Shown: piece by piece, positions 1 through 64,000 of the stretch | How the letters are laid out: every line of letters begins with the position of its first letter | Position numbering within the stretch: position 1 is the stretch's first letter | The notes under the pieces: model-generated | What the model saw: only the letters and a program-made list of their open reading frames with translations | What the model was told of the DNA's origin: nothing | The model's database searches: none | Made by a program: the position numbers and the translations under genes | Assembly (NCBI GenBank): GCA_028688145.1 | Contig: JAQTYU010000001.1 | Coordinates: 640,284 to 704,283, forward strand | Reading direction: 5' to 3' | Source of the DNA: Thiotrichaceae bacterium | GTDB lineage: Bacteria > Pseudomonadota > Gammaproteobacteria > Beggiatoales > Beggiatoaceae | DNA length: 64,000 bases

Positions 1-440
1 CGTTCACGAATAAATAATTTGCCGCGATCAACATGATAAGGCGACATCGCCGCATCGGTTGCGCCATCTGGCAAGGTGATTAATTCATTGCGTGTGCCTG
101 TGGTGTAATAACCATCTTTGTCATCCCGACAAATGCCGCGAACATGCCCAATATCATGACATAACAGAGAAATAATAAAATTTAACCAGTCACGATGGGA
201 CACACCGCCTTCTCGAATATGCTTACCCCGTAAAATCTCCTGCCCGACTAAAGTGACCATAATCGTGTGTTCCATATTGTGGTAAAGCGCGTCACTGTTG
301 GCAAAATGCTCCAATGCCATGCGCCCCGCCCATGCAATAATTGAACTGGTCGAAGATTCTAATGTTCCATAATTGCGGCGATATGCTTCTTCAAGTTTAT
401 CAACGAAGGCATTAATCACAAGCTCTGTGGGATTAAACAT
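1..440 (-). CDS. HD-domain metal-dependent phosphohydrolase, C-terminus cut by the window edge
   Basis: Open reading frame on the minus strand that begins with ATG at 440 and runs off the left edge, so only the first 146 residues are visible. The metal-binding pattern of the HD superfamily can be seen: H54-N55 with H58, then H95-D96 and H99 in the segment CHDIGH. Such proteins usually hydrolyse phosphoesters, often cyclic (di)nucleotides, but the substrate cannot be read from this part. The start is supported by AGGTGA a few bases upstream of the ATG. It follows the small gene 450..737 by about 9 bases, so the two are probably co-transcribed. Confidence 0.75.
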   Translation of the reverse strand, partial: MFNPTELVINAFVDKLEEAYRRNYGTLESSTSSIIAWAGRMALEHFANSDALYHNMEHTIMVTLVGQEILRGKHIREGGVSHRDWLNFIISLLCHDIGHVRGICRDDKDGYYTTGTRNELITLPDGATDAAMSPYHVDRGKLFIRE

Positions 441-449
441 AAGATTCAC

Positions 450-737
450 CTAATTTTTAATAATCTGATAGCGATTCAATGCTGATTTTATCGCCTCTGT
501 CGCTTTAAAGTGCATGTTACCATAAGCAGACGATAGCACTAAACGCGCAATTTGCGACTTGATAATGTAATCTATCTTAGCAAGAATCCTTGAATAGTGT
601 GATGTCGTGCAGACAATTATTTTAGGAGACGCGTGATTTTTGGCGAGTTTCTCTGGGCTTTTATAAAAGTTGCACAGTTCATCACAACATTCAAACAAGC
701 CCCCATCAGCGAATTGAGGGGCGTAGTCAATCTTCAT
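450..737 (-). CDS. Hypothetical 95-residue protein upstream of the HD gene
   Basis: I do not recognise this protein. It starts at an ATG with a good ribosome site (TTGGAG, two bases spacing to TAATG context) and stops 9 bases before the HD-domain gene, which argues that it is a real gene in a two-gene operon. It has no signal peptide or membrane segment; it carries a Cys-Cys pair and two more cysteines in its first 40 residues (ECCDELC and VCTT), and a lysine/isoleucine-rich C-terminus. The cysteines could be structural or metal-binding, but there is no recognisable motif. A role linked to the HD enzyme is only suggested by position. Confidence 0.5.
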   Translation of the reverse strand: MKIDYAPQFADGGLFECCDELCNFYKSPEKLAKNHASPKIIVCTTSHYSRILAKIDYIIKSQIARLVLSSAYGNMHFKATEAIKSALNRYQIIKN

Positions 738-794
738 TACTCCAATTTCATTATTTCACCCGTGCTTTAGAGACGGGAACGGATTGAAACCATC

Positions 795-2993
795 ATGCGG
801 AAATTACGCTGGGCACTCCTGTTACTGGGTGGCTTAACTTTAGTCATTGGCTGGAAAACTGTCTCAGAATTACAGGCTTTTCCTGATAATTTATCCCTTG
901 CCCATTCCAAAGTTCGCAAGGTGCAAATTTTAGACCGCAACAGCAATCCACTGAATATCACCTATCAAAATGACTGGAATATTCACGATTATTTAGCCTT
1001 GCACCAAATTCCTGAAGTCTTCCAAAAAATCTTTATTCTTGCCGAAGACAAACGTTTTTATGAACACCACGGTTTTGACTGGCGGGCGCGAATCAGTGCG
1101 GTTTTTCAAAACATAAATTCTTTACGCGCAGTGCGGGGCGCAAGCACGATTACTGAGCAATCAGTGCGCATGTTGCACCCGCGCCCGCGCACAGTGTGGT
1201 CGCGCTGGGTCGAGGGTTTTGAAGCCTATCAACTCGAACAGAAATTTTCCAAAGCCGATATTTTAGAGTTTTATCTCAATCAAATTCCTTACGCCAACCA
1301 GCGGCGCGGCGTGGTGCAAGCCGCACGTTATTATTTCGACCGCGATTTAGACACGCTAAATTTAAAAGAAATGATGGCATTGGCAGTGCTGGTGCGTGCA
1401 CCGGGACGCTTCGATTTAAAACGTGGCACCGTCGCCATTGAAGCCCCGATAGCGCGTTTAATCCCGCGCTTATTGGAACAAGGCGTAGTCACTGCGAAAG
1501 ATGTCGAAACCGTGCGCAACACCACGTTGGTGTTAAAAGATTCACAGCTTTCAGTGCAAGCAACACATTTTGTAAACCATATTTTCAACAGCATTCCCGC
1601 GCAAAACTTGGAAAATATGCCGCGTTTGCACACCACCTTAGACAGCAATCTTCAACAGCGCACCCAAGATATTCTCGACACCCGCTTGCATGATTTACAA
1701 AGCAAAGGGGTGAATAATGGCGCGGTGCTGGTGGTCGATCATGAACATCACAACGAGATTTTGGCCTGGGTAACGGGCGGCGGTTTATCGCCCAGCGTGC
1801 GCGGCAGTTATATCGACGCAGTCACCACGCCACGCCAGCCCGGTTCGACTTTGAAACCGTTTTTATACGCACTGGCTTTGGAAAAAGGTTGGACCGCATC
1901 GACTTTGATTAACGATGCGCCCTTAAGTGAAGCCGTGGGTTTAGGAATGCACAGTTATCGCAATTACAGCCGCAGTTATTACGGTTTATTGCGGCTGCGC
2001 GATGCTTTGGGGAATTCCTTAAACACGCCTGCGGTGCGCACAGTGCAATTTGTCGGCGCGGAAAATTTGCTGTATCGCTTGCGCGATTTGGGCATGAACA
2101 GCTTAAATGCCGATGTGGATTTTTACGGCGACGGGCTGGCGTTGGGCAATGGCGGCATTACTTTATTTGAATTAACTCAGGCGTATAGCACCTTGGCGCG
2201 ACACGGACAATTTCAGCCGCTGAGCAGCTTGTTTCAACAAACCCCCGAGCCGTCGCGCAAAATTTTCTCGCCTGAAATTACCTCAATTATTGCTGATATT
2301 TTATCCGATTCCGATGCACGGCGTTTAGAATTTGGGCGCGGCGCACTCTTAAATTTTCCCGTACAAACGGCTGTTAAAACAGGAACTTCTAGCGATTATC
2401 GCGATGCGTGGGCGATTGGTTTTAACCATCGCTACACTGTTGGGGTGTGGCTAGGCAATGTCGATCAGCAGCCGATGGCAAGCGTGTCGGGTTCGACGGG
2501 GGCGGCGTTGGTGCTGCGGGCAGTATTTGCGGAATTGAATCGTTATGAAAATACGCAAGCCTTGTATTTAAGCCCGCGTTTGGTGAAGCGTGAAATTTGT
2601 CGGCACACGGGACAATTAAATCAGACCGATTGCCCGAGCCGTTCAGAATGGTTTGTTACAGGCACAGAACCGACCAGTGAAACTGCGCCTGTCAGTATTG
2701 CTGCTTATCCTGATACCTTGCAATTACAACAGCCTACGCCAGATTTACAGTTAGCGATGGACCCCCGCATTCCTGATGAATTGGAAGCATTTCCCTTTAT
2801 TTTGCCCGAGCAAACTCAAGCGCAAAAAGTGGAATGGCTGGTTGATGGGGAAATCGTTGGGGTGACCGCTGAAAATATTAAACAGTATTTGTGGAAAGTG
2901 CAGCGCGGACAACATCATGTGCAAGCGCGGGTTTGGCAAACGGGGAATGAAGAGCCTTTGGAAACGCCAGAAGTGAGTTTTCAGGTGAAGTAA
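795..2993 (+). CDS. pbpC: Penicillin-binding protein 1C (bifunctional peptidoglycan glycosyltransferase/transpeptidase)
   Basis: 732 residues, close to the 770 of E. coli PBP1C. An N-terminal membrane anchor (residues about 5-20) is followed by the GT51 glycosyltransferase domain with the motifs EDKRFYEHHGFD (about 83-94) and STITEQ (about 117-122). The transpeptidase domain has the SxxK motif STLK (about 351), SLN and KTGTS (about 527). The last 90 residues form the extra C-terminal domain that marks PBP1C. It would polymerise and possibly cross-link glycan strands on the periplasmic face of the inner membrane. PBP1C is often paired with the yfhM macroglobulin gene; that partner is not next to it here. 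The gene appears to stand alone. Confidence 0.93.
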   Translation: MRKLRWALLLLGGLTLVIGWKTVSELQAFPDNLSLAHSKVRKVQILDRNSNPLNITYQNDWNIHDYLALHQIPEVFQKIFILAEDKRFYEHHGFDWRARISAVFQNINSLRAVRGASTITEQSVRMLHPRPRTVWSRWVEGFEAYQLEQKFSKADILEFYLNQIPYANQRRGVVQAARYYFDRDLDTLNLKEMMALAVLVRAPGRFDLKRGTVAIEAPIARLIPRLLEQGVVTAKDVETVRNTTLVLKDSQLSVQATHFVNHIFNSIPAQNLENMPRLHTTLDSNLQQRTQDILDTRLHDLQSKGVNNGAVLVVDHEHHNEILAWVTGGGLSPSVRGSYIDAVTTPRQPGSTLKPFLYALALEKGWTASTLINDAPLSEAVGLGMHSYRNYSRSYYGLLRLRDALGNSLNTPAVRTVQFVGAENLLYRLRDLGMNSLNADVDFYGDGLALGNGGITLFELTQAYSTLARHGQFQPLSSLFQQTPEPSRKIFSPEITSIIADILSDSDARRLEFGRGALLNFPVQTAVKTGTSSDYRDAWAIGFNHRYTVGVWLGNVDQQPMASVSGSTGAALVLRAVFAELNRYENTQALYLSPRLVKREICRHTGQLNQTDCPSRSEWFVTGTEPTSETAPVSIAAYPDTLQLQQPTPDLQLAMDPRIPDELEAFPFILPEQTQAQKVEWLVDGEIVGVTAENIKQYLWKVQRGQHHVQARVWQTGNEEPLETPEVSFQVK

Positions 2994-2999
2994 TCACTC

Positions 3000-3034
3000 A
3001 AGGACTGGCAGCCCAGTGAGGACTGGCAGTCCTA
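3000..3034. repeat. Short direct repeat of a GGACTGGCAG palindromic unit after pbpC
   Basis: Immediately after the pbpC stop the unit AGGACTGGCAG occurs twice, the second copy ending as a perfect palindrome (GGACTGGCAGTCC). The same unit is found after the stop codons of the subtilase gene (about 21674) and purH (about 58580), and a diverged hairpin version lies at about 55207. It is a dispersed intergenic repeat that may also help end transcription. Confidence 0.6.
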
Positions 3035-3040
3035 AATACT

Positions 3041-3775
3041 CTAGTGAACTACCTCAGGACGCTTGGTTTCGGCGGGAGCTTTGTCCTTATCACCAGGTTT
3101 GGTGGTTGCAGGTGCTTTCTTTTCTTGCTTGGATTGTTCTTCTACAACTTCTTTATAACGTTTCAAATAACCATCATAACGATGATTAACTTCATCTTTT
3201 TCGCGTTGCTTGTTTTCGACAGTGTTTTGGCTAGTACGGATACGCTGTTTCACGTTTTCGATGTTGCGTTTGGTCGCGACGATTTGTGCGGGCGGCGTTG
3301 CAGGATTTTTCACGCTTTCTTCTAAGCTCTTTTCCAAATCCTTCAAGTTTTTATTCAGGCTGCTGATGTAGCTGTCAATCGAAGACATTGCCGCATCAAT
3401 GGTGTTGAGCTTGGCTTTGCGGTCACTTTCGATGTCATCTTCCTTACTAAACTGCAATAACAAGGCGCGATCTTTTTCTTCTTGTTCTTTGCGGTTGCGT
3501 TCTGCCAATTGCACTGCTTCTTGTTTACGCTTTTCTTCAGCCAGTTCTTCCGCCGTTTTCGCGCGCTCGATTTTACGCACCGTTGTGCCCTGTGAATTCA
3601 CTTCTTTATAACCTTGTTGGGTATATTGTGGCGGGATCACATTGCCACATTCGCGCACGCCATCATCATTTTGCCAGCATTTGATTTGCCCTTGTCCCGC
3701 TGGTGTTGCGGCAAAAGCAGGCTGTAGTAGCACTATGCCCGTAAACAGAAGTTGAGAGAGATGTTTTAATTGCAT
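3041..3775 (-). CDS. Periplasmic DUF4124-type protein with long coiled coil
   Basis: 244 residues. A clear signal peptide (residues 1-22, ending AFA) is followed by a short segment with the DUF4124 look, IKCWQNDDGVRECGNVIP, in which a Trp and two Cys lie in a small beta-rich domain. The remainder (about 70-215) is strongly charged Lys/Glu/Gln heptad sequence, predicted coiled coil, and the tail is a Lys/Pro-rich disordered region. Proteins of this build are common and uncharacterised in gammaproteobacteria; a structural or envelope-associated role is a guess. It converges with pbpC; the two stop codons are 47 bases apart. Confidence 0.7.
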   Translation of the reverse strand: MQLKHLSQLLFTGIVLLQPAFAATPAGQGQIKCWQNDDGVRECGNVIPPQYTQQGYKEVNSQGTTVRKIERAKTAEELAEEKRKQEAVQLAERNRKEQEEKDRALLLQFSKEDDIESDRKAKLNTIDAAMSSIDSYISSLNKNLKDLEKSLEESVKNPATPPAQIVATKRNIENVKQRIRTSQNTVENKQREKDEVNHRYDGYLKRYKEVVEEQSKQEKKAPATTKPGDKDKAPAETKRPEVVH

Positions 3776-3959
3776 ACCAGAATCCTACATAAATTTATGG
3801 GAAAAATATAAAGCACGTTACTGCGGGTTTAAAATGAACTGCGAGAGGCTTAGATTTTAGAATAAATAATGAAATCTCAAAAAATCAACAAGTTAATCTT
3901 TAAACCGCGTGTGCTTTAATTATAATACAGGGCTTTAAGATACGCAGTAATTTCATGCA

Positions 3960-3992
3960 GGGAAAGCCGCCCCCTTCAAAAGGGCGTTGTAA
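3960..3992. other. GC-rich hairpin upstream of the SUMF1-type gene
   Basis: The segment contains a stem formed by GCCCCCTTC and its near complement AAGGGCG, with a short A-rich loop, about 60 bases before the next ATG. It resembles the inner stem of the GCGCAGTT repeat family described elsewhere in the window, so it may be a degraded repeat rather than a regulatory site. Confidence 0.3.
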
Positions 3993-4046
3993 GAACGAAA
4001 AATCTTCAGCACTCTCTAAATTTATAAACCAACAGGAATTCATATC

Positions 4047-4757
4047 ATGAATGAAACTTCCACAGCCCATGAAAAAACTTTTGGTATAAATGGCATAAAG
4101 CTTGTCATGGTTTATATTCCTGCGGGAGAATTTATGATGGGTTCTGAACACGCTGAAGATGCGCAACCCGTGCATCGTGTGAATATAGAACAAGCATTTT
4201 ACATGGGAAAATTTCCTGTGACTCAAGCGCAATATAAAGCCGTGATGGGAAAAAATCCCTCTTATTTCAAAGACAGCGTGAATTTACCCGTAGAGAAAGT
4301 TTCTTGGAATAAATCACAAGAATTCTGTCAAAAATTATCAGCCTTATTGGAACAGGAGTTTCGTTTGCCGAGTGAAGCAGAATGGGAATATGCCTGTCGG
4401 GCGGGCACAACTAGCCGCTATTGGTGGGGCGATGAAATGGAGGATGCGCGGTGTTGGCACAGGAATAATTCAGGCGGTTACTCGAAATCAGTGGGTGAAG
4501 ATGAAATTTTAGACTCGCATATTAATCCGTTTGGCTTATGCGATATGTCGGGAAATCTGTGGGAATGGTGTGAAGATAATTGGGCAGAAAATTACAAAAT
4601 ACCACGCACCCAAGCTGCTTATAAAAAAGCAAATAAATATAAAACATTGCGCGGTGGTTCTTGGCTGAATGAGGGGGTTAATGCAAGTTCAGCCTTTCGG
4701 GGGAAGTTTACAAAAACAAATTATCTTTGTGGCTTTCGGATTTGTTTGAATGTGTAG
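4047..4757 (+). CDS. SUMF1 / formylglycine-generating-enzyme-like domain protein
   Basis: 236 residues made up almost entirely of an FGE-sulfatase domain. The family landmarks are all present in order: IPAGEFMMGS, a Pro-Val-Thr-Gln-Ala-Gln-Tyr segment, PVEKVSWNKSQEFC, RLPSEAEWEYACRAGT, DMSGNLWEWCEDNW, LRGGSW and a C-terminal GFRI. The oxygenase-type catalytic cysteines of true formylglycine-generating enzymes are not evident in the region between LRGGSW and GFRI (it reads NEGVNASSAFRG), so it is more likely a non-catalytic or ligand-binding SUMF1 relative than a sulfatase activator. There is no signal peptide. Start supported by AGGAATTC upstream of the ATG. No sulfatase gene is near. Confidence 0.8.
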   Translation: MNETSTAHEKTFGINGIKLVMVYIPAGEFMMGSEHAEDAQPVHRVNIEQAFYMGKFPVTQAQYKAVMGKNPSYFKDSVNLPVEKVSWNKSQEFCQKLSALLEQEFRLPSEAEWEYACRAGTTSRYWWGDEMEDARCWHRNNSGGYSKSVGEDEILDSHINPFGLCDMSGNLWEWCEDNWAENYKIPRTQAAYKKANKYKTLRGGSWLNEGVNASSAFRGKFTKTNYLCGFRICLNV

Positions 4758-4760
4758 ATT

Positions 4761-4846
4761 AACTGCGCCCCTAAATCCCCTAAAGGGGACTTTTAAAAAC
4801 AAAATCTTTCATGTTTAGCCCCCTTCAGGGGGTTGGGGGCGCAGTT
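4761..4846. repeat. 86-bp GCGCAGTT inverted-repeat element (copy 1)
   Basis: The element begins AACTGCGCCCC and ends GGGGGCGCAGTT, so its ends are inverted repeats, and it contains two inner hairpins (CCCCTAAAGGGG and CCCCCTTCAGGGGG). It sits between the convergent stop codons of the SUMF1-type gene and the crotonase-fold gene and could act as a two-way terminator. Other copies are at 21915..21997, 25382..25415 and 61644..61708, with half-sites near 18856 and 52450. Confidence 0.8.
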
Positions 4847-4861
4847 ACTTAACAACAAACT

Positions 4862-5656
4862 TTAAGCATGTTTCCACACCGCATGACGTTTTTGCATAAA
4901 CGCATCAATGCCTTCTGCTGCATCATCACTCATGATGTTACACGCCATCACATCCGCCGCATAACGATACGCATCGGTTAAACCCATTTCCAACTGCTGG
5001 TAAAACATGCGCTTGCCCATAGCGACGGCAACCGCAGATTTTGCGGCGATGGACTGCGCCAATTTCGCAATTTTTGCATCCAATTCTTCGGGCGAAACTG
5101 CATAATTAATCAAGCCTTCACGTTGCGCACTTTCAGCATCGAGAAAATCACCCGTCAACAATAATTCCATCGATTGCTTGCGCCCTAAATTACGACTCAA
5201 AGCCACCGCAGGCGTAGCACAGAATAAACCCACATTAATCCCTGAAGTGGCAAATTTGGCAGTATTCACCGCCACCGCTAAATCACACATCGCCACCAGT
5301 TGGCAACCTGCGGCAGTGGCAATGCCTTGCACACGAGCAATCACAGGTTGCGGCAAACGACTGATACTCAGCATCAGTTCGCCGCACTGTTGAAACAGCG
5401 CGTTACAAAATGCCTCAGTATGATTGGCGCGCATTTCTTTTAAATCATGTCCCGCACAAAACGCCTTGCCTTGCGCGGCCAAAATCACCACACGCACGCT
5501 TTTATCAATCGCGACTTGGTCGAGTTCTAATTGCAAAGCGGTGAGCATCGCTTTCGATAAGGCATTGTATTGATTGGGTCGATTTAAAGTCAAAGTGGTA
5601 ATGCCGTCGGCATCGCTGCGCAATACTAAAGCATCATTGTCTTGTTCATGACTCAT
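4862..5656 (-). CDS. Enoyl-CoA hydratase/isomerase (crotonase) family protein, ECHDC3-like
   Basis: 264 residues with the crotonase fold signatures: LNRPNQYNALS at the start, the oxyanion-hole segments FCAGHDLKEM and GIATAAGCQLVAMCDLAV, and the usual C-terminal helix. Compared with rat mitochondrial enoyl-CoA hydratase (from memory: Glu144 and Glu164), the aligned residues here are Gln (in GCQL) and Gly (in TSGINVG), so both catalytic glutamates are replaced. A standard hydratase reaction is therefore unlikely; this pattern is seen in ECHDC3-type proteins and other crotonase-fold enzymes with other roles. No other fatty-acid genes are near. The start is the first ATG; upstream lies a MITE. 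Confidence 0.85.
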   Translation of the reverse strand: MSHEQDNDALVLRSDADGITTLTLNRPNQYNALSKAMLTALQLELDQVAIDKSVRVVILAAQGKAFCAGHDLKEMRANHTEAFCNALFQQCGELMLSISRLPQPVIARVQGIATAAGCQLVAMCDLAVAVNTAKFATSGINVGLFCATPAVALSRNLGRKQSMELLLTGDFLDAESAQREGLINYAVSPEELDAKIAKLAQSIAAKSAVAVAMGKRMFYQQLEMGLTDAYRYAADVMACNIMSDDAAEGIDAFMQKRHAVWKHA

Positions 5657-5691
5657 TCTGGTTTCCTCGATTGGTTTTTTATTTATAATAG

Positions 5692-5808
5692 TAGGAGTTA
5701 CGCAGTTGAACCGCTAACTATTTGATTTTACTAGAAACACGATTGTGCAGTGCACAATGCTAACTCATTGTAAATAAAAGAACTCATGTTTCAACTGCGT
5801 AACTCCTA
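5692..5808. mobile_element. 117-bp MITE with 19-bp perfect terminal inverted repeats and 5-bp target duplication
   Basis: The two ends are perfect 19-bp inverted repeats (TAGGAGTTACGCAGTTGAA and its complement). The element is flanked on both sides by AATAG, as expected for a 5-bp target-site duplication. The centre carries a 15-bp palindrome (TTGTGCA-G-TGCACAA). There is no coding capacity. A second copy with the same 117-bp length but worn ends is at 56297..56413. It lies in the upstream region of both the crotonase-fold gene and the DUF1624 gene. Confidence 0.85.
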
Positions 5809-5891
5809 AATAGTAAGCTTAAAATTCTGACATAAAAGCTATTAATTTTCAATTAACTAGAAATTCTCTTCTAATTCACACAGGTAGATTT

Positions 5892-6635
5892 ATGGCACGG
5901 CGCATTTCCTCTTTTCAACAGCCTAAACTTGTGCCTGCGCTGCGTGCGCCCCGTTTAGACATCGCTCGCGGGCTGGCAATCGTGGTGATGTTGGCATTTC
6001 ATTTCACTTACGATTTGAGTTATTGGCATTTCATTGAAGCCGATTTTTACCGCGACAGTTTTTGGTTGAATTTGCGCACGGGAATCGTCAGTGCGTTTTT
6101 GCTGGTGATGGGGATTAGTTTGAGCGTTGCAGATACGCAAGGCAGTCCGCGTAAAATGCGGCGCGTGCTGATTTTAGTCGCGGCGGCGGCATTGATCAGC
6201 GTGGTGAGTTTTTTATTATTTAAACAACGCTTTATTTTTTTCGGCGTGCTGCATTTTATCGCGCTTGCCAGCGTGTTGGCGGTATTTTTTGTGAAACGTC
6301 CCACGCTCGCGCTGATTGTGGGCGGGCTGTGTTTATGGGTGGGCAATTTCTGGCAACATCCACTATTTGATCAGCCCGCTTTGCAATGGATAGGTTTGGT
6401 GACACGCAAGCCGTTGACAGAAGATTATGTGCCTTTATTGCCGTGGTTTGGGGTGGTGTTGCTGGGTTGCGCGTTGGGGAAATTATTACCGCCCGCCGTG
6501 TTATTTTCTCCCGTAGGGAAAAACGCATTTTTACAAAATTTAGCAGTTTTGGGGCGGCACAGTTTGGCGGTTTATTTGCTGCATCAGCCTTTATTTTTTG
6601 GAACTTTGTGGGGAATGCGTCAAGTTTTGGGGTGA
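5892..6635 (+). CDS. DUF1624 / heparan-alpha-glucosaminide N-acetyltransferase-like membrane protein
   Basis: 247 residues with about seven hydrophobic helices. The N-terminal segment LDIARGLAIVVMLAFHFTYDL matches the start of the DUF1624 / YeiB-related family, whose conserved Asp-Xaa-Xaa-Arg-Gly and His residues lie in and near the first membrane helix. The C-terminal helix has LGRHSLAVYLLHQPL, the usual closing motif of this family. By relation to eukaryotic HGSNAT such proteins may move acyl groups across the inner membrane, but the bacterial function is unknown. It has a signal-like basic N-terminus and appears to be a single-gene unit. Confidence 0.82.
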   Translation: MARRISSFQQPKLVPALRAPRLDIARGLAIVVMLAFHFTYDLSYWHFIEADFYRDSFWLNLRTGIVSAFLLVMGISLSVADTQGSPRKMRRVLILVAAAALISVVSFLLFKQRFIFFGVLHFIALASVLAVFFVKRPTLALIVGGLCLWVGNFWQHPLFDQPALQWIGLVTRKPLTEDYVPLLPWFGVVLLGCALGKLLPPAVLFSPVGKNAFLQNLAVLGRHSLAVYLLHQPLFFGTLWGMRQVLG

Positions 6636-6846
6636 TTTTGGGAATTGGACAGGGCGCGTTCTGATAAGTTCACGAAATTGTCATGTGCATTGCAGCATTT
6701 TCTGTTAAAATTCGTCTCCTTATGTGTAAGCCGTTATCAATTACGGGGCACAATAACTAAATCCCAGTTAAATACTTGAAATTTTACTGAAATATCATTA
6801 TGCTGACGGGTTTTAATCGCAGTCAGAAGGAATATTAGAGCGCGCT

Positions 6847-7065
6847 ATGGCTAAAGAAGATCATATTGAAATGGAAGGAATCGTCACCGAAACCTTGCCA
6901 AATACCATGTTTCGGGTACAGTTAGACAATGGTCATATCGTGACCGCCCACATTTCAGGCAGAATGCGTAAGAATTACATCCGTATTTTGACGGGTGATA
7001 AGGTTACTGTGCAACTCACGCCTTATGATCTCACGAAAGGTCGCATCACTTATCGCGGACGTTAA
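6847..7065 (+). CDS. infA: Translation initiation factor IF-1
   Basis: 72 residues, the exact usual length, with an S1/OB fold and the hallmark sequence [19 protein letters not shown], then the RVQLDNGH and [11 protein letters not shown] segments and a C-terminal GRITYRGR. It binds the ribosomal A site during initiation. The leader from 6636 to 6846 is over 200 bases long, with AAGGAATATT some 18 bases before the ATG as the only ribosome-site-like sequence. Its stop codon overlaps the stop of the phosphatase gene on the opposite strand by four bases. Confidence 0.97.
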
Positions 7066-7550
7066 GTTTTAGCCCCGCCTTGTAATTGTTGGCGTAATTT
7101 CGCTAACAATCCCTGACTCGCTGCTGCTGTCAAATCTAAGACGTGATCAAATCCTGTGACTCCGCCGTAGTAGGGATCAGGCACTTCGCGCTGTTTGATA
7201 TGGGGCGCGAACGATAAAAATAAATGCAGTTTGTGTTTATATGGTTTCGGGCAGTTCTTATCTAAGCACGCGAAATTATCCGCGTCCATCGCTAAAATAT
7301 AATCAAATTTTTCAAAGTCTTCGCCAGTGACTTGACGTGCGCGTAAGTGGCTTAAATCAATTCCGCGCTTTAGGGCTGCTTGCTGAGAGCGGCTGTCAGG
7401 CTGTGCGCCGATATGGTAGCCGTGCGTTCCTGCGGAATCTAGCGTAATCTGTTGTTTCAATTCTGATTCATCTAATAATTTCTGAAATACGCCTTCTGCG
7501 GTCGGTGAGCGGCAAATATTGCCCATGCAGACGAATAGTATTTTAATCAT
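7062..7550 (-). CDS. Low-molecular-weight protein-tyrosine phosphatase
   Basis: 162 residues with the family signature C8-MGNIC-R14-S right after the first beta strand (the phosphate-binding CX5R loop) and the general-acid motif DPYYGG near residue 121. These small cytoplasmic enzymes remove phosphate from tyrosine, in bacteria often on exopolysaccharide kinases (Wzb/Etp), or from arginine. No partner kinase is nearby, so the substrate is open. The gene is convergent with infA, sharing four bases at the stops. Confidence 0.93.
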
Positions 7551-7795
7551 TTGATTTTCCTCGAAAGAATTTAAAACAAGTCTCTGAAGGGGACTTTAAT
7601 CTTGTTTTCACGCTCCTGCGTCACAGCCATTAAGTTAGGGAAAGCTTAGCTTTTTATCCCGTGTGAAGTGGGCGAGAGCTAAAACTTTCCCTGTAGATTA
7701 GTGCTTTAACTTTAACGTAATTATTGTGATGCTGGCGCAAGAGAACAGCCTTTCCCCCCCTTTTTTCAAAGAGGTGACTCGGCTCTAACTCTCGA
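7551..7795. other. Intergenic region between phosphatase and peroxidase genes
   Basis: No reading frame or RNA gene is recognised. The right part holds a run of C then T (about 7751-7766), reminiscent of the CCCCCTTT-type hairpins seen elsewhere in the window, but its other arm is missing. Confidence 0.4.
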
Positions 7796-9259
7796 TTACA
7801 AAGGATTGCCCTTCGCATCTACTGCATTCAATTGCAAGCCATCAACGCCACCGTCCCGATTTTCAGGAATCCATGCCGCCAAACAGCTACGATCTTTCAC
7901 GCAAGGGTCTGTCAAACTGCGTAAAAAATCAGCCAGTTGGGTAACTTGGAGATCGCTCAAATTAACAGGCGTTAATTTCGACACGCCTCTGCTTTGCAAA
8001 GATTTAAATTGCGCTAAAGCTGCCTGCGTATTGGCAACGGCATTATTGTGCTGCACATAACTATCTAAATTACTCAAGCTGAAATCATAGGCTGCCACTG
8101 CCGCTTCAGGATTGGCATTGTGGCGAATGGTGTCTTCCAAGGATTTATACGCGCCATCGTGCCCATAAGGACCTGTGACTTCCACATTAATCAAACTTAA
8201 AGTACGGAAAGCATACTTATCATCCGCTTGCTTGCTTTCACGATAACGTCCGAAATCATCATCTAAAGTGACACCATCAGCTTTGCCGCGCCCAATTTGC
8301 GGAATTGCCAAAACGTGAAATTTTTCATCGGTGAAGAAATCGCCAGTATGGCAACTGTTACAACCCGCGCCGCCTTGTGCAACGGAGGTGAAAAATAAAG
8401 TCGCGCCTTGTTTTGCAGAATCACTTAGAGCTGTACGGTCGCCTTCAATATAACGTTTCCACGGCGTATTAATAAACACTTGTGAACGTTCATACGCGCC
8501 AAGAGCCTCCGCAATACGGGCATAACTCAGGGTTGAATCGCCAAAGACGCGCTCGAATTCTGTGCCCCAAGTATTGGGGATAGCTTGATCGCTCAAGCGT
8601 TTGACCAAGGCAGTGCGCACGGCTTCATTGCTTTGATTGAGTTCAAATATATAACCGCGCATTTCCTCAATCGAAGTCGAAGGAAAGCGGGATTGGGTTG
8701 CTGCTAAATTTGTGCCCGCCAAGGGATCGGCAATGCCAAATAAACTATCAGGGGTACGAATGCCCTTGCCATCATCGCCATTGGCTTTAGCGGTTTTGCC
8801 TAAACTTTCGGTGCGCCCATCGAGAAATAGTGTGTTATCCCACATCCCAATATTAAACGTGCTCGGCGCATTGCGCGGCACATTGGGCCCGCCATCATAA
8901 TGATCAGCATTGCTAAACTGCATCCGCCCAGGTCCGAGCTGATCAGGATTTGCCGCCATCACGCCCGTTGGCAAGGGCAAACCATCGCCACCGCCTAAAC
9001 TGGGATGGTGACAACTCACACAAGCTGAATCCTTGTCGCCGCCCAAGGCTTTGCTAAAAAATAATTTTTTGCCCAATTGTGCCAAGGGTGTATTAATGCT
9101 GGGCAAATTGCGCCCACGACTGGGATCGCCTGTTAAATTTTGCTGAGAAATGAGGCTTTGTAACTGATTGTCAAGATCGACGCTGTCTGACTGATTACAA
9201 GCCGCCAAGCTACCAATTGCGAGTAGGATGGCTAAACGCAGAGAGTTTTGCTGAAACAT
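7796..9259 (-). CDS. Di-haem cytochrome c peroxidase (CcpA/MauG family), lipoprotein
   Basis: 487 residues. A lipoprotein signal ends in LAAC (Cys21), placing it in the periplasm anchored to a membrane. Two haem-binding CxxCH motifs are seen: CVSCH at residues 80-84 and CNSCH at 300-304, with the family segments NAPSTFNIGMW and YGHDGAYKSLEDT. It is longer than classical bacterial peroxidases (about 330-350), so it may belong to the larger MauG-like branch that oxidises other substrates. Its start lies 13 bases after the HPt gene stop, with AAAGG as a modest ribosome site, so it is probably in one operon with the histidine kinase and HPt genes. Confidence 0.9.
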   Translation of the reverse strand: MFQQNSLRLAILLAIGSLAACNQSDSVDLDNQLQSLISQQNLTGDPSRGRNLPSINTPLAQLGKKLFFSKALGGDKDSACVSCHHPSLGGGDGLPLPTGVMAANPDQLGPGRMQFSNADHYDGGPNVPRNAPSTFNIGMWDNTLFLDGRTESLGKTAKANGDDGKGIRTPDSLFGIADPLAGTNLAATQSRFPSTSIEEMRGYIFELNQSNEAVRTALVKRLSDQAIPNTWGTEFERVFGDSTLSYARIAEALGAYERSQVFINTPWKRYIEGDRTALSDSAKQGATLFFTSVAQGGAGCNSCHTGDFFTDEKFHVLAIPQIGRGKADGVTLDDDFGRYRESKQADDKYAFRTLSLINVEVTGPYGHDGAYKSLEDTIRHNANPEAAVAAYDFSLSNLDSYVQHNNAVANTQAALAQFKSLQSRGVSKLTPVNLSDLQVTQLADFLRSLTDPCVKDRSCLAAWIPENRDGGVDGLQLNAVDAKGNPL

Positions 9260-9272
9260 GATTTAGAAACCT

Positions 9273-9638
9273 TTAATAACCCATTATTTCTACACGGGTG
9301 TGTGCATAACATACCGTGAGAGCCTGAAATAATCTTAGCATTTTTTCATGTTGCTGGCATTTACATTGTTCTTGGACAAGTCCGCTGAGTTTAGCCAATT
9401 GTGACGCGCCGAAACTTGCCGCCGTGCCTTTGAGCTGATGGGCAAGCCGTTCTAATTCTGCCAGGTCATTGAGCGTAGCAGCCAAACACATTTGTTCCAG
9501 CAATTGTGCACTGTGTTCCAGAAAAAAATCCCGCAACTCCAGCCACGCCGCAGGACTTTGCTGAGTGCTTAAACTTTTCCAGCGATTGACTGTGAGGCTG
9601 TCAACTAAAATCTCTTCAGAAAGGTCTGGATTATTCAA
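9273..9638 (-). CDS. Histidine phosphotransfer (HPt) domain protein
   Basis: 121 residues that are essentially one HPt domain: the phosphorylated histidine sits in AHQLKGTAASFGA (about residue 67), surrounded by the usual helical bundle. The start is a TTG that overlaps the stop of the hybrid kinase gene by eight bases; GGAG seven bases upstream supports this start. It almost certainly receives phosphate from the receiver domains of the kinase encoded immediately upstream and passes it to a response regulator encoded elsewhere. Confidence 0.9.
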   Translation of the reverse strand: MNNPDLSEEILVDSLTVNRWKSLSTQQSPAAWLELRDFFLEHSAQLLEQMCLAATLNDLAELERLAHQLKGTAASFGASQLAKLSGLVQEQCKCQQHEKMLRLFQALTVCYAHTRVEIMGY

Positions 9639-12600
9639 CAGAACTCCAACGTTGTAGCACTCGCTCGAAATCTTGGAGCTTCACGGGCTTGCTTAAATAA
9701 TCGTCCATGCCCGCAGCTTGACAACGTTGTGCATCGCCTTCCATCGCATTGGCGGTGAGTGCAACAATGGGAATATGTCCTGTTTCCATTTTCCGAATTT
9801 CGCGGGTGGCTTCAAAACCATCCATTTCAGGCATTTGGCAATCCATAAATACCAATTCAAAATTGTGGGGCTGTTGCAGCTTGGCAACGGCTTCTTTACC
9901 GTTATTTGCCAGCGTGACTTCACAATTGAGCTTTTTCAACATAATATCCGCCACTTTTTGATTGACGGCATTGTCTTCGACTAACAGAATTTTGCGTGTG
10001 TTCATAAAAGGTGAAATCTGTGGGGTGGAGGTCAAGGATAAGGGGGTTTGATTGGGCTTTTGCGCTAGGCTGTCGATAACTGCGTTTAATAAATGGCGTT
10101 GGCTAATCGGTTTAGGCAGTGAATATTGTACTTGTTGTGCACAACTGGTTTTAATCGAGAGGCTGATTGTGGTCAACACTAAAATCGTCAATTCACTCAA
10201 GGCGGCATCTGAACGCAAAGCCGTGACTAATTCTGCACCATTCATGCCCGGCATTTGGGAATCAATTATAGCAAGTTTATAAGGTTTACCCTGTTCTAAA
10301 GCGCGGCGAATTAAATGGAGTGCAACCCGTCCATCGCCAATGGCTTCAGCGTGCATTCCCCATTGCTGTAAGTAGGAGACTAATAGTAAACGTTGTGTCG
10401 GATTGTCGTCGACTACCAACACTTTTATCCCTGCTAAACAATGGTGATCTGGCAATGCTAGACTAGAGTGCTCAGCTTTGGCAAGTGGTAAACTGAACCA
10501 GAAACTGCTGCCCTTGCCATACTCGCTTTCAAAACCAATCTCGCCTCCAAATAAATGCACCAAACGTTCAACAATCACTAGCCCCAAACCTGTGCCGCCA
10601 TAACGCCGCGTGGTGGAACTGTCCGCTTGGGTGAAGGCTTGAAATAAAAATTCGCGCTGCTCTGCACTAACTCCAATACCCGTATCGCTGATTTCAAAGT
10701 GTAAGCGATATTGATCGCAGGTTTCTGAGAGACGGCGCAGTCTCAGCCGAATCTCGCCATGCTCGGTAAATTTAAGCGCGTTGCCCAATAAGTTAATTAA
10801 AATTTGTCGAATTCGTCCCGAATCCGCACAGACTTGTTGCGCGAGAAAATCGAGTTGATAAATTAATTCTAGCTGTTTTTTATCTGCAACCGCAGCGAAT
10901 AGCCCAATCACTTCTTCAATAACACTGTGTAAATCAAAGGGCACTTTTTCTAAAACCAACTTGCCTGCCTCAATTTTTGAAAAATCTAAAATATCATTGA
11001 TGAGGGTCAGTAAACCTTCGCCTGAACTGCGTAAGGTTTGGACATAATCGCGTTGTTGGTGGCTAAGTTCGGTGTGCAATAATAAATCTGTCATGCCAAT
11101 TACGCCATTCATCGGGGTGCGAATTTCATGGCTCATGGTGGCTAAAAACGCGCTTTTGGCTTGGTTGGCAGCTTCCGCCGCATCTTTGGATTGTTGCAAT
11201 TCATCCATAAAACGCTTACGTTCACTAATGTCACGAATAATAGCAAACAATAAAGTTTCTTCTCCAAATTGCACACAAGTGATGCTGACCTCAATATCTA
11301 ATAACGCGCCTGATTTATGTTGCACACGGCGTTCAAAACAATCCGAGCCTTTGCGGATAACTTCTTTAATCGTTGCCGCACTTTCTTCAAACGTACGCGC
11401 AATTAAATAACGCAACACCGCTGTTCCGAGTAATTCCTCTACCGTATAACCCAACAATTGACACAAAGCCCGATTCACTTCTTGCAACACACCTTTACAA
11501 GTAATCAGGGCGATGCCGTCCACCGAGCTTTCTAAAATCAATTGATTGCGTTGTAAGGCTTGTTGCAACTTGGCTTCTGCTTGTTGACGCACCAATGCGC
11601 CCCGCAAACTGTCACCAATCATTTGTAGCATGGTGATGTGATTTTGCGACCAAATTCGTCCGCGCTGACAATCATCCATACCGATAAAGCCCCAAAACTC
11701 TTCATTTACATACAACGGTACAACCAAAAATGAACGGGTGCGATGTGGTTTGAGCAGGGCTTGTAAGTGTGGAGATAAATCTTCAAGCACTGCTTGCACG
11801 GGCTGGTGTTCAAGCAAATGCTCATACCAATTTTCAAGCAAGGTGCGATAGGGAATGTTCTGTAAGCTGAGATTGTCGCGCAAAATACCGTTATAGCGCA
11901 GACTCCATTTAAGATGTTGACTGCACAATAATTCACCCGTATCAGGATCAACACTGTTTTGAAAAATATAAACCCGATCTGCGCCTGTCGCTTTGCCCAC
12001 CAGTTCCAAAACTTGGCTATTGGCAAGTTGCTGATCCGTGCCTGTGAGTAAGGTTTGTGTGGCTTTTGCGACGGCTTGAAACAGTTTATCGCGGGCTTTT
12101 AAGGCTTGTTCATTGCGTTTCAGTTCGGTGATGTCTACGGTGCAACCAATAATAAACGCATTGCCCAACGGGTCGGTATATAAGCTTTTCTTATTTAAAC
12201 CCGTGCGCACGCCTTCTGCGGTGGTGTATTCAATTTCAGCATCATTGCTCTCGCCTGTGGTAAAAGTGAGATCATCGCTATCCCAGAAAACTTTCACTTG
12301 TTCGGGGGGATAAAATGCCGCGTCAGTTTCGCCTAACAGCGTTTCATGATCTTTACCGATGCTTTCACAAAAGGCATTATTTAATAAGACATAGCGATGT
12401 TGCCGGTCTTTAACAAACACTAACATTGGGATATTGTTAATAATTTTATCGAGAAATTCTTTGGTAGCTTGCAGATTTTGTTCTGCAATTTTCTTTTCGG
12501 TCACATCGGTGTGGATGCCCACCATACGATAGGCTTTGCCATTGCTGTTATAAACTAAAGTGCCGCGTGACAAAACCCAGAGATAACTCCCATTGCGGTG

Positions 12601-13590
12601 GCGCATCCGATGCGTACTTTCGTAGTTTGCCGCCTTGCCTTCGATATAATCATAATTTTTTTGTAACACACGGATGCGTTCATCAGGGTGTAGCAGGTCA
12701 ACAAAAGTTTGAATCGAGGAAACTAATTCATGCTCGGTATATCCCAACATGGTTTTCCAACGCGGCGCATAATACACTTCATTGGTGTCGATATTCCAAT
12801 CCCACAGCCCATCATTTGCCCCACGCATCGCCAACTCAAAACGCTCTTCGCGCTCGCGCAGCATGTTTTCAATTTGTTTTTGCTGGGTAATATCCTGCAT
12901 CATCCCCATATATTGCAGTTCTTCGTCATCAGTCATAGAAAACTGGGTAACGCTTAATTGCATCCATAATATATTGTTATTCTTGGTAATATAGCGTTTT
13001 TCGAGTTGGTAATTATCAATTTTCCCCGTAACCAATGAACGAAAGTATGCACCTGTCCATTCTTTATCTTCAGGATGGGTAAAGTCTGCAACCTGCATTT
13101 GCAGTAATTCAGCTTCACTGTAACCGAACATTTTCACCATGGCAGGATTCACTACCAAGGGATAACCCTGTGGGCTGACGATTAAGATCGCCATCGGGCT
13201 TTTTTCAAATAATTTATGATAGCGTTTTGCGTCTGTAAAAATACTGGGTTCGGTATGGAAAGGCGTTGCCACCGCAAAAAAACCTTGGGCTGCCGCATCA
13301 AAGCTAAACTCCCAAGTCACCCATTGATAGCTGCCATTATGACAACGATAACGATTGGATATTTTTAAATTTTTACCAAACAATAAACTACTCAAGACTT
13401 GTTGAGTCGCGTTTAAGTCTTCGGGGTGAATTAAACTCTCATAAGCACAATTTTGTAGTTGTTCGGGACTAAAACCAAAGGTTTCAGCAAGTTTTTGACT
13501 GATTTGCTGAATAAATCCATCTTTATCAACAAAACAAAGCTGTACGCTAGACAGAAAAAATAAGCTAGAAAGAGAAAATGTCGTCATCAC
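9631..13590 (-). CDS. Hybrid sensor histidine kinase with five PAS, one GAF and two receiver domains
   Basis: 1319 residues, without clear membrane helices, so probably cytosolic. Approximate domain order: PAS (10-115), PAS (124-240), PAS (245-375), PAS (378-495), GAF (500-660), PAS (675-795), HisKA with the phospho-histidine in [11 protein letters not shown] (about 820), HATPase with NALKFTE, DTGIG and GGTGLGL boxes (880-1040), receiver 1 with Asp in [11 protein letters not shown] (about 1109) and receiver 2 with Asp in [11 protein letters not shown] (about 1249). This is a BarA/TorS-like phosphorelay architecture split so that the HPt module is the next gene. Redox or ligand sensing by the PAS/GAF array is likely but the signal is unknown. 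Confidence 0.95.
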
Positions 13591-13939
13591 ATATTATGGT
13601 CTGAAAGTTATAAAGAGTGAAATTAAAGGGATAAATCGGCGTGTTTTCAAACAAGCTCGGGTATAGATTTCGAGATGACATTTTGTGTTTTATCGTCATG
13701 CAAGAATAATACTAGATTTCAGTAAATAATTAGTTTCATAAACTATTTTGAAGCATTTTGCCAGAAATGTGTGACGAATGTTAGCGTATTTAGGCATCTT
13801 GCTGTTTATAGTAATAGAATTACCTGTTGAAATTTTCGTGCCCGCCTTCATTGTGCCCAAGTGCTTAATCGCCATTTGAGCAATGGTGTTATGCTAGCGC
13901 ATTATTTCCATAATTTATCCTCACGAGGAGAATCCAGCG
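13591..13939. other. Divergent intergenic region between hybrid kinase and M16 protease genes
   Basis: Holds the upstream regions of both operons. The M16 gene has a strong ribosome site (CACGAGGAG, nine bases before its ATG). I cannot identify a convincing promoter pair, repeat or RNA here. Confidence 0.4.
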
Positions 13940-15331
13940 ATGAGCTGTTCACGCATATTACCCCGATTATTAGGATTGTGTTTATTGCAATCCCCGCTGG
14001 TGTTTGCGGCGGCGGGAGAAGTCCACGAATTCAAATTAGACAACGGCTTGCAACTTTTGGTGAAAGAAGATCACCGCGCCCCGATTGTCACCAGCCAAGT
14101 ATGGTACAAAGTCGGTTCGAGTTATGAAACCGAAGGCAAAACGGGCTTGTCCCACATGCTCGAACATTTAATGTTCAAAGGCACACCCAGCCATCCGCAA
14201 GGCGAATTTTCGCGCATCATGGCGGCAAATGGCGCAACTGAAAATGCGTTTACTTCACAAGATTACACTGCGTATTTTCAAAATATTGCCAACGACCGCT
14301 TAGAAACTAGCTTTGAATTGGAAGCAGATCGGATGCGGAATTTATTGCTCGACGAGGCAGAATTTAAAAAAGAACGCCAAGTGGTGAGCGAAGAACGTCG
14401 TAGCCGCACTGAAGACAATCCCGGCGGCGTATTAAGTGAACAATTCCATGCCGCGGCTTATCAAACCAATCCTTATCATAATCCCGTCATCGGTTGGATG
14501 AGCGATATTCAGCATTACGAAATTGGCGATTTAAAAGCGTGGTATTCGCATTGGTACGCGCCAAACAATGCCACTGTGGTGGTGGCGGGCGATGTCGATC
14601 CCAAAGCCGTGCTCGAATTGGCAAAAAAACATTTTGGCAAATTGTCCCCCAGCGAAATTAAAGCCACATCGGTACGCCCCGAAGTTAAGCAATTGGGAAT
14701 GAAGCGCATTCTGGTGAAAGTGCCCGCCAAACAGCCGCAATTGATGATGGGGTATAAAACCCCCGTGTTGAAAGGCAGCGCGCCTGAGCAATTGCCCGAT
14801 ATTTACGCGCTGGAATTATTAGCCGCAGTGTTAGACGGTGGCAGCAGTGCGCGGCTGACTAAAAATCTGATTCGGGGTCAAGAAATTGCGGTGGAAGTTG
14901 GCGCGGGTTATACGGGTTTTGAACGCTTAGAAACCTTGTTCACCTTTGCAGGCGTACCTACGCAAGCGCACAGTTTGGATGATTTAGAAAAAGCCATCGT
15001 CGGGCAAATCCAAGCGATTAAAGATAAAGGCGTAGAACAAGCTGAATTAACGCGGGCGAAAACTTTATTGCGGGCGGCGAAAGTGTATGAACGCGATTCT
15101 GTGTTTTACCAAGCCATGCAATTGGGCACGTTGGCGACGTTGGGTTTAGATTGGCGGTTAAGTGATAGCTATTTGAAAGAAATCGAAAAAGTGACTGCTG
15201 AACAAGTGCAAGCTGCCGCGCAAAAATATCTGGTTGAAGATCAGCTCACGGTCGCGCGCTTAGAGCCGCAGCCTTTGGGCGCAAATCAACGTATTACCGA
15301 AGATCAACCGCATACGGGAGCGATTCGATGA
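13940..15331 (+). CDS. M16 family zinc metalloprotease, catalytic partner
   Basis: 463 residues with a signal peptide (cleavage after VFAA, about residue 24). The inverted zinc motif HxxEH is seen as H72-MLE-H76, with the downstream ELEADRM segment supplying the third ligand region. The segment RGQEIAVEVGAGYTG is in the second M16 half-domain. Members of this family degrade peptides in the periplasm and are often encoded in pairs with an inactive partner, as here: the stop codon overlaps the start of the next gene (ATGA). Promoter region lies in the divergent gap with the histidine kinase. Confidence 0.93.
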   Translation: MSCSRILPRLLGLCLLQSPLVFAAAGEVHEFKLDNGLQLLVKEDHRAPIVTSQVWYKVGSSYETEGKTGLSHMLEHLMFKGTPSHPQGEFSRIMAANGATENAFTSQDYTAYFQNIANDRLETSFELEADRMRNLLLDEAEFKKERQVVSEERRSRTEDNPGGVLSEQFHAAAYQTNPYHNPVIGWMSDIQHYEIGDLKAWYSHWYAPNNATVVVAGDVDPKAVLELAKKHFGKLSPSEIKATSVRPEVKQLGMKRILVKVPAKQPQLMMGYKTPVLKGSAPEQLPDIYALELLAAVLDGGSSARLTKNLIRGQEIAVEVGAGYTGFERLETLFTFAGVPTQAHSLDDLEKAIVGQIQAIKDKGVEQAELTRAKTLLRAAKVYERDSVFYQAMQLGTLATLGLDWRLSDSYLKEIEKVTAEQVQAAAQKYLVEDQLTVARLEPQPLGANQRITEDQPHTGAIR

Positions 15332-16680
15332 AATCCGCTGTTAAGAAATTAAGTATCTGTGTTTTAGTGTTTGCGTTTAGCCCTGCGAGTTGGGCGATTC
15401 CGCAAATTGAAGAATGGGAAACTGCCAACGGGGCGCGGGTGTTATTTGTTGCCGCACCTGAAATTCCGATGGTCGATGTGAAAGTGGTGTTTGACGCGGG
15501 CAGTGCACGCGATGGTGAAAAATCGGGGCTTGCGGCTTTAACCAATAATCTGCTCGACGAAGGCGCGGGCGATAAATCTGCGGATCAGATGGCGGAAAGT
15601 TTTGAAAATCTCGGGGCAACGGTGGGACATGCGGCGGATCGCGACATGGCGACCCTGAGTTTACGCAGTTTAAACGACCCCGCTTTATTGCAGCCTGCTT
15701 TAGAAAATTTGGCGTTGTCGTATTCGCAACCGCGTTTTGAAGCGGAAGCGTTTAAACGGGTGCAACAACAAACCCTTGCCATTATTGAACAAGCCGCGCA
15801 AACGCCGGGCAGTGTTGCCGCTCATGCGTTTTATCGAACGTTGTATGATAAACATCCTTATGCCAGCCCCGTGGAAGGCACGGCGAGTAGTGTAAGTGCC
15901 TTGACTCCTGAAGAAATCAAAACCTTTCACAAACATTATTACGTGGCAAAAAATGCAGTGATTGCGATTGTGGGCGCGTTGGATAAAACTCAAGCCGAAG
16001 CCCTTGCGAATACTTTGACCAAGCAATTGCCGATTGGTGAAGCGGCTTCTGCCTTGCCTGCGCCACAGGATTTAACTGCGCCGCAAACCGTACACATTCA
16101 GCATCCTTCAACACAAACTCATGTGTTATTAGGACAATTGGGGGTTTCGCGCCACGACCCTGATTATTTTCCCTTGTATGTGGGGAATTATGTGTTGGGC
16201 GGCGGTGGTTTTGTGTCGCGTTTGTTGAAGCAAGTGCGTGAAAAGCGCGGTTTAGCCTACAGTGCTGCCAGTTATTTTGCTTTCCAACAAGTGGCGGGAA
16301 CGTTTATCGCGAGTTTGCAAACCCGCAATGACCAAACCGCGCAGGCTCTGGAAGTGGCGCAGGGCGTGTTAAAAGATTTTGTGGAAAATGGTGCAACTGA
16401 GACTGAATTAAAAGCAGCAAAACAACATCTTATCGGCGGTTTCCCGATGAAAATCGACAGCAATCGGGAAATTTTGGAATATTTGGCGATGATTGGTTTT
16501 TACCGTATGCCTTTAGATCATCTGCAAAATTTCACCAAGAAAATTGATGCGGTGACTTTGGAACAAATCAAAACCGCGTATCAAAAGCGTTTCCATTTGG
16601 ACAAGTTTATTACTTTGACCGTGGGTAATGAAGAGAGTAAAGCGGTGGTGAAGTCGGAAGTTGAGAAGTCGGGGAAATAA
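15328..16680 (+). CDS. M16 family protein, non-catalytic partner
   Basis: 450 residues with a signal peptide (residues 1-23, ending SWA). The fold matches M16 peptidases, but the position of the HxxEH zinc site reads ALTNNLLDEG, so no metal site is formed. The glycine-rich segment LGGGGFVSRL and the RGLAYSA motif of the substrate-binding half are preserved. Such inactive subunits pair with the active one to enclose the substrate. Translationally coupled to the preceding gene by a four-base overlap. Confidence 0.92.
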   Translation: MKSAVKKLSICVLVFAFSPASWAIPQIEEWETANGARVLFVAAPEIPMVDVKVVFDAGSARDGEKSGLAALTNNLLDEGAGDKSADQMAESFENLGATVGHAADRDMATLSLRSLNDPALLQPALENLALSYSQPRFEAEAFKRVQQQTLAIIEQAAQTPGSVAAHAFYRTLYDKHPYASPVEGTASSVSALTPEEIKTFHKHYYVAKNAVIAIVGALDKTQAEALANTLTKQLPIGEAASALPAPQDLTAPQTVHIQHPSTQTHVLLGQLGVSRHDPDYFPLYVGNYVLGGGGFVSRLLKQVREKRGLAYSAASYFAFQQVAGTFIASLQTRNDQTAQALEVAQGVLKDFVENGATETELKAAKQHLIGGFPMKIDSNREILEYLAMIGFYRMPLDHLQNFTKKIDAVTLEQIKTAYQKRFHLDKFITLTVGNEESKAVVKSEVEKSGK

Positions 16681-16922
16681 TTAGAAACGGTCTGAACCAC
16701 AATTTGCACAATTACTATAATTTACGTAATTAAAAATAATTTTCTTATTTAATTATGGCAATTGTGTAAATTAAGCGAATTGTGGTTCAGACAATTTCAC
16801 CGCTTGCTGGTACAGGTTTGTAATCTGCACTGTAACGTTTCAGCTTGTTTTAACGTTCTCAAACGTTCTAGTCGGGGTTACAAATTCCGACCAGCTAGGT
16901 AGGAAATAATTACAAACTGGCA

Positions 16923-17005
16923 GTTCGTAGGGTGCATAAGGCGCAAGCCGTCATGCACCAGCGGTCATTACGGTGTATGACGCTACGCTTATACACCCTA
17001 CGAAC
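16923..17005. repeat. GTAGGGTGTATAAG-type palindromic repeat (copy 1)
   Basis: Ends GTTCGTAGGGTG and CACCCTACGAAC are inverted repeats, with the inner sequences resembling GCATAAGGCG and CGCTTATAC. Related copies are at 34001..34028, 42354..42385 and 58595..58700. Confidence 0.75.
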
Positions 17006-17134
17006 TACGTTATTTGCTCAACACCTTTTTTCGTTAGCATGTATCTTTTTTCAATAAACGCCTGTTCAATCAACTTGTTGAAAGCACAGTAATGTAGGGT
17101 GGGCAATGCCCACCCTACATTGCTAAATCCTGCC

Positions 17135-17170
17135 TAATTCGGATAATCCTGTAAATCCTGATTCAGACAA
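17135..17170. repeat. 36-bp inverted repeat, left copy flanking the sirtuin-tam pair
   Basis: This sequence, which ends with CCTGATTCAGACAA, is repeated without a mismatch in inverted orientation at 18812..18847, on the other side of the sirtuin and Tam genes. A third, partly diverged copy is at 18914..18957. Confidence 0.85.
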
Positions 17171-17172
17171 CC

Positions 17173-17919
17173 TCACCCCCAAACACATTCCACCAACGCA
17201 GGCAAAATTTCCCCCGAAGCCCCTTGCAGAGCAAAATCTGCCTGTTGCGTCAGTGCTGTCTTCTCTCGATTAATTTCAATCACCACCGCCTTATTCGCAT
17301 AAAGTGGCAAAGCCGCCGCAGGATAAACTTGGCTGGATGTGCCAATGCTGAAAAACACATCACAACTTTGTGCAAGTTGTTCAGCCTGTTGCAAAGCCTG
17401 AACGGGCAAATTTTCCCCAAACCACACCACATCAGGGCGATAATAATGATTGCAACTCGCACAGCGCGGTGGTTCGGTGTCAGAAAGCGTTAAACTGTCT
17501 AAATTTTGTTTTGTTAAATCAATAGTATGTGAGCAATGTTCACAACGAATTCGCGTAATATTTCCATGTAATTCAATTATCTGTTCACTGCCTGCACGTT
17601 GATGCAAACCATCCACATTTTGCGTAATCAGGTGAAAATTGGGCACATGCCGCGCCATTTGCACTAAAGCATAATGTCCTGCATTGGGCTGCGCTGCCAA
17701 AACTGTTTCCCGCCGCCAACTGTACCAATCCCACACCAATTTAGGATTACGTTTAAAGGCTTCAGGACTGGCTAATTCTGCGGGATTATAATGCGCCCAC
17801 AAACCTGTTTGTGCGTCCCGAAACGTGGGCACACCACTTTCTGCGGAAGTGCCCGCCCCAGTTAACACCACGATTTGACGGGCTTGTTTTAGTATTTCAA
17901 TCAACTTTGCAGAAAACAT
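17173..17919 (-). CDS. cobB: NAD-dependent protein deacylase, sirtuin (SIR2/CobB family)
   Basis: 248 residues, the usual bacterial sirtuin length. The NAD-binding motif GAGTSAESGVP (residues 21-31), the QNVDGLHQRAG motif and the catalytic His118 in ELHGN are present. Four zinc cysteines are at 126, 129, 153 and 156. Tyr66 and Arg69 form the YxxR pair that in class III sirtuins favours acidic acyl groups such as succinyl, so it could act on several acyl-lysines. Together with the Pat-type acetyltransferase at 58763 it could form a reversible protein acylation cycle. The gene stands next to tam in the same orientation. Confidence 0.94.
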   Translation of the reverse strand: MFSAKLIEILKQARQIVVLTGAGTSAESGVPTFRDAQTGLWAHYNPAELASPEAFKRNPKLVWDWYSWRRETVLAAQPNAGHYALVQMARHVPNFHLITQNVDGLHQRAGSEQIIELHGNITRIRCEHCSHTIDLTKQNLDSLTLSDTEPPRCASCNHYYRPDVVWFGENLPVQALQQAEQLAQSCDVFFSIGTSSQVYPAAALPLYANKAVVIEINREKTALTQQADFALQGASGEILPALVECVWG

Positions 17920-17989
17920 GCTTCAATCCTTAGGAAGAGCGACTTTAATCATAATATCTTATTTTTTAAACGCGCCCCTAAGAAAAAAC

Positions 17990-18757
17990 TTACTTTTGAA
18001 TCACCATAAATAAACGTTTGAAGGGAAATAAAGTCGTGCCGTCTGCGCGTTGTGGATACGCCGTTGCTAATAACCGCCGATATTCCTGCTCAAATTGATG
18101 GCGAGCAGGTTCTTCCAAAGCGTCGAGCAAAGGTTTTAACCCCGTGCCTTTAGTCCATTCTGCAACTGCATCATTGCCAACCAAAACTTGCCAATATTCA
18201 GTTTCCCAAATTTCAATGTGTTGAGCTTCCGCAATCAACAAATCATAATAAAAAGCAGGACGGTGCACAGGCGAGGTATTTATTAAAAAGGCTTCTAAAC
18301 GTGGAAACCAGCCGCCATTCCGTGCCGCTTGCATCATTAAAGTGTGCGAGGGGGCTGCAAAATTATTCGGCATTTGAATTGCCAACACTCCGCCCGCTTT
18401 CACCATCGATAACAAACGTGGTAATAAATGGGCGTGGTCTGGCAACCAGTGCAAAGCAGCATTAGAAAATAATAAATCACAGCTTTCCGTCGCCTGCCAA
18501 GTTTGGATATTCGCTTTTAACCACTGACTTTGTGGATAATCTTGGTGGGCGCGCGCCAACATGCTACTCGAACTGTCAACGCCCAACACCTGCGCTGTTT
18601 TCCAACGCTGTTGTAATAGCGTAGTGATATTGCCCGTTCCACATCCTAAATCCACAATCTGGGCGGCATGTTCCAAAGGAATGCGTTGGATTAAATCCAG
18701 CGCGGGGCGCAAACGATGTTGATCGAAGCGCAAATATTGTTCAGGATTCCATGTCAT
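17990..18757 (-). CDS. tam: Trans-aconitate 2-methyltransferase
   Basis: 255 residues, matching E. coli Tam (252). The AdoMet-binding motif DLGCGTGN is at 36-43, followed by GVDSS and the family-specific NAALHWLPDH and AIQMPNNFAAPSH segments, which line the trans-aconitate pocket. The enzyme methylates trans-aconitate, a spontaneous by-product of the citric acid cycle that inhibits aconitase. It lies 70 bases upstream of the sirtuin gene and the pair is bracketed by perfect 36-bp inverted repeats. Confidence 0.9.
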   Translation of the reverse strand: MTWNPEQYLRFDQHRLRPALDLIQRIPLEHAAQIVDLGCGTGNITTLLQQRWKTAQVLGVDSSSSMLARAHQDYPQSQWLKANIQTWQATESCDLLFSNAALHWLPDHAHLLPRLLSMVKAGGVLAIQMPNNFAAPSHTLMMQAARNGGWFPRLEAFLINTSPVHRPAFYYDLLIAEAQHIEIWETEYWQVLVGNDAVAEWTKGTGLKPLLDALEEPARHQFEQEYRRLLATAYPQRADGTTLFPFKRLFMVIQK

Positions 18758-19063
18758 GTTCTATTCCTTAATTCAGCTTTAAATTTTCAAGATGTGTGAA
18801 AGTTGTCAGGTTTGTCTGAATCAGGATTTACAGGATTATCCGAATTAAACAGGATTGGGGCGCAGTTAAGATTTAAATCTCCCGCATTCCGCTACATACG
18901 GGCTACACTTCTTTAATTCTGAAAATCCTTTAATCCTGTAAATCCTGATTCAGACAAGAAGCAGTTAAAATCTTAATTACCCTATGTGCTATATCTTTAA
19001 ACTCGATACAGGTAAACTTTAACTTTCTATTTTCCATTACTTCACTACGGAATCAGTTTTATA
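18758..19063. other. Intergenic region upstream of tam and the subtilase gene
   Basis: Apart from the repeats at 18812..18957 (36-bp arms, a GCGCAGTT half-site near 18856 and a short CCCGCATTCCGC hairpin), it must hold the divergent promoters of tam and the subtilase gene. I cannot assign them. Confidence 0.4.
18812..18847. repeat. 36-bp inverted repeat, right copy
   Basis: Exact inverted match to 17135..17170. A third copy in the opposite orientation starts at 18914, so 18812 to 18957 also forms a palindromic unit with a GCGCAGTT half-site and a CCCGCATTCCGC...CGGG hairpin between its arms. Confidence 0.85.
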
Positions 19064-21655
19064 ATGCACAGTAGACATCTTGGTTATATGGCTTGTCTTC
19101 TGCTTGGATTGAGTGCTTGCAATAATGCCTCCAATGACATCAGCCCCGCCTCTAACGGCAGTTCTAATGGGTATTACACACTCAGCGGACGGATCACCGC
19201 CCCTAGCAATATCTTAGAAGACATCGATGTAAACGATCCCAACTCTCCCCGCATCGGCACTAATGACAGCATTCAAAGCGCACAAACCATCCCCAACCCC
19301 GTGCTGGTGGGCGGCTATGTCAATGAAGCCAATGCAGGAACACAAGGTGCATCCTTACGCGCAGGCGATATCAACGATATTTATGCCGTGGATTTATTGG
19401 CAGGACAAATTGTCAGCCTGTATATTGCCAACACCGATTTGACCCAAAACGACTTGGATTTATTATTGTTGGATTCCTCAGGCAATGTTATCAAAGCCTC
19501 GGTGAGCGACAGCAGCACTGAAACTTTAGTTGTGCCCAAAAATGGACATTATTTTGTCCAAGTGACCGCCGTTTTGGGCGCGTCAAACTACATTTTGAGT
19601 ATCTCGCAAGACCTCTCCTCCCTCAGCGTACAAGGCGGCTTACACCTCAGTGATGATTTTGCCTCAGGCGAGGTTTTAGTGAAATTCCGCGAAACTGACT
19701 TGCTGCAAGCTCAAGGCTTAAATAGTCTGGGGCTGCATCCCGAAAGCACCGACAGCAGTCGCCGCATGTTATTCAGCTTTGACCCCAGCGTAAAACGCGC
19801 CCTCGACAACAATAACAATGCGCTGCAATTTGCCGATGAAGCCTTACGTCAGAAATATGAAACCCTGATGACGGTTAAACAATTGCGTCGTCAAGGCAAT
19901 GTGGAAAGTGCCAGCCCCAATTACATTTTGCACGCCTTGCGCGTCCCGAATGATAGTTTATACCGTTATCAATGGGATTATGAAATGATGAGTTTGCCGC
20001 AAGCTTGGGACACCACCCAAGGCAGCGCAAACGTGATTGTTGCCGTGATTGATACGGGCGTATTGCTAAGACATCCTGATTTACAAGGAAAATTAGTGCA
20101 AGGTTATGATTTCATCGCTGATACCAATATCGCAATCGATGGCAACGGCATTGACAACAATCCTGACGACCCCGGTGATAAAAGTCCCGGCGGTAGCACT
20201 TTCCACGGCACGCACGTTGCGGGCACGGTGGGCGCATTGACCAATAACGGCAAAGGGATTGCGGGCGTGGGTTGGCTGACCAAAATCATGCCGTTGCGGG
20301 TGTTGGGGCGTGGTGGCGCGGGTAAAGATTACGATATTGAACAAGCGATTCGCTATGCCGCAGGTTTAACCAATGATTCTGGTACTGTGCCCGCAAAACG
20401 CGCGGATGTGATTAATTTAAGTTTGGGCGGGGAAACCATTTCCGACACCTTCCAATCGGTGATCAATCAAGCGCGTCAAGCTGGAGTGTTTATTGTGGCG
20501 GCGGCGGGCAATGATGGCTCAAATGTTTTGATGTATCCTGCTGCCTTGAGTGGGGTGATTGCAGTCAGCGCGGTGGGGGTTGATAAAAAGCTGGCTTCTT
20601 ATTCCAATTATGGCAACTATATTGACGTAGCAGCCCCCGGCGGCGACAGCACGGCGGACTTGAACGGTGACGGTTTGCCCGATGGCATTACCAGCACTTT
20701 GGGCGATGATAAAAAAGGTTCAATTGACTTTATTTATGGCTCAGACATTGGGACTTCGATGGCAGCTCCACATGTGGCGGGGGTTATTGCCTTGATGCGA
20801 GCGATTGCGCCAAATTTAAGCCCTGCTAACTTTGATACTTTATTACAGGCAGGCAAATTAACCGATCAATTGGGCAGTGGCAGCGGACGTAATAACAGCT
20901 TTGGTTATGGTTTGCTGAATGCGGCGAAATCGGTGGCGGCGGCGTTGGAATTTAGCAATGGGGTGACGGTTCGTGCTGCGCCTCAGGCAAGTATCAGCCC
21001 ACGTTCTTTGAACTTTGGTTATTCTGCAAGCACCGTGACTTTGAATATTAGTAATGTCGGCGGCGACGGCTTGAAAGTGAACAAAGTCAGTTTAGCCACG
21101 GGTAATTCGCTGACGATTGCATCCAGTAATAATGTGGATAGTAATGGCTTGGGAGATTATCAAGTCAGTGTCAATCGCGGTTTGTTGACCTTGGGCACGT
21201 ATGAGAATACCGTCAATGTTGCGACCAATTTGGGCACGTTCAATATCCCTGTGATTTTGCAGGTTCTGGATAAATCAGTAACCAGTAATGCGGGCTATTT
21301 GTATGTTTTATTGATTGACCCGAATACTTATGAAACTTTGCAAGAAGCTCGTACCACGGTCGACAATCTTTACAACTTCTCGTTCAACAATATCCCAAGC
21401 GGCACTTATATTATCGCCGCAGGCAGTGACTCGAATAATGATGGCTATATCTGTGATGTGGGTGAGTCTTGTGGCGGTTATTTAACCTTGGCAAGCCCTA
21501 CACCGATTACGGTGAATAGCAGCCGTGGACAGATAAACTTTGATGTGGGTTTCCATATCAATTTCTTGGAAAGTGCCTCGGTTAGCACTAAACATGTGAT
21601 TACGCCACCACGCGGATTTTCACGTTTAGTGACTACACATCGGGTTGCGCAATAG
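19064..21655 (+). CDS. S8 subtilisin-like serine protease, lipoprotein
   Basis: 863 residues. A lipoprotein signal ends in LSAC (Cys19). Residues about 75-180 look like a pre-peptidase C-terminal (PPC) type domain. The peptidase domain contains the catalytic triad Asp330 (AVIDTG), His381 (HGTHVAG) and Ser565 (GTSMAAPH), all intact. After it come a beta-sandwich region (about 640-730) and a C-terminal domain with SDSNNDGYICDVGESC, which resembles a calcium-binding loop. It is probably an outer-membrane-attached or surface protease for proteins outside the cell. The promoter region is shared with repeats; the gene is alone. Confidence 0.9.
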   Translation: MHSRHLGYMACLLLGLSACNNASNDISPASNGSSNGYYTLSGRITAPSNILEDIDVNDPNSPRIGTNDSIQSAQTIPNPVLVGGYVNEANAGTQGASLRAGDINDIYAVDLLAGQIVSLYIANTDLTQNDLDLLLLDSSGNVIKASVSDSSTETLVVPKNGHYFVQVTAVLGASNYILSISQDLSSLSVQGGLHLSDDFASGEVLVKFRETDLLQAQGLNSLGLHPESTDSSRRMLFSFDPSVKRALDNNNNALQFADEALRQKYETLMTVKQLRRQGNVESASPNYILHALRVPNDSLYRYQWDYEMMSLPQAWDTTQGSANVIVAVIDTGVLLRHPDLQGKLVQGYDFIADTNIAIDGNGIDNNPDDPGDKSPGGSTFHGTHVAGTVGALTNNGKGIAGVGWLTKIMPLRVLGRGGAGKDYDIEQAIRYAAGLTNDSGTVPAKRADVINLSLGGETISDTFQSVINQARQAGVFIVAAAGNDGSNVLMYPAALSGVIAVSAVGVDKKLASYSNYGNYIDVAAPGGDSTADLNGDGLPDGITSTLGDDKKGSIDFIYGSDIGTSMAAPHVAGVIALMRAIAPNLSPANFDTLLQAGKLTDQLGSGSGRNNSFGYGLLNAAKSVAAALEFSNGVTVRAAPQASISPRSLNFGYSASTVTLNISNVGGDGLKVNKVSLATGNSLTIASSNNVDSNGLGDYQVSVNRGLLTLGTYENTVNVATNLGTFNIPVILQVLDKSVTSNAGYLYVLLIDPNTYETLQEARTTVDNLYNFSFNNIPSGTYIIAAGSDSNNDGYICDVGESCGGYLTLASPTPITVNSSRGQINFDVGFHINFLESASVSTKHVITPPRGFSRLVTTHRVAQ

Positions 21656-21684
21656 TAAACATTGAGTGTGATTTAGGACTGGCA

Positions 21685-21913
21685 GTAGTAGGGTGGAATA
21701 GCGTAGCGTATTCCATCCTGAAGCGTGATACTTGTCTCGTTCCAACGCTCCAGCGTTGGAATGACTACCTTGTCGCTCCAGCGGCGAGGATTTTACAGGC
21801 TTCTGCCATACAAGGAGAGCCTTATCGATTCAACTGCGTCATGCTTAGAGTTATCACCTTGCAGAGTTATCACCTTGCATGGTGGAATACGCTACGCTAT
21901 TCCACCCTACTAC
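21685..21913. repeat. 229-bp long-TIR palindromic element (copy A)
   Basis: Ends GTAGTAGGGTGGAATAG and its complement are inverted repeats of about 33 bp that are themselves palindromic. The interior includes a CGTTCCAACGCTCCAGCG hairpin. An inverted second copy is at 40253..40465. Copy A is 16 bases longer because an internal 16-base segment (GTTATCACCTTGCA unit) is duplicated in tandem. No protein is encoded with confidence. Confidence 0.8.
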
Positions 21914-21914
21914 G

Positions 21915-21997
21915 ACTGCGCCCCCCACCCCCTAAAGGGGGCTTTAAAGACAAAAATCTTTAAGGTTTAGCCCCCTTTAGGGGGTGGGGGGCGCAGT
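21915..21997. repeat. GCGCAGTT inverted-repeat element (copy 2)
   Basis: Begins ACTGCGCCCCCC and ends GGGGGGCGCAGT, with inner stems CCCCCTAAAGGGGG and CCCCCTTTAGGGGG. It directly abuts the tsaE stop at 22000 and could serve as its terminator. It is placed back to back with the 229-bp element. Confidence 0.8.
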
Positions 21998-21999
21998 TT

Positions 22000-22428
22000 T
22001 TACACCCGAATTTCCAATTGCACCACGCGCCCTTCATCCACATGGCTTAAATGCAGCACCGCATCCGCCGCAGGAATAAAACCCACGCCTTTTTCGGGCC
22101 ATTCAATCAAGCAAATCGCACGCGTATCTTCGACATAATCACGCATCCCGATATATTCCAATTCTTCAGGGTCGCCGAGCCGATATAAATCAAAATGATA
22201 AATCGCGGTGTCACCCAATTGATAGGGTTCAACTAAAGTATAAGTCGGGCTTTTCACCGAGCCTTGATGACCCAAAGCCCGCAAAAATCCACGCACTAAA
22301 GTCGTTTTTCCCGCGCCTAAATCGCCATAAAGGTAAATAATCCCGCCCGTGGCATAACGCGCCGCTAATTTCCCGCCCAAGGCTTCCATGTCTTCAGCGG
22401 TGGCAATGTGAATATTTTCAATCGGCAT
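22000..22428 (-). CDS. tsaE: tRNA threonylcarbamoyladenosine biosynthesis ATPase TsaE
   Basis: 142 residues from the ATG at 22428; a longer frame upstream is only an overlap with vanZ. The Walker A motif GDLGAGKTT is at 35-43 and the family motif [13 protein letters not shown] follows, then HFDLYRL. TsaE helps TsaB-TsaD make the t6A modification at position 37 of ANN-decoding tRNAs. The start overlaps the vanZ-family gene stop by 11 bases, and vanZ overlaps uppP by 19, so uppP-vanZ-tsaE is one translationally coupled operon. Confidence 0.93.
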
Positions 22429-22837
22429 AATGACGACACCAGTTTTCAAAAGTTTCCAAGCGCGTGGCGAACCACGTTTTCCCCAATTGCCATGCCAACA
22501 ACACGCCCGTGATATTAGCAAGCGCGTCTTTCCAATCGGCTTGACGTATCCCACCCAAACCTTGCAGAATTTCCAAAATAATCCCCAAGCCAATAAAACC
22601 CAGCGCAAATTTTAAACGCGCTCGGGGCGCGACATATAATTGCACAAACCAGCCCGTGAGCGTGAAATACGCAAGGCAATGTCCCAATTTATCAAGGTTA
22701 GGCAAGTTGAAAAATGAGGGTTTGGGCGGTGTGGGGGCTTTCAAGGATAAGTAAATAATCAACAGTACCAAACCCCAACCCAATGCCAACCACAACACTT
22801 TCCACTGCAATGCAGGATTTATACGATCCAAACCCAT
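22418..22837 (-). CDS. VanZ family membrane protein
   Basis: 139 residues with four hydrophobic helices. The motif [15 protein letters not shown] followed later by [25 protein letters not shown] is the usual VanZ-family pattern, in which conserved Asp, His, Glu and Asp/Asn residues face the membrane interior. The function outside teicoplanin resistance is not established. Encoded between uppP and tsaE with overlaps on both sides. Confidence 0.85.
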
Positions 22838-23637
22838 AAAATAATACCCAAAATAAAGCGATAAATAACAAAGGGTAACATGCCGATTTTGTCCAGCAAT
22901 TTAATCAAGGTATGAATGCACACATAGGCACTGATTGCGGAAACCACCATGCCAATGCCAATGTCATTCCAGTGAATATGACTTTCTTCAGGGCTGAGAC
23001 CGACACCGCGAATTAATTTAAACATTTCATGCGAACCCGCTAATACAATTACAGGGATTGAGAGCAGGAAGGAAAAACGCGCAGCGGCTTTGCGTTCTAA
23101 ACCTAATAATAATGCAGCGGTCATGGTCACGCCTGAACGTGAAGTGCCGGGAATAATTGCCAAGGCTTGCGCCAAACCGATTAAAATAATTTCTTTCCAG
23201 CCTAAACTGTATTCGCTGCGTTGACGTTTGCCCATGCTGTCGGCATACCACAACAACGCGCCGAAAATAATCGTAGTGCTGGCAATAATCACCGATTGAC
23301 GTAATTTTTCATCTAAATGCAGCACGGAAACTAATAAACCGACCAAGGCGGCGGGAATGGTGGCGACGGCAATGCCCCAGACTAAACGGCTTTCGTCATC
23401 TATTTTGCCCGTGCGCAACGAAGTAAACCACGCGCCAAATACTTCACGCAATTGCACGCGGAAATACACTAAAACTGCAATTAAAGAACCGATATGCAAG
23501 GAAACGTCAAACGCAATGCCCTGATCTTCCCAGCCCATGAGCTGCGGAAATAAAATCAAATGGGCAGAACTTGAAATCGGTAAAAATTCTGTAATGCCCT
23601 GCAACAGGGCGAGTAAAATAATATGCCAAGTATCCAA
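22819..23637 (-). CDS. uppP: Undecaprenyl-diphosphatase (BacA family)
   Basis: 272 residues, matching the E. coli protein (273). The two active-site motifs are seen: LLQGITEFLPISSSAHLI near the N-terminus and PGTSRSGVTM in the middle, with 7-8 hydrophobic helices. The enzyme recycles the C55 lipid carrier for peptidoglycan and other envelope polymers at the inner membrane. First gene of the uppP-vanZ-tsaE unit. Confidence 0.95.
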   Translation of the reverse strand: MDTWHIILLALLQGITEFLPISSSAHLILFPQLMGWEDQGIAFDVSLHIGSLIAVLVYFRVQLREVFGAWFTSLRTGKIDDESRLVWGIAVATIPAALVGLLVSVLHLDEKLRQSVIIASTTIIFGALLWYADSMGKRQRSEYSLGWKEIILIGLAQALAIIPGTSRSGVTMTAALLLGLERKAAARFSFLLSIPVIVLAGSHEMFKLIRGVGLSPEESHIHWNDIGIGMVVSAISAYVCIHTLIKLLDKIGMLPFVIYRFILGIILWVWIV

Positions 23638-23762
23638 GAGAAATCACTTTATTGTGTGTGAATGAAAGCTCAGAGAGCGGTTTATGCCTAGGATAAAGCG
23701 CGTTATTGTACGTTGCCTCACCGCATTTGACTATTGATGCGGTTTTCCCCTTTTTTTAATGG

Positions 23763-24773
23763 ATGAGTTATGCCATGTCGATTCCTGAACTTAGTGTTGT
23801 GATTATTGGGCGCAACGAAGGCGAACGCCTGCTTGCTTGCATTCAGTCGGTGCAAAAAATTCCGTTGCCCGCTGAAAAATTAGAAATTATTTATGTGGAT
23901 TCTGCGTCTACCGATGGTAGCCCTGAACGAGTTGCAGCGTTGGGGGTGCAAGTGATTCGGGTACAACCTGAACGCCCAGCGGCAGCGATTGGGCGAAATG
24001 CAGGTTGGCAGGCAGCGCGTGCGCCGTTTATTTTATTTTTGGATGGCGACACTTTGCTGCATCCCGATTTTTACCGTCGCGCCATTGCCGAATTTCAAAG
24101 CCCGAAAACTGCCATCGTGTGGGGACATCGCCGCGAGCGTTATCCTGAACGTTCCATTTATCAGCGGGTGTTAGATTTAGATTGGGTGTATCCCGCAGGC
24201 TTGAGCGAGTTTTGTGGGGGCGATGCCTTGATGCGGCGTAGTGTGTTGGCAGAAGTAAATGGCTATGATCCGCAATTAATTGCGGGGGAAGAGCCTGAAA
24301 TGTGTCAGCGCATTCGCAGTTTAGGTTATGAAATTTTGCATATCGATTGCCCAATGACTTTGCATGATTTAGCAATCACGCATTGGGGGCAATATTGGCG
24401 GCGTGCGGTGCGGGCGGGTCATGCGTATGCAGAAATTTCACAGCGTTTTAAAAATACCGATTTTCCGCTGTGGTCACGCGATGCGAAGAAAAATTTGATT
24501 CATGCCAGTGTGTTAATTGATATGGCGCTGTTTGGTGCGTTGCTAAGTGTATTTTTTCATAGCTTATTGCCTGCGCTCGGCGCGTTGGTGTTTTATCTGG
24601 CATTGGCGGTGCGTTCTGCTTGGAAAACGCGCTGGAAATCTTCAAATCCAATGACTTTATTTTTATACGGCATTCATTCGCATCTGCAACAATTGCCGAT
24701 TGCGGCGGGACAGCTTGCCTATTATTACACCCGTTGGCGCGGGGAACAGCGGCGATTGATTGAATATAAATAA
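23763..24773 (+). CDS. Family 2 glycosyltransferase with C-terminal membrane segment
   Basis: 336 residues; an ATG at 23775 (MSIPELSVV) is an equally good start. The GT-A domain begins SVVIIGRNEGERLLACI, with DSASTDGSPE and the metal-binding LDGDT motif (about residue 96), then a GEEPEMCQRIR acceptor-site segment. Two hydrophobic helices near 250-290 should anchor it to the inner membrane. It probably builds an envelope glycolipid or polysaccharide; the sugar cannot be deduced. No other glycan genes are next to it. Confidence 0.85.
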   Translation: MSYAMSIPELSVVIIGRNEGERLLACIQSVQKIPLPAEKLEIIYVDSASTDGSPERVAALGVQVIRVQPERPAAAIGRNAGWQAARAPFILFLDGDTLLHPDFYRRAIAEFQSPKTAIVWGHRRERYPERSIYQRVLDLDWVYPAGLSEFCGGDALMRRSVLAEVNGYDPQLIAGEEPEMCQRIRSLGYEILHIDCPMTLHDLAITHWGQYWRRAVRAGHAYAEISQRFKNTDFPLWSRDAKKNLIHASVLIDMALFGALLSVFFHSLLPALGALVFYLALAVRSAWKTRWKSSNPMTLFLYGIHSHLQQLPIAAGQLAYYYTRWRGEQRRLIEYK

Positions 24774-24812
24774 TTGCGCGTGCTAAATAACCTAAGTTCG
24801 AGATAAAAGACA

Positions 24813-25022
24813 TCAGAAACTTATGTAACCTGAGTTCGGTATAAGCGATTGGAATAAAGGAATCAAATCCTTTTTAGCAATATTCAAGGAAAGTAATTTA
24901 TCCTGATAAGAATAAGCGACCAAACCTGCAACAATATTAATCATATAATTGCTTAGTGAACGATGCCGCGAGTGTTCTAGGTCAAAGATGTTTTTCAAAC
25001 TGTTCTTTATCAGGCTTATCAT
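24813..25022 (-). pseudogene. IS982-type transposase C-terminal fragment
   Basis: A 69-residue frame whose sequence NIFDLEHSRHRSLSNYMINI followed by VAGLVAYSYQDK matches, from memory, the C-terminal end of IS982-family transposases. The DDE catalytic part is missing and its first residues fall inside a 71-bp repeat (24995..25065), so it is a remnant. Sequences resembling an IS end, AACCTGAGTTCGGTATAAG, lie at about 24825 next to the stop, with a second, AACCTAAGTTCGAGATAA, at about 24788. Confidence 0.65.
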
Positions 25023-25065
25023 TAAACAACTCGCTTCTCTTTAATGATTCCAAATCGGTTCTATA
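24995..25065. repeat. 71-bp dispersed repeat (copy 1)
   Basis: Aligned over its full 71 bp without gaps and with only a modest number of mismatches to the inverted copy at 55740..55810. Shared core: CAGGCTTATCATTAAACAAC and the end CAAATCGGTTCTATA. A short piece of its end recurs at about 56426..56443. All three places border transposase remnants. Confidence 0.75.
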
Positions 25066-25381
25066 TTTGGGAAGCGGATACAAGGCGGATAGAGAACAAC
25101 TTACACGGGGTAAAGGATGTTGTTTTAAAAGAGGATAGCTGCCAAATCTCTAAACCGAATTCAGCCTTGGTTATGGGTATTTTACGGAGTAACGGAGTAT
25201 CGGATTAAACTTATTAGAGGTTTGCGGGGGTGAGTGAGGGAATCATGAAGATGCGCGCAGGGGTTGAAAGCCTGATGGGTCTGATTAGCCAGTCCTTCCT
25301 CTTAAGCAAAGTATTTGCATAAGAGGAAGTTACAATAATATCTACTTTAACTACTTATTTAAAAACGTGATTTAAATCTTT

Positions 25382-25415
25382 GACGCAGCCCTCCCCTAAA
25401 GGGGGGGGCGCAGTC
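25382..25415. repeat. Short GCGCAGT hairpin (copy 3, internally deleted)
   Basis: Begins GACGCAGCCCTCCCC and ends GGGGGGGGCGCAGTC, so it keeps the ends and one inner stem of the 83-86-bp family with the middle deleted. It lies just after the SHOCT-protein stop at 25428 and may act as terminator. Confidence 0.7.
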
Positions 25416-25427
25416 AGCTTTAACTAT

Positions 25428-26288
25428 TTATAAACGGCTTAACAACTCTGCTTTCTTCTCTGAAAACTCGCTTTCAGAAAGAATGCCTTTTTGCTTCAAA
25501 TCCGCTAACTTTTCAATCTTTGCGAAAATATCCACTTCTTGGGCAGTTTGCTCAATGTTTACCAAAGGCATCGGAGCTGATTGTAAGTTTTCCACGGGTG
25601 GGACAACAGGCGCAACTTTTGGCAGCGTGCCTGCACCAGAAATCAGCGGCAGGTTTAACACATCTACCGTGCCGTATTGGCTGGTGAAAATCACCGATGC
25701 GCCATAACCTTGTTGTTGCGACACCCCGCCAATTTGATGATCCAAAGTGTCATAAACTGAAACTTGCCCATTAATATCCACAGCCAAGCGGTGGGTACTG
25801 GGGAAATAGGCGTAACGCACGTTATTTTGCGCGCCACTGCTCGAGGGTGAACCTAAATCATTCGGCCACCAATTGCCTGAACTACCGGGAATAAACAAGC
25901 TCACAGGACCATTAGAACTGGAGCCATAATTTCCATAGCCGCCTTGGCTCTGTTGTTGTCCGCCGGGTTGCTGTCCATTATTTTGGTTCTGTGATTGAGA
26001 ACTGATAGGCATCGGTTTGAAGGGTTGTTGCGCAAGCAAGTTGGACAATTCAAAGCATAAGCCATCGACTTTAGCTTTCAACGAGCTGTTGAACATATCG
26101 CCGACCATAGTCATGCCGCCTTGCATCCATTGCCCACCGCCACCGAGTTCCCAGTGGTTAAATTGTGCCATCGTGCCATTGCCATTGACGAGCGCTTGTA
26201 ACAAAGTAAGCACCGCGTCACTGCTAACGCCATACTGACTAGCAATCTGATTGATTCTTTCTTGACCTTGTGAAGTAAGCGGCTGCAT
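25428..26288 (-). CDS. SHOCT-domain protein with Gln/Gly/Ser-rich linker
   Basis: 286 residues. The last 35 residues (IFAKIEKLADLKQKGILSES...) are a typical SHOCT motif, a short C-terminal oligomerisation module. The N-terminal 90 residues contain QIASQYGVSSDAVLTLLQAL and a segment of hydrophilic helices; the middle (about 95-150) is low-complexity Gln/Asn/Gly/Ser; a beta-rich segment (about 155-215) with YAYFPSTHRLAVDINGQVSVY follows. No signal peptide or membrane segment. Function unknown. The start is the first ATG after AGGAG (seven bases), which is convincing. Confidence 0.75.
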   Translation of the reverse strand: MQPLTSQGQERINQIASQYGVSSDAVLTLLQALVNGNGTMAQFNHWELGGGGQWMQGGMTMVGDMFNSSLKAKVDGLCFELSNLLAQQPFKPMPISSQSQNQNNGQQPGGQQQSQGGYGNYGSSSNGPVSLFIPGSSGNWWPNDLGSPSSSGAQNNVRYAYFPSTHRLAVDINGQVSVYDTLDHQIGGVSQQQGYGASVIFTSQYGTVDVLNLPLISGAGTLPKVAPVVPPVENLQSAPMPLVNIEQTAQEVDIFAKIEKLADLKQKGILSESEFSEKKAELLSRL

Positions 26289-26441
26289 AAAAACTCCTGA
26301 GCGAATGCGTTAAAATAAGGTTTTGATAATATTATCAAAACTAATGACTACTCTGATGTCTATCCTACACGCTTCTAAGTGATTTAGTAAGTTAAATCTG
26401 TGGGGCGCTATCAGAAGATGCAGTGGCACAAGGCGATTTTA

Positions 26442-26465
26442 GGTGAATCCGATGACAGATTCACC
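26442..26465 (-). terminator. Hairpin after ModA-like gene 1
   Basis: GGTGAATC and GATTCACC form a perfect 8-bp stem with an 8-base loop, 20 bases beyond the stop codon at 26486 in the direction of transcription. There is no long T-run, so termination efficiency is uncertain. Confidence 0.5.
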
Positions 26466-26485
26466 GACGGTTAAAATAGGTAGCA

Positions 26486-27244
26486 CTAGCGGGGCATGCT
26501 GTAGCCGAAGGATTCGATCACATTTTTCGCACGCGGACTTTTCACAAAGGTGAGGAAATCTTTCGCGGCTTTATTATTTTCCCCATGCTTTAACAGTACG
26601 GCTTGATGTTCCAATCGGTCGTAAAAAGCCGCTGGTACAATCCACAACGAGCCTTCAATTTTCTTGCTAGGATTGAGTGTTGCTAGCGGTAAAAAACCCA
26701 ACTCTGCGCCACCATCGTGGATGGTTTTGTAGGTGACAACGGGACTTTCTGCAATCACCAATTTGTCTTTCAACTTTTCCCATACATCCATCTTTTCCAT
26801 GGCTTGCTTTGCGACCACGCCATAGGTTGCGCGTTCGGTATTCGGCAAAACCAGATGTTTGAAATTACCTGTTTTCAGTACCTCACCTTTTTTATCAATC
26901 AGCGTGGGGTCTGGACTCCACAACACCAACTTACCAATCGCATAGGTGAAGCGAGTGTTTGGCACAGCGAAACCTTCTTGTTCCATTTTGACGGGGGTTG
27001 TTGCATCCCCTGAAAAGAAAATATCAAACGGCGCACCTTCTTTGATCTTGGTGTAGATCGCGCCCACTGATGAACCCGTTACGATTGCTTTATTGCCCGT
27101 GTCTTTCTCGAACAATCTTACTAATTCTTGTAAAGGCAGCATAAAATGATCGGCTGCTGACACTTGAAACTCTTCCGCATGTACACTGTTGCCTAATAGC
27201 AATAACAGGGTTAAAGCAGAATTGCGTAGTTTTGAAATAGTCAT
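26486..27244 (-). CDS. ModA-like periplasmic substrate-binding protein, paralogue 1
   Basis: 252 residues with a signal peptide (about 1-23, ending VHA, mature start EEF). The fold pattern is that of molybdate/tungstate-binding ModA: DIFFSGDA, AIGKLVLWSPDP, TYGVVAKQAMEKM, AELGFLP and SPRAKNVIESFGY. Against E. coli ModA (binding residues Ser12, Ser39, Ala125, Val152, Tyr170, from memory) the first serine is His here (SAADHF) and the tyrosine is Pro (GFLPL). So the anion may not be molybdate. No permease or ATPase gene is nearby. It lies downstream of paralogue 2 but has its own 3' hairpin. Confidence 0.85.
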   Translation of the reverse strand: MTISKLRNSALTLLLLLGNSVHAEEFQVSAADHFMLPLQELVRLFEKDTGNKAIVTGSSVGAIYTKIKEGAPFDIFFSGDATTPVKMEQEGFAVPNTRFTYAIGKLVLWSPDPTLIDKKGEVLKTGNFKHLVLPNTERATYGVVAKQAMEKMDVWEKLKDKLVIAESPVVTYKTIHDGGAELGFLPLATLNPSKKIEGSLWIVPAAFYDRLEHQAVLLKHGENNKAAKDFLTFVKSPRAKNVIESFGYSMPR

Positions 27245-27395
27245 TATGTTCTCCGAATTGTTGACGACAGAAATAATAATCTCTTAAAGCCGTCTTTGAA
27301 GAGTGTGTGATTTACGAAGGCAGGGTAAAACCTTGATTTATAGCATAGGAATAAACCTACACTATTACAATGTTAATAAAGGCTATGCGTCGTGA

Positions 27396-27423
27396 GGGGT
27401 GAGTCCAAATATAGACTCACCCC
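27396..27423 (-). terminator. Hairpin after ModA-like gene 2
   Basis: GGGGTGAGTC and GACTCACCCC form a perfect 10-bp stem with an 8-base loop just beyond the stop codon at 27434. It separates paralogue 2 from paralogue 1, so the two are probably distinct transcripts. Confidence 0.6.
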
Positions 27424-27433
27424 AGAGGAGAGA

Positions 27434-28201
27434 TTAGTGAGGCAAGCTATAACCGAAGGATTCAATCAAATTCTGTGCGCGAGGCGTTTTCATAAAAGCG
27501 ATAAAATCTTTTGCCGCTTTATTATTTTCCCCATGCTTAGTCAAAATCGCCTGATGTTCTAAACGCCCATATAACTGTGGGGGCACAATCCAGTATGAAC
27601 CTTCAATTTTCTTGCTGGGGCGCAAATAAGCCAAGGGTAAAAAGCCCAATTCCGCGCCACCTTCAACGATTTTTTTATACGTGAGTGCGGGACTTTCTGC
27701 AATCACTAACTTGTCTTTCAAAGTTTCTAAAAGTCCCATTTTTTCCAGAGCTTGACGGGTTGCATTGCCATAAGGTGCACGCTCAGGATTAGACATCACA
27801 ATGTGGGTAAAATTGGCTTTTTTCAATACTTCACCCTTTTTATCAACTAAGTTTGGATTGATACTCCATAACACCAATTTACCCACGGCATAAGTAAAAC
27901 GGGTATTTGCAACGCCTAACCCTTCCTGTTCCATTTTTTCGGGAATCAGAACATCCGCTGAAATAAACACATCAAATAACTCGCCTGCTTTCAGCTTGTT
28001 ATAGAGTTCGCCCGCAGAGCTCGCAGTGGTTGTGGGTGTAATACCTGTCTCTTTTTCAAAAATTTTCAGCAGTTCTTGCATCGGCAAGCCAAAATGATCA
28101 GCCACTGCAATGTGCAAGCTTTCTGCCTGCGCCAGATTACCTAATACAAACCATAGTATTAAATAAGCTTTTAATACTGTTGAAATTATCTTCATTTTCA
28201 A
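27434..28201 (-). CDS. ModA-like periplasmic substrate-binding protein, paralogue 2
   Basis: 255 residues, signal peptide about 1-26 (mature start ESLHIAVADHF). It is clearly close to paralogue 1: AVGKLVLWSINPNLVDKKGE, AELGFLPLAYLRPSKKIEGS and FMKTPRAQNLIESFGYSLP. The equivalent of ModA Ser12 is again His (VADHF). The 5' end lies about 185 bases from the MoxR operon stop. It carries a typical Cluster D type II binding-protein fold without any cognate transporter genes in the window. Confidence 0.85.
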   Translation of the reverse strand: MKMKIISTVLKAYLILWFVLGNLAQAESLHIAVADHFGLPMQELLKIFEKETGITPTTTASSAGELYNKLKAGELFDVFISADVLIPEKMEQEGLGVANTRFTYAVGKLVLWSINPNLVDKKGEVLKKANFTHIVMSNPERAPYGNATRQALEKMGLLETLKDKLVIAESPALTYKKIVEGGAELGFLPLAYLRPSKKIEGSYWIVPPQLYGRLEHQAILTKHGENNKAAKDFIAFMKTPRAQNLIESFGYSLPH

Positions 28202-28386
28202 GCCCCATGAAATCTTACATTTATCGAACTCAAATGCTTGCTTTATAAAACGTCGTTTGAGTACTCTTTATTTTAGCAGAGTTACATCGACTTCATGGGG
28301 TTTTTTATAGAAATTTCAATTGTTTACTTATTTACACTGTAATTAACAATTCCTATTTTATTGGCTTGTTAATTAACTCTTGAAAA

Positions 28387-29361
28387 TCATAAACGCGGCG
28401 CGGCAACTTGTTCCAAAATACTGCGTAACACCCTATCGTTATTATGTCCTTCAATTTCTAACTCGGGCGATAACACGATTCTGTGGCGTAAGGTCGGCAA
28501 GGCAATTTGTTTCACATCGTCAGGGATTACGAAATCACGCCCTGCTAACAAAGCTTGCCCCCGCGCTGCACGAATTAAGGCAATACTCCCGCGCACCCCC
28601 GCCCCCAAACTCACCCCGCTCCAGGTTCGGGTGGCGCGTACAATTTGCACCGCATATTCATAAACCTTATCATCAACTTGCAGGCTGGAAACCACGCGCT
28701 GCAATTGCAAAATCGCTTCAGGATTCACCACGGTACTCACCGCGCTCACATCCAAACGATTACCCGCTTTTTGCGAAGTCACTTGTTTCACCAAGTCAAT
28801 TTCTTCAGCGTCGCTGGGATAGGCAATTAAAATCTTTAATAAAAAACGGTCTAATTGCGCCTCGGGCAAAGGATACGTGCCTTCTTGCTCGACAGGATTT
28901 TGCGTTGCCAAAGTCATAAATGGCGAGGTCACGGTGAAGCCTTTGCCTTCAATCGTCACTTGTTGTTCTTGCATCACTTCCAATAAAGCAGCTTGCGTTT
29001 TTGCGGGAGCGCGGTTGATTTCATCCGCCAGCAATAAATTGGTGAATACTGCCCCGCGCCGAATCCGAAACGACTCGCTTTTCATGTCGTACATCGCATG
29101 ACCAATAATGTCGCTGGGCATTAAGTCGGGGGTAAATTGAATCCGCGCAAATTGTCCCGAAAAAGTTTTCGCCAAGGCTTGCACTAACAGCGTTTTCCCC
29201 AAACCAGGCACACCTTCAATTAACACATGTCCCGCCGCCAACAGCGCGATTAAAACTTGATCCACTGCCTCACTTTGCCCCACCACCGCACAGCTGATAG
29301 CCTTGCGAATTTGTTGCACCACGGCAATTGCATCTTGAATTTCTTGACTCATTTCACTCAT
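28387..29361 (-). CDS. MoxR-family AAA+ ATPase
   Basis: 324 residues. Walker A is GVPGLGKT (50-57), Walker B is LLADEINRAPAKTQ, with the MoxR segments LMPSDIIG, ATQNPVEQEGTYPLPEAQLDRF (sensor region) and a C-terminal lid. MoxR ATPases act as chaperones that mature or activate protein complexes, commonly with a DUF58 or VWA partner. Its start overlaps the stop of the DUF4350 gene by four bases (ATGA). It is the last gene of the five-gene operon; no DUF58 gene follows, the next gene being a ModA-like protein. Confidence 0.93.
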   Translation of the reverse strand: MSEMSQEIQDAIAVVQQIRKAISCAVVGQSEAVDQVLIALLAAGHVLIEGVPGLGKTLLVQALAKTFSGQFARIQFTPDLMPSDIIGHAMYDMKSESFRIRRGAVFTNLLLADEINRAPAKTQAALLEVMQEQQVTIEGKGFTVTSPFMTLATQNPVEQEGTYPLPEAQLDRFLLKILIAYPSDAEEIDLVKQVTSQKAGNRLDVSAVSTVVNPEAILQLQRVVSSLQVDDKVYEYAVQIVRATRTWSGVSLGAGVRGSIALIRAARGQALLAGRDFVIPDDVKQIALPTLRHRIVLSPELEIEGHNNDRVLRSILEQVAAPRL

Positions 29362-30599
29362 AAAGCTTTCCTTAAAATCGCGAGAATACGGACAGTGTCG
29401 GTAAATTGGGTGGCTTGTTGGCTGGATTCACGCGCCGTTGAAAACAAGGCACGGTGCACTTCTTTGGCTGAAAGCGCGCTGAGAGTTGCCAAGGCTTCGG
29501 CAACTGCGTCGGGTTCTAACGTTTGCCAATCGGGATATTTTTGATAAATCCGCTGTAGCAATTGTTCCCGCGCTTCGTTGATTAAACCCGCGCCCTGCCC
29601 GTGTTGCCACAAAAAGCGTCCGCTGGCTTCCACATGTTCCAATAAGCGACGACGCGCCAAATCAGGCGGCAATAAAATCGAGCCAAAGCGATGCCCCAAA
29701 TGCCAAACCAGAAAAAGCAAGCTAATCAAGGCACTTAACCATAACAAGGAGAATTCTGTGAAAATTTTCGGGGGATGGTTGATATTTTTATCAACTTCAA
29801 AATCCGTGACCCACACCGCAGGCACATTCTGCGGCAATAATTTCCAGAAAAAATAGGCATGATCATAGCGTCCCAACATCGCATTTTCTAACCACTGCCA
29901 TTCGCTGAAAAACAGCACCGTGCCTTGTTCAAGCTTGAATTGCACCACCCGCATTCCTTGTGCATCCGAGCCAATTTGTTGGCTGGAAAGGCTGGCGGTT
30001 TGGAATTTTAGCCGTTCACTTTCTCTAAAATGCAGTTGGAATTTTTCTTTATTCCATACAATGCTGGGCACGGGCGGCACATCAGGCAAATCCATCGCTT
30101 TTTTAGTTTTAGCGGGCCTTGCCTCAGGGTCAAATTTTTGCTCATAGGGGAAATTTTCGCGGTACACGCCAAATTGCTGTAAAAAAGGCACTTCCTCAGC
30201 CCAATTTTTACGACTTGCTTCGTCCGCATCGGGGGCGCGTAGCCACAATTGCCCACCGCGTTTCACCCAGGCTTGAATGCGTTGTAATTGTTGAGAATTG
30301 AGATTTTCAATTTCGGCATTAAACAGCAACACATCTTGCGCTTGCAACTTGGACAGAATTTTTTCCAAGTTTTCGGCTTTATTAAGTTTGATTTTATGTC
30401 GGGTTAAAAAACGTTCCAAGGCTAATAAAGAATTGTCTGCCGCCTCACCTTTGTAAGAACTTTTATGTATGCCTACCGCGTATTCATAATTTTCTAATAC
30501 CCACCATTCCACACCAATCAGGAATATGCCAGAAATCAGCGTCCATAAAACGCGCGTGCTGGTTTTAACGCTTAGCGTTGTTTTTTTAATTTCAGGCAT
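29358..30599 (-). CDS. DUF4350-type membrane protein
   Basis: 413 residues from the ATG at 30599, which overlaps the DUF4129 stop by eight bases; a longer frame extends upstream inside DUF4129 and is less likely. One N-terminal membrane helix (about 15-35) is followed by a periplasmic DUF4350 domain (about 45-230) with LLALERFLTRHKIKL and WVKRGGQLWLRAPDAD, a second helix near 270-290 (FSLLWLSALISLLFLVW) and a cytoplasmic tail. DUF4350 proteins are regularly encoded beside moxR. Function unknown. Confidence 0.82.
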   Translation of the reverse strand: MPEIKKTTLSVKTSTRVLWTLISGIFLIGVEWWVLENYEYAVGIHKSSYKGEAADNSLLALERFLTRHKIKLNKAENLEKILSKLQAQDVLLFNAEIENLNSQQLQRIQAWVKRGGQLWLRAPDADEASRKNWAEEVPFLQQFGVYRENFPYEQKFDPEARPAKTKKAMDLPDVPPVPSIVWNKEKFQLHFRESERLKFQTASLSSQQIGSDAQGMRVVQFKLEQGTVLFFSEWQWLENAMLGRYDHAYFFWKLLPQNVPAVWVTDFEVDKNINHPPKIFTEFSLLWLSALISLLFLVWHLGHRFGSILLPPDLARRRLLEHVEASGRFLWQHGQGAGLINEAREQLLQRIYQKYPDWQTLEPDAVAEALATLSALSAKEVHRALFSTARESSQQATQFTDTVRILAILRKAL

Positions 30600-32100
30600 A
30601 TTTGAAATGTTCCGTCCATGCCGCACAAAGTTGTTCCACATCATCCCCTTGGGGCGATTGATGCGCATAGGCAAAACGCTGCCAAATGCTCACAATTTGG
30701 GACAAATAACTGTATAAATCGGGCAGTTTTTTCACCAAGCTCAAACATTCAGCTTCTGTCATGCTACGACTGATGGCAAGCCCTTGTTCTTGTTGTAAAT
30801 GATACAGTGCGCCCCGATATAATAAACTCAAGGCGGGTCGATGTTGTCCCGCATTCCACCGCGCCCAGACTTGCTGAGGAATATCTTTGGGAAAATCTAT
30901 TTTGCCTTCTTCATCGAAGAAAAACACCGAAAGTTCTTCGGGCGCGGCGGTTGAGGTTTTGAGTTTGGGAATTCTTGCCAACAGCCAGCGCGGCACAAAA
31001 TATAAAAATACGCCGAGTAAAATCAGCCACAGCAACAGGCGAATTACTTCGGCAAAACTGCCAAGCATGTCACGCCATGTTTGCATCCGTAACCAGTGTT
31101 TCAGCCATTCCGCACTGTATTCGCCTTGGTCGATGTTGTCGGCGGTTTTATCAGACTCCACTGATTTTTCACGCCATTCTGAAATGGTTTCGTGGCGGGA
31201 AAATTCAGGGTGTTGCATGATGTGATTAATTTCAACTTTAATTTGATCCGCCGTCTGCTGCGGCTTAATTTCAGCGGCGTGCAAGCTTTGCGGCAACAAA
31301 CTGAAACTGGTAACACCCAACACACACAGCACAAGAATACCGAAACCCGCTTGTTGTAAGCGTTTGCTGAGGCGGCGAAAATCCAGCTCAATATCCCAAG
31401 CTTCAAGCTGGGTTCTGCGGTTTAAATACAGTGCGAATCCGCAGGCAACATAAAACGGTTCTAAGATGGCGACTGCAATGCAATACAGACCTAAACTCAC
31501 CGCATTCATCAAATCTGATTCGGGCACGCCGAGCCAACTAAATAACCATTGTTGTTCCATGCTGTGCTGCGGCAACATGAAATACAGCAGGGCAAAGCCA
31601 GAAAGATAAATCACCCCTTCCAAATGAATGCCGATGGTGGTCAGGGTTTGGGCGGGGGAAGCGACTTTACGTTTTAACACGCTGAGACGTTCGCGCCGTG
31701 CTTTGCCGCGCAAACCTTCCAATTGAGTCACAGGTAAAGTAAAGGAGCGCGTACTATCAAAACGCCCAAACAACAGCGCGTTTAAACTGGGGAAATTCAG
31801 CCACAAACTCGGTAAGGCGCGGAAGGTTTGTCCCACGCTCGGATATTCGCCAAACACGGCATGACTCAGAAAATACAGCAGCACGCGGTCATACAAGGGT
31901 TTTAGCCACCAAATTAACCACGGCGTGAATGCAATGCTGCCCCAAGTAGCGGCGACGGATAATAATATTATTAGGAAAAAAACCAACAGCCACACACGAT
32001 ACAGCGGCTTTGCCCACTGTTGCACCATGCGCACACCTAAATCCATCGCTTCCCACGGGTTACGCGGGCGCACCACCACCGCTAAACGTTCAATCTGCAT
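30592..32100 (-). CDS. DUF4129-domain membrane protein
   Basis: 502 residues from the ATG at 32100, preceded by CAGGAC; a TTG at 32115 is an alternative. About five or six hydrophobic helices (near 40, 130, 175, 235, 270 and 375) and a C-terminal cytosolic DUF4129 domain with WARWNAGQHRPALSLLYRGA, ending EHFKYA. DUF4129 proteins accompany MoxR and transglutaminase-like or DUF4350 proteins in membrane complexes. Its start overlaps the SpoIIM-type gene by 11 bases. Confidence 0.82.
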   Translation of the reverse strand: MQIERLAVVVRPRNPWEAMDLGVRMVQQWAKPLYRVWLLVFFLIILLSVAATWGSIAFTPWLIWWLKPLYDRVLLYFLSHAVFGEYPSVGQTFRALPSLWLNFPSLNALLFGRFDSTRSFTLPVTQLEGLRGKARRERLSVLKRKVASPAQTLTTIGIHLEGVIYLSGFALLYFMLPQHSMEQQWLFSWLGVPESDLMNAVSLGLYCIAVAILEPFYVACGFALYLNRRTQLEAWDIELDFRRLSKRLQQAGFGILVLCVLGVTSFSLLPQSLHAAEIKPQQTADQIKVEINHIMQHPEFSRHETISEWREKSVESDKTADNIDQGEYSAEWLKHWLRMQTWRDMLGSFAEVIRLLLWLILLGVFLYFVPRWLLARIPKLKTSTAAPEELSVFFFDEEGKIDFPKDIPQQVWARWNAGQHRPALSLLYRGALYHLQQEQGLAISRSMTEAECLSLVKKLPDLYSYLSQIVSIWQRFAYAHQSPQGDDVEQLCAAWTEHFKYA

Positions 32101-33064
32101 AAGTGCGTCCTGCAAAGCTTAAATACAGCAGGGTGATAATCCACAGGGTAATCCCAACCCCATATTTAAAATCAGGATTGAGCAAGGCATTTGATGACCA
32201 ATAGGCTTCAATAAACGCCGCGAGCAGAAATAAAGTAAAAAAGCCGTAAATCAAGGGCACGATGCTTTGTGCGGCATGTTGCAAGGCTTGCAGCCGCGAA
32301 TCACGTTTGGGCGCAAGCAAGGCAAATCCTAATTTTAATCCTGCCGCGCCTGCTAACATAATTGCGGTGAGTTCAAACGCGCTGTGTCCTGCGACGAAGG
32401 AGAAAAACGGTTCGTTATAACCCTTGTTTATTAAATGTCCTGCAATGCTGCCAATATATAAGCCATTAAATAATAAATAAAAAATAGAACCTACCGCAAA
32501 AAATAAGCCGCTGGCGAAGGTTTGAAAACCAATACTGATATTGTGCCTAATATAAAAACCAAACATGTACAAATCGCTGTCGGCTTCGCGTGGTTGTCCC
32601 CAATGACTGGCTGTGGGTTTGTACATCGCTTCAACTTGTCTTAATTGTCCTTGCGTTAATAAATAATAGGCGTTGTCATCATAGAGATAGACCAAGAATG
32701 TCATGCCGATTAAGCTGCCAAAAAAACATAGGGTAGAAATAAGCACTACGCCCCAATTCGCACGCACGGCACGCGGAAAACCATAGGCGATAAATTCCAC
32801 GATGCGCGTCAGCAAGGGGCTGCGATTGACATATAAATATTGATGTCCGTCTAACACAAGGCGGTTGAGGCGTTCAATTAAAGCAGGGGTGTAATGACGG
32901 TCGCGAGCAATAGCAAGATGTTGGCAGACTTGGCGATACAGTTGCGGGAAATTGACCACGGCATGCGCATCGAGCTGGGCTTTATATTTTGCAAGCTTTT
33001 CTAAATCGTGGGAGAGCAATGCCCATTGTTCACAGTGCAGTTGTTCAAATTGTTGTTGTTTCAT
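32090..33064 (-). CDS. Stage II sporulation protein M-like membrane protein (DUF95)
   Basis: 324 residues. About 100 residues of cytosolic helix with a coiled-coil look come first, followed by five or six membrane helices in the typical SpoIIM/DUF95 pattern, with ASGLFFAVGSIFYLLFNGLY and GHSAFELTAIMLAGAAGLKLG as landmark segments. In non-sporulating bacteria this family occurs next to RDD, DUF4129 and MoxR genes and not in sporulation. The start overlaps the RDD gene stop by four bases. Confidence 0.88.
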   Translation of the reverse strand: MKQQQFEQLHCEQWALLSHDLEKLAKYKAQLDAHAVVNFPQLYRQVCQHLAIARDRHYTPALIERLNRLVLDGHQYLYVNRSPLLTRIVEFIAYGFPRAVRANWGVVLISTLCFFGSLIGMTFLVYLYDDNAYYLLTQGQLRQVEAMYKPTASHWGQPREADSDLYMFGFYIRHNISIGFQTFASGLFFAVGSIFYLLFNGLYIGSIAGHLINKGYNEPFFSFVAGHSAFELTAIMLAGAAGLKLGFALLAPKRDSRLQALQHAAQSIVPLIYGFFTLFLLAAFIEAYWSSNALLNPDFKYGVGITLWIITLLYLSFAGRTYAD

Positions 33065-33798
33065 TGTCGTCCAATTAATCCATTAGCTAAACGATACAAT
33101 TGCATGACGGCGTTGGATTTGTCCACGCCTGTCAAAGGGGAAACGATTTCTGCGAGTTCTTGGGCGCGTTCTGTCGCGAGATTGGGTGCACGTTGGGCAA
33201 AATTAATAATGGCTTTTTGCTCTTGTAAGGTCAATGGCAGATTCATTGGGGCGGATTCGGTGGTGGGAAATTCGGCTAATTCTTCATGTTCGGGGTTGTG
33301 ATAAATCACAATAGTGCCCGCGCTCAAATCCCCAAGGCGTTTAAATTGGCGGTTGCTTAACATGCTGATTAAACCCAAGCCATAAAAAAACGGTAGAAAG
33401 TCCACGGCGCGTAATAAATTCCGAATCAGGGAAGCGGACCAGCCGACGGGCGTGCCGTTGTCGTGTACTACTTTGATTTTCATGGTACGTTTGCCAATGC
33501 TTGCGCCGTGAAAATAAACTTCAAATAATACGGGATAAAACCATTCCAGCATGAAAACTAGAATTGAAATGATGCCCCAGCCAACATTGTGCAGCCATGA
33601 AAAAGCATAAATACAGATGAAATACAGTAATAAGCGCATCACTAAATCAATGACCCATGCAGCGGAGCGCACCATCACGCCTGCCACGCGCAGTTCGAGT
33701 TCAATGCCTTCGGGGGTTTCCATTGCATAATAGGTATCTAACAGGGGCATAGTGCGTACAGCTCGTTTGATTTCATCTGATGCTTTCCAATAGCGCAT
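33061..33798 (-). CDS. RDD-family membrane protein, first gene of the MoxR operon
   Basis: 245 residues from the ATG at 33798, or 229 from the ATG at 33750; neither has a good ribosome site. Three to four hydrophobic helices and the RDD pattern: SAAWVIDLVMR at the start of helix 1, GKRTMKIKVVHDNGTPVGW and a basic RNLLRAVDFLPFFYGLGLI segment. The family is associated with transport or membrane assembly. The order RDD-SpoIIM-DUF4129-DUF4350-MoxR is known from many gammaproteobacteria. Confidence 0.87.
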   Translation of the reverse strand: MRYWKASDEIKRAVRTMPLLDTYYAMETPEGIELELRVAGVMVRSAAWVIDLVMRLLLYFICIYAFSWLHNVGWGIISILVFMLEWFYPVLFEVYFHGASIGKRTMKIKVVHDNGTPVGWSASLIRNLLRAVDFLPFFYGLGLISMLSNRQFKRLGDLSAGTIVIYHNPEHEELAEFPTTESAPMNLPLTLQEQKAIINFAQRAPNLATERAQELAEIVSPLTGVDKSNAVMQLYRLANGLIGRQ

Positions 33799-33950
33799 AT
33801 TTTAGATAAGACTTTAGCAAGTAAGCGATAGCGAAGTCTAGGATTTAGGGAACTTGGGGTGTTCTTAGCGTGAGCCTGCACTAAAAACCGAATGAAGAGA
33901 GCATGGGCATGAGATTAATCTTGATTCAGAAAATTATTACTTTAGGAGTT

Positions 33951-33987
33951 ATATAGTTGAATTAATAACATATTAATTCAACTATAT
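33951..33987. repeat. Perfect 16-bp AT-rich hairpin related to MITE ends
   Basis: ATATAGTTGAATTAAT and its exact complement are separated by five bases. The sequence just before it (TAGGAGTT at 33943) together with the arm gives a diverged version of the 19-bp MITE end. The most likely origin is a MITE that has lost its middle. Confidence 0.55.
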
Positions 33988-34000
33988 TTATCAAGCGCAG

Positions 34001-34028
34001 GGTGTATAAGGCGTAGCCGCCATACACC
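34001..34028. repeat. GTGTATAAGGCG palindromic repeat (copy 2)
   Basis: GGTGTATAAGGCGTAG followed by CCGCCATACACC forms an imperfect stem; identical over its 28 bases to the copy at 42354..42385. Confidence 0.7.
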
Positions 34029-34085
34029 TTTAACCGCTCCTAAAAGTTAAACAAAATTTTTGTGTAACATTTACAATTGCAATTT

Positions 34086-34115
34086 CTAGTTTTTTAAAAG
34101 CTAGCAGATTTTTTT
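34086..34115 (+). terminator. Hairpin with T-run upstream of ModA-like gene 3
   Basis: CTAG-A/T-rich-CTAG stem followed by GATTTTTTT. The same layout (CTAG stem then AGATCTTTTTTT) is found after purH at about 58722. No gene on this strand ends before it, so it may be an attenuator of the modA-like gene or a displaced copy of a repeat. Confidence 0.4.
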
Positions 34116-34169
34116 GGTATATAACCAATTAAAATATAAGTTATTTATCACAAGTGAACATACAAAAAT

Positions 34170-34931
34170 ATGAAGATTATCTCAAGAATACTCAAACTTG
34201 CTTCACTGTTCTTTTTGTGGGGAATAGTGATGCAGGTTCAGGCTGAAGAAATCCGAGCCGCCGTTGCGGGTCATTTCATTTTGCCTTTTCAAGAATTGGC
34301 AGGTTTATTTGAACGTCAGACAGGACATAAAGTTATTCCAACCGCTAAATCTAATGGCATGTTGTATAACGAATTGAAGGCTGGCACGGTGTATGACATC
34401 TTTTTATCAGCGGATGTAGCAACCGTTCTCAACATAGAAAGTGATGATTTAGGTGTGCTTAAGACGCGTTTTAGCTATGCATTTGGCAGATTGGCGTTGT
34501 GGAGTCCTGACCCAAAATTAATTGATGCTAAAGGCGAAGTTCTCAAAACAGGGAATTTCAAACATATACTTATCCCGCACACAGAACGCGCAGGTTATGG
34601 GGTTGCCGCCAAACAAGCCTTGAATAAACTCGGTGTTTGGGATTCTGTGGAAAACAAGCTGATTATGTATGACGATGCGGCGGGATTATTAGACAGAATT
34701 CGCGCAGGTGAAGCCGAGTTGGGATTTGTGCCCTTCGCATTGCTCAACCCCCGCAAAAAAATTGAAGGTTCTTTGTGGATTGTTCCTCCAAAACTTTATG
34801 GTAACTTGGAACATCAAGCCATTCTGCTAAAACATGGTGAGCATAGTGAAGCGGCAAAAGCTTTTCTTCAGTTCCTCAAAACCCCTATCGCATACAGTAT
34901 TATTGAGTCTTTTGGGTACAATCCTCCGTAA
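34170..34931 (+). CDS. ModA-like periplasmic substrate-binding protein, paralogue 3
   Basis: 253 residues with signal peptide (about 1-25, ending VQA, mature start EEIRAAVAGHF). It shares the family block GRLALWSPDPKLIDAKGEV and IEGSLWIVPPKLYGNLEHQA with paralogues 1 and 2. The position of ModA Ser12 is His (VAGHF), and the C-terminal IESFGY is kept. It is the first of three on the plus strand, opposite the MoxR operon, and is followed by its own hairpin at 34949. Confidence 0.85.
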   Translation: MKIISRILKLASLFFLWGIVMQVQAEEIRAAVAGHFILPFQELAGLFERQTGHKVIPTAKSNGMLYNELKAGTVYDIFLSADVATVLNIESDDLGVLKTRFSYAFGRLALWSPDPKLIDAKGEVLKTGNFKHILIPHTERAGYGVAAKQALNKLGVWDSVENKLIMYDDAAGLLDRIRAGEAELGFVPFALLNPRKKIEGSLWIVPPKLYGNLEHQAILLKHGEHSEAAKAFLQFLKTPIAYSIIESFGYNPP

Positions 34932-34948
34932 TCACTAAAGCAATTTGA

Positions 34949-34974
34949 GGTGTATAAGCATCATGTTATACACC
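34949..34974 (+). terminator. Hairpin after ModA-like gene 3
   Basis: GGTGTATAA and TTATACACC form a perfect 9-bp stem with an 8-base loop, 17 bases past the stop. The stem is related to the GTGTATAAG palindromic repeat family, which suggests that a dispersed repeat has been recruited as terminator. Confidence 0.55.
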
Positions 34975-35022
34975 TTTCCCTGCCTATTATCCCCGCGCTT
35001 ATAACTCACAGTAATAAGTCTG

Positions 35023-35090
35023 ATATTTTTTGTTAAATGCCCCCGCTTTTTTAAAAACTTGGTCTGATTATGGCATCATATTTCATGCGG
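35023..35090 (+). promoter_or_regulatory. Conserved upstream block of ModA-like gene 4
   Basis: The block starting TATTTTTTGTTAAATGCCCC and reaching past GGTCTGATTATGG is repeated with few changes at 36169..36238 upstream of gene 5. It was duplicated with the gene; whether it holds a promoter or operator is inferred from conservation only. Confidence 0.5.
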
Positions 35091-35224
35091 AATACCCGTT
35101 TTGTAATATTGAGTCATCGTTTTTATATGACCAAGTTAGAAGAATGCCAGCACTTATTTTCTGGGAAACTTAACGTGCACATAGGCAAGTTATTAGTTTT
35201 TTATGGGGGGTAATAATTATTATC

Positions 35225-35989
35225 ATGTATCACTATAAAAAAGCAGTCTTATTTTTTGTAGGACTCATGCTGTTCAACAGTGCTTTGCAGGCTGAAGAAA
35301 TTCATATTGGCACAGGCACACATTCTCTCGGCGTACTTGCTGACATCACCCGTTTATTTGAAAAGCAGTACCCTAACGACAAAGTGATTGTTCATCGAGA
35401 TAATTACACCACTGTCTTGCTTTACAAACAAATCAAGGAAAAAAACGATATAGACCTTGTGCTGTTAATTGGCACGGAAATGGTAACGCAACTCGAAAAT
35501 GAGGGCTTGGCTGTTCCGAAAGAACATTTCAATTACGCCTTCGGTAAGCTGGTGTTGTGGAGTAAAAATCCGAACTTGGTTGACAGCAAAGGAGAAGTGC
35601 TTAAAACCAAAAAATTTCAAAAGATTGCTATTCTCGATCCGAAAGTCGCAGTTTACGGCATGGCTTCACAACAAATTCTTGAAAAGCTGGATGTTTGGGA
35701 AACATTGCAACCACAACTGCTTTTAATGGGTAATGCTTTAGAATTACAGCAGCATGTATTAGATGGCAGTGTTGATCTAACTCTTATTCCTTTAGTTACC
35801 TTAAATCCGAATAAGAAAATTGAAGGCTCACTGTGGATTGTGCCTAAAGGTTATTACAGCCCAATTGAACACCAAATCGTTTTGCTAAAAAGAGCAGAAC
35901 ACAACGCGGCTGCCAAACGTTTTTTTGAGTATCTAAAATCGCCACAAGCACGCAATATTTTTGAAAAGTATGGTTTTAGCGTGCCTTAA
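35225..35989 (+). CDS. ModA-like periplasmic substrate-binding protein, paralogue 4
   Basis: 254 residues, signal peptide about 1-23 (ending LQA). The N-terminal binding segment reads IGTGTHSLGVL, different from the ADHF/AGHF version in paralogues 1-3, and IDLVLLIGTEM replaces the usual DIFxSADxxxP segment; the central FGKLVLWSKNPNLVDSKGEV and IEGSLWIVPK blocks are kept. It is a close paralogue of gene 5, which follows in tandem. This pair forms a separate branch and may bind another ligand. Confidence 0.83.
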   Translation: MYHYKKAVLFFVGLMLFNSALQAEEIHIGTGTHSLGVLADITRLFEKQYPNDKVIVHRDNYTTVLLYKQIKEKNDIDLVLLIGTEMVTQLENEGLAVPKEHFNYAFGKLVLWSKNPNLVDSKGEVLKTKKFQKIAILDPKVAVYGMASQQILEKLDVWETLQPQLLLMGNALELQQHVLDGSVDLTLIPLVTLNPNKKIEGSLWIVPKGYYSPIEHQIVLLKRAEHNAAAKRFFEYLKSPQARNIFEKYGFSVP

Positions 35990-36008
35990 TTTCAGAGAAC
36001 GGTACATC

Positions 36009-36039
36009 AGCAAGTAACAAGAACTCTTCGTTACTTGCT
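36009..36039 (+). terminator. Hairpin after ModA-like gene 4
   Basis: AGCAAGTAAC and GTTACTTGCT form a perfect 10-bp stem with an 11-base loop, 20 bases past the stop, followed by GTGCTATTTTG. Confidence 0.6.
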
Positions 36040-36168
36040 GTGCTATTTTGTTCATTTGCTATACCCATTAAATCACCTATAAGTTCTATACATTAAGTGA
36101 TAGAGCCTCTCCACGTTTATTATTTCTCCCTCATAGAAAACTAATTATTCTTAAAAATAGTAGTGTTT

Positions 36169-36238
36169 ATATTTTTTGTTAAATCCCCTCTGTTTTTAAA
36201 AAACTGGTCTGATTTTAGCATCAAATTTCATGTAGACT
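36169..36238 (+). promoter_or_regulatory. Conserved upstream block of ModA-like gene 5
   Basis: Begins TATTTTTTGTTAAATCCCC and continues through TGGTCTGATTTTAGCATCA. It aligns with 35023..35090, the equivalent block before gene 4. The rest of the intergenic sequence does not align obviously. Confidence 0.5.
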
Positions 36239-36312
36239 GCTCATAGTTTTTGCGTATGGGTTGTTTGCAAGTTATTTAAGTCTTTGTGGTTTTTTTATGT
36301 GGGTAACATGCA

Positions 36313-37080
36313 ATGTATAACTATAAAAAAAAGTCAGTATTGCTTTTTGTGTGCTTAATGTTGTTCAACAGCGCACTCCCTGCCGAAGAAGTTCGTATCG
36401 GCACAGGCACACATTCTCTCAGCGCATTGGCGGACATCATTCGCTTATTTGAAAAGCAATATCCTAACGATAAAATCGTTATTTTGAAGGACAATTACAC
36501 CAGTAACACCATTTACAAGCAAATCAAGGAAAAAAATGACATCGACCTTGTGATGTTTGTGGGGGTAGAAATGGGCATACTGCTTGAAAATGAAGGCTTG
36601 GCCATCCCTAAACAGAATTTCACTTATGCTCTCGGTAAACTGGTGTTATGGAGTAAAAATCCTAACTTAGTCGATAGTAAGGGTGAAGTGCTCAAAACTG
36701 ATAACTTTCAAAAAATTGGGATTCTCGATCCTAAGATCGCAATTTACGGCATCGCTTCACAGCAAGTGCTCGAAAGACTCAGCGTTTGGGATAAAGTACA
36801 AGCCAAGTTATTTTCGACGAACAGTGCCGTAGAATTACAGCAACGTGTTTTGGATGGCAGTCTTGATATGGCTTTTCTTCCTTTGGTTACGCTGAATCCA
36901 AACAAAAAAATTGAAGGCTCGTTGTGGATTATTCCCAAAAACTACTATAGACAGCTTGAACATGTCACGGTTTTGATAAAGAGAGCTGAAAATAACACGG
37001 CTGCCAAACGTTTTTTTGAATATCTCAGATCGCCCCAAGCCCGTAATATTTTTGAAAAACAGGGTTTTAGCTTGCCATAG
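36313..37080 (+). CDS. ModA-like periplasmic substrate-binding protein, paralogue 5
   Basis: 255 residues, signal peptide about 1-24 (ending LPA). Very similar to paralogue 4 throughout: GTGTHSLSALADI, IYKQIKEKNDIDLVMFVG, ALGKLVLWSKNPNLVDSKGE, and SPQARNIFEKQGFSLP at the C-terminus. The two are tandem duplicates including about 70 bases of upstream DNA. No transporter genes follow; the next gene is an aminopeptidase with its own upstream gap. Confidence 0.83.
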   Translation: MYNYKKKSVLLFVCLMLFNSALPAEEVRIGTGTHSLSALADIIRLFEKQYPNDKIVILKDNYTSNTIYKQIKEKNDIDLVMFVGVEMGILLENEGLAIPKQNFTYALGKLVLWSKNPNLVDSKGEVLKTDNFQKIGILDPKIAIYGIASQQVLERLSVWDKVQAKLFSTNSAVELQQRVLDGSLDMAFLPLVTLNPNKKIEGSLWIIPKNYYRQLEHVTVLIKRAENNTAAKRFFEYLRSPQARNIFEKQGFSLP

Positions 37081-37097
37081 CTCGTATACTTCTCAAT

Positions 37098-37139
37098 CAG
37101 TAAGTAGCACAGATAGCATTAATTTCACGCTACTTACTG
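37098..37139 (+). terminator. Hairpin after ModA-like gene 5
   Basis: CAGTAAGTAGC and GCTACTTACTG form a perfect 11-bp stem with a 20-base loop, 17 bases past the stop. The stem resembles that after gene 4 (AGCAAGTAAC), so it was probably duplicated along with the gene and then compensated by paired changes. Confidence 0.6.
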
Positions 37140-37259
37140 CATTTCACAATAAACCTATCAATTCCCGCCCACATTTATTTTTGGCAGACCCTGTTTTCTA
37201 GGCTAAAGTATGCGCATCTTGCTTACGCGAAAATAATTTTAACAGGCTCAATTTTGACC

Positions 37260-38732
37260 ATGCACATTCAACAGTTTTCCCAACATCCCAATCATAACGA
37301 ATTTGACCATCACGCCCATTGGGTCATGATTGTGCCACCCGATTTTTTCACCCACGCCCAAAATTTACCCTATCACCATTTATTTCAACAACGTTTAAAT
37401 CGTCGTCTTGCCAAAACTTCAGATATTTTAAGCATTGAATTGCCCAACGCGCTTGCCAGTGTGGTCAGTTTAAAAACCTGTACTCCTGAAAACAGTTTTT
37501 TTGAAAAATTATGCCTTGCCCGCGAACTTATCGAAGCACATCACAGTTATTTACCTAAAACTATCGCAATTTGTATTGCAGGATTTCCCGCCAAAGTTGC
37601 CACCGAATTTGCAGATGCGTTAATTGCCGCGATTGGTGCCGTGCAAGCCGCTTTGCCCGATTATCGCAAACAGCCCAGCCCCGTGTGGTATATTGAAAAA
37701 GTGGTGTTATACGGCGCACAAGGCGATTTTCAGCAAACCCTTGCCAGCAATGCGGGCAATAATTTAGCGCGGTATTTTTCAATTTTGCCCTCGAATTATT
37801 TGAACCCGCTCATTTACCGTGAAAAGGTGTTGGCTTTGGCAGAATTGCAGCATTGGCAAGTGAATTTTTACGACTTGGACGCATTAGAAAATCAACACGC
37901 AGGTGCATTTCTCGCGGTGACTCAAGCCGCTGAACAAGCAGGCTCTGGCATTTTACATCTGCGTTATCAACCTAAAATTAACAGTTCACACCACAAAGTG
38001 GCGTTGGTCGGCAAGGGCGTTTGTTTTGACACGGGCGGGCTGCATCTCAAAAATCGCAAAGGCATGGCAGAAATGCACGAAGATATGCAAGGCAGTGCGG
38101 TCGCTTTAGGCACGCTCCTCGCATTGACCCAATTACAAGTACCGTATCAAGTCGATTGCTGGCTTGCCTTGGCAGAAAATCATATCAGCCCCACCGCCTA
38201 TAAACCGCACGATGTGATTACCGCCAGCAACGGCGTGAGCATTGAAATTGTGGACACCGATGCCGAAGGACGCATGTTATTGGCGGATACTTTAGTGCTT
38301 GCTTGTCGTCAACAGCCTGACATCGTGCTTGATTATGCAACACTGACAGGCGCGTGTGTAAACGCACTGGGAACACGTTACAGCGGGATTTTTACCAATC
38401 GTGAAGCCTTACTACCGCAGTTAGTGGCGACGGGTAAAACTTCAGGGGAACGGGTGTGGGGCTTTCCGCTGGATGCAGATTACGACAAGATTTTAGAAAG
38501 CGAAGTGGCAGACATTAAGCAATGCACCCAAGAAAGCGAAGTTGACCATATTTTAGCGGCACGATTCTTGAAACGTTTTGTAGCAGATTCAGTGGCATGG
38601 GTACATATCGATTTATCCAGTAGCCATTGCAAAGAAGGTTTAGGGCATATCCCCACAGATACCACAGGATTTGGTGTGCGTTATAGTGTATGCTTGTTAC
38701 AGCAAACCGCATTGTGGGAAGCTTTGGATTAA
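37260..38732 (+). CDS. M17 leucyl aminopeptidase family protein
   Basis: 490 residues from the ATG at 37260 (a TTG two codons upstream is also possible). The C-terminal catalytic half carries GKGVCFDTGGLHLK, with the metal-binding Lys and Asp, MAEMHEDMQGSA, and the M17 signature DTDAEGRMLLADTL. All metal ligands and the catalytic Arg are present. It is a cytosolic zinc or manganese peptidase that cleaves N-terminal residues. In sequence it differs from PepA and is nearer the shorter-motif branch of the family. A strong terminator follows directly. Confidence 0.92.
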   Translation: MHIQQFSQHPNHNEFDHHAHWVMIVPPDFFTHAQNLPYHHLFQQRLNRRLAKTSDILSIELPNALASVVSLKTCTPENSFFEKLCLARELIEAHHSYLPKTIAICIAGFPAKVATEFADALIAAIGAVQAALPDYRKQPSPVWYIEKVVLYGAQGDFQQTLASNAGNNLARYFSILPSNYLNPLIYREKVLALAELQHWQVNFYDLDALENQHAGAFLAVTQAAEQAGSGILHLRYQPKINSSHHKVALVGKGVCFDTGGLHLKNRKGMAEMHEDMQGSAVALGTLLALTQLQVPYQVDCWLALAENHISPTAYKPHDVITASNGVSIEIVDTDAEGRMLLADTLVLACRQQPDIVLDYATLTGACVNALGTRYSGIFTNREALLPQLVATGKTSGERVWGFPLDADYDKILESEVADIKQCTQESEVDHILAARFLKRFVADSVAWVHIDLSSSHCKEGLGHIPTDTTGFGVRYSVCLLQQTALWEALD

Positions 38733-38766
38733 GTCTTATTCTACCGAAAGACTTAATCCTTTTTTA
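38726..38766 (+). terminator. Rho-independent terminator of the aminopeptidase gene
   Basis: GGATTAAGTCTT and AAGACTTAATCC form a perfect 12-bp stem with a 10-base loop, followed by six T. The stop codon itself lies in the first arm. Confidence 0.85.
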
Positions 38767-38798
38767 TCAGCGAGTTTTCAACCGTATCCCATAACACT

Positions 38799-40154
38799 AT
38801 GTCTAATTTTGAACCGTCCGCGTTTTCCCTGTTAGCAAGTTCTCCGTTTGCCCATCCTGCGCGATTTTTCACCACGCCAGAATTAACGCAACGCCTAAGT
38901 TTGATACGGCACTTATTGCAAAATAGTGAACAATTACTGTTCGTGCTGGCAGAGTCGGGCTGTGGTAAAACCAGTTTATTGCAGCAATTGCTCAATGGCG
39001 CACCTGAAAATTGGTGGGTTTACGCGCTTTCCTGCACCCCCGCGCTGTCGCCTGAAGCCATGCTTGCCCAGTTATTAACTCAGTTCAATGTCAAACACGA
39101 AGGCAAAAGCGTCGTCGAATTACAAACGATTTTGCGCCGCCATTTGGCAAATACACTACTTAATCATCAACTTCCAATTTTATTGGTTGACGATGCGCAT
39201 TTATTGCCTTTGGCGAGTTTAAAAGTCTTAGTCGAATTAGCTTTGTTGGGCGAGCCACAAAGTCGACTGCGCATTGCCTTGTTTTGCGAGCCACAAATCA
39301 CCAGTATTTTAGCCGCGCCCGAATTCCAATTGGTGCAAAAAACCCTGATTCACACTTTAGATATTCCGCCGCTGTCACAAACGCAAGTGCGCGAATATTT
39401 ACATTTCCATTTGGAAGGCACGAGCCTTGCGAATCACCACCCTTTCGACATGGAAACTTTGCGGGTTTTATATCGAGAAAGTGAAGGCGTGTTCGGGAAA
39501 ATTAACCAATTGGCGCAGCAACGCATTAATAATTTTCTGCAACAACAAGTGGGCGAACAATTGCCCCAACCCAGCATTAAACGCAGTTTATTATTATTGG
39601 GCATGGCTTCGGTTTTGGCGGGCAGTGCCTTGTTGGCTTATACCTATTCGCCTGAAATGTTTGCCCCGCAAAACCCCACTCCGAAACCTGAACAACCGAT
39701 TATTCCCGTGCTGCCGCCTGAAGTGAAAGAAGTAAAAACTGCGGTGGTGGAAAAATTGCCCCCAAAACCCGTGGAAAAACCTGCGCCCGCTGAAAAGCCT
39801 GTGGAAAAAGTCGAGGCGAATCCCTTGGCGGTGTTGTTGGGAAAACCTGAGCTGAAAAGCAGTGAATGGTTATTGGCGCAATCGCCGCAAGCCTACACGA
39901 TTCAAGTCATGGGCTTGCACGATTTACAAGCCTTTAAGAAATTGCTTGGCACTGAAAACTCAGCGAACATGATTGTGTTTAAAACTGAGTATCAGAAAAA
40001 AGAATGGTATGTGTTGCTGTTTGGAATTTATCCCACGCAAGAACAGGCGACAGCCGCTTTAAATACTTTGCCTGAAAGTTTTCGCATGTCGGGAACGCAG
40101 CCGTGGGTGCGGAATGTGGCGGGCGTGCAGCAGAGTTTGTTGAAACCGCGTTAG
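38799..40154 (+). CDS. AAA ATPase with C-terminal SPOR domain (DamX/ExeA-like)
   Basis: 451 residues. An AAA_22-type ATPase module with Walker A AESGCGKT (51-58) and Walker B ILLVDDAH comes first; then one membrane helix (about 266-284, LLLLGMASVLAGSALLAY); a Pro/Glu/Lys-rich periplasmic linker (about 290-345) and a SPOR domain (about 365-445) with YTIQVMGLHDLQAF that should bind denuded septal glycan. This is the DamX layout, and DamX works at division sites. In most gammaproteobacteria damX follows aroK-aroB; these are not here. Confidence 0.9.
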   Translation: MSNFEPSAFSLLASSPFAHPARFFTTPELTQRLSLIRHLLQNSEQLLFVLAESGCGKTSLLQQLLNGAPENWWVYALSCTPALSPEAMLAQLLTQFNVKHEGKSVVELQTILRRHLANTLLNHQLPILLVDDAHLLPLASLKVLVELALLGEPQSRLRIALFCEPQITSILAAPEFQLVQKTLIHTLDIPPLSQTQVREYLHFHLEGTSLANHHPFDMETLRVLYRESEGVFGKINQLAQQRINNFLQQQVGEQLPQPSIKRSLLLLGMASVLAGSALLAYTYSPEMFAPQNPTPKPEQPIIPVLPPEVKEVKTAVVEKLPPKPVEKPAPAEKPVEKVEANPLAVLLGKPELKSSEWLLAQSPQAYTIQVMGLHDLQAFKKLLGTENSANMIVFKTEYQKKEWYVLLFGIYPTQEQATAALNTLPESFRMSGTQPWVRNVAGVQQSLLKPR

Positions 40155-40212
40155 TTTCGGAGATATTCCCCCTTTGAAAAAGGAGGCTGAGGGGAGGAGA
40201 GTTTCAAGTAAG

Positions 40213-40493
40213 TAACCTGAGTTCGGGATAAGAAAGAGTAGAAAATTTAGTCGTAGTAGGGTGGAATAGCGTAGCGTATTCCACCATGCAAGGTGATAAC
40301 CCCAAGCATGACGCAGTTGAATCGATAAGGCTCTCCTTGTATGGCAGAAGCCTGTAAAATCCTCGCCGCTGGAGCGACGAGGTAGTCATTCCAACGCCGG
40401 AGCGTTGGAACGAGACAAGTATCACGCTTCATGGTGGAATACGCTACGCTATTCCACCCTACTACAAAGATTTCTTATCCCGAACTCAGGTTA
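40213..40493. mobile_element. 281-bp nested element with IS982-like inverted ends
   Basis: The outer 23 bp are perfect inverted repeats starting TAACCTGAGTTCGGGATAAG, which resemble the end beside the IS982-type fragment at about 24825. Between them lies a full copy of the long-TIR palindrome (40253..40465). It carries no transposase. It appears to be a non-autonomous derivative of an IS982-type element into which, or around which, the palindrome was inserted. Confidence 0.65.
40253..40465. repeat. 213-bp long-TIR palindromic element (copy B, inverted)
   Basis: Inverted relative to 21685..21913 and very similar throughout; lacks the 16-base internal duplication. Ends read GTAGTAGGGTGGAATAG and complement. 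Reading frames of about 46 shared residues can be drawn through both copies, but they follow from DNA identity and are not counted as genes. Confidence 0.8.
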
Positions 40494-40523
40494 ATTAAAA
40501 TCCCCTTTAGGGGATGTAGAAAC

Positions 40524-41432
40524 CTACAAACTCACCAACAACACCCCTGCCAACACCAAGGCTGAGCCAAACAATTGCACCGCCGACATTGGCTCATTCA
40601 AAAAGAAATACGCCAAGAAAATGGTGGTGATAGGTCCAATCGAGCTGATTAACGAAGCGCGACTTGCCCCAATATGCCGAATCCCCAATGCCAATAAGAA
40701 AGCGGGCGCGACGGTCGATAACAATGCCATCGCAATTCCCAAGCCGTAAACAGGCATCGCTTGGGAAAACACGCTATTCAGCGGACGGGTGAATAAAAAT
40801 TGTGCAAAGCACGCAACACACGCAACAATCATCACATACGACATGAAACGCATTGCGCCCAAACGAGCAATACTGCGCCCACTGCCGATTAAATACAGTG
40901 CATAAGCCCACGCGCTGGCAAACACCAAACTGCTGCCTAAAATCAAGTTTTGCTGGACTGTGCCTATATCATGTTGAAAAACAATGGCAATTCCAACATA
41001 ACTTAATAATAAGGCAAATAATTCTTTCTTACGCAAGGGACGGCTAAAAAATAATACCGACAACACCACCACAAAAGTCGGGTATAAAAACAAAATCAAG
41101 CGTTCCAAGCCCGCAGAAATAAACTGTAATCCTAAGAAATCCAATAAGCTGGCTAAATAATAGCCGAGAAAACCCAGAATCAATACGGTGAGCCAGTCGC
41201 GCCCTGTGAGCGGTGATAGTTTTTTATCGAGACTGTACCAAATCGCGGTAATGATGAAGAACGGCGCGGAAAATACCATTCTCAAGGCAAGCAAGGTGAT
41301 GGCATCCACGCTGTAGACATACGCCAATTTCACCAAAATCGCTTTTGCAGAAAAGCCAATGGCTGAGAGCAATACGAATATTGAGCCGAGCAACTTGGGG
41401 TTGATCGGCTGCGGTAAAGCAAGTGCATTCAT
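40524..41432 (-). CDS. EamA/DMT-family transporter
   Basis: 302 residues with ten hydrophobic helices arranged as two EamA repeats (about 12-145 and 160-300). Typical segments are LLSAIGFSAKAILVKLAY at the start and the GSALVLAGVLLVSL end. This drug/metabolite superfamily exports or imports small metabolites, and the substrate cannot be predicted from sequence. Single-gene unit; about 290 bases of upstream DNA separate it from cysC. Confidence 0.88.
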   Translation of the reverse strand: MNALALPQPINPKLLGSIFVLLSAIGFSAKAILVKLAYVYSVDAITLLALRMVFSAPFFIITAIWYSLDKKLSPLTGRDWLTVLILGFLGYYLASLLDFLGLQFISAGLERLILFLYPTFVVVLSVLFFSRPLRKKELFALLLSYVGIAIVFQHDIGTVQQNLILGSSLVFASAWAYALYLIGSGRSIARLGAMRFMSYVMIVACVACFAQFLFTRPLNSVFSQAMPVYGLGIAMALLSTVAPAFLLALGIRHIGASRASLISSIGPITTIFLAYFFLNEPMSAVQLFGSALVLAGVLLVSL

Positions 41433-41724
41433 AAAAATATGCCTAAATTAGTTGATTCGATTACAGATCAGTATATGAGGTAAATCAAATACCGCATTAA
41501 GATTTGTTAATCATAAACTTAGTTAAAAAAAGTGTTTTGCAGCTGAGTTTATGGGCAAATATGTCAAAAAACGCAGCTTATTAGCCATTTTAGGGAATGA
41601 AAATAAATTTAACTCATTGATAATAATTTATATTATCGAGCGAACTACCTATTATCCATAATAAAATATCGGTATTTTATAGGTTCAGGTAAAATACAGC
41701 ATAACAACGAAATGAGAAAACTTT

Positions 41725-42330
41725 ATGAATACTTTAAATAATCTGGTTTGGCATCATGCCACGGTGACACGTCAACGCCGTGCGGATTTAAATCAACATC
41801 AAAGCACGGTGTTGTGGTTTACAGGGCTGTCGGGGGCGGGAAAATCGACTTTAGCGCACGCTTTGGAAGAACGTTTGTATCAAATGCGCTTTCATACTTT
41901 TGTGCTCGATGGCGACAATGTGCGGCACAATCTGTGTAAAGATTTGGGCTTTTCTGCGGATGCGCGAGTGGAAAATATTAGGCGGGTGGCAGAAGTTGCG
42001 AAATTGTTTGTGGAAGCGGGGGTGATTGTGCTGACGGCTTTTATTTCGCCCTTTGCAGAGGACAGAGCCAAAGCGCGGCAGTTGTTGGGTGATGATTTTA
42101 TCGAAATTTATTGTGATTGTTCGCTGGAAATTTGTGAACAGCGCGATGTGAAAGGTTTGTATCGGCGGGCGCGGGCGGGTGAAGTGAAAGACTTTACGGG
42201 GATTTCTTCGCCCTACGAAATTCCAGAGCAGCCTGATTTACGTGTGGACACAGGTTCGCAGGATTTGGAAAGTTGTGTGACGCAAGTGCTGGATTATTTG
42301 GTGCAACGCGGGGTTTATCAGCTTAAGTAA
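41725..42330 (+). CDS. cysC: Adenylylsulfate kinase (APS kinase)
   Basis: 201 residues. P-loop GLSGAGKST (34-42), [17 protein letters not shown] for substrate binding, and the FISPFAEDR and [22 protein letters not shown] signature segments are all present, identifying APS kinase. It makes PAPS from APS and ATP, used for sulfate assimilation or sulfation. CysD/CysN are not adjacent. Start ATG is preceded by a weak GAGAAAAC site. Confidence 0.95.
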
Positions 42331-42353
42331 TTCTACGCATCAAATTATCAAAC

Positions 42354-42385
42354 GTAGGGTGTATAAGGCGTAGCCGCCATACACC
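42354..42385. repeat. GTAGGGTGTATAAGGCG palindromic repeat (copy 3)
   Basis: Located after the cysC stop; the core GGTGTATAAGGCG...CCGCCATACACC is identical to 34001..34028. A second hairpin with CCCGCATTCCGC and CGGGCT arms follows at about 42439..42469, resembling one at about 18888. Confidence 0.75.
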
Positions 42386-42503
42386 TTTGAGCGTATAAAG
42401 TGCTAATAGGATGTGCTGAGGCACGAAGCACATCATTAGCCCGCATTCCGCTACGCTACATACGGGCTACTATAATATCTGCTACACGCCTAAAATTGAA
42501 TGC

Positions 42504-45500
42504 TTAATTCGCCAACTGCCCAATCAATTGTTTCAAAAACACACAGCGTTGACTAAATTCAACTAAATTGCACTCAATACGTAAACGTTCTTTGCCATCG
42601 AATTTATATTTCTGTGGCGCGGCTTGTAGCAGTTTCACCAAGGCAATAGGATTAATCGCAGCGGTTGCGGCATCGAATAAAATATACCCCCCTTCCACCG
42701 CTAAATCGATTTTCCGAATTCCCAAAGGCGTTGCCACTAAACGCAATTCCGCAATTTCCAGCAAAGCTTTTGCCGCATCGGGCAATAAACCAAATCTATC
42801 CACCATTTCTACATAAATTTCACGCAAGCTTTCGCTGTCAACCGCATTGGCAATGCGTTTGTAAAAAATCAAACGGGTGTGAATATCAGGCAAATAATCG
42901 CTAGGAATTAGCGCGGGAATGTGCAAATCAATCTCCGCACCGCGATGCAAAGGTTTATCTAAATCAGGCTGTTTCCCCGATTTTAACGCATTTACCGCAC
43001 GTTCCAACAATTCAGTGTACAAAGTGTAACCAATTTCCTGCATGTGCCCACTTTGTTCTTCGCCCAGCAATTCGCCCGCGCCCCGAATTTCTAAATCGTG
43101 GGTTGCCAAAGTAAAACCCATGCCCAATTGGTCGAGCGAACTCAGCGCGTCCAGCCGTTTCACCGCATCGGGAGTCATGAGTTTTTTCGGGGGCACAATT
43201 AAATACGCATAAGCGCGGTGATGCGAACGCCCGACCCGCCCCCGTAATTGATACAACTGCGCTAAGCCAAATTTGTCGGCGCGGTTAATCATAATGGTGT
43301 TGGCGTTGGGCACGTCGATGCCCGTTTCAATAATCGTGGTGCACACTAACACATTGAAACGTCGATGATAAAAATCTTGCATCACTTGTTCTAATTCACG
43401 TTCCCGCATTTGCCCGTGGGCAATTTGTACCCGCGCTTCAGGCACGAGCTGGCTCAAATCGTTTGCCATGCGCTCGATAGAATCGATGTCATTGTGCAAA
43501 AAATACACTTGCCCGCCACGTTTTAATTCCCGCAACAAACCTTCTGCTAAAGTGGGCGTATGCCATTCTTTTACAAAGGTTTGTACCGCTAAACGGCGCG
43601 AGGGTGGCGTGGCAATAATCGACAAATCACGTAACGCCGACAATGCCATATTTAAGGAGCGTGGAATTGGGGTCGCAGTTAAAGTCAAAATATCGACTTC
43701 CGCCCGCAAAGCTTTAAAACGTTCTTTCTGTTTGACCCCAAAACGATGCTCTTCGTCAATAATCACCAAGCCCAAACGTTTAAATTTTACGTTGTCTTGT
43801 AATAACTTATGTGTGCCGATGACAATATCAATTTTCCCGTCGGCAATTTCTTCGAGTGCGCTGTCAATTTGTTTTTTGCTACGAAAGCGTGAAAGCTGTT
43901 CCACTTTCATCGCCCAATCAGCAAAACGGTCTTGAAAGTTTTGATAATGCTGTTGTGCAAGCAAGGTAGTGGGCACTAAAACGGCGACTTGTTTGCCATC
44001 TTGTGCCGCGACAAATGCCGCCCGCATCGCGACTTCGGTTTTCCCAAAACCCACATCGCCGCACACCAATCGGTCCATCGGACGCTTGGAATACATATCT
44101 TCCAGCACCGCATCAATCGCGGTTTGTTGGTCAGCGGTTTCTTCAAAAGGAAAAGTGGCGGCAAAGGCGGCATAATTTTCCGCATCGGGTTGAAAGGCAT
44201 AACCTTGGCGCAAGGCTCGCCGCGCTTGCACATCTAATAATTCCACTGCAATATCTTGCACTTGTTGCGCGGCTTTACGCTTGGCTTTTTCCCATTGCCC
44301 CGAGCCGAGACGGTGTAGCGGCGCGTGTTCCGTGCCTGTAAAACGGCTGACTAGGTACAATTGCGCCACGGGCACATAGAGCTTGTCATGATTGGCATAT
44401 TCTAAATGCAGAAATTCTGCGGGAATTCCACCCCGATCCAAGGTCACCAGCCCTAAATAACGCCCCACGCCATGTTCTTCATGCACCACGGGCGCGCCTA
44501 AAGTCAGCTCGGTGAGATTGCGAATAATCGAATCGCTGTCACGAGTTACCGTTTTTTGGCGCAAACGCCGCTGAGCAACGCGTTCCCCAAACAATTGGGT
44601 TTCGCAAATCACTGCCAAAGCTTCAGCGGTTTGAATAAATAAACCTTTTTCCAAAGGCGCGACGGTTAACGCCAGTCGCATTTTCCCTTGTAGAAAACCT
44701 TGCCAATTTTCCACCAGTTGCGGGCGAATTTCGTGACGATGTAATAATTCTAAAAGGGTTTCGCGCCGTCCTGTGGTTTCTGCGGTGAACAGCACGCGCC
44801 CTGAAAATTCAGTTAAAAATTGCTGCAAGGCTGCCAACGGTTGCGGGGCGCGGGCATCAATCGGCAAATTCGGGGGCAGTGCGGTGGCGAAATTTTCCCG
44901 CGTAGTTAGCTCTTCACTTAAGGCAATGTGCGGATAACGTTTTAAGGCTTCAAAAACTTGATTAGCTTGTAAAAATAAATTGCTAGGAGCTAATAAGGGA
45001 CGTTCCACATCATGGCGTAATTGTTCATAACGCTTGTTGATTTCATCCCAAAATTGTTCCGCAGTTTCCAAAACCCCCGCCACGCTGATGACGCGCCCCG
45101 TGGCTGGCAAATAATCGAATAAAGTTTGAGTGTTTTGGAAAAACAGCGGTAAATAATATTCAATCCCCGCAGGACTCAAGCCATTGCTCACGTCGCGATA
45201 TAAGGGGCTGCGCGTCGGGTCGCCGCTAAATTGGGTGCGCCACTGGGTGCGAAATAGACTGATTGCGGCTTCATCAAAGGGAAATTCGCGGGCGGGTAAT
45301 AAACGAATTTCTTGAATTTGTTGCTGTGAACGCTGCGATTCTGGATCGAAAATGCGTATACTTTCAATTTCGTCATCCATGAAATCAATTCGATACGCCA
45401 GCCGACTGCCCATCGGATAAATATCTAACAGACCGCCACGCACTGCAAATTCACCATGTTCACGCACTTCGGAAACGCAACGATAGCCACTGCTTTCAAA

Positions 45501-45953
45501 TTGTTGGCGTAGGCGTTCCAATTGAATGCGTTGCCCACGGTTGAATAATAAAGTGTGTTTACGCACATATTCGACGGGCGCGAGACGGTGCATTAAAGTG
45601 GTAATCGGCAGCACTAATACGCCGTGTTCTAATTGAGAAAGTTGGGCGAGTGCGGTGAGGCGTTCAGAAATAATATCTTGATGCGGCGAAAAATTATCGT
45701 AAGGCAGGGTTTCCCAGTCGGGAAAACTCAGTAAACTTAAGTCGCGATGCGCGTAAAATTGAATTTCATCAATCAAACGTTGCACACTGAGCATGTCGGG
45801 CGTGATGACAATTACCACGCCGCGTTGCTGTTCGGCAATTTGACTGATCATTAAACCACGACTGCTGCCGTGCAAACCGCCCCAAATTTGGCGTTGTCCT
45901 TGAGGGCTAGGCAGAGTTGGAGATAAGGGATTTAAAGCGTGAGTAACGTCCAT
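42504..45953 (-). CDS. mfd: Transcription-repair coupling factor
   Basis: 1149 residues from the ATG at 45953 (a TTG four codons earlier is possible), matching E. coli Mfd (1148). The N-terminal UvrB-homology region, the RNA polymerase-interaction domain near residue 490-550 (ELTLGAPVVHEEHGVGRYLG) and the RecG-like translocase with GDVGFGKTEVAMRAAF (Walker A), DEEHRFGVKQKE (Walker B, IIDEEHRFG) and LTATPIPRSLNMALSGLR-like motif III are seen, then the C-terminal regulatory domain. It removes RNA polymerase stalled at DNA damage and recruits UvrA. Confidence 0.97.
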   Translation of the reverse strand: MDVTHALNPLSPTLPSPQGQRQIWGGLHGSSRGLMISQIAEQQRGVVIVITPDMLSVQRLIDEIQFYAHRDLSLLSFPDWETLPYDNFSPHQDIISERLTALAQLSQLEHGVLVLPITTLMHRLAPVEYVRKHTLLFNRGQRIQLERLRQQFESSGYRCVSEVREHGEFAVRGGLLDIYPMGSRLAYRIDFMDDEIESIRIFDPESQRSQQQIQEIRLLPAREFPFDEAAISLFRTQWRTQFSGDPTRSPLYRDVSNGLSPAGIEYYLPLFFQNTQTLFDYLPATGRVISVAGVLETAEQFWDEINKRYEQLRHDVERPLLAPSNLFLQANQVFEALKRYPHIALSEELTTRENFATALPPNLPIDARAPQPLAALQQFLTEFSGRVLFTAETTGRRETLLELLHRHEIRPQLVENWQGFLQGKMRLALTVAPLEKGLFIQTAEALAVICETQLFGERVAQRRLRQKTVTRDSDSIIRNLTELTLGAPVVHEEHGVGRYLGLVTLDRGGIPAEFLHLEYANHDKLYVPVAQLYLVSRFTGTEHAPLHRLGSGQWEKAKRKAAQQVQDIAVELLDVQARRALRQGYAFQPDAENYAAFAATFPFEETADQQTAIDAVLEDMYSKRPMDRLVCGDVGFGKTEVAMRAAFVAAQDGKQVAVLVPTTLLAQQHYQNFQDRFADWAMKVEQLSRFRSKKQIDSALEEIADGKIDIVIGTHKLLQDNVKFKRLGLVIIDEEHRFGVKQKERFKALRAEVDILTLTATPIPRSLNMALSALRDLSIIATPPSRRLAVQTFVKEWHTPTLAEGLLRELKRGGQVYFLHNDIDSIERMANDLSQLVPEARVQIAHGQMRERELEQVMQDFYHRRFNVLVCTTIIETGIDVPNANTIMINRADKFGLAQLYQLRGRVGRSHHRAYAYLIVPPKKLMTPDAVKRLDALSSLDQLGMGFTLATHDLEIRGAGELLGEEQSGHMQEIGYTLYTELLERAVNALKSGKQPDLDKPLHRGAEIDLHIPALIPSDYLPDIHTRLIFYKRIANAVDSESLREIYVEMVDRFGLLPDAAKALLEIAELRLVATPLGIRKIDLAVEGGYILFDAATAAINPIALVKLLQAAPQKYKFDGKERLRIECNLVEFSQRCVFLKQLIGQLAN

Positions 45954-46224
45954 GATTAGCAGCAAGCATATTTTACTTTGATGAAAGTTGTGGCTATTTT
46001 AACCTGATTAAGGGGTAAATGTCTGAGTTTGGATGAGAGAAAAGACTTAAAAAAAGCCTCCCACTTCCAAAGTTCAACTCGCTGGTGATTTAGAACGAGC
46101 CATCCTAAAATTTAACGCTCTAATTCCTCACACATTTCATGCAGCGTTAGCAATTCATGCCTAAATTCGCTACCATTGTGAGAGTTTACCCCTACCTTAG
46201 CAACCGTTTTTCAGGAGAACGACC

Positions 46225-46848
46225 TTGCTCCCAGCAGATGCCCAAAAAATTAAGCTTTCTGACAGTTTCGCTTTATATGATTTATTGCGTTCGGATACTG
46301 CAGAAAGAAGCAGTGCGTTAATGGATGCTCAGTTCAATCCCCCCCAAAGTGTGATTGATTGTTTAACTTATCTTGCAAAAACTACTTTGCAACCTTTAGT
46401 GGATAAATTCAATTATCCCTTGCGTGTTTCCAGTGGCTACCGCAGCAGTGCGGTTAATCAATTGGTGGGCGGGGTTTCCAGCTCTCAACATTGTTATGGG
46501 CAAGCCGCAGACATCAGTGTATCAGATGATTTCTTAACCGATCCTGACAGCGAAGCGGTGCGTCAATATATCGAAGCAAACGTGTTAAAAGTCACGGGAA
46601 AACCTGTTGATCCTGAAACCGTGAATGCAAATTTCTACTTATTCGCCTTTGTGTGCATGAATTTAAAAGAATTCGACATTGATCAGGTGATTCATGAATT
46701 TGGGGTGGATTATGGTCAACCTGCGTGGGTGCATGTGGCAGCTTCCAGCACTCAAAACAAGCGTCAAATTGTGGTGCTCGGTAAATATGTCGATGCGGGT
46801 GACAGCCATATTATTGATTTTAAAACAGCTTTAGAGTTTGGGAATTAA
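46225..46848 (+). CDS. M15-family peptidase-like protein (D-Ala-D-Ala carboxypeptidase fold)
   Basis: 207 residues starting at TTG 46225; AGGAG eight bases upstream supports this start. Landmarks of peptidase M15A (PF08291 type): LRVSSGYRSSAVNQLVGGVSSS, then H89 and D96 in QHCYGQAADI, and a C-terminal WVHVAA with the third zinc ligand. No signal peptide is visible, so it may work in the cytoplasm or be a phage-endolysin-like enzyme. No phage genes surround it. Confidence 0.82.
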   Translation: MLPADAQKIKLSDSFALYDLLRSDTAERSSALMDAQFNPPQSVIDCLTYLAKTTLQPLVDKFNYPLRVSSGYRSSAVNQLVGGVSSSQHCYGQAADISVSDDFLTDPDSEAVRQYIEANVLKVTGKPVDPETVNANFYLFAFVCMNLKEFDIDQVIHEFGVDYGQPAWVHVAASSTQNKRQIVVLGKYVDAGDSHIIDFKTALEFGN

Positions 46849-46860
46849 ATTATAAATCAT

Positions 46861-46887
46861 GAGACTACGGATAAGTACCGTGGTCTC
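46861..46887. other. Intergenic hairpin GAGACTACGG / CCGTGGTCTC
   Basis: A 10-bp stem with one G-T pair and a seven-base loop, 12 bases after the M15 stop and just before the next gene's ribosome region. It could end the M15 transcript or attenuate the next gene; no T-run follows. Confidence 0.45.
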
Positions 46888-46905
46888 GTGAACTGGAATG
46901 TGATA

Positions 46906-47565
46906 ATGAAAAAATTTATTAGCCTATTCAGCTTTATTCTTTCTGCACCCATCGCTGCAACTGCTTGTATCAGTGGAATACCTTGTGGAAACTCTTGTAT
47001 TTCAGCCAGTTATACTTGTCATATTGGGGCAACGACATCCACCACAAGTAGCAGTACAGTGACCCCAACTTATAATTTTGCACCTACCACACCTGTACAG
47101 AGACTCCCCGAATCCAGTGGCGCAGTAGCAAGAGATAAAAATGGCAATATTTTGAGCACTACAGCCAAATTTACCTCAGGTATTTCCATTGATAACGCAA
47201 CTTATCTACGAAAAGCGACGGTAAAATTCACTGACAAAGTCGGCATACATACAAAAATCACTCACGATTCTAGCGATATTGGAAAACAAGTAAATTTAAT
47301 AATCACAGCCAGTTATAAAACTACCGCCGACAGCACGCCCTTGTTTTTCATGCTCAGCGAATACACCCAAATTAAAGCATGGGATCAAAAAACCAGTAGT
47401 TTAATTCCATTTACCAAACTAACTGCGAGCAGTTCCGATTTAGAAATTTCTGCGTATGAAGGAAACTTTGTAGCCACAGGTATTTTAGAAGTATTTATTC
47501 ATTATCAATTAGATGATGGCACATTAAAATCTGCAACTGACCCTATTGAAGTGACCATTCAGTAA
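46906..47565 (+). CDS. Secreted protein of unknown function with CGxSCI motif
   Basis: 219 residues from the ATG at 46906; an earlier GTG at 46888 would precede the signal peptide and is less likely. Signal peptide about 1-20 (ending ATA). The mature N-terminus has a compact cysteine motif, CISGIPCGNSCISASYTCH, also known from other small proteobacterial secreted proteins and thermonuclease relatives; next comes a Ser/Thr-rich linker and a C-terminal beta-sandwich-like domain (about 95-219). No catalytic motif. It precedes soxB by 91 bases, but a shared role is not shown. Confidence 0.6.
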   Translation: MKKFISLFSFILSAPIAATACISGIPCGNSCISASYTCHIGATTSTTSSSTVTPTYNFAPTTPVQRLPESSGAVARDKNGNILSTTAKFTSGISIDNATYLRKATVKFTDKVGIHTKITHDSSDIGKQVNLIITASYKTTADSTPLFFMLSEYTQIKAWDQKTSSLIPFTKLTASSSDLEISAYEGNFVATGILEVFIHYQLDDGTLKSATDPIEVTIQ

Positions 47566-47656
47566 ACTGTCATTCTCTCTATTTTTGAATATATAAGCCT
47601 CCCAGTGCATCACCCAAAAATTATACAAATCAAATGTAAAAACACAGGATAACAAG

Positions 47657-49507
47657 ATGTCAATGAATCGCCGCGAATTCATACAACTCATGAGTATTGC
47701 CAGCCTTGGCGGATTATTACCAAAATCAAGTTTTGCAGCCAATAAACAAGCCAGCGAAATGTATGATATTCCTAGCTTTGGACAAGTGCGCTTATTACAT
47801 ATTACCGACTGTCATGCACAACTCCAGCCCTTGTACTACCGTGAGCCGCATGTCAATTTAGGTTTCGGAGAACAGGCGAATAAAGTGCCGCATATTATCG
47901 GCGATAAGTTTTTACAACAATTTGGCATTGCGCCAAACAGTGCCGCCGCCCACGCCTTCACTTATTTAAACTTCGTCGATGCCGCACAACAATATGGCAA
48001 AGTCGGGGGTTTCGCCCATCTCAGCACCTTGGTGAAACGCTTACGCGATAGCTACGGACATGACAAAACCCTGCTCATGGATGGTGGCGACAGTTGGCAA
48101 GGCTCAGGCACAGCATTCTGGACACGCGGGCAAGATATGGTCGGCGCGTGTAATTTGCTGGGCGTAGACATCATGACCGGACACTGGGAATTCACCTATC
48201 AAGATAAAGGCGTTATCGCCAATCTTGCCGATTTCAAAGGCGAATTTGTCGCCCACAACGTCACTTTAAAAGACGAAGCAGCACTGTCCGACAGCAAACT
48301 GCCCTTGTTTGACACTAACAGCGGACAAGTGTTCAAACCTTATACCATCCGTAAATTAGGCGGCGTGCGCGTTGCGGTGATTGGGCAAGCCTTCCCTTAT
48401 ACGCCCATCGCTCACCCCAGCCGCTTTGTGAAAGATTGGACTTTCGGGATTCGAGATGCAGAACTGCAAAAGTTAGTCAATTTGCTGCGCGAAAAAGAAA
48501 AGCCCGATGTGGTAGTCTTACTTTCGCACAACGGCATGGATGTTGACTTAAAACTTGCCAGCAAAGTGATTGGCATTGACGCGATTTTAGGCGGACATAC
48601 CCACGACCCCGTGCCCACGCCCGTTGAAATTCGTAATCCGACTGGGGTTACTTTAGTTTGTAACGCAGGTTCTAACGGCAAATTTATTGGGGTTTTAGAT
48701 TTCGAGCTGAAAGATGGCAAAGTGACGGGCTATAAATACAACTTGTTGCCCGTGTTTGCCAACTTGCTCGATGCGGACAAAGATATGACAAATTATATCA
48801 ATAATGTCCGTAAACCCTATTTAAAACAATTGGGTGAAAAATTAGCCGTCACCGACAGCGTGTTATACCGCCGTGGCAATTTTAACGGCACGTTTGACCA
48901 AGTGATTTGCGATGCCTTACGCACCCAATTGAACGCACAAATCGCACTTTCCCCCGGTTTCCGCTGGGGCACAAGTTTGTTGCCGAATCAAGAAATTACC
49001 TACGAACATGTGCTTGAACAAACTTGCATTACTTACCCTGAAACCTATGTGCGCGAACTTTCGGGTGCGGCAATTAAAGGCATTTTAGAAGATGTTTGTG
49101 ATAATTTGTTCAATCCCGACCCCTATTTGCAACAAGGCGGTGACATGGTGCGCGTCGGTGGCATGAATTACAGTTGCGACCCGCGCAAACCCATGAACCA
49201 GCGCATCAGCAATTTAACCTTGGAAGATGGCAGCCCGATTGAAGCCAATAAAAATTACAAAGTCGCAGGCTGGGCGGCAATGAATGCTGAACCTGAGTCG
49301 GGAAAGCCAATTTGGGACGTGGTCGCAGAACATTTACGCCAGCAAAAACAGCTGAAATTGCATAAATTAAATCTCCCAAAACTCTTGAATGTAGATGATA
49401 ATATGGGGATTGCTGAATTTAATCCTTTCACCCCTCCCAAAGTGATTGATGAAACGCCCGCCGCTTCGACGCATGAAACGACGAGCGTGCAAATCACCAA
49501 ACCCTAG
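47657..49507 (+). CDS. soxB: Thiosulfohydrolase SoxB
   Basis: 616 residues, slightly longer than usual SoxB (about 560-570). A Tat-type signal, NRREFIQLMSIASLGGLLP, fits export of the folded protein to the periplasm. Metal-binding motifs of the calcineurin-like/5'-nucleotidase fold are seen (HITDCHAQL, MDGGDSWQGS, GHWEF - the SoxB variant of GNHEF -, LLSHNGMD and GGHTHDP), followed by the 5'-nucleotidase C-terminal domain. SoxB releases sulfate from cysteine-bound sulfane on SoxYZ, so the organism oxidises thiosulfate. The other sox genes are not in this window; argC follows 17 bases later. Confidence 0.95.
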   Translation: MSMNRREFIQLMSIASLGGLLPKSSFAANKQASEMYDIPSFGQVRLLHITDCHAQLQPLYYREPHVNLGFGEQANKVPHIIGDKFLQQFGIAPNSAAAHAFTYLNFVDAAQQYGKVGGFAHLSTLVKRLRDSYGHDKTLLMDGGDSWQGSGTAFWTRGQDMVGACNLLGVDIMTGHWEFTYQDKGVIANLADFKGEFVAHNVTLKDEAALSDSKLPLFDTNSGQVFKPYTIRKLGGVRVAVIGQAFPYTPIAHPSRFVKDWTFGIRDAELQKLVNLLREKEKPDVVVLLSHNGMDVDLKLASKVIGIDAILGGHTHDPVPTPVEIRNPTGVTLVCNAGSNGKFIGVLDFELKDGKVTGYKYNLLPVFANLLDADKDMTNYINNVRKPYLKQLGEKLAVTDSVLYRRGNFNGTFDQVICDALRTQLNAQIALSPGFRWGTSLLPNQEITYEHVLEQTCITYPETYVRELSGAAIKGILEDVCDNLFNPDPYLQQGGDMVRVGGMNYSCDPRKPMNQRISNLTLEDGSPIEANKNYKVAGWAAMNAEPESGKPIWDVVAEHLRQQKQLKLHKLNLPKLLNVDDNMGIAEFNPFTPPKVIDETPAASTHETTSVQITKP

Positions 49508-49524
49508 ATAACTTAGGATAACGT

Positions 49525-50556
49525 ATGTTAAAAGTTGGTATTGTTGGTGGAACGGGTTATACGGGCGTAGAACTATTACGCCTGTTAGTACAACATCCCG
49601 AGGTCAGCATTCAAGCCGTCACCTCACGCAGTGAAGCAGGAATGCCTGTTGCGCAAATGTTCCCAAACTTACGCGGACATTTATCACTGCCGTTCACTGA
49701 TCCCAGCCTTGAAAACTTGGCAAGCTGTGACGTGTTATTTTTCGCCACGCCCAATGGCACCGCGATGAAATCCGTCCCACAATTATTGCAAGCAGGCGTA
49801 AAAATCATTGATTTAGCTGCCGATTTTCGGCTAAAAAATGCCGCTATTTGGGAAAAATGGTATGGAATGCCTCATACCTGCCCCGAATATTTAGAAGAAG
49901 CGGTTTATGGTTTACCCGAACTCAACCGCGCCCAAATTGCCCAAGCGCGTTTGGTGGCAAATCCCGGCTGCTATCCAACCGCCGTGCAATTAGGTTTTAT
50001 TCCTTTGCTCGAAGCGGGCGCAATTGATGCACATCATTTAATTGCAGATGCAAAATCAGGCGTGAGCGGCGCGGGGCGCAAAGCAGAAATCGGCGCATTG
50101 ATGGGCGAGACTGGCGAAAGTTTCAAAGCTTACGGCGTGGCAGGACATCGCCATTTACCCGAAATTACTCAAGGTTTAAATGTACACAGCACCCATCCTG
50201 TGGGCTTGACCTTTGTGCCGCATTTAGTGCCGATGATTCGCGGGATTGAAGCGACTTTGTACGCCAGATTAACCATGCCTGAGTTAGATTTGCAGGCATT
50301 ATTTGAACAGCGTTATGCGAATGAGCCGTTTGTAGACGTGATGCCCGCAGGTTCTTTGCCTGAAACGCGCAGTGTGCGCGGGGTGAATATGTGCCGTTTG
50401 GCGGTATATCGTCCACAACAAGGCGATACAGTGGTGGTCTCTGCGGTGATTGATAATTTAGTCAAAGGCGCGGCGGGGCAAGCCATTCAAAACATGAATT
50501 TGATGTGTGGTTTGCCTGAAACCATGGGTTTGCAAGCCGTGGGTTTACTGCCCTGA
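49525..50556 (+). CDS. argC: N-acetyl-gamma-glutamyl-phosphate reductase
   Basis: 343 residues. [17 protein letters not shown] binds NADP, and Cys149 in NPGCYPTA is the catalytic thiol; the GVSGAGRKA and GHRHLPEI segments are also typical. Third step of arginine biosynthesis. TTAGGATA before the ATG is its ribosome site. It begins 17 bases after soxB and is followed by an envelope gene after 28 bases, so it probably shares an operon with both. Confidence 0.96.
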
Positions 50557-50584
50557 ACGCCCGCCTCCAAGGGAATACGCTATC

Positions 50585-51238
50585 ATGATGGTGATTCGCA
50601 ATTATTCCCCTTGGCGTTGTCCCCTGCTGATTCTACTCGGTGTTATCGTAGGCGGCGGGGGCATGTATGGCGGGCAAATGCTGTTATTGCAACAAACGCA
50701 ACAAGAAAATCTCAGCTTGCAGCAAAAATTGACCGCCAACACGGGTATGCAGCAAGTTGATAAACAAGCCATTAACGAGGTGCAACGCGGTTTAAGTGAA
50801 TGTCAGCTTGAAATGCGTGAAGCCAAAGAAGAATTAAATTTTTACCGCAAACTGGCTGGGGTGAATCCCGAAAATCGTCAGGAAGAAATTATCCTAAAAC
50901 AGGTCGCCCTGAGTCCTGATGCTCAAGCCCCGCACTATTTTTTCAAACTGGTCTTAACCCAACTGGCAAAAGATGCCAAAATCAGTAAGGGTAAACTGGA
51001 ATTTGTCGTGACAGGTACGGAGCGCGGCAAAATTAAACGTTTAAACAGTGCTGATTTAAAAATCGATCCCAACAGTCTCAACTTTAAGTTCAAACATTTC
51101 CAACGTCTCGAAGGTTCTTTGCAGTTGCCTGCGGAATTTGTACCCCAAAAACTGGGGGTGACACTGCCCAGCACGCCAGAGAAAAAAGCCGTCGAGAGCA
51201 GTTTTGAATGGAAAGCATTGCAACAAACCAAGGAGTAA
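50585..51238 (+). CDS. DUF6776-type membrane-anchored coiled-coil protein
   Basis: 217 residues from ATG 50585 (AAGGGAA upstream); the longer frame into argC is not needed. One membrane helix (about 14-35, CPLLILLGVIVGGGGMYGG) is followed by a coiled coil (about 36-90) and a beta-rich domain. Proteins like this stand between argC and a bactofilin gene in many gammaproteobacteria (DUF6776; my assignment is from gene order and length). Likely part of the envelope or cytoskeletal machinery with the bactofilin four bases downstream. Confidence 0.7.
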   Translation: MMVIRNYSPWRCPLLILLGVIVGGGGMYGGQMLLLQQTQQENLSLQQKLTANTGMQQVDKQAINEVQRGLSECQLEMREAKEELNFYRKLAGVNPENRQEEIILKQVALSPDAQAPHYFFKLVLTQLAKDAKISKGKLEFVVTGTERGKIKRLNSADLKIDPNSLNFKFKHFQRLEGSLQLPAEFVPQKLGVTLPSTPEKKAVESSFEWKALQQTKE

Positions 51239-51242
51239 CCCG

Positions 51243-51683
51243 ATGTGGGGGAACAAGAAAAAAACCATTGCCCGGATTGATTCATTAATTGGGCAGGGTA
51301 CAGAAGTGCAAGGCGACATCGTTTTCAGTGGCGGACTGCATATTGATGGCACGGTGAAAGGCAATATTACCGCACAAGATGATTCAAAGTCGATTTTGAC
51401 CTTGAGTGAACAAGGCATGGTGCAAGGTGAAATTCGGGTGCCGAATGTGATTTTAAACGGCGCGGTGATGGGCGATGTGTTTGCGGTGGAAAATGTCGAA
51501 CTTGCCCAAAAAGCCCGAATTACGGGTGATGTGTACTATAATCTGATAGAAATGGCGATGGGCGCGGAAGTCAATGGCAGCTTGGTGCACACCAAAGACA
51601 TGAGCAAATTACCCAGTAAGTTTGCCAAAAAGCCCGCCGTTGCTAATCCTATCAATGATAATCCTGAACTGATGAGCGAGTAA
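51243..51683 (+). CDS. Bactofilin (polymer-forming cytoskeletal protein)
   Basis: 146 residues from ATG 51243, with a strong AAGGAG site; the frame before it overlaps DUF6776 and is not used. The core (about 20-120) consists of the bactofilin beta-helix pattern: GDIVFSGGLHIDGTVKGNITAQ, EIRVPNVILNGAVMGDVFAVENVEL and AEVNGSLVHTKD. Such proteins self-assemble into filaments at the membrane and position other envelope enzymes. The C-terminal tail is short and basic. Confidence 0.9.
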   Translation: MWGNKKKTIARIDSLIGQGTEVQGDIVFSGGLHIDGTVKGNITAQDDSKSILTLSEQGMVQGEIRVPNVILNGAVMGDVFAVENVELAQKARITGDVYYNLIEMAMGAEVNGSLVHTKDMSKLPSKFAKKPAVANPINDNPELMSE

Positions 51684-51689
51684 GTCGTG

Positions 51690-52253
51690 ATGCAAGTTTT
51701 TCAAAGATTTTGCTATCAATTAGCCTTAATTGGTTGTTTAAGCTGTAGTTTGCCTGTGTTGGCAGATAATCCTCAAGCCAATTATCCCCCACCGCCTGCG
51801 GGTGTGAATTGGGGTTGGCAAGGTCAAGTGTTGTTTAAAATCAACAGTGCCCAATTACGGGCTGAAGAAAAGCCGATTTTAAATCGTTTGGCGAGTAACT
51901 TAGTCAATTATCCCGCATTGAGTATTTTAATCACGGGACATGCGGACAACACGGGTAATCTGTCGTTAAATCAGCGTTTAAGTGAACAACGGGTGAATGC
52001 GATTGTGCAATATCTCACCTCGCACGGTGTGGATCGTTCGCGCATCACCACGCAGGGCACAGGCGAACAACGTCCTGTGGCAAGTAATGCCTGTCCTGAA
52101 GATCGGATACGCAACCGTCGGGCAGATTTGGCATTTTATCCCACAGGCATAACCCCACCGTATTCAACTTTAGTTGAAGGGGATTCGCGTCCTGAACCCG
52201 GTGAATGTGAAGAAGAAAAAGCCGATCAGCGCGATATGATGCGTGGACGGTAG
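51690..52253 (+). CDS. OmpA-family peptidoglycan-binding protein
   Basis: 187 residues from ATG 51690 (or GTG 51687). Signal peptide about 1-25 (ending VLA). The OmpA C-terminal domain (about 50-155) has the glycan-binding motif: TGHADNTGNLSLNQRLSEQR, with the Asp and Arg that bind diaminopimelate, and RRADLAF. A linker with Pro/Glu-rich residues follows. It should attach to cell-wall peptides. It starts six bases after the bactofilin stop, so it is in the same operon. Confidence 0.88.
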   Translation: MQVFQRFCYQLALIGCLSCSLPVLADNPQANYPPPPAGVNWGWQGQVLFKINSAQLRAEEKPILNRLASNLVNYPALSILITGHADNTGNLSLNQRLSEQRVNAIVQYLTSHGVDRSRITTQGTGEQRPVASNACPEDRIRNRRADLAFYPTGITPPYSTLVEGDSRPEPGECEEEKADQRDMMRGR

Positions 52254-52473
52254 GTATTGAAATAGTTGAGCTTGTTGCAATCCCGAGGTTTCTAGCTTTT
52301 TACCTCCTTTGAAAAAGAGGGGCAGGGGGAATTTAAAAATCTCGATCATTGCGACGATCTTAAATTCCCCTCATTCCCCCTTTTTCAAAGGGGGAGGCTA
52401 AGACTGAATGTCAGTGAGTGGGAATGAGATAAATGCTTATTTTGTGTAGAGGGCGCAGTTAGCTTTAAAGTTT
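52254..52473. terminator. Region between convergent OmpA and queC genes with hairpins
   Basis: Contains a CTCCTTTGAAAAAGAGG hairpin at about 52301..52318 and a stronger CCCCCTTTTTCAAAGGGGG hairpin at about 52375..52394, and a GGGCGCAGTTAGC half-site of the GCGCAGTT family just before the queC stop. The stems probably terminate transcription from both sides. Confidence 0.6.
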
Positions 52474-53163
52474 CTAAAATACAGGAGGATTTACATAACG
52501 CGTCGGATCAGGCACATTTGCTGCCGCAAAACCCACCGCCCGTAACCGACACGCATCGCATCTTCCACAAGCAAAGCCTTCGGATGTGGCTTGATAGCAA
52601 GAAACCGTTTGCGAATAATCCACACTTAAACTCAAACCTTCACGAATAATTTGCGCTTTGGTCAAATGAATCAAAGGGGTATAAATCCGAAAACCTTGTC
52701 CTTCAACCCCTGATTTAGTGGCGAGATTGGCGAGCTTTTCAAAAGTGGCAATGAAGGCAGGACGACAATCAGGATAGCCCGAATAATCCACCGCATTCAC
52801 CCCGATGAAAATCGCATGAGCATCCAGCACTTCTGCCCAGCCCAATGCTAAAGATAAAAAAACCGTATTGCGTGCAGGCACATAAGTCACAGGGATTTGT
52901 CCCGAAACCCCGTCCACAGGCACAGCAATCTCACTGTCGGTTAAGGCAGAACCGCCAATACTGTCTAAATTTAAGTGAATAAACTTGTGTTCAACCACCG
53001 CCATGCTTGCCGTGACACGCCGTGCCGCTTCAAGTTCTGCGTTGTGGCGTTGTCCATAATCAAAACTCAGGGCATAACATTGATAACCCTGAGCGATGGC
53101 AACCGCCAAAGTGGTGGCAGAATCCAGTCCGCCCGAAACTAAAACCACTGCTTTTTTACGCAC
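52474..53163 (-). CDS. queC: 7-cyano-7-deazaguanine synthase
   Basis: 229 residues, starting at GTG 53163 which follows the cpoB stop (TAA) without a gap; the GAAGGA near the cpoB end is its ribosome site. The PP-loop motif SGGLDS (10-15) binds ATP and the zinc cluster is Cys189, 199, 202 and 205 (ACGRCDACR). QueC makes preQ0, the precursor of queuosine in tRNA. Gene order pal-cpoB-queC (often with queE) is well known in gammaproteobacteria; queE is not between them here. Confidence 0.95.
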
Positions 53164-53964
53164 TTATTGTCCTTCACCGCGAAGTTTTTGCAAACGCTCT
53201 CCCGCCAAACGTGCGGTCGCCGTATTTGGATATTCGGTGCGCACCCGTTCCCAAATAGCACGGGCGGCAGTTTTATCCTTCATTTCATAATACACAGAAC
53301 CCATTTTTAGCAAGGCCGAGGAACGTTTGCCACTGTCGGGATATTTGTCGAGCAAGGCATTAAAACTTGCTAAAGCTGGATTATATTTTTTCTGCGCATA
53401 ATACGCTTCACCCAGCCAATATTGCGCATTATCGCTGTGGCTGCCTTTTGGAAAGGCTTGCAAATACTGCTCTAACGCCGTGCTTGCCTGTTCATAATGC
53501 CCTTCTTGCACCGCTTTAAACGCTTGCTGATAACTTTGCTCTTCAGAAAGATTATTAGCAGGCACGACGGCAGGTTCAGGCATAGGTGGCGTGGGAACAT
53601 TGCCCAACAGCAGGGTATTTTGAGGCGCAGTATTTGGAACGGATGGAGGCGTGCTCGGTGCAGTTGATAAGGCATTCATCTGATTTTGCGTCTGCCGCAG
53701 CCGCTGATCCACATCGAGATAATTATCTTGGGCTTGTTTTTTGAGCAGCTCAATCTTGTGATTTAAAACTTCAGATTCACCGCGCAGGGCTTGAATATCT
53801 CGTTGCAACTGCGTGCGCTGTGCTTCTTGCTCTAATAAATTTTGAGCATTGGTCAGCCGTTCCAGCCGTAACAACCGCGCTTCCACCATTTCAGGATCAA
53901 GCTCGGCGGCGGAAACATTGCCGATTAACGCACTAAGACACAGGACTATAGGAAGAGGACGCAT
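53164..53964 (-). CDS. cpoB: Cell division coordinator CpoB (YbgF)
   Basis: 266 residues: a signal peptide (1-19, ending VSA), a helical coiled-coil trimerisation region (about 25-85), a Pro-rich linker (about 90-130) and three TPR-like repeats (about 140-262; QQAFKAVQEGHYEQASTALE, AQYWLGEAYYAQKKYNPALA, RSSALLKMGSVYYEMKD). CpoB links peptidoglycan synthesis by PBP1B with the Tol-Pal system at the septum. It is separated from pal by 22 bases. Confidence 0.93.
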   Translation of the reverse strand: MRPLPIVLCLSALIGNVSAAELDPEMVEARLLRLERLTNAQNLLEQEAQRTQLQRDIQALRGESEVLNHKIELLKKQAQDNYLDVDQRLRQTQNQMNALSTAPSTPPSVPNTAPQNTLLLGNVPTPPMPEPAVVPANNLSEEQSYQQAFKAVQEGHYEQASTALEQYLQAFPKGSHSDNAQYWLGEAYYAQKKYNPALASFNALLDKYPDSGKRSSALLKMGSVYYEMKDKTAARAIWERVRTEYPNTATARLAGERLQKLRGEGQ

Positions 53965-53986
53965 AATCAGCTCCTAAGTAAAGGGC

Positions 53987-54505
53987 TTAGGGATAAATGA
54001 CTTCGACACGGCGATTTTGCTGCCAAGCTGCTTCATCATGTCCTGTATCAACGGGGCGTTCTTCACCGTAACTGAGGGTGGTGACTTGTTGTTCGGGCAC
54101 ACCCAACATATTTAAAGCGCGTTTCACAGAATCGGCACGGCGTTCGCCCAAAGCGCGGTTATATTCGCGTGAACCGCGTTCATCGGCATGACCTTCTAAG
54201 CGCACGCTGGTGTTATTACCGCTCGTTAAATATTTGGCATTATTTTCGACCACAGCGCGATCTTCGCTACGCACATCACTCTTATCAAATTCAAAGCGCA
54301 CGATGCGTTCATTGGGCACAGTTAGTTTTCCCTTAAGCGCGGAAGCATCGCTGCCCGAGGTGTTGCCGATAGGGCGGGTTTGGGCATTGGCATTGTTGTA
54401 TAAGGTGGGGGTTGCGGTATTCGTTTCCGTTTTTTCTTCGGTATTACTACAGGCGGCTAAGCTTACGACCGCTAACATTAACAGAGTACGATAATGGGTT
54501 TGCAT
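53987..54505 (-). CDS. pal: Peptidoglycan-associated lipoprotein Pal
   Basis: 172 residues. Lipoprotein signal ending LAAC (Cys19) for outer membrane attachment. OmpA-like domain (about 65-172) with FEFDKSDVRSEDRAVV and the glycan-binding GHADERGSREYNRALGERRA motif, and a C-terminal NRRVEVIYP. Part of the Tol-Pal complex, which keeps the outer membrane close to the cell wall during division. Unusually, no tolB lies directly upstream; the gene beyond is a HIT protein. Confidence 0.96.
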   Translation of the reverse strand: MQTHYRTLLMLAVVSLAACSNTEEKTETNTATPTLYNNANAQTRPIGNTSGSDASALKGKLTVPNERIVRFEFDKSDVRSEDRAVVENNAKYLTSGNNTSVRLEGHADERGSREYNRALGERRADSVKRALNMLGVPEQQVTTLSYGEERPVDTGHDEAAWQQNRRVEVIYP

Positions 54506-54736
54506 AATCAGAAAACTCCTTTCAAAGTCATAATTATTTCCACACGTTCAAAGTTAAATAAATATCAACCCTTAACAAATCAAAAGGGATATGCCTCAGG
54601 CAAACGTGGGAAGAAGAAATGCAGGTCAGGTAAATTAGGTATGAAAATCATTATAGTCCGCTTGAACCAGAATTACACCTGCTAATTTTTGCAGTGCAGC
54701 AATTTTAAAATTGCTCAGGTTTTTTGAATGCACTAT
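54506..54736. promoter_or_regulatory. Region upstream of pal
   Basis: About 230 bases that must carry the pal promoter, since tolB is absent. No convincing -35/-10 pair is recognised. Confidence 0.3.
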
Positions 54737-55168
54737 TTATAAAGATGGCGATTCTGAAGCTAATTGCAAGGCGATTCGCTGTTTTAATTCTGCATCGGGC
54801 AAGGCAGAACGTAGAATTGCAGGGCGCAAAACTTCACCCCAAATCGGATTGGGAAAATGTGGGTCGTCTTGAAAACGGGGAATAATGTGCCAATGCAGAT
54901 GCGGCACGACGTTGCCGAGGCTTGCGAGATTCATTTTCGTGGGCTGATAAACTGCTCGTAACACCGTTTCCACGGCATAAACCACGTTCATCAATCGCGC
55001 CCGCTCGGCAAGGTTTAAATCCGTCATTTCCGCGCCATGCCGTTTTAAAATCACTCGACAAAATCCGACATATTCTTGTGATTCGACACGAATAATTCTT
55101 AAAAAATCATCTTCCCACAACAGCACGCCGCCGAGGGTTTGGCACAGTTCACAGGAAATATTTGACAT
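54737..55168 (-). CDS. HIT family protein
   Basis: 143 residues. The histidine triad is HLHWHII (His90, His92, His94), preceded by the HIT-domain pattern FCRVILKRHGAEMTDLN. HIT enzymes hydrolyse nucleotide phosphoesters; here the substrate is unknown. Two cysteines near the N-terminus (CELCQTLGG) could bind zinc, as in some bacterial HIT proteins. Single gene; IS debris lies beyond its 5' end. Confidence 0.9.
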   Translation of the reverse strand: MSNISCELCQTLGGVLLWEDDFLRIIRVESQEYVGFCRVILKRHGAEMTDLNLAERARLMNVVYAVETVLRAVYQPTKMNLASLGNVVPHLHWHIIPRFQDDPHFPNPIWGEVLRPAILRSALPDAELKQRIALQLASESPSL

Positions 55169-55206
55169 GGTTTGTGCTCGGTTAATAGGTATTCAACGCA
55201 ATTTTA

Positions 55207-55233
55207 GGACTCGCGGTCCTCGAAGGACTACCA
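55207..55233. repeat. Hairpin of two GGACT palindromes
   Basis: AGGACTCGCGGTCCT and AGGACTACCAGTCCT lie next to each other. They are related to the GGACTGGCAG repeat after pbpC. Confidence 0.5.
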
Positions 55234-55276
55234 GTCCTTGAACTCGACTAATATTCCAATTTTTTACGCGCATCTT

Positions 55277-55739
55277 CAAAAGATAAATCTTGCGCCATCA
55301 TTAAATACACGCGATTCTGAGAGCTTATCAAAATCATCGGTTAAATTATCAAGCGCGTTATCAATATCATTACTAAACAAAATCATTGCTTCTTCAGTTT
55401 CTTGGGTGAATCATTCCAATAACGGAATCCCCGTCACTTCCAAAGCTGAAGCCACAAAGCGCGAGCGAATTTGAGTGTCTAATTTTCGCGTCTCCTGTAA
55501 TAAGTTAATCACCCCAAGCACGGCAAAACTTTCGCGCTCACAAATCACAAAATCTAAACGCTTTTGGGCAATACGTTCTGCTGCCGCCTATCTTTCTTTA
55601 ACATCAAGATTTTCATCAGGTTTTAAAATATCAGCCAGCCGCACTTTTACCAGCAAACGATACAATTATTTTGCCAAAATTTGTTCCAAAACGACAAACA
55701 AGCTTTTTTCCGCAGGGCTGAGCCACGGCGTGAGCCGCG
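55277..55739 (-). pseudogene. Decayed DUF2726-domain gene
   Basis: On the minus strand one frame reads SPAEKSLFVVLEQILAK - stop - LYRLLVKVRLADILKPDE, then AAAERIAQKRLDFVICERES, FAVLGVINLLQETRKLDTQI and SRFVASALEVTGIPLLE - stop. This matches the course of DUF2726 proteins (PF10881; an endonuclease-like fold), but three in-frame stops at about 55669, 55586 and 55412 destroy it. The start is cut off at the 71-bp repeat (55740). It has lost function. Confidence 0.7.
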
Positions 55740-55810
55740 TATAGAACCGATTTGAAGTTTTTAAAATAAAGCGAGTTGTTTAATGATAAGCCTGATAAAA
55801 CACAGTTTGA
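55740..55810. repeat. 71-bp dispersed repeat (copy 2)
   Basis: Inverted copy of 24995..25065, equal in length. Here it separates the DUF2726 pseudogene from the IS5-type remnant. Confidence 0.75.
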
Positions 55811-55869
55811 GTGAGGATTTGGGCGATAACTCAAATTGGATTTTATCCATAATTTCAGGGTAAAACTTC

Positions 55870-56262
55870 TGGGGGCTTTGTAAAAACAAAAGCCCTTGTT
55901 TTGAAGACTGGCGAGACAGGTATTCTTCACCGCTTGGGAATCCACCATAATCAAGCTTGTCCGTTTAGCGTTTTTTTGAGTGCTCTCTGAGGCTTTCATG
56001 TAAACGCGGCATCAGTTTATCGATGATAGCTCGCCATTATTTATAATGCCAGTACACGCTTGAATAGGGTGGGAAGTCTTTGGAAAGGTCAGCCCAGTTG
56101 CAGCCATTTTTGAGCTGGTAAAGCATGGCATCGAACAGGATGCGATAGCCCCATTTCTGAGGACGAGTTTGTTTTTCCTTAGGCAATAGCTCATTTAATA
56201 AAATTTCAACGATTGCCCACTCTGCATCGTTTAGGCTGCTTAAATAAGGACTTATTTTATTT
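55870..56262 (-). pseudogene. IS5-type transposase N-terminal fragment
   Basis: On the minus strand the frame reads LNDAEWAIVEILLNELLPKE, KQTRPQKWGYRILFDAMLYQ and LKNGCNWADLSKDFPPYSSV, then WHYK and an in-frame TAA; a frame change before MVDSQAVKNTCLASLQNKGF restores the next part with the DDE-domain motif VDSQ. This is the DUF4096-like N-terminal domain and beginning of the catalytic domain of an IS5-family transposase. The C-terminal half is missing. Confidence 0.75.
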
Positions 56263-56296
56263 AGCTACGCTTGCGTTTTTCTCATCTTTTAAAGTT

Positions 56297-56413
56297 TAGT
56301 AGTTACGCAGTTTAATCTGTAACTATTTTATTTTTATGGAAACATGATTATGCAATGCACAATACTAACTCATTTTAAATAAAAGGATTAATGTTTCAAC
56401 TGCCTAACTCCTA
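56297..56413. mobile_element. 117-bp MITE (copy 2, degraded ends)
   Basis: The same length as the copy at 5692..5808 and aligning along its whole length; the terminal repeats have several substitutions (TAGTAGTTACGCAGTTTAA and TTCAACTGCCTAACTCCTA) and there is no clear target duplication. The central palindrome has one change (TATGCAATGCACAA). Confidence 0.75.
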
Positions 56414-56483
56414 AGGTTTACATAAGATTCCAAATCGGTTCTATATAACTCACTCGAAGTCTTGAGTAAGATGTAAAAGATTT

Positions 56484-56660
56484 GGTGATAAATCCTTTGA
56501 TGCAGATAAGCGTGTCAGAGAGGTTTTAAGACTCAGGGGGATTGGTTGTGTGATTCGCTTCAAGAAAAACCGTTTGAATCCTTGTGAGTATGATAAAGAG
56601 CTTTACAAAGAAACGCCCTTTGATAGAAAACTTCTTTTGCAAGTTGAAGCAGAGCGATAG
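56484..56660 (+). pseudogene. IS5-type transposase C-terminal fragment
   Basis: Plus-strand frame starting GDKSFDADKRVREVLRLRGI and continuing VIRFKKNRLNPCEYDKELYK - the typical GDKGYDS and RKNR/YDKxLYK region of IS5-family enzymes - before a stop at 56658. The usual YREKH...E catalytic motif is degenerate (ETPFDRKLLLQVEAE). It lies in opposite orientation to the N-terminal fragment, so it comes from a different copy or a rearranged one. Confidence 0.65.
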
Positions 56661-57008
56661 CGACTCGATATGATAAATGCTCAGCCCATTTCTTGAGTGG
56701 TATTTACGTGGCTTCTATTCTCATTCTTTTGGCTTAATCTCCCTCCCTTTACTATTTGAGGACACGCCCTAAGAGTAAGAGGATGAAAAATATGTCTGAA
56801 TCGCAATTTAAAAATGTTTTTAGGGGTTAAATCCTGTGTGAGAATGAGAAAAAACTAACTTAAACACCCCCTCATTTTTTCAAAAAATAGTCGCTACAAA
56901 AAATCCTAGTGTAAAATACACGCTTAAAACATCTGAACAGGTGAGTAGCAATACTTTTCTGTGTTAATTATTTCTAATAACTTACGACAGTTTGACAAGA
57001 GGTTTGGC

Positions 57009-58565
57009 ATGGCAAAAATTCAACGTGCACTGATTAGTGTGTCTGATAAAACGGGCGTTATTGAGTTCGCGCGCGCTTTGGCGGCACAAGGAATCGAAAT
57101 TCTTTCCACAGGTGGCACGGCGAAGCTGTTAGCCGATAGCCAAATTCCCGTGATTGAAGTTTCCGATCACACGGGTTTTCCTGAAATGATGGACGGTCGC
57201 GTCAAAACTTTACACCCCAAAATTCATGGCGGTTTATTGGGTCGTCGTGGCACTGACGAAGCGATCATGCAAGCGCATGGCATTAAACCCATTGATTTAT
57301 TAGTGGTTAATTTGTATCCCTTTGAACAAACCATCGCGAAACCCGATTGCGATTTAGCCACTGCGATTGAAAATATTGACATTGGCGGCCCTGCAATGTT
57401 GCGTTCTGCGGCAAAAAATAATGCCTCGGTCACGGTGATTGTCGATGCCCAAGATTACGCCAAAGTTTTGGCAGAAATGCAGCAAAATGAAGGCAGTATT
57501 AGCCAAAGCACCCGCCAAATTTTAGCCCGCAAAGTGTTTGCCCACACTGCCGCTTATGATGGCGCAATTGCCAATTATTTGGGCAAAATCAACGAACCCG
57601 TATTTCCCCCGACTTTATCTTTACAATTCCACAAAGCGCAAAATATGCGTTATGGCGAAAATCCCCATCAAAAAGCTGCTTTTTATGTGGAAACAGCCCC
57701 GAAAGAAGCCTGCATCGCGACCGCCGTGCAATTACAAGGTAAAGAACTTTCTTATAACAACGTTGCCGACAGTGATGCTGCTTTAGAATGCGTCAAAGCT
57801 TTTACCGAAACGCCTGCTTGCGTGATTGTCAAACATGCCAATCCTTGCGGGGTTGCGGTGGGCGCGACGATTTTAGAAGCCTATGAAAAAGCGTATAAAA
57901 CTGACCCCACGTCCGCTTTTGGTGGCATTATTGCATTTAACCGTCCTTTGGATGCCATCACCGCAAAAACCATTGTAGAACGTCAATTTGTGGAAGTGAT
58001 TATTGCGCCTAGCGTTGCTGAAGATGCCAAGCCAATTCTGGCGACTAAGCAAAATGTGCGAGTTTTAAGCTGTGGCGAATGGGCGAATACTGCCGCGCCG
58101 CGCTTTGATTTCAAGCGGGTCAATGGCGGTTTATTGGTGCAAGATTATGATTTAGGCGCGGTTGGGCGTGCGGATTTAAAAATTGTCACCAAACGCCAAC
58201 CCACGGAACAAGAAATTGCTGATTTATTGTTCGCGTGGAAAGTGGTCAAGTTTGTGAAATCCAACGCAATTATTTATTGCAAAGATGGCACAACCATTGG
58301 GATTGGTGCGGGGCAAATGAGCCGTGTGTACAGCGCGAAAATTGCCGCGATTAAAGCGCAAGATGAAAAATTAGTTGTGCCTGGTTCGGTGATGGCTTCG
58401 GATGCGTTTTTCCCGTTCCGTGATGGAATTGATGCTGCCGCCGCCGCAGGTATTACCGCAGTGATTCAGCCCGGTGGCTCAATGCGCGATGCTGAAGTGA
58501 TTGCTGCTGCTGATGAACACGGTATTGCGATGGTGTTTTCTGGAATGCGTCATTTTAAACATTAA
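57009..58565 (+). CDS. purH: Bifunctional IMP cyclohydrolase / AICAR transformylase
   Basis: 518 residues from ATG 57009 ([16 protein letters not shown]), with GAGG before it; the frame further upstream is not needed. An N-terminal MGS-like cyclohydrolase domain (about 1-195; [33 protein letters not shown]) is followed by the AICARFT domain (about 205-518; [38 protein letters not shown]). It carries out the last two steps of IMP synthesis. No purD follows. Confidence 0.97.
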
Positions 58566-58594
58566 TTAAGTCCCAATTCAGGACTGGCAGTTGC

Positions 58595-58700
58595 GTAGGG
58601 TGTATAAGCGTAGCGTCATACACCTTCACAACTGAAAAAATCTAAAAATTTAATAAGTTGCCTGTTTCGGTGCATGACGGCTACGCCTTATGCACCCTAC
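58595..58700. repeat. GTAGGGTGTATAAG palindromic repeat pair (copy 4)
   Basis: A hairpin GTAGGGTGTATAAGCG...CATACACC at 58595..58624 and its inverted relative GGTGCATGACGG...TGCACCCTAC at 58669..58700 enclose about 45 bases. The pair is preceded by the AGGACTGGCAG unit. Confidence 0.75.
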
Positions 58701-58721
58701 AAACAACGATCTAACTCAAGA

Positions 58722-58758
58722 CCTGCTAGGTTTTAAAAACCTAGTAGATCTTTTTTTA
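58722..58758 (+). terminator. Rho-independent terminator of purH
   Basis: CTGCTAGGTTTT and AAAACCTAGTAG form a stem (one mismatch) followed by ATCTTTTTTT on the plus strand. It lies between convergent purH and the Pat-type gene. Confidence 0.75.
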
Positions 58759-58762
58759 ACAA

Positions 58763-61441
58763 TTACAGCGGACGACTCACAAAAGTCACCGTACGATCTT
58801 CTTCATCTAAAACCGCATGGAAACCCAGTTTCGCCATTAATTTCAACATGCTATGATTATTACTCAACACATCGCCTTCAATGGTTTTCAAACCTCTGGA
58901 ACGTGCCGCATCCATGATAGAAGTCATCAATTTATGTGCCACGCCCCGATGTTTCCAACGATCCGAAATCACCAGCGCGAACTCACAACTTTCGCCATCG
59001 GGATTAATCGCATAACGCGCCACGCCTAATTCCACTTCGCGCCCGTCTTCTTCCGTCACTGCAATCAACGCCATTTCGCGGTCATAATCGATTTGCGTGA
59101 AGCGCACCAACATCGTGGGCGTTAATTCTTGCAAGCTTTGCATGAAACGGAAATATTTCGATTCTTCCGACAAACCGCGTACAAATTCTTGTTCAATATC
59201 GGCATCTTCGGGGCGAATCGGACGGATTAAAATATCTGTGCCGTCAGGGAGTTGCCATTGTTGCAATAAATGCGAAGGATAGGGATAAATAGCCATGTGT
59301 GAATAACGATCCGTGGAATGGCTGTGATAATCGACCACAATCCGCGCATCCACTGCAACCACGCCATGTTCGTCAATAATTAAGGGATTAATATCCATTT
59401 CCCGCAGCCAAGGCAGTTCGCACGCCATTTCGGAAACCCGCAATAAAGCATGTTCCAAAGAATCCAAATCCGCTGGCGGCATTTGACGGAAATGATCCAA
59501 TAATTTCGCGGCGCGGGTTTTGCCGATCATGCTCTTGGCTAAATAACGGTTCAGCGGCGGTAAACTCACAGCAGTGTCGCCCAGCACTTCAACCATTGTG
59601 CCGCCCATGCCAAAAGTAATAATCGGACCAAACACGGGGTCGCGCACAATCCCAATCATCAGCTCGCGCCCATTGGGCTTGCTGATCATGCGTTCCACCG
59701 TCACTCCGTCCAGACGCGCACTGGGGCAATGTTGCTGCACTTGCTGCATGATGCTGCGGAACGAGTCACGCACCGATTGGGCATTAGTAATATTCAAACG
59801 CACCCCGCCGACATCGCTTTTGTGCGAAATATCAGGCGAATTAATTTTCAGCGCAATTGGGAAACCCATTGATTCTGCTAATACTAAAGCTTCGTTGGCA
59901 GTGCGCGCAATTGCGGTGGCAACCACAGGAATTCTAAACGCACCGAGCAGAGCTTTTGACTCCATTTCAGTCAGCACTTTGCGACGTTCTGCGAGCACGC
60001 TTTCAATAATAATCTTTGCGCCTTCCACATCAGGGCTGTCCTGATGTCCCAAAGATTCAGGGGTTTGCAATAATAATTGCTGATTTTGATGATAGGCTGA
60101 AAGGTAATGAAAGGATTCCACTGCCGCTTCAGGGGTGCGAAACTCAGGAATACGGCGTTGCACAAAAGCGCGACGGCTTTCTTCAATTTGTTTACCGCCC
60201 ATCCAACAACCTAATACGGGTTTGCTGGATTTTTCAGCGAGTTCAATCACCGCGTGTGCCGCTTCTAAAGGATGGCTCATCGCTTGCGGGGTCAAAATCA
60301 CCAGCACCGCATCAATATTCGGGTCTTCCAAACAAGCCGCAACCGCAAGTTGATAACGTTCTGCGGTGGCATCGCTGCCAATATCCACAGGATTCGCATG
60401 TGACCATAAGGGCGGCAAGGTTTTATTCAATGCGGTCAGCGTGGTTTGCGACAAAGTTGCCAGCGGAATATTCAATTCTACCGCGCTGTCAGTTGCCATC
60501 ACGCCAGGCCCGCCGCCATTAGTGACGATTGCTAAACGATTGCCGTGCGCTTTGTAACGCGAAGCCAAGGTTTTGGCGGCGGCGAATAATTGCCCAAAGG
60601 TTTTAACCCGCACTACGCCTGCGCGTTGCAGCGCAGCATCAAAGGCATCATCGCGCCCAACCATCGAACCGCTGTGCGACATCACCACTTTAGACACGCT
60701 TTCAAAACGACCGCTTTTAATCACGATCACGGGTTTAATTCTGGCGGCGGCACGCAATCCGCTCATAAAGCTGCGGGATTGATGAATTCCTTCGATATAC
60801 ATCAAAATCCCTTGGGTTTGCGGGTCGGAAACTAAATAGTCCAACACTTCCCCGAAATCGAGATCGGCCGATGTACCTGTGGAAACCACGGTAGAAAAGC
60901 CCACATCCAAAGGGACTGCCCAATCTAAAACCGCTGCACACAATGCGCCTGATTGCGACACTAAAGCTAAATTGCCTGCTTTTGCCGTGCCTTTTAAGAA
61001 GGTCAGATTTAAGCCGATGCTGGGGCGCATAATCCCAAGGCTGTTCGGACCTATAAAGCGGATGCCATAACGTTTGGCGATTTCTTGGAGCTTTTTCTCA
61101 AGTTTTCCGCCCTGTGCACCGGTTTCGCTGAAGCCTGCGGAATGGATGACCACCATTTTAATGCCGTAATCGCCACAGCATTCGAGAATGGCGGGCACGG
61201 TTTTGGCAGGCGTGGTAATCACTGCCAATTCAATGGGTTTGCCAATTTCTTTTAAATTTTTGTAGCTGGGGCGTTCTTGAACTTTTTCATATTTTGGATT
61301 GACAGCATACAATTCCCCTTTGTAGCCACTTTCCAGCAGATTTTTGAAAACAACGTAACCTACGGAATCTTCAGTATTACTTGCGCCGAAGATGGCAACA
61401 GAGGTGGGTGTGAAAAGCGGTTTGAGGTAGTGTTTGCTCAT
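58763..61441 (-). CDS. pat: Pat/YfiQ-type protein lysine acetyltransferase (ADP-forming acyl-CoA synthetase fold plus GNAT domain)
   Basis: 892 residues, matching YfiQ/Pat (about 886). A CoA-binding Rossmann domain (about 5-130, VAIFGASNTEDSVGYVVFKN), succinyl-CoA ligase-like domains (about 150-460), an ATP-grasp domain (about 490-700, KINSPDISHKSDVGGVRL) and a C-terminal GNAT domain (about 730-890) with RWKHRGVAHKLM for acetyl-CoA are seen. In Salmonella and E. coli this layout acetylates lysines, including the acetyl-CoA synthetase active site. The sirtuin at 17173 could reverse it. Confidence 0.9.
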   Translation of the reverse strand: MSKHYLKPLFTPTSVAIFGASNTEDSVGYVVFKNLLESGYKGELYAVNPKYEKVQERPSYKNLKEIGKPIELAVITTPAKTVPAILECCGDYGIKMVVIHSAGFSETGAQGGKLEKKLQEIAKRYGIRFIGPNSLGIMRPSIGLNLTFLKGTAKAGNLALVSQSGALCAAVLDWAVPLDVGFSTVVSTGTSADLDFGEVLDYLVSDPQTQGILMYIEGIHQSRSFMSGLRAAARIKPVIVIKSGRFESVSKVVMSHSGSMVGRDDAFDAALQRAGVVRVKTFGQLFAAAKTLASRYKAHGNRLAIVTNGGGPGVMATDSAVELNIPLATLSQTTLTALNKTLPPLWSHANPVDIGSDATAERYQLAVAACLEDPNIDAVLVILTPQAMSHPLEAAHAVIELAEKSSKPVLGCWMGGKQIEESRRAFVQRRIPEFRTPEAAVESFHYLSAYHQNQQLLLQTPESLGHQDSPDVEGAKIIIESVLAERRKVLTEMESKALLGAFRIPVVATAIARTANEALVLAESMGFPIALKINSPDISHKSDVGGVRLNITNAQSVRDSFRSIMQQVQQHCPSARLDGVTVERMISKPNGRELMIGIVRDPVFGPIITFGMGGTMVEVLGDTAVSLPPLNRYLAKSMIGKTRAAKLLDHFRQMPPADLDSLEHALLRVSEMACELPWLREMDINPLIIDEHGVVAVDARIVVDYHSHSTDRYSHMAIYPYPSHLLQQWQLPDGTDILIRPIRPEDADIEQEFVRGLSEESKYFRFMQSLQELTPTMLVRFTQIDYDREMALIAVTEEDGREVELGVARYAINPDGESCEFALVISDRWKHRGVAHKLMTSIMDAARSRGLKTIEGDVLSNNHSMLKLMAKLGFHAVLDEEDRTVTFVSRPL

Positions 61442-61752
61442 GACTCATATATCCTTATAAACATAAATCATAGTATAGCGAATTTAAACGGCGTTGTGCA
61501 GTGCAACATTTAAAAATAGCGAGTCTTTCCCAAGAGTTCCATATAAAAATACTGCGGATTCAAGCGGTGATACGAAATGATTTTTTGTCAAAATAACTGT
61601 GTGGGGAAGCCTTTGGGAAGGGATTTAGCGCGCAAAAGTTTTTAACTGCGCCCCTCATTTTTTGGCGGGGCTAAAAATCTTAAACCGCCCTTTATTCGGA
61701 GCGCAGTTAATTTCATGCTGAAATAATCGGTGTGCGTATAAAACGCAAAGGA
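61442..61752. other. 311-bp region upstream of pat and downstream of the thermonuclease gene
   Basis: Contains a 65-bp GCGCAGTT-family element (61644..61708), which lies after the thermonuclease stop. The rest presumably holds the pat promoter but shows no recognised signal. Confidence 0.5.
61644..61708. repeat. GCGCAGTT inverted-repeat element (copy 4)
   Basis: Begins AACTGCGCCCC and ends GGAGCGCAGTT. Inner arms are diverged (GGCGGGGCTAAAAATCTT and AACCGCCC) but keep the layout of the copies at 4761 and 21915. Confidence 0.75.
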
Positions 61753-62274
61753 TTATTTCTTAGCATCACACCAACCTTGTTTGGTTGCGCCGTGGTATTC
61801 AATTCCTAACTTTGCTTTCAATAACAGCGCGGCAAGGTTTTCGCCATCAACAAACACGTCTGCCAAAATGCGGAAATATTTATCGCGTTTCATGTTGCGC
61901 AGTTCGATTTTCTTGGCACTGCGTAATTTCTCGACGGTGAATTGTTTGGCAGCTTGGGCGGCTTTCTTTTCTTGTTCACATTTGCCGCGCATTTCGGGGG
62001 TGTCAATGCCGTTCACACGAACCCCAATGCGTTCGCCCACAATCGGGGGATAATTTTTGATGTTGACGCGGAAAGTGTCGCCGTCATAAATCGAGGTGAC
62101 TTCAGCAACTTCAACTGTGCCGAAAGATTTGTCACTGCCCGCCATAATCGTTTCTGTGATTTCGGCGGTGTTTTCGACCACGGTGGTGGTATCGGCTTCG
62201 GCTTTTTTAGCGGTGGCAGCAAAGGCATTGCTTGCTAAGAACAAACCTAAAAAAAGATACGTGATTTTCTTCAT
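61753..62274 (-). CDS. Secreted thermonuclease-family (SNase-like) protein
   Basis: 173 residues from ATG 62274, giving a clear signal peptide (1-19, ending AFA); a longer frame upstream lacks this. The SNase fold is seen: YDGDTFRVNIKNYPP, VRVNGIDTPEMRGKC (with the catalytic Glu), RDKYFRILADVFVDG (with Arg) and AALLLKAKLGIEYHG. It should cut DNA or RNA in the periplasm or outside; nutrient scavenging is plausible. Cysteines at MRGKC and GWCDAKK may bridge. Confidence 0.88.
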   Translation of the reverse strand: MKKITYLFLGLFLASNAFAATAKKAEADTTTVVENTAEITETIMAGSDKSFGTVEVAEVTSIYDGDTFRVNIKNYPPIVGERIGVRVNGIDTPEMRGKCEQEKKAAQAAKQFTVEKLRSAKKIELRNMKRDKYFRILADVFVDGENLAALLLKAKLGIEYHGATKQGWCDAKK

Positions 62275-62512
62275 GTGAACATCCTTGAAATGAGAGTGAG
62301 GTAATTCACGGATTTTATGCAAGACATGATCCGTATCTTCGAGCATATCTGTGCTTGCTGAAAATAGCCATAGGTCTCAAGCGAGCGTGAGTAAGGAATT
62401 GATTATGTATGAGCGGAGTCTGTTGTAGCGGGGAAATGACAGGCGTTTTAGGAAGGCGTATCTGGCAGAATGAGTAAAGGATAAGCTATTGATTAAGCAA
62501 GTTGAGTCTGTT

Positions 62513-63091
62513 TCATACCATTGACTGGCTGTCTTGTAATATCAATGTTTTGAGTTTTTTAGCAGGTATACCTGCACAGAGGCTGTGTTTAGGTAAATCG
62601 TGTAATACCACGCTTCCTGCGCCGACCACGGTTTTTTCATGAATATGGACACCCGCCAAAATGGTCACACGGCTACCAATCCAGCAATATTCATCGATGC
62701 AAACTTTGGCAATTTTAGGCGGAAAAATTTCGCACAATGGGGAATGATGAAAACTGCCTGCATCGCTGTGGGTTAATAATGTAACATTGGGAGAAAGGGT
62801 CACACCACGTCCCAGATAAATTTCGCCTTCTAAATCAAGATAACATCCCATTCCAATGTGCACGTCATCTGCCACAGTTAAGTTTTTAAAGCCTTGGCTC
62901 AAGTTAAAAAATCTAACTTCATAAATACGCACATTATTGCCAATAGTTGCCCCAAATAATCGTAATAATTTGGCACGTAACTGTGGATGAATCACCCCAC
63001 GCAAGCCTAATTCTAACAACATAAATCCCGCTTTTTTAAGACTGACCCAAGGTTTAAACATATACCCTTTAGAGGCTTGATAGTGAATCAT
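62513..63091 (-). CDS. Hexapeptide-repeat acyltransferase (left-handed beta-helix)
   Basis: 192 residues. After an N-terminal helical part, repeated hexapeptide turns (about 70-175; NLTVADDVHIGMGCYLDLEG, GRGVTLSPNVTLLTHSD and VTILAGVHIHEKTVVGAGSV) form a left-handed beta-helix, with the catalytic-like His in LTHSD. Typical of the maltose/galactoside O-acetyltransferase family. It probably acetylates a sugar or glycan; the acceptor is unknown. No other glycan genes are adjacent. Confidence 0.88.
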   Translation of the reverse strand: MIHYQASKGYMFKPWVSLKKAGFMLLELGLRGVIHPQLRAKLLRLFGATIGNNVRIYEVRFFNLSQGFKNLTVADDVHIGMGCYLDLEGEIYLGRGVTLSPNVTLLTHSDAGSFHHSPLCEIFPPKIAKVCIDEYCWIGSRVTILAGVHIHEKTVVGAGSVVLHDLPKHSLCAGIPAKKLKTLILQDSQSMV

Positions 63092-63411
63092 TTAACAAAT
63101 ATACAATGCCAAATTTAACCTTCAGCGCATCCCCTTCACTGTTTGGATTTATCCGTCGGAATACCCCAGAAAATCATGCCACTTGCTATAATTAAGGTAA
63201 GCATGGGAATCATTTTAACGCATACTTAATTTAAACTATCATCGCAAGCAATTCGAGAGAAATTTAATGCACTGCTGAGTGTAACTTGATGAAATAAAAT
63301 AGCTTTATAAAAGATCAGCCAATTTAAGCATCAGGATGGGGCGTGTTATAATGCCGCACCCTCGTGCTGGCAATGTCTGCATCACAATAAATTACGATGG
63401 CTGGGCTGAAC
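63092..63411. other. 320-bp gene-free region
   Basis: No gene, repeat or RNA recognised. A TATAAT at 63347..63352 lacks a matching -35 at the right distance, so I do not call a promoter. Confidence 0.4.
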
Positions 63412-63594
63412 TTAAGTTTTAGGAGGCTCGCTCGGGGTGGCTTTCGGTGCAATTTCATCATGATCCATTAATACCTCATGCGCTGGACCTTCCATATCAT
63501 CAAATTGCCCAGATTTAATCGCCCAAAAAAATGCCCATACGATAAAGCCAACCAAGACCAGCGAGAGCGGGATTAATAAATACAAAATATCCAT
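63412..63594 (-). CDS. ccoS: cbb3-type cytochrome oxidase assembly protein CcoS
   Basis: 60 residues with one N-terminal membrane helix (LLIPLSLVLVGFIVWAFFWA), then the CcoS signature SGQFDDMEGPAHEVLMD. It is needed for cofactor insertion in the cbb3 oxidase, so the cell respires oxygen at low concentration. Usually it follows ccoI in ccoGHIS; here ccoI is not upstream and the divergent neighbour is a GspE/PilB-type gene. Confidence 0.92.
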   Translation of the reverse strand: MDILYLLIPLSLVLVGFIVWAFFWAIKSGQFDDMEGPAHEVLMDHDEIAPKATPSEPPKT

Positions 63595-63660
63595 AAGAAA
63601 TTTTTCCCAAAAAGCGCGGATGCGCCTTTAACTATTTTAACAAAAGGTAATTTGAACGGT

Positions 63661-63678
63661 AATGCTGTTGACAGCATT
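63661..63678. promoter_or_regulatory. Perfect 8-bp hairpin overlapping a TTGACA box
   Basis: AATGCTGT and ACAGCATT form a perfect stem with a two-base loop. The stem includes TTGACA (63668..63673); TATAAA follows after an 18-base spacer (63692..63697). This would be a good sigma-70 promoter, with transcription starting close to or after the ATG at 63700. Purely sequence-based. Confidence 0.4.
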
Positions 63679-63699
63679 CATTCCGTGAAAATATAAATT

Positions 63700-64000
63700 A
63701 TGACGGCAAGCACCTTGGCACTTTCCCCTGTCACACCCGAGCCATTTTTAATGGCGCGTTTGGGTGAGTTATTAGTACAGGCAAATTTCGTTAATTCCCA
63801 AGATATTCAACGCGCCCTAGATTTTCAGCAACGCTTTGGCGGTAAACTGGGGGCAGTATTAATTCGGATGGGCGCAGTCTCAGAAGATAGTCTGCTCAGC
63901 ACGCTTTCGCAACAACTGGGTTTGCCCGTCATTGACAATGCCAATATTCCCACCGATGCCGCCCCCTTAATGCAATTAATTGAACTTTCAGGTATCGAAA
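63700..64000 (+). CDS. GspE/PilB-type secretion ATPase, N-terminus (cut by the window edge)
   Basis: Reading frame open to the right edge, 100 residues visible, not closed. The MshEN-type N-terminal domain of type II secretion or type IV pilus ATPases is recognisable: LGELLVQANFVNSQDIQRAL and LGAVLIRMGAVSEDSLLSTL followed by SQQLGLPVID. The start is taken as ATG 63700; ATG 63751 (MARLGELL) is also possible. The catalytic part lies outside the window. Confidence 0.75.
   Translation, partial: MTASTLALSPVTPEPFLMARLGELLVQANFVNSQDIQRALDFQQRFGGKLGAVLIRMGAVSEDSLLSTLSQQLGLPVIDNANIPTDAAPLMQLIELSGIE

Follow-up and report, generated by a model that had tools for sequence, protein, structure and literature searches.

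A putative IHF site at a near-constant distance from the end of a 117-bp MITE with IS701-type ends in a Thiotrichaceae bacterium

The 117-bp element described here, in a window of 64,000 nucleotides (the whole stretch of DNA that was analysed), is a miniature inverted-repeat transposable element (MITE): it is shorter than 500 bp, has no transposase gene, has inverted ends, shows target duplications together with an empty site, and occurs in dispersed copies. Its interior carries an IHF-type box that was absent from the earlier description of the element. Bacterial MITE interiors are usually regarded as filler. Judged from the sequences compared, it is highly probable that we are dealing with a MITE, an IS701-type parent and a real IHF site, all three taken together, and a role of IHF in transposition, considered alone, is somewhat favoured. 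For the broadest reading we would put the chances at about even: the MITE interior would be a conserved IHF-bending scaffold, mostly of 115-117 bp (with a 103-bp form too), with a box at nt 23/24, sometimes a second one 45 bp from it and an otherwise free sequence, passed between or kept in Gammaproteobacteria, Desulfobacterota and Magnetococcales, and transposition would select DNA bending rather than coding or RNA.

The coordinates are collected in the table. The first-pass annotation had described a 117-bp unit with perfect 19-bp ends and AATAG on both flanks, and this is exact at 5692-5808, where the inverted ends TAGGAGTTACGCAGTTGAA and TTCAACTGCGTAACTCCTA show no mismatch over 19 bp. A central palindrome, given there as 15 bp, is present but is 17 bp long (ATTGTGCAGTGCACAAT), self-complementary at all but its unpaired centre base. 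The worn second copy reported some 50 kb away is real. Near matches to the end motif number 5 in the window compared with 0.03 expected. Adjoining the second copy, window positions 56000-56290 hold what appears by eye to be a transposase-gene remnant of another IS, and this flank is common to copies L018 and L020.

Features of the window copy of the MITE and of its older second copy (window positions)
Feature	Position	Strand	Basis or detail
Target duplication AATAG, left copy	5687..5691	.	flank comparison
Left terminal inverted repeat, 19 bp, perfect	5692..5710	+	sequence
Putative IHF box, perfect consensus WATCAANNNNTTR (AATCAAATAGTTA on minus strand)	5715..5727	-	element nt 24-36
Palindrome at centre, 17 bp, ATTGTGCAGTGCACAAT	5742..5758	.	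sequence
Degenerate second IHF-like box, 2 mismatches	5761..5773	-	element nt 70-82; perfect box there in Magnetococcales elements
Right terminal inverted repeat, 19 bp, perfect	5790..5808	-	sequence
Target duplication AATAG, right copy	5809..5813	.	flank comparison
Older second MITE copy, 117 bp, 85% identity	56297..56413	+	end mismatches 2 and 1; first IHF box 1 mismatch
Left flank of second copy, AAGTT	56292..56296	.	right flank AGGTT at 56414-56418; decayed 5-bp duplication, 4/5 match

A search of the host genome (31 contigs, 3.63 Mb) for the end sequence, as had been proposed with the first description, found about 26 near-full copies over many contigs, plus fragments, and 131 occurrences of the end motif with at most 2 mismatches compared with 1 for the reversed control. 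Exact 5-bp duplications flank 14 of the 26 copies against a mean of 0.65 under shuffled flank pairing, and 19 have duplications with at most one mismatch against a mean of 2.3. Three copies, the window copy among them, are identical; they occupy unlinked loci, their exact duplications are 5, 6 and 5 bp long, and identity at unlinked places points to recent movement. For the AATAG of the window copy no empty site was found; the sites that were found are paralogous and belong to another copy, L021 (113 bp, AAAAC duplication), which lies inside a repeat whose uninterrupted copies carry a single AAAAC. The possibility that the unit belongs to a conserved RNA gene, also raised with the first description, or more widely that a structured RNA gene or an immobile REP-like repeat accounts for it, is very improbable. 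The RNA fold is stable (z -7.3), but this is due chiefly to the inverted ends, the exact 5-bp duplications and the empty site contradict such a reading, no Rfam match was obtained and covariation of the arms was not above that of shuffles.

The parent of this MITE appears to be an insertion sequence of the IS701 type. In the host genome, more widely spaced pairs of these ends enclose broken IS701-type transposase genes, and a query joined from host transposase fragments matches NCBIfam NF049921 (transpos_IS701_2) with a score under the cut-off of 250 bits. No intact transposase gene is found among the assembled host contigs. Contigs C4, C5, C8, C10, C14 and C19-C21 break off ~125 bp into an element that has these ends (L162, L165-L167, L208-L211), and from these contig ends it can be proposed that the host probably has an intact IS701_2 copy that was collapsed as a repeat, left out of the assembled sequence and itself breaks the contigs. 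The earlier suggestion was that the parent transposase may be in the genome; full-length transposons with the same ends were found, decayed in the host genome and intact in a Thiomargarita MAG (G011, locus L330). It is 1043 bp long with perfect ends and a TAGGT duplication, and its ORF of 340 aa scores 386 bits against NF049921. G011 and G021, both Thiomargarita MAGs, belong to the same GTDB family as the host. Two other candidate parents, a 1062-bp pair of terminal inverted repeats in Poribacteria and a 1003-bp pair in Desulfobulbaceae, were rejected since neither encloses a full transposase ORF.

The end sequence, for which no named element had been known at first reading, does have a named bearer: ISMesi2 of Allomeiothermus silvanus, a member of the IS701 family, has the ends TAGGAGTTACGCAGTTG and CAACTGCGTAAGTCCTA, the same as those of the MITE, and its transposase is 55.6% identical to that of the Thiomargarita IS. 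Plasmid IS of Gloeocapsa and Methanosarcina also have the same ends, with at most 1 mismatch across the first 13 bp. ISMesi2 and its relatives in the NF049921 group resemble the MITE in their ends, and relatives in the group make 5-bp duplications, but they are autonomous elements of ~1.0-1.3 kb whose ends have no IHF box, whereas the MITE is geneless and shares with them the terminal ~17-19 bp only, on which ground an interior derived by internal deletion of an IS701 element was rejected. ISAba11 of Acinetobacter also belongs to the IS701 family. In a comparison made without its ends, it is like the parent IS in its 5-bp duplications and its length of about 1.1 kb (PMC7885321). A MITE that shares only the terminal repeat with its IS is termed a type II MITE (PMC10969869), and on these grounds we infer that the element is a type II MITE, moved in trans by an IS701-type transposase. 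The family name is used here in a wide sense. Almost all IS701 elements have been described with a target duplication of exactly 4 bp and with the end consensus ---YACT-Y--YR, said not to represent the whole family (PMC2266710); TAGGAGTTACGCA fits this consensus in part, and the duplication is 5 bp rather than 4 bp for both the MITE and the parent IS, which places the parent in IS701 in the broader NCBIfam grouping and not in the 2008 core.

Within the MITE interior a conserved block, TAANNNNTTGATT, matches the IHF consensus WATCAANNNNTTR (PMC5896051, PMC3281130) read as its reverse complement. In counts that are inflated by descent, since most box-bearing copies are related and the numbers overstate independence, a perfect box occurs in 23 of the 26 own copies (shuffle mean 0.4) and at nt 24-36 in 22 of these 23; among 274 distinct end-anchored 74-mers the box lies at offset 7 in 23, at offset 6 in 2 and at offset 18 in 1, with 3 scattered matches in the opposite orientation; and a pattern of end plus box that tolerated gaps of 0-30 matched 64 times in nine whole genomes, with offset 6 or 7 in all except one, and 0 times in the control. 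In the window, the box has a background frequency of 1.2e-4 for each position and strand. At nt 23 or 24 a perfect box is also present in relatives 103-117 bp long, from Chromatium okenii, cable bacteria, other desulfo-lineages (Desulfococcaceae forms among them) and Magnetococcales, and the Thiomargarita elements have the box with one mismatch. The strongest independent case is that of two Magnetococcales elements, each with one perfect box at nt 24 and another at nt 69, 45 bp apart, which share little beyond their ends and the two boxes (interiors z about 3 to each other). Most other members have a weaker box at the second place, with 1-3 mismatches. The host genome encodes IhfA (adjoining pheT), IhfB (adjoining rpsA) and HU.

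The box could be read differently, as a second transposase-binding site beside ends that are shared across phyla, with the rest of the cross-phylum likeness due to AT-rich composition. The box does adjoin the inverted repeat, within possible reach of the transposase, and other phyla have same-end MITEs whose interiors are unrelated. However, the bases that vary across box copies are the four N positions of the IHF consensus while the specified bases flanking them are nearly fixed, and IS701 elements have no box beside the same repeat (none at nt 23-25 in the 15 IS ends examined), and we regard this alternative as quite unlikely. The same ends also bound other elements in the host genome, of 53, 61, 92, 121-131 and 185-186 bp. 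The box is mostly absent from the other same-end MITEs (53, 92 and 121-186 bp in the host genome; 61 in other phyla), so mobility in general does not depend on it. Further host-genome families of 53, 121-131, 126 and 185-186 bp with the same ends, mostly without the box, were seen at L154, L156, L158, L160, L161, L164, L168-L173, L175 and L176.

Elements of 115-117 bp are present in other genomes of the host family, in the isolate Chromatium okenii DSM 169, in Candidatus Electronema, in other Desulfobulbaceae and in Magnetococcales. A profile built from the own interiors with the ends removed matched C. okenii at E 2e-7 and the complete genome G002 at E 2e-4; its matches to Desulfobulbaceae were weak (E 0.06 to 0.7), and the reversed control gave none. 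Pairwise interior scores of G002 against own and Desulfobulbaceae elements were mostly z 5 to 9. By these scores the own interiors have a good link to those of C. okenii and of G002, and a likely one, via G002, to those of Desulfobulbaceae. Magnetococcales interiors show hardly any match beyond the boxes, and those of the two elements with paired boxes are at or near chance against nearly everything else. Myxococcota elements of 116 bp were rejected as relatives because their interior similarity is at chance; these MITEs, seen in MAGs at L220, L237, L283 and L315, have the same ends around a GC-rich, unrelated interior with the palindrome GGGCGGTTCGCGAACCGCCC.

A length of 117 bp is below the persistence length of DNA, so that pairing of the two ends needs a sharp bend. 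In the mechanism that we propose, a DDE transposase of the IS701_2 group, supplied by an IS of ~1.0-1.1 kb with TAGGAGTTACGCAGTTG ends, would bind both MITE ends in trans, excise the element and reinsert it with a 5-bp duplication, mostly into AT-rich intergenic DNA. The bend for end pairing would come from IHF at nt 24-36, perhaps joined by IHF at the second box 45 bp on, and such bending would explain why the position of the box and the total length stay constant while the remaining interior drifts. IHF would act here much as it modulates Tn10 (work cited in PMC5896051 and PMC3281130). An alternative that keeps the same origin for the MITE is that the box is retained for an effect on the expression of neighbouring genes and not for transposition. 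The own copies overlap no ORFs of at least 100 aa in a crude ORF scan, the window copy sits between divergent ORFs at distances of 36 and 84 bp, and the IHF site of the Correia elements binds IHF in vitro, with regulatory roles suggested (PMC2229807, PMC10969869). We nevertheless consider a regulatory role unlikely: the insertion sites are scattered, and the box keeps its place relative to the element end across unrelated hosts and gene contexts, as a role intrinsic to the element predicts. The sequences themselves establish the ends, the copies with their duplications, the empty site, IS701 elements with matching ends and the box at its conserved position; mobilisation in trans by an IS701 transposase, binding of IHF to the box, and service of that binding to transposition rather than to neighbour-gene regulation are the three steps that we infer.

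MITEs with IHF sites are already known. The Correia elements (NEMIS) of Neisseria have ends and a parent that differ from those of the 117-bp MITE. They are like it in being small (~105-155 bp), with inverted repeats and an internal IHF site, but that site lies within a 50-bp internal part and in the 155-bp form only (PMC2229807). QMITE1 of Coxiella burnetii also has a conserved WATCAANNNNTTR box, thought to help transposition, but is about 400 bp long with 21-bp ends and 2-4 bp duplications, and no relatives of it are reported from other genomes (PMC5896051). Within the Beggiatoaceae, the hupL MITE of Candidatus Thiomargarita nelsonii shares the feature of a 19-bp inverted repeat, but it is about 200 bp long with 10-bp direct repeats, a distinction that is by description only; no parent IS was found for it, and the link to an IS701_2 parent made here is one that was absent from that study (PMC4853749). 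Two features seem new: in several lineages the box holds a set position relative to the transposon end, within an element of near-fixed length and otherwise free interior, and the MITE is linked to an IS701_2 parent. The MITE interior thus seems to hold a host-factor site that is fixed to the transposon end in different phyla and is missing from the parent IS. If true, this would explain how an element of ~117 bp, too short for easy looping, transposes, and it would make available a natural variant series for probing IHF in MITE transposition. In the open literature that was searched, we found nothing on MITEs in cable bacteria and no relevant paper with the exact end sequence.

The exact 19-bp end is found in many phyla, archaea included, mostly in small paired-end elements. 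Candidatus Thermoflexus sinensis, for example, has many MITEs of ~142 bp that share this end sequence and whose flanks mostly match (L218, L219, L223, L231, L244, L261, L266, L272, L302). A plasmid search found no copies of the MITE, and carriage by viruses was rejected, as viral contigs matched the 14-base end motif but showed no paired ends within 1.8 kb. The family is patchy, since an order-level sample around Electronema gave a match in 1 of 58 genomes, Electronema only. At the Electronema locus L304, an IS701-type fragment (about 400-820) is followed, ~14 bp past its end, by a 117-bp MITE (834-950) that has these same ends and is flanked by the duplication ACAATA/ACAATA.
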